Positions 1-38,357 of a stretch of DNA of 38,357 nt are shown here, piece by piece. The position numbers and the translations under genes were made by a program. How positions within the stretch are numbered: the first letter of the stretch is position 1; every line of letters begins with the position of its first letter. The stretch is from Spirochaetales bacterium (GTDB lineage Bacteria > Spirochaetota > Spirochaetia > UBA9216): the NCBI GenBank assembly GCA_016839055.1, contig JAEKNX010000026.1, positions 1 through 38,357 on the forward strand, read 5' to 3'. The notes below the pieces were generated by a model. The model saw nothing but the letters and a program-made list of their open reading frames with translations, did no database searches and was not told the origin of the DNA.

Positions 1-74
1 CCTTTGGAATTCTTTCACACAATTATATTTCGGGATAAATGAGCTTAAATCTTAATTCCTGTGCGGGAGTCAAC

Positions 75-520
75 ACTGGTAGCCCAGATACGTGGTCACA
101 CGGACTGGTAGCTCAGATACGTGGTCACACGGACTACATGCGAGGCTCTGGAGCGGTTCACGGATAAGATATTGAAGACTGTTGGCCACGGATATAGGCT
201 GACCAGATGAATGGTAACACGGACTACATGCGAGGCTCTGGAGCGGTTCACGGATAAGATATTGAAGATTATTGGCCACGGACATAAGCTGTCCAGATAA
301 GTGGTCACACGGACTACATGCGAGGCTCTGGAGCGGTTCACGGATTAGATATTGAAGATTATTGGCCACGGACATAAGCTGTCCAGATAAGTGGTCACAC
401 GGAGTGAATGCGAGGCTCTGGAGCGGTTCACGGATAAGATATTGAAGACTGTTGGCCACGGATTGGCTGCCCAGATATGTGGTCACACGGACTACATGCG
501 CGGCTTTGAAGCGGCCTGCT
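75..520. repeat. Tandem array 1 of 88/90-bp units
   Basis: Successive units start at GGCCACGG near 184, 274, 364 and 454, so the spacing is 90 bp. The last unit has the short variant with GGATTGGCTGCCCAGATATG. Each unit carries three CACGG(A) motifs about 30 bp apart. The array begins with a 29-bp direct duplication (75-103 and 104-132) and fades out in a diverged unit near 520. The minus strand is open in more than one frame and yields repetitive peptides. I see no start signal or protein family there and read this as non-coding. The stretch 521-695 holds no recognisable feature. Confidence 0.9.
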
Positions 521-695
521 GACTGACTTAAACTTTTTTGTCCCACTTTGAAAGCAGTACACTAGGTAAGAAGATGAAGAAAAGGGACATTTTCTATTTT
601 TAAGAGCTGTAACTTAGAATTATTTTGCATCGTGGTCCATATTTCTTGTGGTTATAGTCATTGAAAATAGTTCGCTTACATGCTAACCTCATAAT

Positions 696-1045
696 ATGAA
701 AAAAAAGATCATTTTCTACGAAACAGAATCAGGTAAAATTCCTGTTAAGGAATTTCTTGATAGGTTAAGTCTTAAAGTTTTTAAGAAAATTGTATGGACT
801 TTAAAACTGATAGAAGAGAATGATCGTGTTCCTAAAACTTATTTCAAAAAGTTAGAGAACAAGAACGATGTTTGGGAAGTTAGAATAAAATTAGGTTCTG
901 ATATTTACAGAATATTTTCATTTTGGGATAAGGGGAATCTTATAATTTTACTCATGGAATTATTAAAAAGTCTCAAAAAACGCCAGCTAATGAAATTAGA
1001 TTGGCTGTGAAATATAAAGAGGATTATTTCAGGAGGAAGAAATGA
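696..1045 (+). pseudogene. HigB/Gp49-family toxin, frameshifted
   Basis: The start matches RelE/HigB-like toxins of the phage-derived Gp49 family: an MKKKIIFYETESGKIPVKEF-type N-terminus and a central WEVRIKLGSDIYRIFSFWD core. After NLIIL (residue 85) the frame runs on to a stop at 1010 with an atypical tail. If one base is restored just before position 950, the other frame reads THGIIKKSQKTPANEIRLAV and then KYKEDYFRRKK, the classic end of this family, with its TGA at 1043-1045 overlapping the antitoxin ATG at 1042. The gene is therefore a full-length toxin of about 116 residues with a single-base deletion, or a sequencing error. As written, the product lacks the conserved C-terminal strand and helix and is probably inactive. 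An intact toxin of this family would be a ribosome-dependent mRNA endonuclease. Confidence 0.85.
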
Positions 1046-1314
1046 ATTTAGATAATTATGTATCTGAGCGTTTGGCAAAAGAAAACATCTCAGAAAATTC
1101 TTTCTGGGAAGGCTATGAAGATTTTAAAATCGGTGCGTTTATCAGAGAAGCTCGAGAAAATAGCGGTCTTACGCAGGAAGAACTGGCAAAAAGGATTCAT
1201 ACTACAAAGAGTGTTATCTCCAGGATGGAAAATCATTCTGAAGATATGAAGCTTTCCACTATAGAAAAGGTTGCTAAAGCCTTAGGGAAACAGGTAAGAA
1301 TAGCTATATTTTAA
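1042..1314 (+). CDS. HigA-like XRE-family antitoxin
   Basis: A 90-residue DNA-binding antitoxin partner of the upstream HigB-like toxin. An HTH_3/XRE domain spans about residues 30-85: IREARENSGLTQEELAKRI is helix 1 to helix 2, and TTKSVISRMENH is the recognition helix. The short N-terminal segment probably contacts the toxin. The start is set by the AGGAGG at about 1031-1036 and by the ATGA overlap with the ancestral toxin stop, which implies translational coupling. Antitoxins of this type usually repress their own operon, and a lone HigA can persist as a regulator after toxin loss. Toxin-first gene order is normal for HigBA. Confidence 0.85.
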   Translation: MNLDNYVSERLAKENISENSFWEGYEDFKIGAFIREARENSGLTQEELAKRIHTTKSVISRMENHSEDMKLSTIEKVAKALGKQVRIAIF

Positions 1315-1342
1315 ATTCGTATGGTTATTTTCTTTTATTTAA

Positions 1343-1411
1343 CCATATCCGTGATCATGCCTTCGGCGCTGCTTCGCAGTCGGTGTTGCTATGCACCTTT
1401 ACTATATAGAA
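1343..1411. repeat. Dispersed CACGGAT/ATCCGTG element, right-half remnant
   Basis: Contains ATCCGTGATCATGC followed by a CTTCGGCGCTGCTTCGCAG-like centre and CTATATAG, as in the other dispersed elements of this window. No left half is present. The rest of the 1315-1550 gap is AT-rich, with no gene. Confidence 0.6.
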
Positions 1412-1550
1412 TTATAAGAGTTTGATTGTATGTTAATATTATCTGGATTAATAGTGAATAACCTGTTAAAAACAAGATTCATATGATCACAGATACAAAA
1501 TATTTTAAAATCAAATGACAATTATATTAATCAAATACGAGGGATAATAA

Positions 1551-2330
1551 ATGAAAATTAAGACGACAATGAAGGAAAATATCTATTTCACTATATCACT
1601 AGTAGCATCTATTATTATTTACTTTTTTATTATTAAAAGCATAGCTGAAGCTTTGAGGAATCCTCAAGATTTCGTTGCTAATATAGTTTTAATTATATAT
1701 GTTGTAATGATTATTCTTTTTTGGATTTTTTCACATATCATGATGATAGGCAGATTACATGGTAATGCAGTGAAAGTTACAGAAAAGCAATTTCCGGAAA
1801 TTTATGATATAGCTGTAAAAAATTGCAGGGCATTAGAGATCAAAAAGATTCCTACCATCTATCTACTGCAGTCAGGAGGACTTCTGAATGCATATGCAAC
1901 AAGGTATATTGGAAGAAATTATGTAGTATTGTTTTCAGATATTATGGAAAAGGCCTTTGATAATGGAATTGATGTTGTTGATTTTATTGTTGCGCATGAG
2001 CTTACACATATTAAAAAGAATCATATATTAAAAAGATTGTTCATAATTCCGGCAAATATAATATTCTTATTAACATTAGCTTACAGCAGAGCATGTGAGT
2101 ACACCTGCGATCTAAATGCTTCAGTAGCTGCTCCAAATGGTTGCGAGAAAGGATTAGTCCTTCTGGCTGCCGGTAAACACTTGTATGAAAAAGTAAATAT
2201 TGAAGAATTCATAAATGATTCAATAAATGAAAAATCGTTTGCAAAATGGTTTGCTGAAGTTTTCTCAACACATCCGCATTTAACAAACCGCATAAAAAAC
2301 ATAAGAAAAAATAGAGAGACTGTCATATAA
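1551..2330 (+). CDS. M48-family membrane zinc metalloprotease
   Basis: A 259-residue HtpX/Ste24-type peptidase. Two hydrophobic segments at about residues 10-30 and 41-63 should anchor it in the inner membrane; a third, weaker one lies at 161-178. The catalytic HELTH motif is at residues 149-153 (H149, E150, H153), and the likely third zinc ligand is E183 in ACEYTCD. The family clips misfolded or specific membrane proteins. A start at 1551 is supported by GAGGGA about 7 nt upstream. It is monocistronic, with non-coding DNA on both sides. The fold and active site are clear; the substrate is not predictable. Confidence 0.88.
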   Translation: MKIKTTMKENIYFTISLVASIIIYFFIIKSIAEALRNPQDFVANIVLIIYVVMIILFWIFSHIMMIGRLHGNAVKVTEKQFPEIYDIAVKNCRALEIKKIPTIYLLQSGGLLNAYATRYIGRNYVVLFSDIMEKAFDNGIDVVDFIVAHELTHIKKNHILKRLFIIPANIIFLLTLAYSRACEYTCDLNASVAAPNGCEKGLVLLAAGKHLYEKVNIEEFINDSINEKSFAKWFAEVFSTHPHLTNRIKNIRKNRETVI

Positions 2331-2438
2331 ACAGCAGGCGCCTCATACACTCCAGCCGTCCGGCCTCAATTTGGTATAGGGCGGCCATGGGGTGCCGGTT
2401 GTTTTACCCCCAAGGCAGAATAAGACGCACTATTTAAA

Positions 2439-2522
2439 TTAGTAAGAAATCAAACCACTTGACTTTTCCAGTCTACTTCTCTATATTTAGTTAGAAATCA
2501 AACAAACAATAAATTAACTAAA
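2439..2522 (+). promoter_or_regulatory. Promoter with repeated operator-like sequence before MATE gene
   Basis: TTGACT (2459-2464), a 17-bp spacer and TATATT (2482-2487) form a good sigma70-type promoter. The 17-bp sequence TTAGTAAGAAATCAAAC (2439-2455) recurs as TTAGTTAGAAATCAAAC (2487-2503), so one copy lies upstream of the -35 and the other overlaps the -10. TTTAGTTA at 2486-2493 is also inverted as TAACTAAA at 2515-2522. These are plausible sites for the MarR regulator encoded at 3982-4467. That link is an inference. Confidence 0.6.
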
Positions 2523-2546
2523 AATATGATCTCAGGAGAAAAATGA

Positions 2547-3947
2547 ATGGATAATAATAAAATTGATATAATGGAGAATATGCCTGTCAAACAGGCTGTA
2601 TTAAAACTTGCTCTGCCTACAATGCTTTCAATGGCGGTAGTGCTGATTTATAATATGACCGATATGCTGTTTATCGGAATGCTTAATGAACCAAACCTTG
2701 TAGCAGCTCTCTCGATTGCAGGTCCGATATTTATGGCAATACAGGCAATAGGGAATATTTTTGCAAACGGTGCGTCCAGTTATATATCAAGAAGGCTCGG
2801 AGCAAAAGATCCAGGTGAAGCTAGGAGGACTTCAACAGTCGCAGTTTATACCGCTGTTATAACAGGAGTGGTAATCACCGGGATTCTGCTTTTATTCAGA
2901 ACTCCTCTTCTCTCAATAATCGGCACCAGTCCATCTACTCTGGCACCGACCCGGGATTATTATACTATCATCTCTATCTTTTCAATTGTATTTATTGCAT
3001 CAATAACCTTCGGCGGGCTTATTCGAAGTGAAGGAGCAACCGACAAGGCAATGAAAGGAATGATCATAGGTATCGGATTGAATATAATCCTTGATCCGAT
3101 AATGATCTTTGTCCTGGATATGGGGGTAGCAGGAGCAGCATGGGCTACGGCAATAGGTAATTTTATCGGATGTATTTATTTTATCAGTCATCTTTTTTCA
3201 AAGAAGACTCTTCTTTCAATTAAACGCGAGTATTTTAAGCCGAGTAAAAAAATCTATAGTGAAACCTTCAAAATTGGAATTCCGTCGGCACTGTCCACCC
3301 TGATAATGAGCTTTTCAATGATCCTTGTAAACATATTAGCAGCAAGTTACGGTGATTATGTTGTTGCCGGAAACGGTATTCAAATGCGTGTAGGAAGTAT
3401 GTGTTTTATGCTTATAATGGGGCTTGCTCAGGGATTTCAGCCTTTTGCCGGATATAACTATGGAGCTGAAAATTTTAACCGTTTGAAAGAAGGATTTAAA
3501 ACAACATTGGTTTATGGAGTCTCTTTGGGTTGTTTTTTCAGTGTAATCTTTTTGCTGTTCGGAGAAAATCTGATATCATTATTTATTAATGATCAGAAGA
3601 CTATTGATGCCGGTGCTAAGATTCTTAGAGCATTCGCGATAGCCCCGCCATTTATAGGCCTGCAGATGACTATGATAATTACATTTCAATCAACAGGAAA
3701 AGCGTTAAAATCTTTGATTCTTTCGCTCGGCAGGCAGTGTATAATTTATATTCCCGCTTTGTTTATATTGAACAACTTATTCGGATTTGGCGGATTCATA
3801 TATGCACAGCCTATTGCCGATATTCTAACGACGGGTATCGCAGTTTTAATGAGCTTGTCCTTTTTTAAAGAAATGAATCATCTGCATTCACAGCAGAATA
3901 AAGACAGCTTTATGGGAAAGGAAGCTGTTTACGACGGGGCGAGATAA
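2547..3947 (+). CDS. MATE-family multidrug/Na+ antiporter
   Basis: A 466-residue, about 12-TM exporter of the MepA/NorM type. The N-terminus (MPVKQAVLKLALPTMLSM), the YNMTDMLFIG segment in TM1-2, GNIFANGASSYISRRLGAKD after TM3 and QGFQPFAGYNYGA at the start of the second half are MATE hallmarks. Length and the pseudo-twofold layout are normal. It should extrude cationic drugs or metabolites across the inner membrane using Na+ or H+. The ATG at 2547 is chosen because the ATG at 2543 meets a stop after two codons; AGGAGA lies about 8 nt upstream. A MarR-type regulator follows after 34 bp and probably shares the operon. Confidence 0.93.
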   Translation: MDNNKIDIMENMPVKQAVLKLALPTMLSMAVVLIYNMTDMLFIGMLNEPNLVAALSIAGPIFMAIQAIGNIFANGASSYISRRLGAKDPGEARRTSTVAVYTAVITGVVITGILLLFRTPLLSIIGTSPSTLAPTRDYYTIISIFSIVFIASITFGGLIRSEGATDKAMKGMIIGIGLNIILDPIMIFVLDMGVAGAAWATAIGNFIGCIYFISHLFSKKTLLSIKREYFKPSKKIYSETFKIGIPSALSTLIMSFSMILVNILAASYGDYVVAGNGIQMRVGSMCFMLIMGLAQGFQPFAGYNYGAENFNRLKEGFKTTLVYGVSLGCFFSVIFLLFGENLISLFINDQKTIDAGAKILRAFAIAPPFIGLQMTMIITFQSTGKALKSLILSLGRQCIIYIPALFILNNLFGFGGFIYAQPIADILTTGIAVLMSLSFFKEMNHLHSQQNKDSFMGKEAVYDGAR

Positions 3948-3981
3948 TATAATCTTTATAAGTTTTCCTTGGGGGGATTTC

Positions 3982-4467
3982 ATGGATAAGTCTAATGCTG
4001 ATAAAAAAGATAAAATAGAGAGTATATTTTATCTGCATAGATCTATCATCTCCCTCTATTTTAAAGATTTTGAAGATGTATATACCCTGCCTGAGGGATT
4101 AAATTTTACACATATGAGAGCGGCAATGATTATCCGTTTTCAAGGGCATATAACCATGTCCGAATTAAGCAAGGAGCTTGTTTTGGAAAAGGGCTCATTC
4201 ACCCCGGTTGCAGCAACTCTTATCAAAAAGGGTATTGTGAAAAAAGAACAATCCCTGGTAGACAGGCGTGTATATAATCTGGTTTTAACAGAAAAGGGTG
4301 AAAGATTAACTCTTGATTTCAGAAATGACCACTGGGATTTTATTGAATCCGGTTTCGAATGTCTGGATATTGATGAACAGAATGAATATTATAAATTTGT
4401 AAACGGTTTGAATTATTACAATAAAAAGATGGAACGAGAGAAGTCGAAGACTTCTCTCGTTCCATAA
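3982..4467 (+). CDS. MarR-family transcriptional regulator
   Basis: A 161-residue winged-helix regulator. The segment MSELSKELVLEKGSFTPVAA is helices 3-4 and the recognition helix, and DRRVYNLVLTEKGE is the beta-wing with the usual D-R pair. MarR proteins normally repress an adjacent efflux gene and release DNA on binding a small phenolic or drug ligand, so the MATE gene just upstream is the probable target. The start follows GGGGGGA. The last dozen codons (MEREKSKTSLVP) lie inside a perfect hairpin (4429-4465), so the C-terminal tail may be set by the hairpin rather than by protein function. Confidence 0.9.
   Translation: MDKSNADKKDKIESIFYLHRSIISLYFKDFEDVYTLPEGLNFTHMRAAMIIRFQGHITMSELSKELVLEKGSFTPVAATLIKKGIVKKEQSLVDRRVYNLVLTEKGERLTLDFRNDHWDFIESGFECLDIDEQNEYYKFVNGLNYYNKKMEREKSKTSLVP
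4429..4465 (+). terminator. 17-bp perfect hairpin overlapping the marR stop
   Basis: ATGGAACGAGAGAAGTC, the loop GAA, then the exact reverse complement. The stem runs to the first base of the TAA stop (4465-4467). No U-tract follows (AATGTTTAAG), so it may be a processing or stability hairpin rather than a true intrinsic terminator. Confidence 0.6.
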
Positions 4468-4495
4468 TGTTTAAGAAAAAGTATAGACCAAAGAG

Positions 4496-4738
4496 ATGGC
4501 TGATATTCGGGTAAAACCCGAGGGCTTAATGGCTATAGTACTCGCTAATGGATTTATTCCTATAATACCTGCTTTAATATGGAACGCCTTATTAACAAAG
4601 AGGCTCCCGAAAAAATTCGGCTCTGAGTCTCATTATCCTTATGCTCCCCAGCAGTATATGATGCTCAGCTGCGTTTTTATCGGAGTTCATTTAACTCATG
4701 CGGTTCTGGTATTCAGGAAGACGGGGCGGGAGTATTGA
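4496..4738 (+). CDS. Small hydrophobic protein, unknown, possibly a remnant
   Basis: An 80-residue reading frame with two hydrophobic stretches (about residues 11-32 and 54-71) joined by a polar loop containing KKFGSESHYPYAPQQY. I do not recognise the family. The ribosome site is weak, it sits between the marR hairpin and a dispersed repeat element, and its stop falls at the repeat boundary, so it could be the decayed end of a membrane protein gene. Its layout would allow two membrane spans. Expression is uncertain. Confidence 0.35.
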   Translation: MADIRVKPEGLMAIVLANGFIPIIPALIWNALLTKRLPKKFGSESHYPYAPQQYMMLSCVFIGVHLTHAVLVFRKTGREY

Positions 4739-4945
4739 GCCACGGATTGCATGGCAAAGCGAAGAAGCGGTTCACGGATTAGAAGATATTTGAATTTCTT
4801 CTTTTCATCCCACTTTCTCTACCCGGTATCCATCCGTATATAAAATATGCATCTTTACTGCCATACCTAGGGGTACCGCCTCCGGTGTTGCTAGTTCAAG
4901 TCAGACAATAGGGCGTAACGCAATCTATGGTCAAATATCTTCATT
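4737..4945. repeat. Dispersed palindromic element, diverged copy
   Basis: GCCACGGATTGCATGGC and GCGGTTCACGGATTAGAAG (left half) are followed by a centre with TACCGCCTCCGGTGTTGCTAG and GGGCGTAACGCAATC, as in the copies at 11430-11560 and 12700-12800. The short gap to 5005 contains nothing else recognisable. Confidence 0.65.
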
Positions 4946-5005
4946 GGGGTTAGGCGCCGTTTAATTGTCAAACTGATCCTCGCTTTGTCTGTGACATCGG
5001 TATGA

Positions 5006-7636
5006 CTACGACAATATCTCAATATAACCTTCGGTACCATTTACTCTTATCATTTGTCCGTCTTTTATTAACCGAGTAGCATTTTCCACACTTACAACAG
5101 CTGGAAGACCATACTCTCTGGCGATTATTGCACCGTGGGTCACGAGTCCGCCGACTTCAGTTACCAGTCCTTTTATAGACACGAATAGAGGAGTCCAGCT
5201 TGGGTCTGTGAACTCAGTGACCAGGATATCGCCATCTTCAAGTTCTGCCTCTTGAAATCTGTAAACAACTTTCGCCCGTCCTTCTATAATACCGGCTGAA
5301 ACAGCAATTCCCGGCAGAGCATCTTTGGGTATATCAGCTGTATCATATTCACCGCTTATTATTTCTCCTTCGGAAGTCATTACCCGTGGCGGCGTGAGTT
5401 TCTCCCATCCTTTATAGTCCTTTTTTCTGCTCTCGATGATACTATAGTCCAGTCTGCCTGTGTTAACAACTTCCTTAAGCTCATCAAAATATAGATAATA
5501 AACATCTTCAAGTTCTTTTATAATTCCTTTATCCAAAAGTCTGGCAGCTTCTTTCAGCATTGCCTGCTTATAAATGAAATATCTTTTCATGTATGAGAAC
5601 TTTGGATATTCACGATAGCCAATATAATTACGTATTAAGCCTGCAATTCTTCTTACTCTCTCAGCCTTTTTCCTGCCTCCCGGCAGCTTTTTGACTTTAC
5701 CGGCGAGCTCATCTATTCTTCTCATCGATTCAGTTATTCCCTGATCAAATTTAAGTTTTGATGCATTCGGTCCAAAATTCTTGATATTGCTTAGAATAAT
5801 TGGGACTATTTCTGTTGGTTTCTCACTCCAACGGGGGACAGTTATATCAATATCTCCGGAGCAACGCATTCCGTATTTTGATAAATAAGTCTGAATCGAT
5901 TTGCAAACAGATTCTCCGCCAGTAAACTTTGCTATATCTTCAAAAAAAGTTTCATCATTCGGGTTATTAAGATAATCAATGATTTCAGGATAGTCTCTTA
6001 TAGTATCTGCTACGTCTAAAAGACCAAATCCGGTTTCTGCGGTGATACTGTTTGGAATTGACATAAGAAAGGTATCTGCGGCATTTTTTATTCCAAGCCA
6101 TTTCTTGATTTTTCTGCTGAACCATTTTTCTGATAATAGTACGGCCGTGAGAGCTCCTGCGTTAGCAGGCGTAGCTATTTTCTGTCTCCGCTTATCATGA
6201 TCTTTTTCAATGTAATCAATGACCTCATTGCCCGATAGTTTTTCAATTTCCTCTTTCATTTTTTCTATTGCATTATCTTCTTTTGCTGTCAGACCTTTTA
6301 TGATATCAGGATCATTTTTCTTGAATATTTTATAAGCGTTAAGCATTATAGATATTACACCGCTATTATTTTCAGGTTTGATAACTTTATCTTTTCCCTT
6401 TGGCAGAGTTTTTATCAGTTTCTTATTGTTAATAATTTGTGTGATTGCGTTTGTAATTAAATCATCACCAACCATACTGATAAAACTTTTGGCAATTATT
6501 CTTCCCAGCGGAGTCGCTAAATCATGGGTCATATCAGCATACAATCTCCCGCCTATTTCCTGTGAAGGAGAAAGTCCAAGAACAGATTTGAAAAAGGACA
6601 TACCAAGCGGTTTGATCGGAGCTGTCATCATCTGCATATGTCCCGATGATAAGAATACATGAGCCTCTCCGCCGGTTACCTTTGGTATTGGATACAAGGT
6701 GGTGATAGGACGACTCTGAACGATGTAAAATTGATTTTCAGAAAGACACCACTCAATATCCTGGGGGCAGGAGAAATAAGTCTCAATTTGTCTTCCGGTT
6801 TGTTCAAGCCTTAGAATCTGCTCATCTGTCAGAGTCTGCTTATTTATTAGATCGGGTTCAATTTTTCTCTCTTCAATACCGCCGTCTTCAAGTGCATATA
6901 TAGCTATATTCTTGGCGGCAATTTTTTTATTTATTATTTTATTTCCCCGTACCTTATAAATGTCCGGACTCACTAGTCCTGAGACTATTGCTTCTCCAAG
7001 ACCATAGCTTGCATCTATAGATAGAACTTTCCGGTTCGATGTAAGAGGGTCGGCTGTGAACATGATGCCTGATGATTCGGGTATAAGCATGGGCTGAATG
7101 ACTACGGCTAAAAATACTTTTGCATGATCAAAGTTATTTTGAATTCTGTAACTCACAGCACGTTCGGTAAACAGGGAAGCCCAGCATTTGCTTATGTGTT
7201 TTAGAATTGAGTCTCTTCCAATGATATTCAGGTATGTATCGTGCTGACCTGCAAAGGAGGCTGTCGGCAGATCTTCTGCTGTAGCACTGGAGCGTACTGC
7301 GTAGGAATGGTCCTCTCCGCATTCTTTTAGTTCAGCTGTAATTGCCTCAGTGATGTCCTCCGGGATTACCTTGTTCTCGATAACACTACGAATTTGAGCA
7401 CTGATTGTCCTGATATTATCCATTTCATCTTTTTTTTGAAGAGAGAGATGATCCAATAATGAGTTTAGTTCAGCGTTTTCCCCGAATGTTTTTTTATATG
7501 CTCCAGTCGTGACGCAAAAACCGTCCGGTACTTTTATCCCATTGAGTTTGGACAGTTTAATAAGGTTATCACCTTTCCCTCCGACACTCGAGAGTTCAAA
7601 TTGCGTACTTTCATTAAAACTATGAATATAGATCAT
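5006..7636 (-). CDS. rph: Rifamycin phosphotransferase-like PEP-utilising enzyme
   Basis: 876 residues, close to the ~867 of Listeria Rph. The order is an ATP-grasp/PPDK N-terminal domain (about 1-320; GGKGDNLIKLSK, VRSSATAEDLPTASFAGQHD, DIEWCLSENQFYIVQSRP), a middle domain (about 330-760) in the position of the rifamycin-binding domain, and a C-terminal swivelling domain with GGLVTHGAIIAREYG, where H834 is the expected phospho-histidine. Such enzymes move the beta-phosphate of ATP via His to the antibiotic's C21 hydroxyl. PEP synthase is the main alternative, but the domain spacing and the single TetR partner favour Rph. GGAGGG precedes the ATG. It is the second gene of the operon, 36 bp after tetR. 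Confidence 0.78.
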   Translation of the reverse strand: MIYIHSFNESTQFELSSVGGKGDNLIKLSKLNGIKVPDGFCVTTGAYKKTFGENAELNSLLDHLSLQKKDEMDNIRTISAQIRSVIENKVIPEDITEAITAELKECGEDHSYAVRSSATAEDLPTASFAGQHDTYLNIIGRDSILKHISKCWASLFTERAVSYRIQNNFDHAKVFLAVVIQPMLIPESSGIMFTADPLTSNRKVLSIDASYGLGEAIVSGLVSPDIYKVRGNKIINKKIAAKNIAIYALEDGGIEERKIEPDLINKQTLTDEQILRLEQTGRQIETYFSCPQDIEWCLSENQFYIVQSRPITTLYPIPKVTGGEAHVFLSSGHMQMMTAPIKPLGMSFFKSVLGLSPSQEIGGRLYADMTHDLATPLGRIIAKSFISMVGDDLITNAITQIINNKKLIKTLPKGKDKVIKPENNSGVISIMLNAYKIFKKNDPDIIKGLTAKEDNAIEKMKEEIEKLSGNEVIDYIEKDHDKRRQKIATPANAGALTAVLLSEKWFSRKIKKWLGIKNAADTFLMSIPNSITAETGFGLLDVADTIRDYPEIIDYLNNPNDETFFEDIAKFTGGESVCKSIQTYLSKYGMRCSGDIDITVPRWSEKPTEIVPIILSNIKNFGPNASKLKFDQGITESMRRIDELAGKVKKLPGGRKKAERVRRIAGLIRNYIGYREYPKFSYMKRYFIYKQAMLKEAARLLDKGIIKELEDVYYLYFDELKEVVNTGRLDYSIIESRKKDYKGWEKLTPPRVMTSEGEIISGEYDTADIPKDALPGIAVSAGIIEGRAKVVYRFQEAELEDGDILVTEFTDPSWTPLFVSIKGLVTEVGGLVTHGAIIAREYGLPAVVSVENATRLIKDGQMIRVNGTEGYIEILS

Positions 7637-7672
7637 ATCTTCCCTCCATACAGCGAATATAGAAATATCCTC

Positions 7673-8314
7673 TTACATATTCTTTTCGATTCCGTGGCGT
7701 ACCATATCTAAAAATGCATTTTTCTTTTTAAAAAAATCCCTCCAGAATACATCATCACTCAATTTCTTTTCTTCTGTTAATTCTGCTGCCAGCTTCATTC
7801 TGAAGTGCTCTGATACAATGTGAATCAGTTCGTAAGCCTCCCCGGAATCAACGCCAGATCTGAGAGGAATCTCATTAAACAACTGCTTCATCTGCTTATC
7901 CCTGGCCGCATTCACCGCTTTATACTTTTCTTCAATATAGGCTTTGAACTCATTAATCTCCATTTTCAGCTCATCAGGAGTTGAATATAAGGCTTCAAAC
8001 ATAAATTTATTCACGTCAGGATTCTTTCTCAGGTAGTCAATTCTATTAAGTCCGCTTTTTTCTTTTGCTTCAAAGAAGCTGCTGTATTCAGTAAGAGGCT
8101 CTGTTGGTATTTCAAGTGCTATTTTCTCAAAGCATCGTTCCAAAACACAAATATAGAGTTTCTTCTTACTATCAAAATGATGGAAAATGAGTGCTTTAGA
8201 TATACCGGCAGCTTCTGCTAACATTGCTGTTGAGGTACTCGTGTATCCATTACGGACAAAGACTTCAAAGCATGCGTCCAGGATTTTTTCTTTTTCATAT
8301 AGTTTCAGGGGCAA
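7673..8314 (-). CDS. TetR/AcrR-family repressor
   Basis: 213 residues. The N-terminal HTH is typical: KILDACFEVFVRNGYTSTST, then MLAEAAGISKALIFHHFDSK, where the recognition helix ends in the usual F-H-H-F. The C-terminal ligand domain is not assignable. The start is TTG at 8314, preceded by AGGAGG at 7-nt spacing; no ATG is available nearby. It heads an operon with the rph-like gene, and two matching palindromic boxes lie on its own promoter, so autoregulation and drug-responsive control of the phosphotransferase are likely (inference). Confidence 0.9.
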   Translation of the reverse strand: MPLKLYEKEKILDACFEVFVRNGYTSTSTAMLAEAAGISKALIFHHFDSKKKLYICVLERCFEKIALEIPTEPLTEYSSFFEAKEKSGLNRIDYLRKNPDVNKFMFEALYSTPDELKMEINEFKAYIEEKYKAVNAARDKQMKQLFNEIPLRSGVDSGEAYELIHIVSEHFRMKLAAELTEEKKLSDDVFWRDFFKKKNAFLDMVRHGIEKNM

Positions 8315-8336
8315 ATTATTACCTCCTATGGTTTGC

Positions 8337-8380
8337 TGACCGTTGGTTATTATAATAAACCTTTACTAACCGTTGGTCAA
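8337..8380 (-). promoter_or_regulatory. tetR-rph promoter with twin TetR operators
   Basis: On the minus strand TTGACC (8380-8375), a 17-bp spacer and TATTAT (8357-8352) form a promoter. Two boxes of the form TNACCGTTGGTNA lie at 8337-8349 and 8367-8379, 30 bp apart. One covers the -35 and the other lies just downstream of the -10. ACC...GGT symmetry is usual for TetR-family operators. Confidence 0.75.
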
Positions 8381-8512
8381 TAAAAAGATATAAATAGACC
8401 GGACATTGAGTGCTTACTACAATGATGGAACAATTATCTGGTGAACTAAGAGGGTAGAAGAGCATAAGAATTAATTCAAAATGGCGCATATGAATGTGTA
8501 ACCTATTCTCCT

Positions 8513-9245
8513 TTTTGGAGTCTATTGGCCACGGATTGGCTGCCTATATGAATAGCAACACGGATTGCATGTGAGGCTCTGCAGCGGTTCACGGATGAGA
8601 TATTTGGGACTATTGGCCACGGATATAGGCTGCCCAGATGAATAGCAACACGGATTGCATGCGAGGCTCTGCAGCGGTTCACGGATGAGATATTTGGGAC
8701 TATTGGCCACGGATTGGCTGCCCAGATGAATAGCAACACGGATTGCATGCGAGGCTCTGTAGCGGTTGACGGATAAGATCTTGAAGACTATTGGCCACGG
8801 ATTGGCTGCCCAGATGAATAGCAACACGGATTGCATGCGAGGCTCTGTAGCGGTTGACGGATAAGATCTTGAAGACTATTGGCCACGGATTGGCTGCCCA
8901 GATGAATAGCAACACGGATTGTATGCGAGACTCTGCAGCGGTTCACGGATAAGATCTTGAAGATTATTGGCCACGGATATAGGCTGCCCAGATGAATAGC
9001 AACACGGATTGCATGCGAGGCTCTGTAGCGGTTCACGGATAAGATCTTGAAGATTATTGGCCACGGATAAAGGCTGCCTAGATGAATAGCAACACGGATT
9101 GCATGCGAGACTCTGTAGCGGTTCACGGATAAGATATTGAAGATTATTGGCCACGGATTGGCTGCCCAGATATGTGGTCACACGGATTCAGGGTTAGCTT
9201 TTTCGCTTCAACCCTCTGTGCTCATCTGTGTTGTTCTGCATCTCA
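8513..9245. repeat. Tandem array 2: seven units plus terminal variant
   Basis: Starts with TTTTGGAGTCTATTGG, the same left edge as at 10052, 17717 and 21998. GGCCACGG recurs at 8527, 8615, 8705, 8793, 8881, 8969, 9059 and 9149 (steps of 88 or 90). The last unit has the ATATGTGGTCACACGG ending found at the ends of arrays 1 and 3. A degraded right half (TCATCTGTGTTGTTCTGCAT, ATTCGTGGTTT) follows to about 9255. Minus-strand open frames here are by-products. The gap 8381-8512 before it shows nothing else. Confidence 0.93.
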
Positions 9246-9249
9246 GAGA

Positions 9250-9651
9250 TTATTCGTGGTTTGTATTGATTATTTCGACAACCTGCTTATATATCGCTTT
9301 GGTCTCTTCGTAGAATTGCCTTGCTTTATCTGATGAAAGGTCTCCGTCAGGAAGTAATCCCAAATCGGCAGGATATCGCGAATCTATATAAGTTTCATTG
9401 ATTTCTTGAAGTTGTTCAATATTTATATCCAGCGGAAAGTAATTCCGAACGGTTCCATACAGTTTCAAGAGATTATGTATCTTTGACACGTTGCCGGTTT
9501 TTAATAAAATTAAAGCTTTAAAAGATTTTTCAATACATTGGTGAGAATGGAACGCTGTGATATTCGTGAGATATTGCTCATCAATTATTTTCTCTATTGT
9601 TTTTATATCTTTATCTGCATGAATTAGCCATTCTTCAGCCAGCTTTTTCAT
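9250..9651 (-). CDS. HEPN-domain protein (toxin partner)
   Basis: A 133-residue all-helical HEPN protein: LIHADKDIKTIEKI at the N-terminus, FHSHQCIEKSFKALIL in helix 2, and YIDSRYPADLG near the third helix. HEPN proteins in this pairing are usually RNase toxins, neutralised by the cognate MNT nucleotidyltransferase. The canonical R-x4-6-H dyad is not obvious here, as in many PF05168-type members, so RNase activity cannot be claimed from sequence. The gene overlaps the upstream MNT gene by 17 bp, which indicates a coupled two-gene module. Its 3' end abuts the remnant of repeat array 2. Confidence 0.85.
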   Translation of the reverse strand: MKKLAEEWLIHADKDIKTIEKIIDEQYLTNITAFHSHQCIEKSFKALILLKTGNVSKIHNLLKLYGTVRNYFPLDINIEQLQEINETYIDSRYPADLGLLPDGDLSSDKARQFYEETKAIYKQVVEIINTNHE

Positions 9652-9979
9652 ATATTATTTCACCTTTATCTCGGATTTCATTGTAAAATGGGCTTCTAAT
9701 TAATTCCATTTTTAAAAACTCTGCTTTCGTGAATACTAATATATCAATTGGTATTTCAAAGCTGATCTCTCTAATGGCATTTCTTACAAACATCTTATTC
9801 CGCAGTTTTTCATCGACATTCCGGGGTAAATCATTTCTATTTAAAATAACGACTAAATCGATATCACTATCAATATCTTCATTTCCTGCTGCTAAAGAAC
9901 CAAATAATATTATTTGAAGCGGATCTATCTGTTGCAGAGATTTTATCAGTTCTGGAAGATAACTTCTGAGATTTTCCAT
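9635..9979 (-). CDS. MNT-type nucleotidyltransferase (antitoxin partner)
   Basis: A 114-residue minimal nucleotidyltransferase. ILFGSLAAGNEDIDSDIDLV gives the GS-x10-DxD signature of the pol-beta superfamily, and the later FEIPIDILVF strand supplies the third carboxylate. MNT antitoxins can AMPylate the HEPN partner. I use the ATG at 9979 (MENLRSYLPE); an upstream ATG at 9997 would add six residues. Neither has a ribosome-binding site, but TATACT lies 6 nt before the 9979 ATG, so the message could be leaderless. The antitoxin-first order and overlap with the HEPN gene fit a HEPN/MNT module. Confidence 0.85.
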   Translation of the reverse strand: MENLRSYLPELIKSLQQIDPLQIILFGSLAAGNEDIDSDIDLVVILNRNDLPRNVDEKLRNKMFVRNAIREISFEIPIDILVFTKAEFLKMELIRSPFYNEIRDKGEIIYEKAG

Positions 9980-10051
9980 AATAAAAGTATACAACATGAT
10001 TATGAATTAAGAAATATACTTTTTAGACCCTGAGGCGGGGCACAGCTAAGA

Positions 10052-10281
10052 TTTTGGAGTCTATTGGCCACGGATTGGCTGCCTAGATGAATAGCAACAC
10101 GGATTGCATGCGAGGCTCTGCAGCGGTTCACGGATAAGATCTTGAAGATTATTGGCCACGGATATAGGCTGCCCAGATGAATAGCAACACGGATTGCATG
10201 CGAGGCTCTGCAGCGGTTCACGGATAAGATATTGAAGATTATTGGCCACGGATTGGCTGCCCAGATATGTGGTCACACGGA
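10052..10281. repeat. Tandem array 3: two units plus terminal variant
   Basis: Same left edge (TTTTGGAGTCTATTGG). GGCCACGG occurs at 10066, 10154 and 10244, and the array ends in the ATATGTGGTCACACGG variant. No right half follows. A promoter for the next TA operon begins six bases later. The piece 9998-10051 shows no feature. Confidence 0.92.
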
Positions 10282-10286
10282 ATGTG

Positions 10287-10315
10287 TTGACTGTATAGTC
10301 TTTCTATTGTATCTT
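10287..10315 (+). promoter_or_regulatory. Promoter of the phd-parE unit
   Basis: TTGACT (10287-10292), 17 bp, TATCTT (10310-10315). It starts right at the end of repeat array 3, and GAGGGG precedes the ATG at 10336. Confidence 0.6.
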
Positions 10316-10335
10316 TAAAGTACTGAGGGGTTGTT

Positions 10336-10623
10336 ATGTCGATTAATTTAAAGGATGATATTAAGCCGATTTCTTATATAAAAACAAATGCGGCTGATAT
10401 GATGAAATATGTAAACGATAATAAAAATTCCATTATTATTACACAACATGGTGAGGCCAAGGCTGTTTTAGTTGATATAGAATCCTATCAAACAATGCAG
10501 GATGCTTTTAACCTGTTAAAACTGGTTCAGATATCAGAAAAGGATATCAGAGAAGGCCGTTATAAAGAGTCTGAGCAGGTTTTTAGTGATATTAAAAAAC
10601 AATTCAATCTCGATGAAGAATAA
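10336..10623 (+). CDS. Phd/YefM-family antitoxin
   Basis: 95 residues. The N-terminal Phd fold is seen in ISYIKTNAADMMKYVNDNK, IIITQHGEAKAVLVDIESYQ and the helix that follows. The acidic C-terminal part (SEQVFSDIKKQFNLDEE) should wrap the toxin. It would bind DNA as a dimer and repress the operon alone and more tightly with toxin. The toxin ATG begins on the next base after the TAA, so the pair is coupled. The family assignment is firm; the exact subfamily is not. Confidence 0.88.
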   Translation: MSINLKDDIKPISYIKTNAADMMKYVNDNKNSIIITQHGEAKAVLVDIESYQTMQDAFNLLKLVQISEKDIREGRYKESEQVFSDIKKQFNLDEE

Positions 10624-10956
10624 ATGAATAAAAAATATAAGATTATATTTTCAAAATTTGCGGAAGATGATTTAACAGAAATCATAGGGTATTATCAAAG
10701 TAATAATAATGAGTTTTACAGAAAATTATTTTTCTCAATTGAAGAAAAAATAAATCAACTGAAAGACTTTCCTAAACATGGGAGAATTGTTCCTGAGTTA
10801 GAAAAACAGAATATAGTTGATTATCGAGAGCTTATTGAGGGTAATTATCGAATCATCTATGTAATTCATGATAGATCAATAATAATTCACACAATAATTG
10901 ACTCAAGAAGAAATCTCGAAGAGCTTATAATAAAGAAATTAATGAGATCATTATAA
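10624..10956 (+). CDS. RelE/ParE-superfamily toxin
   Basis: 110 residues. IIFSKFAEDDLTEIIGYYQS is the first strand and helical hairpin, followed by INQLKDFPKHGRIVPEL and YRELIEGNYRIIYVIHDRSI, then IIHTIIDSRRNLEEL. The spacing and the R-x-L...YRIIY pattern are typical of ParE-like members, which poison gyrase, but sequence alone cannot exclude an mRNA-cleaving RelE type. It starts directly after the antitoxin stop. Confidence 0.87.
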   Translation: MNKKYKIIFSKFAEDDLTEIIGYYQSNNNEFYRKLFFSIEEKINQLKDFPKHGRIVPELEKQNIVDYRELIEGNYRIIYVIHDRSIIIHTIIDSRRNLEELIIKKLMRSL

Positions 10957-11039
10957 AGAGAAGGAAAATCCCTTACTTGTTCAATTATAGTCACGCCCTG
11001 TTTTTTTCAAATATACTTCCGGCGGAGCCTCCAGTATAA

Positions 11040-11565
11040 AGAGAAATAGAAGTCTTTGAATTTAGGATAGGCCTCTTCTTATATCTAATCCGTGACTATC
11101 CGTGTTGCCATGCATCTCTGCCCCGTATATCTGTGGTTATAAGATCTTGATATTTTCAGCCACGGATTGTCAGTCTCAACAGGGGAGCGGATCACGGATA
11201 AGATATTGAAGATTATTGGCCACGGATATAGGCTGCCTAGATGAATAGCAACACGGATTGCATGCGAGACTCTGCAGCGGTTCACGGATTGCATGCGAGG
11301 CTCTGAAGCGGTTCACGGATAAGATCTTGAAGATTATTGGCCACGGATTGGCTGCCTAGATATGTGGTCACACGGATTGCATGCGAGGCTCTGCAGCGGT
11401 TCACGGATAAGATATTGAGGACAGGCTAGGCCTCTTCTTCTCAAACTTACCTTCGGCGGTGACTGCGGTGCTACTAGCTTTCCGTAAGACTCTAGGGTGG
11501 AACGCAGTCCGTGATCATATGTGTTACCATGCATCTCTGTTTGATATAACCGTGGCAAAAACTCT
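11040..11565. repeat. Array 4 and composite dispersed element
   Basis: A right-half remnant (AATCCGTGACTATCCGTG, 11088 on) is followed by a diverged left half at 11160, units with GGCCACGG at 11218 and 11338, an internal short duplication around GCATGCGAGGCTCTG (11257-11315), then a centre (ACCTTCGGCGGTGACTGC, CTAGCTTTCCGTAAGACTC, GGAACGCAGTCCGTGATC) and a right half ending in ATAACCGTGGC. A further centre-like piece (GCAGCACCGGAGGCGGAGCC) lies at 11609-11628. The rest of 10957-11657 has no gene that I can support. Confidence 0.8.
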
Positions 11566-11657
11566 TTTTTTTCTTACTCCATTCTTAAGATTATTGGCCG
11601 CTATAAGGCAGCACCGGAGGCGGAGCCGCAGGTTCAGATTCCATAGATGTAAATGAT

Positions 11658-11685
11658 TTGAGTTTGGCAGATAGTAATATATACT
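11658..11685 (+). promoter_or_regulatory. Promoter of the GNAT gene, probably leaderless
   Basis: TTGAGT (11658-11663), 16 bp, TATACT (11680-11685). The ATG at 11692 is about where transcription would begin, and no Shine-Dalgarno sequence precedes it. Confidence 0.5.
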
Positions 11686-11691
11686 GTTCTA

Positions 11692-12546
11692 ATGAAGATT
11701 AAGAATTTGACAGATGTTACTGATGAGCAGCTTCATAAGGCCTTCATCAGCGCCTTCTCTGATTATGAGATTAAGATTGATATGCCGTTTGAGAAGTTCA
11801 GGTCTATTACCTACGCGAAGGATTATAATCCGGAACTCTCACTTGGTAGTTTTGACGAGAATGAGTTAACCGGCTTCATCCTCTCTGGTTTTCGCGTATT
11901 AGACGGCCGCCCGGCGGTTTATGATATAGCCACCGGAGTGACTGCCGGAAATCAGGGAAGGGGTATTGGTTCTCTTCTTATAGAAAACCTCCTTGAGTCG
12001 CTCAAATGTCGCGATATTTCGAGCTTCTATCTTGAGGTTCTTGAGAATAATGAGCAGGCTAGGCATCTGTATGAGAAGTACGGTTTCAAGGTGCATAGGC
12101 GCCTGGCCTGTTATGAGATTAAGCGCAGAGAAATTGCTAATGGGGCAGGGCTAAACTGCAAGTTTGAAACCGGTTCGGACTCGGCGGCTCTTCGAAAGGC
12201 AAACCCGTTTTTTTACCACTCATATAATCCAACCTGGCAGAATATGGTAGAGACCTGGGGTAATTCGAAACAGGAGCATGAAGTAGTCACGCTTAAAGAC
12301 GATGGAAAGCTTGTTTCCTACGGCATTATCCAAAAAATGAACGGGAGTGTGTTGCAGTTTGGCGTACATCCTGATTATCGCGGAGACGGGGCGGCTGAAG
12401 TGCTGCTGAATCGGCTGATTGAACACTCTGAGGCTGAGACTATAAGGTTCATAAATGTTGAGGAAGGCGTTTGGCTTTGCGGGTTTCTGGAGGCGTCGGG
12501 TTTTAAAATCAGTGTAAATCAGTTCGAGATGATATACGAGTTTTAA
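11692..12546 (+). CDS. Tandem-GNAT N-acetyltransferase
   Basis: 284 residues with two GNAT folds. In the first (about 1-145), ATGVTAGNQGRGIGSLLIEN carries the Q/R-x-x-G-x-G acetyl-CoA pyrophosphate loop (Q88-G93) and the LYEKYGFKVHRRL end is typical. The second (about 155-284) has FGVHPDYRGDGAAEVLLNRL with a changed loop (RGDGAA) and GFLEASGFKISVNQFEMIYEF. One domain is probably catalytic and the other structural. The acceptor could be an antibiotic, amine or peptide and is not predictable. It stands alone between repeat elements, and the start looks leaderless. Confidence 0.85.
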   Translation: MKIKNLTDVTDEQLHKAFISAFSDYEIKIDMPFEKFRSITYAKDYNPELSLGSFDENELTGFILSGFRVLDGRPAVYDIATGVTAGNQGRGIGSLLIENLLESLKCRDISSFYLEVLENNEQARHLYEKYGFKVHRRLACYEIKRREIANGAGLNCKFETGSDSAALRKANPFFYHSYNPTWQNMVETWGNSKQEHEVVTLKDDGKLVSYGIIQKMNGSVLQFGVHPDYRGDGAAEVLLNRLIEHSEAETIRFINVEEGVWLCGFLEASGFKISVNQFEMIYEF

Positions 12547-12599
12547 GAAAGATAATAAATAAGTTCATTCAGCTGTAATACTGCTCTAAAGCCGACGGT

Positions 12600-12810
12600 A
12601 AGATATAGAAGACTATTGGCCACGGACATAGGCTGCCCAGATACGTGGTCACACGGACTGTGGGGCCAAGCTCTGTAGCGGTTCTCGGATGAATAAAAAA
12701 AAAGATATTGAAGACAGGCCTAGCCTTTTCTTCTCAAATATACCTTCGGTGCTGCTAGCTTAAGTAAGACTACATAGCGTAACGCAGTTCGTGGTTCTAA
12801 GATTCTTGAT
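12600..12810. repeat. Dispersed palindromic element
   Basis: Left half with GGCCACGGACATAGGCTGCC and ACGTGGTCACACGG, a diverged third motif (GGTTCTCGGAT), then GATATTGAAGACAGGC, a centre with ACCTTCGGTGCTGCTAGC and GTAAGACTACATAGCGTAAC, and a reduced right half (GCAGTTCGTGGTT). The remainder to 13068 is AT-rich, with AAGGAGG at about 13050 that serves the next gene. Confidence 0.8.
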
Positions 12811-13068
12811 AATTGGCTATTATCTCTTCAAATGGTGTTGCCAACGGGGTGAGATTAGTAGTGCATTCAGGCGGTGTGGATTCGGTTTATGGTTGGAATC
12901 AGCTGTAATATTATTGTATATGACAAATATAATTGACAATAGACAAAAATAGGAGAGTAAGGTTAAACAAGGTAGAGGTATACGGATTTGAAGATATAAG
13001 AAAAATTTTGAAGAAATCATGAACATTATTAGAAAGAGATAATAATTCAAGGAGGTCACAATCGGAAA

Positions 13069-13371
13069 ATGGACTTCACCTCTATTAGATGTTATAATTA
13101 CTGTATGCCTACGTTGTCAATGTTTTTTGGTATAGTTATTAGAATGTATCTCGGCAAAAAGGAACACAACCCACCACATTTCCATGCTTATTATCAAGAC
13201 TATAGAGGGGTTTTCGATATAAACTCTTGTACAATTACCGATGGAGATTTGCCACGTCGACAAATAAAGTTAATTGAAGCCTGGGCTGAATTACATAAAG
13301 ACGAATTATTGGCAGATTGGCAACTGGCCCAGAATGGTGAAACACCGTTTAAAATAGAGCCATTGCGTTAG
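13069..13371 (+). CDS. DUF4160 protein (TA-like pair, first gene)
   Basis: 100 residues. From M13 on (MPTLSMFFGIVIRMYLGKKE, then HNPPHFHAYYQDYRGVFDIN) it is a standard DUF4160 protein. The HNPPHFHA motif and the C-terminal EAWAELHKDELLADWQLAQN are characteristic. The start at 13069 is set by AAGGAGG 12-13 nt upstream; an ATG at 13105 would give the usual length but has no ribosome site. DUF4160 genes are commonly paired with DUF2442 genes and are suspected toxin-antitoxin modules; the activity is not established. Confidence 0.82.
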   Translation: MDFTSIRCYNYCMPTLSMFFGIVIRMYLGKKEHNPPHFHAYYQDYRGVFDINSCTITDGDLPRRQIKLIEAWAELHKDELLADWQLAQNGETPFKIEPLR

Positions 13372-13379
13372 GGGGATAT

Positions 13380-13670
13380 ATGTATCATGGTGTGAAAGAT
13401 GTAAAACCTCTATCAGGGTTTAAGTTATTTCTTATTTTTGACAACAATGAAAAAAGAATCTTTGATGTTAATCCGTACTTTGGTACCGGCATCTTTTCAG
13501 AATTAGAAGATGTCTCTATTTTTAATTCGGTTTCTGTCAAATTTGACTCTATTGAATGGGTAAATGGTGCTGACCTGGATCCCGAGGTTCTTTACCGGGA
13601 CAGTCTCCTTGCAGATACAGAATCTTCATCTGTCGCTGAAAATCCCAGTTATTATAAAACGGAAGAATAG
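13380..13670 (+). CDS. DUF2442 protein (TA-like pair, second gene)
   Basis: 96 residues. VKPLSGFKLFLIFDNNEKRIFDVNPYF, GIFSELEDVSIFNSVSV and IEWVNGADLDPEVLYRDS are the DUF2442 core; the last 20 residues are extra and polar. It begins 8 bp after DUF4160 with its own GGGGGA. It presumably acts together with the DUF4160 protein. No catalytic motif is evident. The small basic fold could bind nucleic acid, as proposed for the family. Confidence 0.83.
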   Translation: MYHGVKDVKPLSGFKLFLIFDNNEKRIFDVNPYFGTGIFSELEDVSIFNSVSVKFDSIEWVNGADLDPEVLYRDSLLADTESSSVAENPSYYKTEE

Positions 13671-13737
13671 AAAATTACTCCTTGATATCGATAATCTTCT
13701 AAAGTTCTTAATGTAAAGCAGCGAAGGAAGAGAATCT

Positions 13738-13815
13738 TGAGCCACAGATTACGGGTCTCGCAGGATGGTTACACGGTTCTTGTGGCGCAGCAGGGTAGAG
13801 GTTCACTGATTATTA
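13738..13815. repeat. Dispersed element, short left-half remnant
   Basis: GAGCCACAGATTACGGG, GGATGGTTACACGG and GGTAGAGGTTCACTGATTA keep the three motif positions with point changes. There is no right half. Confidence 0.6.
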
Positions 13816-13863
13816 GGTAATATCAAGATTGTTTCATATTAAAGATAGGAGTATAATTAATGT

Positions 13864-14124
13864 ATGGAAAATATGTATTCTGTTCATTTGAAAATATCAA
13901 AAGTTGAAAACGATCAATATCTTGCAGAATCTGACGATGTTCCTGGCTTGGTCGCACAAGGAAGAACAATATCCGAAGCTATAGAAATCGCACAAGATGT
14001 TGCTCGTAAAATAATAGATTCATATATCGAGCATGGCGAAGATGCAGTACACGGATTTACAGACTCGATAGATACAAATCAATCAATTTATTATCAAGCA
14101 AAACTCCTCTGTGTCCGGGAATAA
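13864..14124 (+). CDS. HicB-family antitoxin, orphan
   Basis: 86 residues. The HicB-like fold shows in YSVHLKISKVENDQYLAESD, DVPGLVAQGRTISEAIEIAQ and DVARKIIDSYIEHGED. The C-terminal tail (after about residue 65) does not look like HicB and is read through DNA that also encodes the end of the opposing lipoprotein gene. No HicA toxin lies on either side. It may be a leftover antitoxin truncated by a deletion that brought the lipoprotein gene up against it. AGGAG lies 13 nt upstream of the ATG at 13864, and an in-frame ATG at 13873 is also possible. Confidence 0.75.
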   Translation: MENMYSVHLKISKVENDQYLAESDDVPGLVAQGRTISEAIEIAQDVARKIIDSYIEHGEDAVHGFTDSIDTNQSIYYQAKLLCVRE

Positions 14125-15283
14125 TCAATTTGTAGGATTTAGATTTGAATCTTTTCAGGGTTTCCTTCATATCATTTGCATCTGTCAGTAATATAGAAAC
14201 ATCTTTTACATTGGCAACCAGGATATCTCCGGAAATCAGAATTTCATTATTCATTTCAATCGATATATGTTCCCCCTTGGGAGTATGCCCGTCACTATAG
14301 GTTATCCGGAATAGGTGTTCACCCATTTTAACCTCTTCGCCTTCACGGGAGTTCTGCCACCTGTGGACCTGCACTCCGGGAGTCTCGAAAATTTCCAGAT
14401 TTCCTATATGATCGTAGTGGTCGTGAGTGAGAAAAATATGCCCTATTCTAAGGTTCCTGTCTGTAATGAAGTCTTTCATTTTGACAGCCATGGAATTAGC
14501 TGTTCCTGTATCGAATATTGCCGCATCGGAACCCGATGTAATAATGGTCGCATTGAACTCTCTTGCAGGCAAATCTGTACTGGTAAAAACAAAAATATTG
14601 TCATTCACCTGTAAAAAGTCAGTATTGTCTGTATTTACATGGTATTTAACAGTCCCAATTCTTTCATCAAAATAGTGTTCTATTTGATCTTCCTGGAGAA
14701 TTTTCCCCGAACCGGGGATTATCAGTTTAAATTGATGGTTCTTTAGATTAATCAGAGACTCTGTTTCAGGAACCTGTGAGGAAAACCTGAAAGCTTTATC
14801 GGCTTCAATCATTCCGCCGGAAATTAAAATTCGCTCGTCAATGGAATAACCCAATCCGGCCTTGTATCCATAATCATATACAGGCAGGACACCAAGTTTT
14901 AATTTGCCGATAAGCAGTTCGTTTTTATTCTCCAGACTGCTGATACTATGGTATTTAACGTTGTCATTCTTGTATAGGTTCAAATTATCACTGAAAGCCT
15001 GATCAAAACTGGTAACAAGCAAATCTGTGATTTTCAGTTTATTTTCAGTAGTATAACTTTTTATTGCATCAAATATTTCACTTCCTGATCCGGGATTGAT
15101 CAAGACGGTTTTATCTTCGCTTTTAATTAAAACCGGGTTAACTTCCGCAGAAATGTATACATGAATATTTTTGTCTATCACAAGCCAGTTGCTATTAGAA
15201 GATATCTCAATTGAATCGGATTTGTTTGCAGTACAGCCGAGTATTACAGATAGTATTGATAAATATATGTATAGTTTTTTCAT
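14057..15283 (-). CDS. Lipoprotein with duplicated metallo-beta-lactamase fold
   Basis: 408 residues. A signal peptide ends in a VILGC lipobox (C17), so the protein should be lipid-anchored outside the inner membrane. The C-terminal half (about 225-408) is a complete MBL-fold hydrolase: THDHYDH (H287, H289, D291, H292), DGHTPKG (H333), ISGD (D353) and PGHRG (H391). The N-terminal half (about 32-205) has the same order of strands, but each ligand site is altered: VTSFDQAF at 90-97, ILISGGMI instead of ILISGDIL, and LIIPGSGK instead of LIIPGHRG. It therefore looks like an inactive twin. The substrate is unknown. The 3' end overlaps the hicB-like gene by 68 bp on the opposite strand. Confidence 0.85.
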   Translation of the reverse strand: MKKLYIYLSILSVILGCTANKSDSIEISSNSNWLVIDKNIHVYISAEVNPVLIKSEDKTVLINPGSGSEIFDAIKSYTTENKLKITDLLVTSFDQAFSDNLNLYKNDNVKYHSISSLENKNELLIGKLKLGVLPVYDYGYKAGLGYSIDERILISGGMIEADKAFRFSSQVPETESLINLKNHQFKLIIPGSGKILQEDQIEHYFDERIGTVKYHVNTDNTDFLQVNDNIFVFTSTDLPAREFNATIITSGSDAAIFDTGTANSMAVKMKDFITDRNLRIGHIFLTHDHYDHIGNLEIFETPGVQVHRWQNSREGEEVKMGEHLFRITYSDGHTPKGEHISIEMNNEILISGDILVANVKDVSILLTDANDMKETLKRFKSKSYKLIIPGHRGVLLDNKLIDLYLSSL

Positions 15284-15344
15284 ATATATATTTTAAATTA
15301 GAATAATATTTATAGCAAATCAATTATTTTTCGCGAAAATAATT

Positions 15345-15460
15345 TTAGAGTCTACAACATTCCACTATAGTGCAGTACCGGAGGTGGTAGCGGTAGGATG
15401 AGATTTTGAGGACTATTGGCCACGGACTTCAGGCTGAACAGGGTAGAGGTTCACGGATTG
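15345..15460. repeat. Dispersed element, diverged copy
   Basis: A centre piece (CAGTACCGGAGGTGG) is followed by TTTGAGGACTATTGGCCACGG, and GGTAGAGGTTCACGGATTG closes the left half. The middle motif is lost. The rest of 15461-15690 has only short open frames with no family match that I can recognise. Confidence 0.6.
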
Positions 15461-15698
15461 TAGGCATGGATGATAAAGAACTAACAGTCAAATACTTGGA
15501 ATTATAGCTCCCTGAAGGATTAGGTAAAAAGAGCTGCAAATGGTTCAGGATCGAGATGGATAAAGTTTTCTAAAAGAGCATAATTACACTAATGAAATAT
15601 ATAAATGTCGCCGTTGCTAAGGTTCGAAAAAAAGAAAACTGATACCATTATGTGAAAATTATTCTGGACTTTTATCAGCTCGAGGGATACACTATTAA

Positions 15699-15720
15699 CG
15701 TACGGTAAAACGTACGGAGG
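15699..15720 (+). promoter_or_regulatory. yefM-yoeB operator: Twin CGTACG operator of the yefM-yoeB unit
   Basis: AACGTACGG occurs twice (CGTACG at 15699-15704 and 15711-15716), 12 bp apart. The E. coli yefM-yoeB operator has TGTACA cores at a similar spacing. The second box runs into the GGAGG (15716-15720) of the antitoxin, so binding would also mask the ribosome site. Confidence 0.7.
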
Positions 15721-15724
15721 TGTT

Positions 15725-15967
15725 ATGAGTAGTATAAACATTACAAACGCAAGAAAAGATCTCTATAAAATCGTTCAAAGGGTTAATTTAACGCATGAAC
15801 CTGTTGAAATAACAGGAAAAGATTCCAATGCTATCCTTGTTGGTGAGGATGATTGGCGTAGCATACAAGAAACCCTATATTTAACTTCAATTCAAGGGAT
15901 GCGGGAATCCATTATCGAAGGTATGAATACGCCAGTTGATGAAATGTCAGATGAGTTAGAGTGGTAA
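15725..15967 (+). CDS. yefM: YefM-family antitoxin
   Basis: 80 residues. SINITNARKDLYKIVQRVNL, EPVEITGKDSNAILVGEDDW and RSIQETLYLTSIQGMRESI are the Phd/YefM N-domain; the acidic tail (MNTPVDEMSDELEW) is the toxin-binding part and closely resembles YefM/Axe ends. It should repress its own promoter at the CGTACG boxes. GGAGG precedes the ATG. Its TAA shares one base with the toxin ATG. Confidence 0.92.
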   Translation: MSSINITNARKDLYKIVQRVNLTHEPVEITGKDSNAILVGEDDWRSIQETLYLTSIQGMRESIIEGMNTPVDEMSDELEW

Positions 15968-16227
15968 TGTATAAGCTGTTTTTTACAAAACAAGCACAAA
16001 AAGATGCGAAAAAATTGTCATCATCTAATTTGAAAAAGCGAGCTGAGGAACTTCTAGAGATAATAAAAGCGGATCCTTTTTGTGAATATCCTCCATATGA
16101 AAAACTCATTGGTGATTTGACAGGAACATTTTCAAGACGGATAAATATTCAACATAGGATTGTTTATCAAGTTATCGAGGAAGATGAAACTGTGAAAATA
16201 TTAAGAATGTGGACCCATTATGAGTAA
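15967..16227 (+). CDS. yoeB: YoeB/Txe-family mRNA interferase toxin
   Basis: 86 residues from the ATG at 15967; a GTG at 15961 would add two residues. YoeB features are complete: KLFFTKQAQKDAKKLSSSNL, PFCEYPPYEKLIGDLTGTFS, RRINIQHRIVYQV and the WTHYE end. The catalytic equivalents of E. coli E46, R65, H83 and Y84 are present as E45, R64, H84 and Y85, so it looks active. It cleaves mRNA in the ribosomal A site when freed from YefM. Confidence 0.93.
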   Translation: MYKLFFTKQAQKDAKKLSSSNLKKRAEELLEIIKADPFCEYPPYEKLIGDLTGTFSRRINIQHRIVYQVIEEDETVKILRMWTHYE

Positions 16228-16249
16228 TTATATATCACGCTGCGGCCAA

Positions 16250-16395
16250 GAATTCTTAAGAGTTTTAAGCCACGGACCACGTTAAACTATATAGTCTGAC
16301 CTTCGAAGTGGCACCGAAGGTATGGATTGGTCTTCCCCTGTTTTTGTAGACAGTTAGTTAATCAGTCCGTGGTTTTATTAATCTTCGTTTTATGT
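16250..16395. repeat. Dispersed element with inverted centre
   Basis: AAGCCACGGACCACG, then a centre in the opposite orientation to most copies (CTATATAGTCTGACCTTCG, GTGGCACCGAAGG), and a right end CAGTCCGTGGTTTTATTAAT. The outer ends pair with each other. Confidence 0.65.
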
Positions 16396-16513
16396 TTGCC
16401 TGCTGATTTTTTTATTCCACCTTCTGCAGGAGACAACAATTTTTTAAGCTGTAATAAATTTGTTAATGCCTGCTCATAATATCTGCCTTATAATGTGTGG
16501 TGGTAAAAATGAA

Positions 16514-17716
16514 ATGATTGTACTGATTACTATTACCGTCAGCATCTTCTGGCTCCGGATACTAAAAAAGCTCGAATCTCACGGCAAGCTTAATGATAAC
16601 AGGAGCGTCCTGGGCTGCATGTTTCTCTGCGGTCTTTTGAGTATTCCTGTCGTGCATCTGCTGCATGAGTTTAGCGCATTTTCTTATGCTCACATTATAA
16701 ACCTGTCATTGTTTACCTATAGTGTTCTCTTTGTCGGTCTGTTTGAGGAGACGGCCAAGTTTCTTGTTTTCTACGTGGTAGCCAGGTCTTCTTCTTTCAT
16801 TAAGGAGCCGAAGGATGGTCTTCTTCAGGCGGCATCGGTAGCTCTGGCTTTCGCTGTTACCGAGAACGTGAAGTATGCGGGTTTCTACGGGCTTGAGAAT
16901 CTGCTGCTGCGCTCGGTAACCGGAACTATGGGGCATATGGCCTTCGCGGTGATCTGGGGTTATGCTGGCGGGCTGTATTTATGCAGCCGGAGAACCGGGA
17001 AGAATGAGTACAGCTTCAGCATGGTGTCCGGCGCTGTCGCATCTGCTGCTGTTTTTCACGGCTTTTTTAATTATTTCATCTACCTCGATCTGAGCCTTAT
17101 CAGTTATCTGATTCTTGTGCTCTCGGTAGGTATTACTGTTTTTATCTTGAGGTATCTCCGAAAGAGATCTCCGTACAGGCCGCTCTCTTTTACTGAGAGT
17201 AAGGCGGCATTGGATGATATCGGTGATGCTCTTTGCCTTAATCCGGGCAGTTTCCTCCTCAATAAGAGGGCGGGTTTTCATTCCATAAAGGCCGGGAGTT
17301 ATACTGAAGCATTGGGATATCTTAAAAAGGCGTCATCGGTCAATCATAAGGAGCTTTCTACCCGGGTTTATGTGATTCTGCTTGAATATCATCTGAATTT
17401 GCTCGAGGAGTATTTTGCGTTCAGGGAGCTTGATAAGGTCTGCAGTAAGGTTTCGGTTTACAATCTTATCAGGCTGAAAGAGCAGGCTGCAGAGTTGTTC
17501 GAGGGTTGTGACGGGCGGGAGAATCTGACTGCTATGCTTGATGACATGATTGATTCTATCAGGTTCGCTCAGAGGGTTAAGAATCGTATCGCTGAATTTG
17601 ACAGGGCGGCCGGTGACTTGGGTTCCAGTTCAAACCGGGGTTTCCTTATAGCGGGCAAGGATAATCTGCCTATGGCATACCGCCACCCCGGGTATTATCC
17701 GGCTGATGAGGAATGA
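16514..17716 (+). CDS. PrsW-like membrane protease with C-terminal helical region
   Basis: 400 residues from the ATG at 16514; a TTG at 16460 or ATG at 16466 would add up to 18 residues. About eight TM segments fill residues 1-225. The PrsW/CAAX-like active-site motifs are FVGLFEETAKF (E78, E79), AFAVTENVKY (E117, N118), GTMGHMAFAVIWGYAGG (H141) and VFHGFFNYF (H182). PrsW cleaves an anti-sigma factor in Bacillus; related Abi proteases have other roles. The remaining 170 residues are soluble and helical, with a tetratricopeptide-like stretch (DALCLNPGSFLLNKRAGFHS, AGSYTEALGYLKKASSVNHK). The gene is GC-richer than its neighbours. A repeat element begins immediately after the stop. Confidence 0.82.
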   Translation: MIVLITITVSIFWLRILKKLESHGKLNDNRSVLGCMFLCGLLSIPVVHLLHEFSAFSYAHIINLSLFTYSVLFVGLFEETAKFLVFYVVARSSSFIKEPKDGLLQAASVALAFAVTENVKYAGFYGLENLLLRSVTGTMGHMAFAVIWGYAGGLYLCSRRTGKNEYSFSMVSGAVASAAVFHGFFNYFIYLDLSLISYLILVLSVGITVFILRYLRKRSPYRPLSFTESKAALDDIGDALCLNPGSFLLNKRAGFHSIKAGSYTEALGYLKKASSVNHKELSTRVYVILLEYHLNLLEEYFAFRELDKVCSKVSVYNLIRLKEQAAELFEGCDGRENLTAMLDDMIDSIRFAQRVKNRIAEFDRAAGDLGSSSNRGFLIAGKDNLPMAYRHPGYYPADEE

Positions 17717-18036
17717 TTTTGGAGTCTATTGGCCACGGATATATCGGGTTAAGATACGTGGTCACACGGATGTGAATAGTAGAGCAGGAAGCGGTTCACG
17801 GATGAAGAGTATAGAAAATATTGAAGACAGGTATGGCTTTTTTCTCTCTAATAATCCGTGATCATGCCTGCGGTGCTGTTTCGCAGGCCGTGTGACCCCA
17901 TATCTCTACTTCATATATCCGTGGTTTTATTAATCTTGTTTTTTGTTTTGATAATAAGTATAGAAATATGAAATTAGAAATATTAAAAAGTAAGATTCCG
18001 AAGTGGATTATTCTGTGGTTGTCTCCTGGATTTTTA
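17717..18036. repeat. Complete dispersed element plus 79-bp tail repeat
   Basis: Left edge TTTTGGAGTCTATTGG, three motifs (CCACGGAT, ACACGGAT, TCACGGAT), GATATTGAAGACAGG, then ATCCGTGATCATGCC, CCGTGTGACC and ATATCCGTGGTTTTATTAAT. The two halves are imperfect reverse complements over about 200 bp. The tail (17958-18036) recurs at 26442-26520 with about 85% identity, so loci 17.7 and 26.2 kb are two copies of one ~300-bp element. The gap up to 18145 has nothing else. Confidence 0.88.
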
Positions 18037-18145
18037 ATTGTCCCTTCCACTGACAGCTCGTCGGTTGAAGGTTGCTGTTTGAACGAGGATAATTCTTTCA
18101 TGCGGCTGTTCCGGAGTCCCGGAATAATTGCTTATTTGAGTCGCC

Positions 18146-18646
18146 TCATTGATCCATTTTTCTTAAATTGTAGCTATCCTTGATGTATTCAATCGCAATA
18201 TACAACTTGTAATCTATAAGACCTTCGATCTTCCCTATTTCCTCGGTGAGGAGGATGTGTAGTTCTTCCATGTTTGTAACACTGAAATCAACCTCGATCT
18301 GAGAGTCTCCGGAGGTATGTGCTATGTACTCTATCTCCTGCATCTCTTTTAACTGTTTAAGAATTTCCTGAATTTTATTCGGTTCCACTTTAATATGAAT
18401 ATTTCCGGCTACTTCATACCCAAGTTTTACATGATTAGGAACTGCGACAACTGAGATGAAATTCTCATCAAGCAGCCGTTTTATTCTGTTTCTTATGGTA
18501 GCCTCTGAAATTTTCATTTTCTTGGCAATTTCAGTATTGGGCATCCTTCCGTTGATCTTGAGTAACCTGATTATTTCATTATCGGCTTTATCCAACCTCT
18601 GTTCCAAAGCTAATTCCTCATGTTTGACTTTCTTAAAACCTATCAT
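18146..18646 (-). CDS. Lrp/AsnC-family regulator
   Basis: 166 residues. The AsnC HTH spans about 18-65 (RLDKADNEIIRLLKINGRMP, NTEIAKKMKISEATIRNRIK), followed by the RAM ligand-sensing domain (KLGYEVAGNIHIKVEPNKIQ, HTSGDSQIEVDFSVTNMEEL). It has an extra ~17 residues before the HTH. No clear ribosome site precedes the ATG. It is divergent from the MttB-like/symporter pair across a 134-bp palindrome-rich gap, so it probably senses a metabolite of that pathway and controls both directions (inference). Confidence 0.9.
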   Translation of the reverse strand: MIGFKKVKHEELALEQRLDKADNEIIRLLKINGRMPNTEIAKKMKISEATIRNRIKRLLDENFISVVAVPNHVKLGYEVAGNIHIKVEPNKIQEILKQLKEMQEIEYIAHTSGDSQIEVDFSVTNMEELHILLTEEIGKIEGLIDYKLYIAIEYIKDSYNLRKMDQ

Positions 18647-18734
18647 ATTTACAAATATTTTACAAGTTTCAGATAAAATTTTACTACGAATAAGATATAT
18701 TCACTTGCGAATATCGAAATCTATGGTAATATAT

Positions 18735-18748
18735 TACGATATATCGTA
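18735..18748. promoter_or_regulatory. 14-bp palindrome in the lrp/mttB divergent promoter region
   Basis: TACGATATATCGTA is a perfect palindrome. Related half sites lie nearby (ATTATCGTAATTG at 18760-18772; CGAATAAG and GCGAATATCG upstream). Lrp-type proteins bind AT-rich dyads of this size in multiple copies. Confidence 0.55.
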
Positions 18749-18780
18749 TATGTAATGCTATTATCGTAATTGAGGTTATT

Positions 18781-20229
18781 ATGATTACTACACAAATTCT
18801 AAATAGTGAAGAAATTCAAAGGATTCACACTTGCAGTCTTAAGATTCTATCTAAAGTTGGAGTCCGGTTTCTTTCTCCGAAGGCCCGGGAAATACTGAAA
18901 GCTCGGGGGGCAATAGTAAAAGACAAAATTGTCTTTATACCGGAAGAACTGGTTAACGAAGCACTTCGTACAGCTCCCAAGACTTTTATTCTCGGTGCAC
19001 GTGATCGGCAAAAAGATTTTACAATGCCGAAAACCGGCCTGGCCGGAACTGTAGTTGACAACTCCGGCGTATTTACTCTTGATTTTCATACAGGTGAACG
19101 AAGAGAATGTAATTTGCAGGATCTATTCAATTTCAATAAGGTATATGAAGCTTCCAGATGGTCTACAGTTGTCTGGCCCGCCACTATCCAGGAACCGGAC
19201 AGACCTGAGCACAGCAGGGAATTCCGTCAGGATATCTACTCCTTCATGTCAACCTCACTTCATGTACAGAGTGAGCTTTGGCATCCTGCCGAAGTACCAT
19301 TGATGGCCGAAGCCCTCAACCTTATTACCGGAAGCGAAGCAGAGACGATTAACCGCAAGATTTATTCTTTCACCTACTGTACGAACCCTCCGCTGGGTCA
19401 CGATAAAGAGATGTGTGAAACCTATCTTGAATCTCTTCCGCTAGGAATCCCTATATGCGTCTACCCTATGCCCGGAGCTGGATCAACAGGACCAGCGAGT
19501 CTGTTTTCGAATATTGCAGTTGCTAATGCCGAAGCATTGTCTGCGCTCGTTTTATTTCAGATGGCAAAGCCCGGTACACCGATTATTTTCGGAAATGCAA
19601 TAGGAACTACAAATTTCCGCAATGGAAATTTTCTCGAGGGAGTTCCGGAAACAGTCCTTCAGACTGCAGCTTGCGGGGAGTTGGCGCATTTCTACGGCCT
19701 TCCAAATGAACAGGCAGGGTGTTTAACTGACGCAAAGACCCATGGAGCTCAAGCTATATTAGAAAAGACAATTACTACCATTCCGTTGCTGAACAGCGGG
19801 GTCGATCTGCTTCAGGGTCCTGGAGCCTTAGAATGCAGCAACACGATTACGCTTGAACAGATAGTAGTAGATGATGAAATAATAAATTATGCACAAAGAT
19901 TGAGAAGAGGTATCGACACATCCATTGAGAAAAACTATTTCACAGATATCGAAGAAGTCGGTCCCGGAGGACATTATCTTATGCAGCCGTCTACCGTTAT
20001 GGCCTGCCGCAGTGATGAGTTTATGACACAGGAATTAACAGACGGAGACACCTATGAAACATGGACTGCCAAAGGAAAACATGATATGTACAGCAAAGCA
20101 AGAATCAGGGTGGAGGAAATCCTTGCCGGAGCAGAGAGATACCCTCTTGCTGACAATATTAAAGGAGGTCTGGAAGATATTATGAGAAAGGCAGATATAC
20201 TTCTGTCGCCGGAAAAATTAAATCACTGA
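18781..20229 (+). CDS. MttB-superfamily methyltransferase (non-pyrrolysine)
   Basis: 482 residues, full length for the trimethylamine methyltransferase (MttB) superfamily. Landmarks are HTCSLKILSKVGVRFLSPKA at the N-terminus, PGAGSTGPASL, EALSALVLFQMAKPGTPIIF and EQAGCLTDAKTHGAQAILEK. There is no in-frame amber codon, so it belongs to the MtgB/MtpB-like branch that demethylates quaternary amines such as glycine betaine, proline betaine or carnitine by passing the methyl group to a corrinoid protein. No corrinoid protein or second methyltransferase is encoded here. TGAGG precedes the ATG. A symporter follows at 26 bp and probably imports the substrate. Confidence 0.87.
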   Translation: MITTQILNSEEIQRIHTCSLKILSKVGVRFLSPKAREILKARGAIVKDKIVFIPEELVNEALRTAPKTFILGARDRQKDFTMPKTGLAGTVVDNSGVFTLDFHTGERRECNLQDLFNFNKVYEASRWSTVVWPATIQEPDRPEHSREFRQDIYSFMSTSLHVQSELWHPAEVPLMAEALNLITGSEAETINRKIYSFTYCTNPPLGHDKEMCETYLESLPLGIPICVYPMPGAGSTGPASLFSNIAVANAEALSALVLFQMAKPGTPIIFGNAIGTTNFRNGNFLEGVPETVLQTAACGELAHFYGLPNEQAGCLTDAKTHGAQAILEKTITTIPLLNSGVDLLQGPGALECSNTITLEQIVVDDEIINYAQRLRRGIDTSIEKNYFTDIEEVGPGGHYLMQPSTVMACRSDEFMTQELTDGDTYETWTAKGKHDMYSKARIRVEEILAGAERYPLADNIKGGLEDIMRKADILLSPEKLNH

Positions 20230-20255
20230 GATATCTCAGTTATGGAGGTTGAAAA

Positions 20256-21863
20256 ATGGAAGTACAAGTATTTCAGACAAACGGTATAATTCTTGTATGT
20301 ATAGGAATATTTCTCGTAGTAGCAATACTAGTCGGTCTGATGTATAAGAAAAAGATCAATGCAACTGAAGATTTCACAGCCGCAGGACGTTCGCTCACAT
20401 GGCCATTCATCATGGCCTCCGTAGTGGCGACGTGGATTGGAGCGGCTGTAATACTAGGCGGAGCCTCTGAAGTATATGAGTACGGGTTCCAGGGTATAGT
20501 ATGGGATCCGTTTGCCACAACATGTACTCTTCTGCTTGGAGGATTCTTTGTCGTTAAAAGATTGAGAAAAACCAGAAGCGTGACTGTAGGCGATTTTTAT
20601 ACAAACCGCTATGGTGATAAAATGGCTACGATCTTTACTCTGGCACAAGCAATTACCGGTCTGGCATGGGTTGCTGCGCAATTTAAAAGTTTCGGAATTC
20701 TGATACATATGACAACAGGTTTCAATTCAAATATCGCCACGATAATAGGCGCTGTAGTAATTGTATTCGTCGCAATGACAGGGGGCCTTTGGGCGCTTTC
20801 GCGTACCGACATGATCTCGTTCATTATCATAACGATCTCCCTTGTTTTCATGGTTCCATTCACAGTTTCCGCAGTCGGCGGGTTGGGAAATTTTTTCAGC
20901 AGCGCCGGTAATCTGGCGGATCTACCGGAATTCAGCATCTTCTACAACTTTACAAAAGGCGCAGATGGAAGTCCCCACGGATTCTACTGGTATGGTGGGA
21001 TTCTTGGTGTTCTGTATGCACTTTCTGCATGGATAGCGCTAGGGGTTGGAGATTTGAGCTGTCCGGTACTGAATGCCAGAACCCTTGCGGCAAAATCCGA
21101 ACGGCATGCAGCGAAGGGATTTATACTCGGGGGCATTATATACTTCATTCTGGGTATGATTCCGGTATTTATCGGAGTTGCGGCCTATATACTTTCCAAA
21201 GGTCAAATGCCGGAAGAATCACTTGATTACATACTTCCGTGGTTTGTTCAGAATTATATGCCTGACTGGCTCGGAGTATTATTCATGGTATCCTTAGCTG
21301 CCGCAATCGTCAGCACAGCAGGTGACACAGTACTTATTGATTCTTCGATCTTTGTCAGCACACTGGTAAAACGACTCAATCCGGATATCACCGACTCTCA
21401 AATAGTAAGAAAACTTATCTGGGCCCTTCCCGTCTATGCTCTGTTGTCCTATCTCGTAACATTTGCCGGAGGGATATATGAATTACTCGTATTCTCGGGA
21501 GCATCCCTTTTTCCGACAATAGTTACTTCCTACCTCTTCGGACTATTCTGGAAGAAGGCGAATCAGAAGGGGGCAATAGCTTCATTCTGGGCTGGATTAA
21601 TAGGCTGGCTCATACTTACATTCTTCATTTTCCTCCCGGCAGCTACGAATTATTTCGATGAAGGAGTACATCTGATTAAAGATTTTAGCTATATAGTATC
21701 AGAAGGATATCTTGAAGATTCTGTATATATTGCCGCGGTTCCTGCCTGGATTATCAGCATTGCTGCAATGATAGTTATATCACTGAAAACACAGAAATCT
21801 GATCCGCCTAAACCAATTACAGACATTGATGGCATAGAACTCGATTCCGTAGTAATGAATTAA
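20256..21863 (+). CDS. Sodium:solute symporter (SSS family)
   Basis: 535 residues, about 13 TM. SSS hallmarks are NATEDFTAAGRSLTWPFIMA, SVVATWIGAAVILGGASEVY, YTNRYGDKMATIFTLAQAIT and AAAIVSTAGDTVLIDSSIFV (Na2-site region). It should couple Na+ entry to uptake of an organic solute at the inner membrane. GGAGG precedes the ATG, and the 26-bp gap from the MttB-like gene indicates one operon, so a quaternary amine is the probable substrate (inference). Confidence 0.92.
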   Translation: MEVQVFQTNGIILVCIGIFLVVAILVGLMYKKKINATEDFTAAGRSLTWPFIMASVVATWIGAAVILGGASEVYEYGFQGIVWDPFATTCTLLLGGFFVVKRLRKTRSVTVGDFYTNRYGDKMATIFTLAQAITGLAWVAAQFKSFGILIHMTTGFNSNIATIIGAVVIVFVAMTGGLWALSRTDMISFIIITISLVFMVPFTVSAVGGLGNFFSSAGNLADLPEFSIFYNFTKGADGSPHGFYWYGGILGVLYALSAWIALGVGDLSCPVLNARTLAAKSERHAAKGFILGGIIYFILGMIPVFIGVAAYILSKGQMPEESLDYILPWFVQNYMPDWLGVLFMVSLAAAIVSTAGDTVLIDSSIFVSTLVKRLNPDITDSQIVRKLIWALPVYALLSYLVTFAGGIYELLVFSGASLFPTIVTSYLFGLFWKKANQKGAIASFWAGLIGWLILTFFIFLPAATNYFDEGVHLIKDFSYIVSEGYLEDSVYIAAVPAWIISIAAMIVISLKTQKSDPPKPITDIDGIELDSVVMN

Positions 21864-21877
21864 AATTTTAATACTTT

Positions 21878-21902
21878 GGCCTATGCTACAGCATGGGCCG
21901 TT
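21878..21902 (+). terminator. Hairpin after the symporter gene
   Basis: GGCCTATGC, loop TACA, GCATGGGCC form a 9-bp stem with one G-T pair, followed by GTTTAG. The T-run is short. Confidence 0.5.
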
Positions 21903-21993
21903 TAGTTCCTGCTTTCAGCATTATAACTCTTTATTTAACATCAGGATTATTATTCACAATATTCCAGGGCCGAAGGGATATGAATAGCGGAGT

Positions 21994-22065
21994 AATGATT
22001 TTGGAGTCTATTGGCCACGGACATATACTGTCCAGATACGTGGTCACACGGATTAGCGGGCGGCG
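21994..22065. repeat. Dispersed element, left half only
   Basis: AATGATTTTGGAGTCTATTG is identical to the left edge at 17712. GGCCACGGACATATACTGTC and ACGTGGTCACACGGATTAG follow, then it degrades. The gap 21903-22213 contains nothing else I can support. Confidence 0.75.
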
Positions 22066-22213
22066 CAGGAAGCGTTTTGTGGTGTAGAAAAAGTTTGAAC
22101 CTTCATCTTCATTTGAAGTATTCCTCTTAAAATGTTATTATGAAAACACTTTTAAATAAAAGTGTGCCGATGTTAGAAGAATTAGAAAGTTGATTTTAAG
22201 TTGCGAGGGATAA

Positions 22214-23317
22214 ATGAGTTCATTGGATAGATTAACTATTAAAGGTTTTAAATCTATTAAAGAGTTAACAGATTTAAAACTGAATAATCTCAATATACTA
22301 GTCGGCGGAAACGGTGCAGGAAAGACGAATCTTGTCAGCTTTTTCAGAATGCTTAGAGCGATGTTCGATGGCAATCTTGATGATTTTGTAAGGGATTCCG
22401 GAGGAATTGGTGATCTGCTATACAACGGTAGAAAAGCTACTTCTGAGATGAATTTTGAAGCATATTTTGGAGTAAGAGGGTACCGTTTCAAATTAAAGCC
22501 GACAGTAAATGATCAATGCGCTCTTATTAATGAGGCTCGGTACTATGATCGAGGAAGTAATGGTTGGTGGGAACTTGGAAATAGCAAAAATAACAAATCA
22601 TTACTAGTTAAAGAAGCAACTGGTAATGAAAAAGATAGTGGTTTAAGCAAACCCGTCTATGAAGCAATATCATCTTGGCAGATATACCATTTCCATGACA
22701 GCAGTGATAGCGCTGCCATGCGGCATTCTGAGATAGTTCAGGATAGCGGGGCGCTGCGGACTAATGCTTCAAATATTGCTCCATATTTATATAAACTAAA
22801 AAAACATTTCAAATCAGAATATGAAGAAATCCTGGATGCAGTGAGAATGGTTATGCCTTTCTTCGATGACTTTCTACTGGAAGTTGATGATTTTGGTCCA
22901 AAGAAAAGTGTGAATCTTTCATGGACACAAAAGGGGTCGGATTACCCGATGCAGCCCTACCATTTCTCTGACGGATCAATACGGTTTATATGTCTTGCAA
23001 CGGCTCTTTTGCAGCCCAACCCCCCTTCAACGATCATTATTGATGAGCCTGAACTTGGATTGCATCCTGCAGCAATTTCAGTCTTGGCAGAGCTTATACA
23101 GGATGCCGCTAAAAGAACACAGGTGATTATTGCAACGCAGTCTCCGTCATTAATTGATAATTTTACTGTAGAGGATATCATCGTAGTTAATAGGGAAGAT
23201 GGTGCTTCAACTTTTCAGCGATTAGATAGGAATAAGCTTGATAAATGGCTTGAAGATTATTCAGTAGGCGAACTCTGGACAAAGAATGTTATCTCCGGAG
23301 GACCTGTTTATGAGTGA
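22214..23317 (+). CDS. ABC-type AAA ATPase (AAA_21, OLD/RecF-like)
   Basis: 367 residues. RLTIKGFKSIKELTDLKLNN leads to the Walker A GGNGAGKT (31-38). The signature-like FSDGSIRFICLATALLQP lies near 250, Walker B TIIIDEPELGLHP near 275, and the His-switch region VIIATQSPSLIDNF near 305. Such ATPases pair with TOPRIM or other nucleases in anti-phage systems (OLD, Gabija, PARIS and AbiL types). GAGGGA precedes the ATG. The downstream DUF4276 gene overlaps by 8 bp, so the pair should be co-translated. Confidence 0.88.
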   Translation: MSSLDRLTIKGFKSIKELTDLKLNNLNILVGGNGAGKTNLVSFFRMLRAMFDGNLDDFVRDSGGIGDLLYNGRKATSEMNFEAYFGVRGYRFKLKPTVNDQCALINEARYYDRGSNGWWELGNSKNNKSLLVKEATGNEKDSGLSKPVYEAISSWQIYHFHDSSDSAAMRHSEIVQDSGALRTNASNIAPYLYKLKKHFKSEYEEILDAVRMVMPFFDDFLLEVDDFGPKKSVNLSWTQKGSDYPMQPYHFSDGSIRFICLATALLQPNPPSTIIIDEPELGLHPAAISVLAELIQDAAKRTQVIIATQSPSLIDNFTVEDIIVVNREDGASTFQRLDRNKLDKWLEDYSVGELWTKNVISGGPVYE

Positions 23318-23984
23318 TTATGTTAACATATTTGCTTTGGTTGAAGGACAAACGGAAGAAATCTTCATCAAAAAAGTCTTACAACCTTATTTTATCAATA
23401 GGCAGATTTACATAACACCGATAAGACTCTCAAAACCTGGAGAAAAGGGTGGCGATGTTAAATTCTCGCGTGCAATAAACGATATTAGAAGACATTTAAA
23501 GCAGCGCTCTGATACCTATGTTACTCTCTTGATAGATTATTATGGTTTAAAAGAATGGCCAGGATTGGAAAATGCGAGAGGAAAAGCTGAACCGTCAGAA
23601 ATAGCAGCGGAAATTAACAATGCCACTCGGATAAAGGTTAAAGAAGAGTTGCCTGATGTCGATTCAGAACGAAGGTTTCTTCCTAATATTGCAGTACACG
23701 AATTTGAAACCTATCTTTTTAGTGATTCCGGAATTCTTTCAACCGTCCTTGGTGTTGAAAAGAGTTCTGTTGATGAAATACTAGCTACATTTAGAGATCC
23801 CGAAAAAATCAATAATTCGGTTGAAACTGCACCGTCAAAGAGAATTGAAAAGATGAATAACAGGTTCAAAAAGACTGTCACAGGAATAAAAATAGCTGAG
23901 TCAATTGGTGTTCAAACTATGCGTGAAAAGTGTTCAGTATTCAATAATTGGATAACCGAGCTGGAATCACTAATAGAAGCGTGA
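23310..23984 (+). CDS. DUF4276 protein, probably TOPRIM-like nuclease partner
   Basis: 224 residues from the ATG at 23310, which has GGAGG 8 nt upstream; an ATG at 23286 lacks a site. The N-terminal VNIFALVEGQTEEIFIKKVL and the later TLLIDYYGL follow the glutamate and D-x-D-like pattern of TOPRIM folds. The C-terminal half (LPNIAVHEFETYLFSDSGIL and following) is typical of DUF4276. With the AAA partner it resembles an OLD nuclease split over two genes. The activity is not proved, and the second acidic motif is only partly conserved. Confidence 0.8.
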   Translation: MSDYVNIFALVEGQTEEIFIKKVLQPYFINRQIYITPIRLSKPGEKGGDVKFSRAINDIRRHLKQRSDTYVTLLIDYYGLKEWPGLENARGKAEPSEIAAEINNATRIKVKEELPDVDSERRFLPNIAVHEFETYLFSDSGILSTVLGVEKSSVDEILATFRDPEKINNSVETAPSKRIEKMNNRFKKTVTGIKIAESIGVQTMREKCSVFNNWITELESLIEA

Positions 23985-24640
23985 TGCTTATCGATCATAT
24001 TGGTGTTAAAATTAGTTATGAATTAAATGATAAAAAAAGTGACCGGAGCAGGGCTGTGAAAGATCTTGAGGTTCTAAATGGTTATAATGCCTCCAAAGGG
24101 TATTTTTTAGCTGAAAAAAAATCAATTCAATATGGTTATAGGTGCAGCCTCACAAATTGGGATTCACTTTCTTATAAGGAATTGGAAGAGTTTAGAAATG
24201 AATTCACCGACTTATATGATAACGTAATTGAGAGCTGCTTTGATTCTGACCTGGACCGCAGCTTCCTCATGAAGGGAAGCATTTATATGTCGGTAAGAAT
24301 GATTGATTTCCTGAAAGAACTGCAGGTGGACAGTCAGCTTGTTCTCGGAGATATCTTCGTGCATGATCATTTTTATTACGATACATCTTTTTCGGATATT
24401 GAAGACCGGCTGGCCGGTAAAAAGATAGAGAAGGCGGAGTTTCACCTTTGGGTTATAACAGGTGATGGTGTTGTAATAGACCCGGTGCTGAATATGATGG
24501 AGAACCGGTTCTTTTCAGAAATAAAAGAGATTCCGGACCCCTTTGTCTACCATGTTTTTGATATGCCTGTATTTCCAAAGCTATGCCCGATGGTAATGGG
24601 TAATGATATTGTTATGAAAATTGTGACTGAGCAGGCTTAG
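23984..24640 (+). CDS. Unknown third gene of the AAA/DUF4276 operon
   Basis: 218 residues from the ATG at 23984, which shares one base with the preceding stop (TGATG). I do not recognise the family. The part GSIYMSVRMIDFLKELQVDS, QLVLGDIFVHDH, then AEFHLWVITGDGVVIDP, has the layout of a papain/transglutaminase-like fold: helix, strand, His-x-Trp strand and Asp-Pro. However, the usual nucleophile Cys at the helix start is absent (GSIYMS). If the fold is right, it is an inactive or divergent peptidase. Coupled translation ties it to the ATPase and DUF4276 proteins. The gene turns GC-richer after about 24230. Confidence 0.7.
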   Translation: MLIDHIGVKISYELNDKKSDRSRAVKDLEVLNGYNASKGYFLAEKKSIQYGYRCSLTNWDSLSYKELEEFRNEFTDLYDNVIESCFDSDLDRSFLMKGSIYMSVRMIDFLKELQVDSQLVLGDIFVHDHFYYDTSFSDIEDRLAGKKIEKAEFHLWVITGDGVVIDPVLNMMENRFFSEIKEIPDPFVYHVFDMPVFPKLCPMVMGNDIVMKIVTEQA

Positions 24641-24707
24641 AAATTGCGAAAAACAGTAATAAAATGCCTGATTTTTGTATTAATTTTTGTAATTTAAAAT
24701 TTTTGTC

Positions 24708-24736
24708 TTTACATCTGAAATTCAATATAGTAAAAT
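24708..24736 (+). promoter_or_regulatory. Promoter upstream of the HU-like gene
   Basis: TTTACA (24708-24713), 17 bp, TAAAAT (24731-24736). It would give a leader of about 410 nt before the HU-like ATG. Confidence 0.45.
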
Positions 24737-24891
24737 TTGGGAATATTAAAGTGTGATTAACCAAAATGTTAGCCCACGCCTTTTCTTCAACCTAAAAAAC
24801 GGATACATCTCACTTTATGAAAAAATGTAGATTTTATGCCCGGGACCGGGGCTCCAGCCTTTCATCGGAAATTTAAGAATCGGAGATGAAA

Positions 24892-25143
24892 ATGTTTGGA
24901 CCATGTCCAAAACATGATGTAAAAAACTCCTTCTACCCGCATATTACCGGATTTAGAATTAAACACTGCAGCATCTCATCTCTTCAAAAAATGCACGGAT
25001 TTACTCCGTTTAAATATATTATTGGTTCTGCATTAACAGGAATATCAAAAAGCAATGTTACAAAAATTCTGGCCAGTGAGGTAACATTTAAAATTTATTT
25101 AAGGAGTAAAAACTATGAAAATGTTACTGCAGAAAAGAAATGA
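24892..25143 (+). CDS. Possible 83-residue protein, unknown
   Basis: An open frame with CGGAG six bases before the ATG. The peptide (MFGPCPKHDVKN...) has scattered Cys and aromatic residues and matches no family I know. It lies in the long leader of the HU-like gene and ends 12 bp before it. It may be chance. If translated, ribosomes would finish just upstream of the next Shine-Dalgarno. Confidence 0.28.
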   Translation: MFGPCPKHDVKNSFYPHITGFRIKHCSISSLQKMHGFTPFKYIIGSALTGISKSNVTKILASEVTFKIYLRSKNYENVTAEKK

Positions 25144-25167
25144 AAGGAGTGTAGAATGGAAGAGCTG
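25114..25167 (+). CDS. Possible 17-codon leader peptide
   Basis: AAGGAG at 25101-25106 and an ATG at 25114 give MKMLLQKRNERSVEWKS, ending in a TGA at 25165-25167, just inside the HU-like gene (start 25156). It is unusual for so short a frame to have a perfect Shine-Dalgarno. It could couple or modulate translation of the next gene. Confidence 0.3.
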
Positions 25168-25866
25168 AAATTACAATTTACACTCATCGATAATCCGATG
25201 AAGACTTCAACAAAATACATTGCACGCATAATTGATCGGAAGGGAATCTCCTTTGAAATGCTTCTTGATTATATGGAGTTCAATACGGCAATCCGGAAGG
25301 AAGATCATCGTCTTTCAATAGCACAGTTTGCTAAGGGTATTGAGTATTATGTTGCCCGGGGAATGACGGTTAAAACGCCTTTTGGTTCCTTCAAGCCTTC
25401 TATCAGGGGTTCGTTCGAAACTCTGGATGAAGACTTCAGGCCGGGTGCTAGTACTAACAACCACAGATTTAAGGTTCTTTTCAGGCCGTACAAAGATTTT
25501 GTCTCTAACATTATAAAGAATCTCCAGGCAGAAAGGGTCCATGAAAATGCTCTTAAATATCCTGCTGTAATCAACATAGAAAATATGTCGAAACCGGCGG
25601 ATAATAAGATGCACGGGAATGATCTGCTAATTTTTCAGGGATTAAATCTGAAATATGATGAGACTGCGCCTGATGAAGGGATCTTCTGGCTAGGTGAGGA
25701 TGAGGAGCCGGTACGAACCGAAATTATTTCGGTGAATACGGCGAAAAAGCTTCACTTTCTAATTCCGGCCCTTGGCACCGGTGAGTACTCTGTCGAAGTT
25801 GCGACACGCCTAGGAAATCACAAACTTCGCAGAGCATCACTGGATGAAACCTTTGCTATCGTCTGA
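25156..25866 (+). CDS. HU-like DNA-binding protein with DUF4469-type C-domain
   Basis: 236 residues. The first ~125 residues have the HU/IHF-like layout seen in DUF4469 proteins: helical start (SFEMLLDYMEFNTAIRKEDH), helix 2 (SIAQFAKGIEYYVARG) and beta arm (VKTPFGSFKPSIRGSFETLD, then HRFKVLFRPYKDF). The C-terminal part (about 150-236; GNDLLIFQGLNLKYDETAPD, GIFWLGEDEE, LIPALGTGEYSVEVATR) is a beta-sandwich that may serve protein contacts. AAGGAG precedes the ATG, and a strong terminator follows. Nucleoid structuring is the likely role. The nearby 22-bp motif array could be a target (inference). Confidence 0.8.
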   Translation: MEELKLQFTLIDNPMKTSTKYIARIIDRKGISFEMLLDYMEFNTAIRKEDHRLSIAQFAKGIEYYVARGMTVKTPFGSFKPSIRGSFETLDEDFRPGASTNNHRFKVLFRPYKDFVSNIIKNLQAERVHENALKYPAVINIENMSKPADNKMHGNDLLIFQGLNLKYDETAPDEGIFWLGEDEEPVRTEIISVNTAKKLHFLIPALGTGEYSVEVATRLGNHKLRRASLDETFAIV

Positions 25867-25888
25867 ACCACTCAGGCGATAAAATCAC

Positions 25889-25918
25889 TGCCTCCGGTTA
25901 GGACCCGGAGGCAATTTT
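25889..25918 (+). terminator. Intrinsic terminator of the HU-like gene
   Basis: TGCCTCCGG, a 7-nt loop and CCGGAGGCA form a 9-bp perfect stem, followed by ATTTTA. Confidence 0.85.
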
Positions 25919-26053
25919 ACAATTTTAATTATATCTTATTAAGAGCAAATCCGCCAGTTTTTTGAAGGTGCACAGGCAATTCTGGATTTGACTGCAATTC
26001 CCCCGAATGTTGGCCCTTGCTGACCCCGGCATTATAATGAAAAACAAATTTTG

Positions 26054-26222
26054 TAATAATGGTTATCATTTTTTCATAGTAATGATTATATATTTTTATA
26101 GTAATGGTTATATATTTTTATAGTAATGGTTATATGTTAAGGCTAGTAGTGTTTATATTTTTTGATAGTAATGAAAAATTAATTTTGATAGTAATGAAAA
26201 TTTAGTTTTGATAGTAATGAAA
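26054..26222. repeat. Eight TAGTAATG motifs at 22-23 bp spacing (iteron-like)
   Basis: TAATAATG starts at 26054, TAGTAATG at 26077, 26099 and 26121, TAGTAGTG at 26144, and TAGTAATG at 26166, 26189 and 26212. Steps are 23, 22, 22, 23, 22, 23, 23. The spacers are A/T tracts, first GGTTATATATTTTTA-like, later AAAATTTAGTTTTGA-like. Two helical turns per step place all motifs on one face. There is no gene here. The stretch 25919-26053 before it is plain AT-rich DNA. Confidence 0.88.
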
Positions 26223-26234
26223 ACGTATGAAGAG

Positions 26235-26520
26235 TCGTTTGGCCACGGATTATAGGTTTCGCAGGCGGGTCACACGGATTTAGGGTAGAACATGCGGGCG
26301 GTACACGGATGAAGAAAAAGAAGATATTGAAGACAGGTTTGGCTTTTCTCTATTTTTAAATCCGTGATCATCTGTGTGGCCATGCATATAGGCTTTCATA
26401 TCCGTGGTTTTATTACTCTTGAAATTTCGGGCTGCCAATATGTATAGAAACACGAAATTAGGAATATTAAAAAGAAAGATTCCGTAGTGGATTATTCGGT
26501 GGTTGCCTCCTGGTTTTTTC
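26235..26520. repeat. Complete dispersed element plus tail repeat, second copy
   Basis: TTGGCCACGGATTATAGG, GTCACACGGATTTAGGG, GGTACACGGATGAAG, GATATTGAAGACAGG, then AAATCCGTGATCATCTGTG, GTGGCCATGC and ATATCCGTGGTTTTATTA, giving an imperfect hairpin as at 17.7 kb. Its tail (26442-26520) matches 17958-18036. Confidence 0.88.
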
Positions 26521-26542
26521 ATTTTAACTTTCGCTCCTCACC

Positions 26543-26964
26543 GTCAAGGCCAAGGCAAGCCGCTGCGCGGACCTTGACTGTTCGTTGCTCCAAGTTTCCT
26601 GTTTTAATTAAAACAGGGAGGTTGTTCGATTTGCTATGCAAATCGATTTGAAGTTTTCAGAGAAAACTTCATGATTACAAACTTTTTGAGAGTTTTCAGC
26701 CAGTTGGTGCGTTTATCAAGGTTCACAATGAGTTGGGGCCGGGGCTGCTTGAAAGCTGTTATCATGATTGTTTTGCATCCTGCAAAACAATAGGAAGTTT
26801 TCTATGAAAACTTCAAATGCTTTGTTTTATGAATTGAAAAAGGCGGGGCTGACGGTTGCTTACAATGCGCCGTTTAATGTTCAGTACCAGGGTGAAAGCG
26901 TCGGTGAGTGATTGGCGCAAAAGCTCATCCATGAGCGCGCCAATTTATGTACATCCTTGTACAT
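26543..26964. repeat. Cluster of short perfect hairpins in and before the GxxExxY remnant
   Basis: GTCAAGG/CCTTGAC (26543-26578); CCTGTTTTAATTAAAACAGG (26598-26617); GATTTGC-TAT-GCAAATC (26628-26644); TGAAGTTTTC-AGA and its complement (26649-26671); ATTGTTTTGCA-TCC and its complement (26767-26791); GAAGTTTTC-TAT-GAAAACTTC (26794-26814); ATTGGCGC-AAAA-GCTCAT-CC and complements (26911-26944); ATGTACA-TCCT-TGTACAT (26947-26964). They come in adjacent pairs, mostly with 2-4 nt loops, at three sites. Confidence 0.85.
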
Positions 26965-27140
26965 TTTATGCTGACCTGGCAATAGAGGGTAAGGTAATCA
27001 TTGAAATAAAGGCAGTTAAGGCTTTATCTGTGGCAAATGAAGCTCAGCTGCTTAATTATCTGCATATCTCGGGGTGCAGGCTTGGGTATTTGGTTAACTT
27101 TCAAGGTAGCCGGGCGGTGTGGAAGAGGTTTGTAGTGTGA
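26675..27140 (+). pseudogene. GxxExxY-family protein, disrupted
   Basis: Pieces of a GxxExxY (PDDEXK-like) protein lie in order but in different frames: LFESFQPVGAFIKVHNELGP with GLLESCYHDC (to 26771), LFYELKKAGLTVAYNAPFNV and QYQGESVGE (26822-26908), and YADLAIEGKVIIEIKAVKAL with LLNYLHISGCRLGYLVNF (from 26967 to the stop at 27140). The breaks at about 26772-26821 (50 bp) and 26909-26966 (about 58 bp) each contain two perfect hairpins and introduce stops. No start codon is clear; a third hairpin pair sits at the N-terminal end. The family is often called a phage- or defence-associated nuclease-like protein without proven function. Confidence 0.8.
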
Positions 27141-27172
27141 GGTGAATAATAAATTATGACTAAAAGACTAAT

Positions 27173-27201
27173 TTGATATTTTTTAAAAGCCATGCTATTA
27201 T
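27173..27201 (+). promoter_or_regulatory. Promoter before the structured RNA candidate
   Basis: TTGATA (27173-27178), 17 bp, TATTAT (27196-27201). It lies about 540 bp upstream of the AAA+ gene. Confidence 0.6.
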
Positions 27202-27206
27202 TTTTG

Positions 27207-27300
27207 TGGGTAAAAATGGAGTCGTCAGCAGTGATTGGATCACTTCAAGCCCCGAGTCGAATTATCACTTTCTATGTGATTTTATACGACTAAAATTTAA
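27207..27300 (+). ncRNA. Possible structured RNA or leader upstream of the Ycf46-like operon
   Basis: Hairpin AGTGAT-TGG-ATCACT (27230-27244), hairpin ATCAC-7 nt-GTGAT (27264-27280), and a closing stem AGTCGT (27220-27225) with ACGACT (27286-27291), followed by AAAATTTAA. AGTCG occurs again at 27255-27259 and could pair with the same partner, giving two exclusive folds. No reading frame is evident. It could be a small RNA or the 5' leader of the operon. Confidence 0.4.
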
Positions 27301-27740
27301 AATATACGAATTAAGGGAAATATAGATAAATTATTTAATAATAATATTTTTCACATAGTTTTAATCTAATGGAAATAGATCTGATTGTAGCAGAGATTCT
27401 CTTTTGAGAAATAAATAAGTTATTCAATTGATGCTTGTTTGTTAAAATCAACCCAATAGTTCACTTGTTTTTAAGAGAATCGTGAAACAGGTAAATAGAC
27501 GATAATGATTTGATAGATATTTTCAAATTATTTGAATATTGCAGATTTCGAATACTATCAGAAGGTGTGGGATCTGCAGTAGTAACAATGCTAAAACAGA
27601 ATAGTTATAGGATTCAGTTTACAAAGTATATTAACTACAGATGATGTATTTCAATTTTAGATAACCTCCTTTGAATAATTTAATTGTTATCTTAGATATA
27701 TTTTTTTGAATTCGAATATTGACACATTAAAGGATTATGA
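27301..27740. other. AT-rich non-coding leader of the seven-gene operon
   Basis: No gene. A 9-bp inverted repeat GATTCTCTT (27395-27403) / AAGAGAATC (27473-27481) spans 69 bp. AGATAAC and GTTATCT form a second dyad around 27657-27698, enclosing a CCTCCTT. AAAGGA at about 27731 is the ribosome site of the AAA+ gene. I see no clear -10/-35 pair close to 27741. Confidence 0.6.
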
Positions 27741-29321
27741 ATGGATAAATTTGAAAAAGCTCTAACTACATATGTTAAAGCATCAATTCCTGTTTTATCA
27801 GTTGCAACATATGAATGGCAAAGGCTGCATGGGTTTTGTGTCGGAGCAGCAATGGAACATGATCTTGTTCTATATAAATGGAGTGTAGTAAGTGGGCTCG
27901 ATAAATGGGGAAAAGGGGAAAGCACCTTTATTTGTGAAGATAATGAAAAAAAAGATCCTATTGATATTCTTTCATGGTTTGAAAATGCTGAACAGAGTCA
28001 TTGCATACTTCTTTTAGAAGATTTTCATCCATTTATGACCTCCGAGAACTATCAAATTGTTCGGTTTATACGGGAAATTACACGTATTAATAGCAATCAG
28101 CAAAAGATACTGATTATCCAAACTCCCTATATTGTGAATTTACGTGAATTGGAAAAAGAAGTTCCTATTCTCGAGTTAGAACTCCCAAAAGAGAATATTC
28201 TGAGAACTATTTTGAATAATGTCCTTGATGAGTTGGCGTACGACGATAAACCCAATGATGATAATGAAATTAAAGATATCGTCTCTGCTAGTCTCGGTAT
28301 GAGTAGTGTTGAAGCAGAATGGACATACAAAAAAATCATTGCAGAAAGAGAAAGACTCACCATCTCTGAAATCACTCTCATCGTAAATGAGAAGGAACAG
28401 ATCATTAAAAAAGAGGGGATATTGGAATATTTTCACCCCGATAGTGATTTTAATCAAGTTGGCGGGATGGAGAGTTTAAAAAAATGGCTGAATAAGAGAG
28501 GTAAGGCTTTTTCTAATGATGCCAAGGATTTTGGTCTTACATCACCAAAGGGTGTAATGCTGTTAGGTGTTCCAGGGTGTGGTAAGAGTCTAATTGCAAA
28601 AACAATTGCCAATGAATGGAACCTTCCTCTTCTTAAATTTGATCTGGGGAAAGTTTTTGGTGGTATTGTGGGTGAGAGCGAATCCAATATCCGTAAGGCA
28701 CTATCTCTGGCTGAAACTATAGCACCTTCGATTCTTTGGATCGATGAAATAGAAAAAGGTTTAAGCGGCATCAACGGTGGTGGAGACAGCGGAACCAGCG
28801 CCCGTGTTTTCGGCAATTTACTTACATGGATGCAGGAGAAAAAAAGTGAAGTATTTGTTATTGCCACGGCAAACAATATAGAGCAGTTACCTCCTGAGCT
28901 CTTACGTAAAGGTCGTTTTGATGAAATATTTTTTGTAGATCTTCCATCAAAAGAGGAAAGAAAGGATATCTTTAAAATCCATATAGAACGGAAAAAAAGA
29001 GATGTTCGTCTATTTGATATAGATAACTTAGCGGCAGAATCGATCGGGTTCTCTGGCGCTGAGATTGAAGAAGCAGTCAACGAAGGTTTATTTATTGCAT
29101 ATGCTCAATCTCAGGATTTGAGCACTGAGAATATTTTTGAAGCTTTAAAATCCACTTACCCTTTATCAAAGACAATGAAGCATACAATCGAAGATCTTCG
29201 TAAATGGGCAAAAGTTAGAGCAAGATTTGCATCCAGTCAGGAAACAGATGAACTGCCGGAAATCCAAGATGCAGAGAAGGTTCCTCAGTTAAAACAGGAA
29301 AAACACAATCCATTTATATAA
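27741..29321 (+). CDS. Ycf46-like AAA+ ATPase
   Basis: 526 residues. The first ~230 form a degenerate P-loop-like domain (VLSVATYEWQRLHGF, ILLLEDFHPFMTSENYQIVR) as in Ycf46 proteins. The C-terminal AAA+ module is complete: VGGMESLKKWLNKRGKAF, Walker A GVPGCGKS (276-283), Walker B ILWIDEIEKG (D335, E336), sensor ATANN (375-379) and LLRKGRFDEIFFVDLP with arginine fingers R389/R392. Ycf46 is encoded in some plastids and cyanobacteria and has no settled function. It probably remodels a protein or RNP in this operon. The ATG has AAAGGA upstream; the helicase gene follows after 9 bp. Confidence 0.88.
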   Translation: MDKFEKALTTYVKASIPVLSVATYEWQRLHGFCVGAAMEHDLVLYKWSVVSGLDKWGKGESTFICEDNEKKDPIDILSWFENAEQSHCILLLEDFHPFMTSENYQIVRFIREITRINSNQQKILIIQTPYIVNLRELEKEVPILELELPKENILRTILNNVLDELAYDDKPNDDNEIKDIVSASLGMSSVEAEWTYKKIIAERERLTISEITLIVNEKEQIIKKEGILEYFHPDSDFNQVGGMESLKKWLNKRGKAFSNDAKDFGLTSPKGVMLLGVPGCGKSLIAKTIANEWNLPLLKFDLGKVFGGIVGESESNIRKALSLAETIAPSILWIDEIEKGLSGINGGGDSGTSARVFGNLLTWMQEKKSEVFVIATANNIEQLPPELLRKGRFDEIFFVDLPSKEERKDIFKIHIERKKRDVRLFDIDNLAAESIGFSGAEIEEAVNEGLFIAYAQSQDLSTENIFEALKSTYPLSKTMKHTIEDLRKWAKVRARFASSQETDELPEIQDAEKVPQLKQEKHNPFI

Positions 29322-29330
29322 GGTGAAAAA

Positions 29331-32300
29331 TTGTCAAACGATTATTGGAATAACAAAAACATGTTGAAATTGGGAGATCACCTGTATTACAGTGCGATTG
29401 CTAAGGATAATCCGGGAAAAGTCCGGGCGTTGGTTAATACCACGAGAGAATCGCTTTCGCCTTATTATTCTTTTTTGGATGAAGCTATCAAAGCTGAGAA
29501 TAAACGGGGTAGCTTTGAAATCAATTGGGAAGAAGTTCGTTCTGAAGTGGTTCTCAGAGTTAATCCCAGATTTCAAAAAATAAAACTTGTAAAACCGCAA
29601 CCTCAAATATTGATTGATATAACGGGGATTGATATTGAAGAGGGGAAAAATCGTCTTATTTATGATATGCAGGATGAAATGTTTTCTTTCCATAAAGATG
29701 ACGTTGATATAAATAATACGAACTCTGAATTGATCTATACCCCCGAGCTTATGCCTGAAATGCATGAAAAACTTGAATTAAACAAAAAAGAAGTCTCATA
29801 CAAAATAGTAAATGTGACTCTTAACAATCAGTCTAAATTAGAAGATGAAAAAGGCAAGATCATTGATATTCACGATTTAGAGGAAATTACTGATGGCTGG
29901 AATATTACTGTTGAAGCTTCAACCAGGATTGAACATCTATCTTTAAACGGATTAAAACTGAAGGCTCTTGTATATGATATTGAATCGTTTGAGGTGCTCT
30001 ATGATGCTGATAAAAAGATGAACTTTGCAAAGATAGGCTCAGAACTTCATGTTGACCAGGAGCCCATATCAAAATTTCTTATATCAGAAAAAAAAGTGGA
30101 ATACACATGGTATAAAATCAAAAACAAAAAAAAAGAATACGCTATTCAGCTGATAGATGATGACAGACTCGATACAGAAAAACTCATTAGTGAACATTTT
30201 TTTGATGATGGTGTAAGAGCTATATATCAGGGTAAGGATAAACGCAACCAAATTGATATAAAACATAAAAATGCTGATGAGAAAATATTGATCCTTAAAT
30301 CAAATTCAAGGAATCCTATTGAACTAACAAAGAATGAACCCATCAAAATTGCTGTGAACATAACGACATTACGCAGACAGAAAGATGCTGTCAAATATTT
30401 GAATGACACACCGGTTAAGAATCAGAAGAATCTGATTAAGCTCTTTGAGAAGAAGCATTCTTCATTATGGAGCAGGGGCAGTACTAAAGAAATTCGTGAT
30501 TGGTATGTGTTGAAGGATGAATCCTACGATGGAACTTTATCGCAACGTAGATTTGTAATAAAGGCTCTATCCACCGATGATTTTGCATTTCTTGAGGGAC
30601 CTCCCGGGAGCGGTAAAACCACAGCAATAATTGAACTCATACTGCAACTAGTGAAAACCGGGAAGAAAATTTTGCTTTCTGCTTCAACACATGTTGCTAT
30701 TGATAATGTTTTAGAAAGAATAAAGTCTTATGACACAGATGATCTCGTTGAACCTTTGCGAATCGGAGACAGTAGCAGAATTGATGAAGCCGTTGTTTGT
30801 TATCAGATAGATGAAAAAATAGAGCGCTATAGAAAAAAAGGCGTTAGTGAAGATCTCGCCAGAAAAATTGTCCTTGACGGGGCTAATCTTGTATGTGGTA
30901 CTACGATGGGTATTCAGCAGCATCCCTATATAAAGGAAAGAGGCCATAATTCTGACCTGCCAATAAACCCTATATATGATTATATGATTATTGACGAATC
31001 TAGTAAAACCACGTTTCAGGAGTTTCTAGTACCTGCTCTGCAGGCTAAGAAATGGGTTCTTGTAGGAGATATTAAACAGCTTTCTCCTTTTATTGAACAG
31101 GAACATATAATCCATAATTTTAATTTTCTTGTTGATGATTACACGCAAAGAGCAATAAGAATTGCTTTTGAAGCTCTGAACAACAATGCCAATCCTTATG
31201 TTATTGAAGTTGATTTACCTGTTATCGATTATATTACCAAATACTTAGATTATTGGGATGAGGTGTCAGATAATCCTTATAGAGGAAAAATTGTTAATAT
31301 AATTATTCAACCTTTAAATGATGATATATATCTGGCGAATAATCTTTTTAATTTACTTGGCAGCGATTTAATCCTCATGCAAACCGGTATCTGGGAGAAA
31401 ATTAAACAATATATACCCAAGACACATATTGTTATTTTAAAGAAACCGGATAAATTCGAGCCATTCTATTATCAACAGCTCTATTTGAATCAACAAAAAC
31501 GTTTACCAAAGTATTCAAAGATTAATAAGAATACGATAAAGGATAATAACCCTGTTGCCGCCGGAGATCTTTTTAGCGAAATGTTAAAAGAGAGATCATG
31601 GGCTGAAGAGATCTCATGGAGAATGATCAGAGTCTATGAGAGACGAATGTTGAAAAATCCAAATTCTTATTACGAGAGAACATTTGATCTATTAAAACCG
31701 ATTGGCAAAGATAATGTTGTAGACCGAATCTACAATATGACGTTGCCTTCTATTTTGGAGTCTCTGCAAACTGGGAACGGTGAAAAGCATAGGAATGAGA
31801 CCACTATAACAGATGGATTTGAAAAAAATGAGCTGAGACCCAGGCATGAAATGTTAGATTATCAGCATCGTATGCATTCGGAAATTTCAGCTTTTTCCAG
31901 AGAAGAGTTTTATACAACAGAAGAGAGGGTTGCTCTCAAAGATGGCAAAAATACAGACAGAATCTGGGATTTTGATCATTATAATCATCGGGCAATATGG
32001 ATAGATGTTCCTAAAAAAGATAAGAACCAGGATAATATACATCAAGCAGAAGTCGACCGTATTATTAAAGAGCTAAATGTTTTTATTCAATACGCTATAG
32101 CAAATCCTCATCCTGAGGGTAGAGAGTGGTCTGTAGCGATTATTACCTTTTACCGACCACAGGAGACATTGCTTAGAATAGCATTAAGGAAATATTGTAA
32201 TCTCCCAAACAAAATGTCTCGTTTTAATAAAGAAGGAATCCAAATCTTAAATTATACAGTCGACAAGTTCCAAGGAATGGAGGCCGATATTGTTTTTCTC

Positions 32301-32474
32301 AGTATGGTTCGGGGGAAAACTATAGGATTTCTGGATAATATTAACAGACTCAATGTGGCCCTGACCCGGGCCCGATTTCAACGGGTTATCCTGGGAGACA
32401 TTAATTTTTTCAGGCATCAAAGGAACTCTGACGAATTAAAAAGATTGGCAGAGAAAAGTGAGGTTGTAAAATGA
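29331..32474 (+). CDS. Upf1/COG1112-type SF1 helicase with large insertion
   Basis: 1047 residues from a TTG start at 29331, preceded by AAGGTG. Residues 1-400 are a unique, partly beta-rich N-domain. Helicase motifs are I EGPPGSGKTT (422-431), II MIIDESSK (D555, E556), III VGDIKQLSPF (from 578), IV LDYQHRMHSE (H846), V VDKFQGMEADIV (from 977) and VI NVALTRAR (from 1008). Motifs III and IV are about 260 residues apart, far more than in typical Upf1-like enzymes; the insert is helical and unrecognised. It should unwind RNA or DNA 5' to 3'. Its TGA overlaps the next ATG (ATGA). Confidence 0.9.
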   Translation: MSNDYWNNKNMLKLGDHLYYSAIAKDNPGKVRALVNTTRESLSPYYSFLDEAIKAENKRGSFEINWEEVRSEVVLRVNPRFQKIKLVKPQPQILIDITGIDIEEGKNRLIYDMQDEMFSFHKDDVDINNTNSELIYTPELMPEMHEKLELNKKEVSYKIVNVTLNNQSKLEDEKGKIIDIHDLEEITDGWNITVEASTRIEHLSLNGLKLKALVYDIESFEVLYDADKKMNFAKIGSELHVDQEPISKFLISEKKVEYTWYKIKNKKKEYAIQLIDDDRLDTEKLISEHFFDDGVRAIYQGKDKRNQIDIKHKNADEKILILKSNSRNPIELTKNEPIKIAVNITTLRRQKDAVKYLNDTPVKNQKNLIKLFEKKHSSLWSRGSTKEIRDWYVLKDESYDGTLSQRRFVIKALSTDDFAFLEGPPGSGKTTAIIELILQLVKTGKKILLSASTHVAIDNVLERIKSYDTDDLVEPLRIGDSSRIDEAVVCYQIDEKIERYRKKGVSEDLARKIVLDGANLVCGTTMGIQQHPYIKERGHNSDLPINPIYDYMIIDESSKTTFQEFLVPALQAKKWVLVGDIKQLSPFIEQEHIIHNFNFLVDDYTQRAIRIAFEALNNNANPYVIEVDLPVIDYITKYLDYWDEVSDNPYRGKIVNIIIQPLNDDIYLANNLFNLLGSDLILMQTGIWEKIKQYIPKTHIVILKKPDKFEPFYYQQLYLNQQKRLPKYSKINKNTIKDNNPVAAGDLFSEMLKERSWAEEISWRMIRVYERRMLKNPNSYYERTFDLLKPIGKDNVVDRIYNMTLPSILESLQTGNGEKHRNETTITDGFEKNELRPRHEMLDYQHRMHSEISAFSREEFYTTEERVALKDGKNTDRIWDFDHYNHRAIWIDVPKKDKNQDNIHQAEVDRIIKELNVFIQYAIANPHPEGREWSVAIITFYRPQETLLRIALRKYCNLPNKMSRFNKEGIQILNYTVDKFQGMEADIVFLSMVRGKTIGFLDNINRLNVALTRARFQRVILGDINFFRHQRNSDELKRLAEKSEVVK

Positions 32475-33961
32475 GAATAACTCTAAAAAAGAAGATACAG
32501 TTAAAATCTATCGAAATCCTTGCTGAGGTTGATTTTAATCATGAAGAATCACCTTACATCGAATTGTTAGAGCAATATACAAATCAACAAGATATGAAAC
32601 AAAAATTGGCAGAAAGCGGTGTCGAGAGTGCCGCTATAAATAATATTTTAAAAAATCTTACAGCGTTAGGAATTATTGAAAATGGATCAATAAAAAACAT
32701 TCAGAAAGGGTTTCCGGAAAGAGAATATGGCAAATACGAAGTTTTATACTATGAAAATGATACTAATTTACCTTTCAAGTATCAGATTCACAGTATAAAA
32801 CGAACAGGTGTCGTTTCCGGAAATCGGGCAGATCGGGTAGCAAAGATACAGTCGGAATTATTAAAATCGTTACTTGAAGAATCCAGAGATCTAAGTAGTG
32901 GGAAAAACTTTAGAATTCTTAAGATTATAAACGAACAAGGAATACATGATATTAGATGTTCCTGCACTGAGAGCCTTGCTATGGTTTTTGAAAATAATGA
33001 TTGGACATATTTCTTTAGTGATATCAAGGACCGGTTTAGTATGCCGCCAATTGAATTGAATTATTCATTTAGAGGCCGCTGGAACAGTGAAGAGATAGCT
33101 CTTGAATTAGACTACGTTGATGTTTGCAATGATGACAACGCAGTTAGAAAGTTCTTATTTACCTTCGAAGATGATTTAGAGATACCTGAGTACGGGAATC
33201 TTCAGGGGGGTTACGACGATATCCCTATAATCCCGAATGAGAGTAGTTATCGGAATTGGTTCTTGCATCTTTTGAAAGAGGAAGTTCAGTCATGTAACAG
33301 GTATTTTACTTACGATGAAATCGAACAGTTGTGGTGCAATTTATATCACAAGACTCCTCAAATACATAAGCGCTTTGAATTACCCTTTGACTTTAGTAGT
33401 ATTTCTAAGGAATATTCAGTTGACTCTGAACTCTATTGGCTGTTAATGACCGGAAAAGACTTAAATCCTTTTGTAAACACCAAGAGTAATGGATATGGTC
33501 GAAATGAAACAATAGAGCAAGATACTGATGTTGAACTGAAATATTTATTCGATAGAAAATTGGATTTTTCTAATATAAATTATCTTCTTATCATTGACCG
33601 ATATGTTAATACGCTGCGGCATTTTCAGTCTGTGGAAGCAATGTTATCTCCTTATAACGGAAGAATAGAAACAACGATTGTCTCGCAGGAATATTATAAA
33701 ACGACGGCACATGAACAGAATCTGATTAAAGAAATATGCGAGGTAAATAATATAAAAAGAATTATCAGAGAAAAGACTGCAATTCCCCATGACAGGTATT
33801 GGATTCTCGACAAGAAAATATTTTATAATTTCTCTAAGAGTGTTGATTTTATTATGATAGATAAAGAAAAAATTGATGTACAACACACTCAGATTTTCTA
33901 TATTCCTGAGGATAGAGTCGAGAAGCGGGTGATCGAATTAGCGGGGGCAATCAATGGGTAA
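32471..33961 (+). CDS. Unknown protein with wHTH-like start and PLD-like C-domain
   Basis: 496 residues. Residues ~27-75 look like a winged helix (YIELLEQYTNQQDMKQKLAE, NNILKNLTALGIIENGSIK). The middle is unassigned, with a Cys pair in IRCSCTES. The C-terminal ~130 residues resemble a PLD-like domain: NYLLIIDRYVNTLRHFQSVE, GRIETTIVSQ and IPHDRYWILDKK, where H440, R442 and D447 give the HxR...D pattern of one PLD subgroup that would act as a nuclease or a bare fold. It overlaps both neighbours (4 and 8 bp), so stoichiometric synthesis is likely. Confidence 0.7.
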   Translation: MRITLKKKIQLKSIEILAEVDFNHEESPYIELLEQYTNQQDMKQKLAESGVESAAINNILKNLTALGIIENGSIKNIQKGFPEREYGKYEVLYYENDTNLPFKYQIHSIKRTGVVSGNRADRVAKIQSELLKSLLEESRDLSSGKNFRILKIINEQGIHDIRCSCTESLAMVFENNDWTYFFSDIKDRFSMPPIELNYSFRGRWNSEEIALELDYVDVCNDDNAVRKFLFTFEDDLEIPEYGNLQGGYDDIPIIPNESSYRNWFLHLLKEEVQSCNRYFTYDEIEQLWCNLYHKTPQIHKRFELPFDFSSISKEYSVDSELYWLLMTGKDLNPFVNTKSNGYGRNETIEQDTDVELKYLFDRKLDFSNINYLLIIDRYVNTLRHFQSVEAMLSPYNGRIETTIVSQEYYKTTAHEQNLIKEICEVNNIKRIIREKTAIPHDRYWILDKKIFYNFSKSVDFIMIDKEKIDVQHTQIFYIPEDRVEKRVIELAGAING

Positions 33962-35660
33962 GATAATTAGGAAAAATCTCAAAGACAGTATTGATCAAAA
34001 TAATGAGATTCTAAAATATTTCATAGAAGAGAAAAAGGAATCAACAAAACAGAATTATTCGGACATTATTAATAAATTTGATATAGCAGAAAATATGATC
34101 TGTATAGCTACCACAGGTTTGCTCCACGCGGATATTATAGAAAGTTTGTATAATATTATTACCAATGGAGTACGCGTTTATATAATTTTAAAATCATTCC
34201 AGGCAGCTAAAGATGTATTAGTAAAATTCGATAAGAAAAAACCTGCACTATTAAGAGAAGTGCCTGAACTTGAAAATGATTTCATCATTGTAGATTCTGC
34301 TGCTACTCTTTATTTAAATTGCTTAGGTGATAAGAAAAATATCGGTATTGAATTCGATAAAGACTTTTCAAATGATCTATATTATTGGTTCAATTACTAT
34401 TTCTGGAATAAGGCTAAGGCTGAAAAGATCCTTGATAAAATAGAAAAACCTATGGAGTCACCCTATCCTCCTTTTGAGAACGAAAAAGAGAATATCAACA
34501 TAGGCATTGCTAGCAGATTGGAAGAATGTGAGGCTGTCATTGTGCCTTCTGATGAGAAATATAGAGAAATAAATGAGCAAGTGAGCAACTATTTTTACTT
34601 CAGTAAAGATCTATCTTCTTCTCTTTATTTCATCGGTGGTAAAACTGTAATCGGTGCTTTTGAGATCAACAGAAATTTCTTTCAGAATATTGGGCAAACA
34701 TGGCTATTAAAGGAAAATCTATTAAGTAAAATTAATATCAACGACGATATAGTACCCTTTGAAGTAAAATGGGATAAGGTTATTAATATTCAGGAGCAAA
34801 GTACAATACTTCTGGAGAATGTCAGGTCCTCCTCAATAGAAGGAATGGATCAGACTAAACCTAATACTATTCCTCAAAAGCCCTATGTAAAAAAACTTCA
34901 CTTTGAATGGATTGTCTTGCCACCGGTAAAACCTGTAAATGCTAACAAAGCTTCACTCTATCAGGACTATTCCACAATTCAAAAAAAGTTTACAGAAGAC
35001 CTTGTGAGGTTGAAGAGGGTTGTAATAGAGATCCAACTGAACAATAGTCCGGTGATCCAATTTTTCTCAGGTGCGAAAAAGAAGGCTGAAGAATATTCTA
35101 AAACAATTGAAGAATATGAAAACTTATTACTCGAGAAAATGGACTTCAATAGACTGAAAGATCTTCTTGATACTAAGTTTAAACCCTTTTATGAAGAAAT
35201 ATATAAATTTTCAGTCAGCTTGAAGAAGGGCATCGACAGGAAGAAAAAAGAACAAGTCTGGGAAGGACTGAAAAAAGAAAAAATCAAATCTCTATCGGAT
35301 AAAAATCAAGAACTTGCACGGCTTAAGTATGAAGTAAAAAAGCAGGACCCAAAAATAATTAGCAAGTTGAAGAGAGAAATCGAACTGTTAGAAAATTATA
35401 TAACAAAGAACTATTCTGAGTTTAAATATAAAGAGTCTTCCAATGAATTGGAAAATCTCAAAAAAACTGACAATAAAAAAATTAGCTTTCAGAATTACAC
35501 CCTACCTAAATACCCAATTCCTGAAGTCGGTGTTCTTTTTGAAGACAAGACATCCTATTATCTGGAAATTGAAGATTACGATGTTCTGGACCAGGCAAAT
35601 AGATTAGTAAAAGAACGTTATATAAATAAACCTGCACAAGTTGTCGTTAAGGAGAGCTAA
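33954..35660 (+). CDS. Unknown protein with degenerate PLD-like N-domain and coiled coil
   Basis: 568 residues. Residues ~40-165 have a PLD-like order (AENMICIATTGLLHADIIES, NGVRVYIILKS, ENDFIIVDSAATLYLN, KNIGIEFDKDFSNDLYYWFN) but lack the HKD histidine and lysine, so it is probably inactive. The middle has a second alpha/beta region. About 340-510 is charged, helical and partly coiled coil (KKKEQVWEGLKKEKIKSLSD, KLKREIELLENYITKN). It could be a scaffold pairing with the HDR-containing PLD-like protein upstream, as PLD domains work in pairs. Confidence 0.68.
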   Translation: MGKIIRKNLKDSIDQNNEILKYFIEEKKESTKQNYSDIINKFDIAENMICIATTGLLHADIIESLYNIITNGVRVYIILKSFQAAKDVLVKFDKKKPALLREVPELENDFIIVDSAATLYLNCLGDKKNIGIEFDKDFSNDLYYWFNYYFWNKAKAEKILDKIEKPMESPYPPFENEKENINIGIASRLEECEAVIVPSDEKYREINEQVSNYFYFSKDLSSSLYFIGGKTVIGAFEINRNFFQNIGQTWLLKENLLSKININDDIVPFEVKWDKVINIQEQSTILLENVRSSSIEGMDQTKPNTIPQKPYVKKLHFEWIVLPPVKPVNANKASLYQDYSTIQKKFTEDLVRLKRVVIEIQLNNSPVIQFFSGAKKKAEEYSKTIEEYENLLLEKMDFNRLKDLLDTKFKPFYEEIYKFSVSLKKGIDRKKKEQVWEGLKKEKIKSLSDKNQELARLKYEVKKQDPKIISKLKREIELLENYITKNYSEFKYKESSNELENLKKTDNKKISFQNYTLPKYPIPEVGVLFEDKTSYYLEIEDYDVLDQANRLVKERYINKPAQVVVKES

Positions 35661-35663
35661 GAA

Positions 35664-36137
35664 ATGAGTCGAGTTATTCATATTAAAGGAAGTGTTATCA
35701 TCGAAAATATTGAGATAGCCCGGAAGGCTCTAAGCCAGTCATTAGTTCAAGGAATAACGATTGAAGAAAAGAGATTTGTTTTTAATAATTATGATAATAA
35801 TGACGGATATAATAAAAAAACTGAGATTGGGCAAGTGGAGACAATCTACCAATCGTTGTTGAATGAGTATTATCAACTAATTGCTGAAGAAAAAAGGCTT
35901 TTAGAAGAAAAGATTGTTGAAGAAAAACTTTTTCAGATGGAACAGGAGTTGAAGAGACTTGACGAATTAAATCGATTGGAAGAAGAAAAAATTCGTATTG
36001 AAAGTGAAAAAAGGGTCATCCGTGAGCAAAAGAAAGAGATGATTATTAAAAATGCTAAGAAGCAAGGGTATATTGTTAAGAAAGAGATTACAAAAAATAA
36101 TACTATCAAACTCGTCCTGCAGAGAAGAGTTTATTAA
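35664..36137 (+). CDS. Coiled-coil protein with DUF1257/Ycf35-like ends
   Basis: 157 residues. The N-terminus MSRVIHIKGSVIIENIEIAR and the C-terminus IKNAKKQGYIVKKEITKNNT plus IKLVLQRR resemble the first strand/helix and the last strands of DUF1257 (Ycf35) proteins as I recall them. Between them lies a charged helix (about 65-125; LLEEKIVEEKLFQMEQELKR) likely to be a coiled coil. DUF1257, DUF2997 and Ycf46-like genes are known neighbours in cyanobacteria, which supports the call, but it needs a profile comparison. GGAGAG precedes the ATG, which lies 3 bp after the previous stop. Confidence 0.55.
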   Translation: MSRVIHIKGSVIIENIEIARKALSQSLVQGITIEEKRFVFNNYDNNDGYNKKTEIGQVETIYQSLLNEYYQLIAEEKRLLEEKIVEEKLFQMEQELKRLDELNRLEEEKIRIESEKRVIREQKKEMIIKNAKKQGYIVKKEITKNNTIKLVLQRRVY

Positions 36138-36703
36138 TGCTGAACATTTTCCATATTGAAACAAATAATTTTGTAAATGGCATTGGTAATCGCTTTGTAA
36201 TATGGCTCCAGGGATGTAATTTAGGTTGTCCAGAGTGTTGGAACAAGCAAACTTGGAGTATGGCGGCGAATACATTGACTAGTGTCGATTCTTTACTTAA
36301 TAGAATTGAAAACAAACCTGGTATTAAGGGTGTAACCTTTACAGGGGGGGAGCCCTTTTTGCAGGCTAAAGAACTTTCTATGTTAGCGAGGCTCATCAAG
36401 GAAAAAACAGAATTAAGTATTCATATATTTACAGGATATGAGCTTAATGAGTTGGCTGACTGTTATCAAAAGGAATTGCTTAAATATACCGATACTCTTG
36501 TGACTGGAAGGTTTGATACAAGTATAAGGAACAATAATCAGAAAACACATTATCTAAACGCGCATAGTCCTGCTTGGGGTTTTAACAATAGCGATGTTGA
36601 AATTGATATAGATGAGAACAACAATGTAATTATGACCGGCTATCCCACAGATGAACTGGTTAGCGGATTGGAAGGAGTCCTTGATGACAGAATATATGAT
36701 TGA
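36137..36703 (+). CDS. NrdG-like small radical-SAM 4Fe-4S protein
   Basis: 188 residues. IGNRFVIWLQGCNLGCPECW carries the radical-SAM CxxxCxxC (C27, C31, C34). VTFTGGEPFLQAKEL is the SAM-binding GGE motif, and LVTGRFD plus the terminal VEIDIDENNNVIMTGYP are usual in short activase-like members. NrdG activates anaerobic ribonucleotide reductase, but no nrdD is here, so it may act on another protein of the operon, for example the DUF2997 or AAA+ protein. It starts on the last base of the preceding stop (TAATG) and overlaps the next gene by 20 bp. Confidence 0.85.
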   Translation: MLNIFHIETNNFVNGIGNRFVIWLQGCNLGCPECWNKQTWSMAANTLTSVDSLLNRIENKPGIKGVTFTGGEPFLQAKELSMLARLIKEKTELSIHIFTGYELNELADCYQKELLKYTDTLVTGRFDTSIRNNNQKTHYLNAHSPAWGFNNSDVEIDIDENNNVIMTGYPTDELVSGLEGVLDDRIYD

Positions 36704-36884
36704 AATAGATATTGATGAGAATGGTGATGTTAAGGCAGAGACGAAAGGTATGTGCGGTGAAATTTGTGTGAATGAATTAGATGAAATTTTAAATGGAATT
36801 GATGGAGAACGAAGCAATAAAAACAAACCGGAGTTTTACCAGAAAATAAAGATAAAAAACGTTGTTAACCAAAAAGCGAAATGA
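36684..36884 (+). CDS. DUF2997 protein
   Basis: 66 residues from the ATG at 36684, with AAGGAG 7 nt upstream; an ATG at 36651 lacks a site. MIEIDIDENGDVKAETKGMC followed by GEICVNELDEILNGIDGE is the DUF2997 pattern (strand, strand, GxxGxxC, helix). The basic tail (KPEFYQKIKIKN) is normal. It is a small acidic protein of unknown role. Overlap with the radical-SAM gene suggests that the two proteins interact or that this is its substrate (inference). Confidence 0.8.
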   Translation: MTEYMIEIDIDENGDVKAETKGMCGEICVNELDEILNGIDGERSNKNKPEFYQKIKIKNVVNQKAK

Positions 36885-36945
36885 TCTATCAAGCTGTATA
36901 CGATAGTCAGATGAAGGTTTTATATTTAATAACAGGGGATAGTAT

Positions 36946-38067
36946 ATGAGAAATAAAGATAAGTTCCGCGGTTGTCTAATCGGCGGGGCAGCAGGTGATG
37001 CTCTTGGTTACGCTGTCGAGTTTATGAGCCTGGAGCAGATAAGACAAAGGTACGGCAGCCGCGGGATAACAGACTTTGTGTTAACAGATGGCGCGGCACT
37101 AATTTCAGATGACACCCAGATGACCCTGTTTACAGCCAACGGCCTATTAATACGGACAACCCGGGGAATGGGAAGAGGTATAGCTGCCAATCCTCAGGAT
37201 TATTGCTGGTACTGCTATAAGGCCTGGCTTAAGACGCAGGAAAGCGATTTCCATCGATGGAAAAGCAGTGTTAAAGATGTTTCCAAAGAGTATCCATGGC
37301 TTATAAGAGTGCCTGAACTTCATAGCGCCAGAGCTCCGGGCAATACTGTGTTAAGGTCATTACGGGCTGATGTCGCGGGGACAAGAGATAACCCGCTTAA
37401 TAGTAGTAAGGGCTGCGGGGGCTTAATGCGTGTTGCGCCGGTAGGTCTTTATTTTGAAGAAAGGGATATTTATATCAATCGGATTTGTATTCATGGGGCG
37501 AATATTGCGGCTTTAACGCACGGTCATCCTCTTGGTTATATTCCTGCGGCTGCCTTTGTATATCTGATAAATCGGATTACTTACTGTGAACAGACTGAGC
37601 CTGAATTAAAGGAGATTGTCACCGGGTGCATAGCTGAGATGAATACGCTTTTCCAAGGTACTCCTCATATCGATGAGTTTATTTCTATCATGGAAAAGGC
37701 TGTTGAGTTATCTGAATCAGATATGGATGACGAGAGTGCAATTTCTTTGCTTGGAGAGGGCTGGGTTGCCGAAGAGACTCTTGCTATCGCGATCTACTGC
37801 GTGCTTAGATATCGTGATAATTTTGAGAAGGCACTTGTTGCGTCGGTCAATCACAGCGGAGATAGTGATTCCACGGGTTCTGTCGCCGGGAACCTGATGG
37901 GGGCTTTACATGGTTATGATAGAATTCCTGAAAAGTTTAAATGCAATCTGGAGTTAAAGGATATCATACTCGAAATTGCAGATGATCTGTGTTCTGACTG
38001 CACAATTGATGAATACTCTATTAATACTGAGGAAGACGATAGGTGGTATTGGAAGTATAGCTGCTAA
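36946..38067 (+). CDS. ADP-ribosylglycohydrolase (DraG/ARH family)
   Basis: 373 residues. DKFRGCLIGGAAGDALGYAV, LISDDTQMTLFTANGLL (S54-D55-D56-T57) and HSGDSDSTGSVAGNLMGALH (D306, D308) supply the di-magnesium centre of ARH enzymes. They remove ADP-ribose from arginine or other residues, or degrade small ADP-ribosyl compounds. GGGGA precedes the ATG. The gene follows the DUF2997 gene after 61 bp on the same strand, so it may share the operon or stand alone. No ADP-ribosyltransferase is visible in the window. It is GC-richer than the operon before it. Confidence 0.92.
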   Translation: MRNKDKFRGCLIGGAAGDALGYAVEFMSLEQIRQRYGSRGITDFVLTDGAALISDDTQMTLFTANGLLIRTTRGMGRGIAANPQDYCWYCYKAWLKTQESDFHRWKSSVKDVSKEYPWLIRVPELHSARAPGNTVLRSLRADVAGTRDNPLNSSKGCGGLMRVAPVGLYFEERDIYINRICIHGANIAALTHGHPLGYIPAAAFVYLINRITYCEQTEPELKEIVTGCIAEMNTLFQGTPHIDEFISIMEKAVELSESDMDDESAISLLGEGWVAEETLAIAIYCVLRYRDNFEKALVASVNHSGDSDSTGSVAGNLMGALHGYDRIPEKFKCNLELKDIILEIADDLCSDCTIDEYSINTEEDDRWYWKYSC

Positions 38068-38357
38068 GGGTCGGTTTGGTTTTACCCTGCGGTTTCGGGC
38101 TTATGCCTCTTGAGGTTTTGGGTGCACTACGATCAGCGTTTCGCTATATAGTCTGAGCACTGCAGGAAGATACTGGGGTAGTACAGGCTCCAAGGGGGAG
38201 TTCGTTAAATAACTTGACCAATTCCCCCCTGTTTCGAATCCAATAACAATCAGCTAATTAGCGCGTAACACAAATTATTTGTAAGCGTCAAAACAACCAC
38301 ACCTGCCGCTGAAGTCTGATAACTGATAAACTCCGGAATATTGGAGTGAAACATGAA
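38068..38357. other. 3' gap: inverted centre of the dispersed repeat, weak hairpin, start of next gene
   Basis: CAGCGTTTCGCTATATAGTC (38125-38144) matches the repeat centre in reverse orientation. GGGGGAGTT (38194-38202) and AATTCCCCC (38220-38228) can pair, with one G-T pair, as a loose terminator. TTGGAG (38341-38346) then an ATG at 38353 may open a gene that the window cuts off after five bases. Confidence 0.45.

Follow-up and report, generated by a model that had tools for sequence, protein, structure and literature searches.

A recurrent seven-gene operon linking a Ycf46-like AAA+ module to a UPF1-like helicase and a putative pseudo-nuclease

Seven tightly packed genes of a Spirochaetales bacterium encode a Ycf46-like AAA+ ATPase, a UPF1-like helicase, two proteins designated P3 and P4, a divergent DUF1257 protein (P5), a small radical-SAM protein and a DUF2997 protein, and since the same set recurs in distant bacteria, the seven genes probably make up one machine. 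That they belong to a single functional system is held here with considerable confidence, while the fuller reading, in which they compose a two-module machine whose likeliest role is defence against mobile elements, is offered more tentatively. The combination appears to be new, its parts being members of known families and its helicase half having a relative in helicase/PLD cassettes of a kind already known. Throughout, the window refers to the whole stretch of DNA analysed, 38,357 nucleotides in length.

Composition of the operon

Inspection of the open reading frames places the seven genes in the order AAA+, helicase, P3, P4, P5, radical SAM and DUF2997 on the plus strand between positions 27741 and 36884 (Table 1), and the spacing between successive frames (a gap of 9 bp, overlaps of 4 and 8 bp, a gap of 3 bp, and overlaps of 1 and 20 bp) matches exactly the layout described in an earlier note on this DNA. 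Sequences resembling ribosome-binding sites lie 5' of the AAA+, helicase, P5 and DUF2997 starts; for DUF2997, the start at 36684 is preceded by 'ggaagga', and a longer start at 36651 has no similar sequence. An ADP-ribosylglycohydrolase gene at 36946-38067 was considered as an eighth member and was dropped because it is not kept downstream of the operon in a second spirochaete locus (L030, below).

Table 1. Genes and sequence features of the operon, by position in the window
Feature	Position	Strand	Basis
Ycf46-like CDC48-type AAA+ ATPase, 526 aa, Ycf46-type N-terminal region	27741..29321	+	Pfam AAA 6e-35
Walker A of AAA+, GVPGCGKS	28566..28589	+	motif reading
C-terminal tail of AAA+, VPQLKQEKHNPFI, (K/R)QExxNPF motif	29280..29318	+	sequence survey
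UPF1/SMUBP2-like SF1 helicase, 1047 aa, TTG start	29331..32474	+	AAA_11/AAA_12 2e-29 and 8e-34
P3, N-terminal ~350 residues homologous to second gene of RtcR-type cassette, plus extra C-terminal domain	32471..33961	+	profile-profile 97.6%, E 3e-12
HDRYWILD motif, extra C-terminal domain of P3	33788..33811	+	alignment
P4, PLD-derived, HKD catalytic motifs absent, long charged C-terminal region	33954..35660	+	hhalign 97.8% to active-site-bearing PLDs of RtcR-type cassette
P5, divergent DUF1257 (Ycf35) protein, long charged helix	35664..36137	+	independent DUF1257 profile 9e-6
Small radical-SAM protein, NrdG/Fer4_12 type, 188 aa	36137..36703	+	Fer4_12 2e-30, Radical_SAM 5e-10
CX3CX2C iron-sulphur motif of radical-SAM protein, CNLGCPEC	36215..36238	+	motif reading
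DUF2997 small protein, 66 aa from this start	36684..36884	+	Pfam 24.3 vs cut-off 24.1 bits, with frame neighbours
Conserved cysteine codon of DUF2997 (G-x-x-C)	36765..36767	+	alignment of 40 DUF2997 proteins

The AAA+ protein aligns over its full length with Ycf46-like proteins at 28-54% identity, is the sole full-length copy in its genome, and retains, in addition to its Walker A motif, both the Walker B sequence LWIDE and the sequence LLRKGRFDE. The helicase, of COG1112 type by AAA_11/AAA_12 family scans, likewise has intact motifs (GPPGSGKTT, DESSK, QHRMH and VDKFQGMEAD).

P3 has no family in a Pfam scan. Its LTxxG motif is winged-helix-like, and a winged helix is hinted at by this motif together with a low-confidence model; the AlphaFold model of P3 (pLDDT 39) is too poor to interpret and yields no fold for the extra domain. 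This C-terminal domain is present in most P3 proteins of seven-gene loci, its H-x-R being invariant in all four P3 proteins that carry it, and the aligned domain is missing from the P3 of L030 and from those of RtcR-type cassettes. The earlier description of P3 and P4 as two PLD-like proteins holds for P4, by profile-profile comparison, and is not supported for P3, which reaches 0.1% against real PLDs, has no convincing match in the PDB and is not claimed here as a PLD protein.

The best, and weak, PDB sequence matches of P4 are FAM83B, which we take to be a pseudo-PLD, and mitochondrial cardiolipin hydrolase. No HxKxxxxD stands at the catalytic positions of P4 in the window or in any of the four related loci described below (L029, L030, L039 and L015), the string HSKSGIED in L029 being off the aligned catalytic position and taken as chance. 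Because the HKD residues are lost in every seven-gene locus, P4 of these loci is read as a pseudo-nuclease; the same loss, together with the negative PLD comparisons of P3, speaks against the earlier idea that paired PLD proteins act as cutters.

The remaining proteins are small. The earlier assignment of P5 to DUF1257 is supported by an independent profile built without any seven-gene protein, even though a Pfam scan gives no DUF1257 match, and the P5 counterpart on an IMG/VR contig (L039) scores 5e-27 with the same profile. The helices of the three seven-gene DUF1257 proteins are the most charged among 45 DUF1257 rows; the AlphaFold model of the L039 homologue (pLDDT 94) places a helix at residues 91-141 and has no relative with E < 0.1 among solved structures. 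The DUF2997 protein of the window, just above the Pfam cut-off, has the conserved cysteine found in 40 of 40 family members (within GxxC in 39, the remaining one having the cysteine without the glycine). The radical-SAM protein, whose counterparts in seven-gene loci fall in one clade (91/95), retains its iron-sulphur motif. It scores 107 bits with the NrdG equivalog model, under the cut-off of 126, and is unpaired with NrdD, which lies on another contig beside its own weak radical-SAM neighbour; the protein was thus rejected as the NrdG of this genome, the activase of class III ribonucleotide reductase.

Recurrence of the set and descent of its parts

All seven genes occur in two further loci. 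In L030, from a spirochaete of another family (G334), the order is helicase-P3-P4-DUF2997-DUF1257-rSAM-AAA, while in L039 it is AAA-helicase-P3-P4-DUF2997-DUF1257-rSAM; the latter contig has a GC content of 63%, as against 38% in the window, and its dockerin-like and Rhs-like neighbours point to a non-spirochaete host, perhaps a planctomycete. A third spirochaete (L029, G447) carries AAA-helicase-P3-P4 up to the end of its contig, and in another genome (L015, G037) a contig of 3.7 kb carries helicase, P3 and P4. DUF2997 gave no match in G447 or G037, G447 being 75% complete and the scores of seven-gene DUF2997 proteins lying near the detection limit. A further locus (L162) was left out of the count of cases because it is 100% identical to L039. 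Since the identical set is found in three gene orders, the combination is not a product of chance, and the earlier claim that the genes form one unit is supported.

The distribution of the set is patchy. A P3 profile found three carriers among 393 Spirochaetota genomes, the window's own and two others, and in 148 relatives P4 is absent from the closest, with only one distant match. The set is thus not confined to close relatives, being missing from the nearest genomes and present both in spirochaetes of other families and in a lineage of 63% GC, and the homologues are found together as a set, not scattered without their partners. A genome-wide scan used poor patterns and matched only Haliotispira and two remote helicases; because of this poor targeting, sampling of the set beyond Spirochaetota is too thin. 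With the helicase as sole query, viral scans initially gave no match; P3 and P4 had none on plasmids, and a plasmid search with the helicase returned only RtcR-type cassettes as full relatives, so that helicase, P3 and P4 together with the AAA+ module were found on no plasmid searched.

Phylogenies show a common descent for the AAA+ proteins of these loci, and likewise for their helicases. Specifically, the AAA+ proteins from the four loci form one clade (SH-aLRT 100) when placed in a tree of 91, and seven-gene-type helicases separate from those of RtcR-type cassettes (95/100). The (K/R)QExxNPF tail was found in a first survey in four of four seven-gene AAA+ proteins and in none of 96 others. 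A later sample identified the tail in f53 loci as well, the AAA+ protein of one of which (L148) nests within the seven-gene clade, and the idea that the tail is exclusive to helicase loci was accordingly rejected. The 20 kb read around L148 contain neither helicase nor P3 nor P4, the neighbours of its AAA+ gene being coiled-coil and dynamin-like genes. Because this member of the AAA+ subclade does without them, the AAA+ module does not require the helicase, and the core module can swap its set of partners.

Relatives of the two modules and known systems

The closest relative of the helicase half is a four-gene cassette, found on plasmids and in defence islands, composed of a helicase, a P3 homologue, an active-type PLD with two HKD motifs, and an RtcR-like CARF-sigma54 regulator. 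Cassettes of this kind were located in Haliotispira (L014), on Vibrio plasmids (L026 and L027) and on a Pontibrevibacter plasmid (L028), and in all four the two HxKxxxxD motifs of the PLD are intact. The window's spirochaete and Candidatus Haliotispira prima are members of one class. The regulator is recognised by PADLOC as RtcR_PspF1, the cassette itself being unnamed. Helicase, P3 (over its first ~350 residues) and P4 are homologous to their counterparts in the cassette and stand in the same order, from which the helicase-P3-P4 module evidently shares ancestry with it; the window differs in its dead P4, its lack of RtcR, the extra domain of P3 and the four additional genes for AAA+, DUF1257, DUF2997 and radical SAM.

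The other half likewise occurs by itself. AAA+, DUF1257 and DUF2997 genes, often with radical SAM and without the helicase, are carried by plasmids of Paenarthrobacter, Rhodococcus, Bacillus, Paenibacillus, Rhizobium, Manganitrophus and cyanobacteria, and the AAA+/DUF1257/DUF2997 trio also by Rhizobium and Rhodobacter phages, phage-like plasmids and many IMG/VR contigs, the plasmid and phage hosts including Actinomycetota, Bacillota, Nitrospirota and Alphaproteobacteria. In 80 IMG/VR loci with the AAA+ gene, DUF1257 and DUF2997 occur both together in 26, one without the other in 4 and 4, and neither in 46 (p 7e-13); a radical-SAM protein is present in 10 of the 80, each time with both (10/10, p 2e-5). 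In spirochaetes, rSAM-AAA-DUF2997 genes are found within contractile injection-system clusters that also hold genes for sheath, tube and baseplate, and an Afp15-type AAA+ protein is a component of extracellular contractile injection systems; the AAA+ proteins of these clusters belong to another subclade than that of the window, which has no tail genes. Because it is common in phages and injection systems, the AAA+ module is not a marker of defence. The earlier note knew these families as neighbours in phototrophs, a description too narrow for a module so common on the plasmids and phages of the groups just named. The cyanobacterial and plastid set shares the AAA+ (Ycf46), DUF1257 (Ycf35) and DUF2997 families with the window, which has radical SAM in place of ferredoxin, adds helicase, P3 and P4, and has the long charged helix in P5; in Synechocystis, DUF2997-ycf35 adjoin the ferredoxin gene fed7 (PMC4284462).

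Comparison with described systems reveals both likenesses and differences. Mokosh shares with the window a COG1112/UPF1-like SF1 helicase (PADLOC MkoA, 4e-81) and a PLD-derived protein. In type I Mokosh, MkoA bears a kinase domain; the helicase of the window has no kinase model in a Pfam scan to E 0.1, no PADLOC match to MkoB was found for P3 or P4 of the window, L030 or L039, helicase and P4 are separate genes in place of the MkoC helicase-PLD fusion, the catalytic HKD of the Mokosh PLD is missing from P4, and four unrelated genes are added. Relatedness to Mokosh is confined to the helicase. Type II/III CoCoNuT systems place a UPF1-like helicase (CnuH) before a winged-helix protein (CnuE), which in the window may have a parallel in the UPF1-like helicase and the putatively winged-helix-like P3, and are associated with RtcR, as are the related cassettes (PMC11090510). 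The McrB-type GTPase and McrC of CoCoNuT are absent from the operon and its neighbours, and CnuE is elongated, with a wHTH and a nuclease, while no active nuclease was found among the seven proteins. DISARM DrmA and DrmB gave no match, and DrmC only 15 bits for the P4 of L030. Prokaryotic viperin is matched by the radical-SAM protein at 28 bits over residues 25-101 only (PADLOC pVip) and at 23 bits with the NCBIfam model, against a cut-off of 180. Taken together, the features compared exclude the operon from Mokosh, CoCoNuT, DISARM, viperin and NrdG. No published name or description was found among the non-subscription papers searched, in agreement with the earlier impression of an unfamiliar system. 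Because we found no characterised relative for the AAA+ half, and because the seven-gene combination occurs neither in PADLOC nor in the papers found, the set is rated as new.

Proposed function and its alternatives

In the mechanism we favour as the most economical, the helicase, the winged-helix-like P3 and the pseudo-nuclease P4 would form a nucleic-acid-binding complex for the recognition of RNA or DNA that is foreign or damaged, P4 serving as a binding scaffold and not as a nuclease. The Ycf46-like AAA+ ring, together with DUF1257, DUF2997 and radical SAM, would constitute a unit for protein assembly, remodelling or modification. It is somewhat probable that this unit acts on the helicase complex, in which case the AAA+ protein may assemble or dismantle that complex in an ATP-dependent manner, possibly docking via its C-terminal NPF tail. 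The radical-SAM enzyme would make a radical-based modification on a protein partner, for which the conserved cysteine of DUF2997 is the first candidate, a choice of substrate that we regard as doubtful.

A defence role is modestly favoured by context. A HEC-01 candidate defence pair (22214-23984; 469 and 239 bits) lies 3.8 kb upstream of the operon in the window, which also carries a HEPN/nucleotidyltransferase pair; RtcR-type cassettes adjoin type III CRISPR genes, dnd genes and a PARIS-like pair and have a CARF-RtcR regulator. Against a defence role, L030 sits among metabolic and transport genes with no defence neighbours.

Several other readings deserve consideration. Firstly, the genes could serve nucleic-acid surveillance or repair in place of defence, a UPF1-like helicase complex dealing with RNA that is damaged or stalled, and the AAA+/radical-SAM module helping to assemble that complex. 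The solved relatives of the helicase (SMUBP-2, DNA2, UPF1 and SEN1) are consistent with such a role, as is the placement of the related cassette under an RtcR-type CARF-sigma54 regulator, given that RtcR proper is reported to govern an operon for RNA repair whose regulation involves damaged tRNAs (PMC7790460). The patchy distribution of P3 and P4 and the defence-rich surroundings suit an accessory system better than a housekeeping one, and seven-gene loci are without an RtcR regulator, all of which makes surveillance or repair unlikely.

Secondly, a helicase/PLD defence cassette may have been inserted into the Ycf46-type module of a mobile element, the two being co-transcribed without co-operating, as would accord with the finding of each module alone and with the missing helicase of L148. 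Such a coincidence is distinctly unlikely, the combination having been kept in three gene orders, in distant genomes, and in one AAA+ and one helicase clade. Moreover, P4 is of the inactive type in every locus of the seven-gene helicase clade, a state that chance neighbourhood would not preserve.

Thirdly, the operon might serve the life cycle of a mobile element, in phage or integrative-element assembly, replication or counter-defence. The presence of AAA+, DUF1257 and DUF2997 in phages, phage-like plasmids and IMG/VR contigs and of a serine recombinase ~1 kb downstream in L039 lends this some appeal; it is rendered more unlikely again by the lack of recognised phage structural or replication genes in the window, L029 and L030, and by the failure to find the two modules together on any plasmid searched. 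Finally, a divergent Mokosh with passenger genes, despite its MkoA-like helicase and PLD-derived gene, is very improbable in view of the missing kinase domain, MkoB, HKD and helicase-PLD fusion.

Returning to the two-module defence machine, a more far-reaching version, which we consider speculative and improbable as a whole, would see in it an immune machine of a new class: a helicase/pseudo-nuclease sensor would be controlled by radical SAM and a CDC48-like AAA+ ring through a radical-made protein modification, with the DUF2997 cysteine as the modified carrier. The AAA+, DUF1257, DUF2997 and radical-SAM genes would then represent a general and exchangeable maturation module, at work also in injection systems, phages and plasmids and, together with ferredoxin, in cyanobacteria and plastids.

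Cyanobacteria conserve all three of Ycf46, Ycf35 (DUF1257) and DUF2997, and plastids conserve Ycf46 and Ycf35, with, to our knowledge, no known function; no paper assigning one to these families was found among the non-subscription papers searched. The loci compared here show the three to be parts of a mobile module that has radical SAM as a partner and that is joined, in the window, to a helicase and a putative pseudo-nuclease, and the operon thus offers a small genetic system with which the function of the Ycf46, DUF1257 and DUF2997 families may be probed. If the proposed reading is true, the combination of a dead PLD subunit with a radical-SAM enzyme would represent a new build plan for defence-type systems.

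Surroundings of the operon

Directly after the operon, beginning 61 bp past its end, lies a gene encoding an ADP-ribosylglycohydrolase, and no such gene is found downstream of the seven-gene system in L030, a spirochaete locus with another gene order. Upstream of the operon are a run of AT-rich near-repeats of 22-23 bp (TTTTATAGTAATGGTTATATAT) and an inverted repeat of 25 bp. Elsewhere in the window, near-identical repeats (..SVANNLQYLIREPLQSLACNPCCYSSGQ..) make up overlapping ORFs at two sites, which are probably interspersed DNA repeats. Also present are a HEPN and nucleotidyltransferase gene pair of toxin-antitoxin type and a candidate defence pair of HEC-01 type, composed of an ATPase and DUF4276 (469 and 239 bits, PADLOC). 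In the same genome, an NrdD match (L155, L156) contains an in-frame TGA, reflecting either selenocysteine or a frameshift.

Coordinates of the features described
Feature	Sequence	Positions
Near-identical repeats, first site	window	70-546
Near-identical repeats, second site	window	8522-9181
HEPN + nucleotidyltransferase	window	9250-9997
ATPase + DUF4276	window	22214-23984
AT-rich near-repeats	window	26027-26222
Inverted repeat	window	26646-26818
ADP-ribosylglycohydrolase	window	36946-38067
NrdD match	G000 contig C43	238047-239890
AAA+ module with coiled-coil and dynamin-like genes	L148	10223-19900

Related cassettes and injection-system clusters

An unnamed mobile cassette encoding the helicase, P3, PLD and RtcR (CARF-sigma54) occurs on plasmids and in defence islands (L014, L026, L027, L028). 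The AAA(Ycf46)-DUF2997 pair is located within or adjoining spirochaete contractile injection-system clusters at five loci (L004, L140, L141, L142, L145), most of which also contain the radical SAM gene; radical SAM proteins are not known to us from such clusters.

Possible docking motifs of AAA+ neighbours

Coiled-coil and dynamin-like genes accompany the AAA+, DUF2997, DUF1257 and radical SAM genes of L148, where three proteins carry an NPF(I) motif, possibly a shared docking motif. At six further loci (L006, L017, L018, L019, L032, L036), proteins adjoining the AAA+ protein display similar C-termini in which basic residues precede a hydrophobic-x-hydrophobic pattern (e.g., RRRALDL, RRLEF, ARKLDI), and which perhaps serve as an AAA+ docking tag.

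Follow-up and report, generated by a model that had tools for sequence, protein, structure and literature searches.

A gene module of Ycf46-like AAA+, DUF1257/Ycf35, DUF2997 and radical-SAM proteins recurs outside photosynthesis and lies within a candidate antiphage operon of a spirochaete

Introduction

What do proteins that are known mainly from chloroplasts and cyanobacteria do in a non-photosynthetic bacterium, encoded in an operon that recurs across bacteria and archaea? The plastid genes ycf35 and ycf46 have long been known without a settled function, and we know of no function assigned to DUF2997. The locus that raises this question lies on a contig of a Spirochaetales bacterium (GenBank assembly GCA_016839055.1, contig JAEKNX010000026.1), which was analysed in its entirety (38,357 nucleotides, hereafter the window) and belongs to a 5.0 Mb genome in 43 contigs that is about 97% complete. 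An initial annotation, made from these letters alone, had likened three of the encoded proteins to Ycf35, Ycf46 and DUF2997, had proposed that the trio is not tied to photosynthesis, and had suggested a radical-SAM protein as its fourth partner. As for the contig itself, its opening stretch of about 77 bases (1-77) is met again at or near the termini of several further contigs from the same genome, and the window contains internal repeats as long as about 390 bases.

Results

A seven-gene operon

According to the list of open reading frames, seven forward-strand genes from 27741 to 36884 overlap or almost touch, and we read them as a single operon. It begins with a Ycf46-like classical AAA+ ATPase of 526 residues (27741-29321; Pfam AAA, 6.2e-35) that ends in NPFI, followed by a UPF1/DNA2-like superfamily 1 helicase of 1047 residues (29331-32474) with matches to Pfam AAA_11/AAA_12, PADLOC MkoA (4.1e-81) and an IGHMBP2-type NCBIfam model (7.8e-48). 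Then come p4 (496 residues, 32471-33961), with a divergent N-terminal part and a putative MIT_C/PLD-like C-terminal domain, and p5 (568 residues, 33954-35660), in which a PLD/TrmB-like N-terminal domain is followed by a long coiled coil. The last three genes occupy 35664-36884, coordinates that leave the AAA+ gene outside: p6 (157 residues, 35664-36137), an NrdG-like radical-SAM protein of 188 residues (36137-36703; Pfam Fer4_12, 1.9e-30) with a CxxxCxxC motif and a beta-hairpin-like C-terminal tail, and a 66-residue DUF2997 protein (36684-36884), whose start we took to be the ATG at 36684, the longest start given by the ORF tool being 36651. PADLOC returned no match for p5, p6 or p8, and the operon as a whole fits no known system. 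About 60 bases downstream of the DUF2997 gene lies a gene for an ADP-ribosylglycohydrolase (36946-38067), a relative of which is also present at locus L066 (8.8e-41).

p6 is related to DUF1257/Ycf35

In single-sequence searches the window's p6 had no match to Pfam PF06868 (DUF1257) at E<=1, and PF06868 had no match anywhere in the whole genome, so that the resemblance looks absent at this level; it emerges by profile comparison. The initial annotation had suggested such a comparison for 35664-36137, and when a profile of 16 p6-type proteins was aligned by hhalign with one of 44 DUF1257 proteins (30 of them cyanobacterial), both made without the likeliest bridging sequences (L063, L070 and L071), the match to DUF1257 ran from first to last over 110 columns, near full length, with a probability of 97.1% (E 5.7e-11). 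The best of 50 column shuffles reached 0.8% and the reversed profile 0.2%, while shallower alignments gave a probability of 88.9 across 31 columns; the one rival of note to DUF1257 was a DndE match below its cut-off. The outcome that would have spoken against the initial annotation, an absent DUF1257 match or a better one to an unrelated family, did not arise. L063, L070 and L071 are intermediate between the p6 type and DUF1257, and the ortholog from L070 passes the Pfam cut-off for PF06868 (27.1 bits, cut-off 22.2), the one from L059 giving no match at E<=0.1. A first p6 profile retrieved a canonical DUF1257 protein (3.2e-5) and a DUF1257 profile retrieved L070 (1e-6); with the 44-protein DUF1257 profile, E was no better than 0.0089 for the window's p6 and exceeded 1 for some p6-type members.

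Unlike canonical DUF1257, p6 has a coiled-coil insertion ahead of the last helix. Its AF2 model (pLDDT 94.3) has a single 85-residue helix and found no convincing relative in the PDB (best Pcc1, E 0.43). The gene two places after p6 in the window encodes DUF2997, which is a close neighbour in p6-type loci too. Judged by these sequence comparisons, p6 is a DUF1257/Ycf35-type protein with a coiled-coil insertion.

The AAA+ protein is related to Ycf46

The proposed kinship of the AAA+ protein with Ycf46 also held up: the closest cyanobacterial proteins are 36-45% identical to it, most over nearly the entire length (residues about 2-505), and 62 of 98 cyanobacterial genomes contain a match at E<=1e-30; we take these proteins to be Ycf46. 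In a phylogenetic tree the window's AAA+ protein stands apart from the AAA paralogs of its own genome and groups with those of all ten other loci of seven-gene form in one clade of 19 rows (SH-aLRT 95), whose hosts come from scattered phyla at odds with the species tree, a pattern as in mobile systems.

A C-terminal NPF[IV] motif marks AAA proteins of the window's branch (window 29300-29321, L035, L042, L054-L056, L058-L060, L063, L065-L067, L070 and L071), and one neighbour at L035 (11649-12245) carries it as well. A related tail, as a rule QRMEF or QRLEF, closes 21 of the 30 AAA proteins from the cyanobacterial AAA loci L135-L164; a search of 30 cyanobacterial genomes with the tail-motif pattern found mostly the AAA protein itself and scattered others, with no recurrent client. 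At L206 (15113-19883) and L207 (67-7095; G507:C26), R-x-[LI]-[DE]-L-like tails are borne by the AAA protein (GGRKIDLL) and by seven further proteins, ankyrin proteins among them, in a cassette with two apparent DUF1257-DUF2997 fusions and a radical-SAM gene, nearly all flanking genes being without the tail. The tail was common to the AAA protein and its same-strand neighbours in 14 of 268 cases where the AAA protein has one and in 0 of 373 where it has none, with 1 of 161 on the opposite strand. Sharing was not enriched at IMG/VR loci (5 of 480 vs 5 of 741 neighbours), which rules out a shared tail as a general rule.

DUF2997 and the radical-SAM tail

The assignment of the 66-residue protein to DUF2997 was likewise borne out, at the Pfam PF11211 cut-off (E 4.2e-5): the cut-off is 24.1 bits, and the protein scores 23.8 alone but 24.3, just above it, when the whole genome is searched and its frame neighbours are included. 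It keeps the GxxC motif, present in 68 of 68 DUF2997 family matches, just as CxxxCxxC is present in 44 of 44 radical-SAM family matches. The initial annotation had further noticed that the C-terminus of the radical-SAM protein (VEIDIDEN) looks like the start of DUF2997 (IEIDIDENG). This likeness is real and family-wide by hhalign: the C-tails of 39 radical-SAM sequences matched DUF2997 with a probability of 82.3 and a score of 30.2, compared with at most 13.5 for 40 column shuffles and 13.9 for the reversed profile. As far as the sequences go, it may reflect either shared ancestry or convergence on one kind of hairpin.

A four-family module outside photosynthesis

Ycf46-like AAA+, DUF1257/Ycf35, DUF2997 and NrdG-like radical-SAM proteins form a gene module that recurs outside photosynthesis. 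Scanning a species-representative collection with a fragment of the AAA protein yielded at least 80 loci from many phyla as well as archaea. Among the 80 matches listed, DUF2997 and a radical-SAM gene were both present in 28, DUF2997 only in 19, the radical-SAM gene only in 3 and neither in 30, so that a radical-SAM gene was nearby in 28 of 47 loci with DUF2997 vs 3 of 33 without it (Fisher 2.8e-6, for loci that are not independent and some of whose contigs end nearby). Through ORF overlap the gene table misses p6 at two loci (L063, L071) and DUF2997 at L070; the raw matches contain them. As a fourth partner, the radical-SAM protein was upheld for the branch with p6-type DUF1257, where it lies nearby in 13 of 13 tabulated loci among the matches listed, as well as for the 28 DUF2997 loci just mentioned. 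It did not extend to canonical DUF1257, which had a radical-SAM gene nearby in only 3 of 25 of the matches listed, or to cyanobacteria (0 of 60 loci within about 1.5 kb), and is thus not essential to every version of the module.

That the trio is not tied to photosynthesis gains support from its spread, the set or most of it being found in Spirochaetota, Myxococcota, Actinomycetota, Bacillota, archaea and IMG/VR contigs, and from the window's own genome, which contains no gene of the reaction-centre family PF00124 in a search for which the Synechococcus control was positive. All four families occur together at 12 of 80 IMG/VR loci, two of the 80 being of the helicase type; on one 173-kb IMG/VR contig (L219, 4297-13618) the full set lies beside ThiF-family, ParB-like and RecA-like genes. 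Annotated plasmids carry versions as well, in Paenarthrobacter with the order AAA, hypothetical, DUF2997, HhH and a 4Fe-4S single-cluster protein, and in Bacillus licheniformis with a 4Fe-4S protein, AAA, DUF1257 and DUF2997. Four loci (L084, L114, L118 and L119) encode apparent DUF1257-DUF2997 fusions of about 204-210 residues beside radical-SAM and AAA genes; their C-terminus is DUF2997 by Pfam (below cut-off for L118) and their beginning is DUF1257-like, with MSHC near the start and a match to the DUF1257 profile (0.002) for L118 alone. Of 20 genomes searched, a single one contained canonical DUF1257 (G393, at locus L087, which has no p6). In the Myxococcota loci L073, L081 and L102, FHA-domain proteins are encoded upstream of AAA near AAA-DUF1257-DUF2997.

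The seven-gene form and its neighbourhood

Among the matches listed, the seven-gene form (AAA, helicase, a gene in the p4 slot, p5, DUF2997, p6 and radical-SAM) is present in the window and at L042, L057, L058 (with helicase and p5 split), L060, L061, L063, L065, L066, L070 and L071, in hosts that include Thermodesulfovibrio, Bacteroidales, Pseudomonas, Methanococcoides, Paraliomyxa and Planctomycetota. Genes in the p4 slot share just 14-21% identity with the window's p4, and their C-terminus varies by locus or is missing. In the Thermodesulfovibrio ortholog (L057) it is a Zc3h12a-type NYN RNase (PF11977, 4.7e-17). In the window it is MIT_C/PLD-like, with MITD1 as the best Foldseek match (1.6e-4), an assignment that we treat as a lead because the underlying AF2 model is poor (pLDDT 65.7) and the alignments are shallow. 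Among 392 genomes of the same phylum p4 was found only in its own, and neither searches of plasmids with p4 and the small proteins nor a scan of viral contigs with p4 gave a match. The Pfam matches of p5 are weak (TrmB 1.2e-4, PLDc_2 0.041), as are its PLD-fold matches to FAM83B and NucT, and its PLD-like domain has no evident HKD catalytic motif.

Recognised defence genes adjoin 5 of the 10 seven-gene loci whose flanks were scanned, namely the window, L061 (a Piwi/pAgo protein), L065 (BrxC and PglX), L066 (PDC-S37/Hhe) and L070 (SAVED-CHAT). In the window, an AAA_21 and DUF4276 pair at 22214-23984, 3.7 kb upstream of the operon, matches HEC-01A/B in PADLOC (2.2e-141 and 1.3e-71). The flanks of L042, L058, L060 and L063 gave no defence match and those of L071 a generic kinase only. 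The scan covered 18 flanking ORFs, some picked by size, with window 36946-38067 and L054 left out of the count and L057 without a flank. At 10 canonical DUF1257 loci used as controls, one had a defence gene (BrxL, 56.7 bits, L075), other matches being a kinase at L111 and weak LmuB matches at L076 and L081; the comparison (5 of 10 vs 1 of 10) involves few loci, sampled unevenly at 18 flanking ORFs vs 10.

Relation to known systems

In cyanobacteria, DUF1257 lies beside DUF2997 at 30 of 30 loci and AAA beside a second DUF1257 at 25 of 30. In Synechocystis, DUF2997, ycf35 and the ferredoxin gene fed7 are described as a cluster (PMC4284462). The ferredoxin motif CxxCxxCxxxC[PV] was absent from the short flanks (about 1.5 kb) of 60 cyanobacterial loci, so that the link to fed7 rests on that description. 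The cyanobacterial and plastid cluster, taken with Ycf46, comprises the same protein families as the window and, through fed7, includes an Fe-S protein too; unlike the window it has no radical-SAM gene nearby (0 of 60 cyanobacterial loci) and is described without a helicase, p4 or p5. The window's p6 also differs in its coiled-coil insertion, and the window's AAA belongs to another clade.

The helicase invites a comparison with Mokosh, which consists of the UPF1-like helicase MkoA and the PLD protein MkoB, or of a fused MkoC. As in Mokosh, an MkoA-related helicase is encoded in an operon with PLD-like proteins. The window operon was rejected as Mokosh, however, as p4 and p5 have no MkoB match at E<=1 in PADLOC, nor any other Mko match, and AAA+, DUF1257, DUF2997 and radical-SAM genes are among those added. 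In the sgiAT operon of SGI1, an S8 protease toxin is paired with an AAA+ antitoxin from the SpoVK/Ycf46/Vps4 group (PMC10954446); it is a conflict-type operon with an AAA+ protein from the same broad group, a likeness by description rather than sequence, and its description there mentions no DUF1257, DUF2997, radical-SAM or helicase component. In the contractile-injection locus of Treponema succinifaciens pTRESU01, a 4Fe-4S (radical-SAM) gene lies beside a Ycf46-like AAA gene among VgrG and baseplate genes, whereas the window's module is joined to a helicase; DUF2997 and canonical DUF1257 occur on a contig of G157, a genome of the same class.

Discussion

We favour, with moderate confidence, the reading of the seven-gene operon as a candidate antiphage system built on the AAA+/DUF1257/DUF2997/radical-SAM module. 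DUF1257 and DUF2997, which appear fused in some loci, would together make a small complex that serves the AAA+ ring as adaptor, and the radical-SAM protein would arm this complex by modification or one-electron chemistry. Its C-terminal hairpin, which resembles DUF2997, may be where it docks and could occupy the same site as DUF2997; with its GxxC motif, DUF2997 is one candidate target. The form found in the window adds to this module the UPF1-like helicase, the PLD-like coiled-coil protein p5 and p4, whose swappable C-terminus looks like an effector. The most likely role of all seven genes would be defence against phage or plasmid nucleic acid, in which the helicase would recognise or track the target, the AAA+ module would load or remodel the complex, and p4 would act on the nucleic acid. 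The defence role and the target of the radical-SAM protein are the steps we infer with least firmness. The component families, and defence based on a helicase, have been described before; the combination appears in none of the papers found, and the open-access literature yielded no paper describing the four-family set.

This proposal has to be weighed against a role for the seven genes in the host's own upkeep, as a chromosomal DNA or RNA repair or stress-response complex, in which the four-family set would remodel proteins in connection with stress, a role that has been suggested for Ycf46 of cyanobacteria. UPF1/DNA2-like helicases have host functions too, and canonical DUF1257 loci lie mostly away from defence genes. 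In Synechocystis, moreover, the ycf46 operon is reported to respond to a lack of iron, sulfur or nitrogen as well as to salt, high light and oxidative stress, and carbonic anhydrase activity to fall when ycf46 is lost (PMC7496141). A housekeeping role of this kind sits poorly with the sporadic presence of the system (p4 in a single one of the same-phylum genomes, its own), with an AAA clade that gathers scattered phyla, and with defence genes beside half of the scanned loci, and we consider it unlikely.

Two narrower doubts concern individual members of the module. The radical-SAM gene might simply encode the NrdG activase of an anaerobic ribonucleotide reductase and lie beside the trio by chance, for NrdG is its top NCBIfam match; at 107.2 bits, however, this match stays under the equivalog cut-off of 126.1, and neither NrdD nor another glycyl-radical enzyme was found among the operon genes scanned. 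The gene also recurs next to DUF2997 in many phyla and its conserved C-tail lies beyond the NrdG-matched residues (4-135), which makes such an accident very improbable. That p6 is a mere coiled coil with ends like those of DUF1257 by accident, or else a relative of DndE, could draw on the missing direct Pfam match to DUF1257 and on a weak DndE match (9.4e-4). DndE fails as a candidate, since the 19.9 bits over residues 3-71 fall short of a cut-off of 25 and no DndE match appeared at E<=0.1 in either ortholog scanned (L059 and L070), and the 110-column alignment to DUF1257, which shuffled controls do not approach, the intermediates, among them one above the Pfam cut-off, and the shared slot in the operon leave this the least credible of the alternatives.

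The candidate antiphage operon can be placed in a wider frame, which we put forward tentatively. Ycf46, Ycf35/DUF1257 and DUF2997 would possibly supply the AAA+ motor and the adaptors for an ancient and widespread machine switched on by a radical-SAM or other Fe-S protein, of which plastids keep a relic, which phage-tail-like particles and large phages use, and which the window's lineage made antiphage with a helicase and a swappable effector; the short C-terminal tail common to AAA and its neighbours in one branch would mark clients or docking partners. The settings of this one module range from phage-related loci and plasmids to injection systems and defence islands, and a large branch of it has a radical-SAM partner. 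For ycf35, ycf46 and DUF2997 it offers a testable frame, that of an AAA+ complex with an Fe-S switch, and because cultured bacteria and named plasmids carry the module, its function may be tested without photosynthesis interfering.
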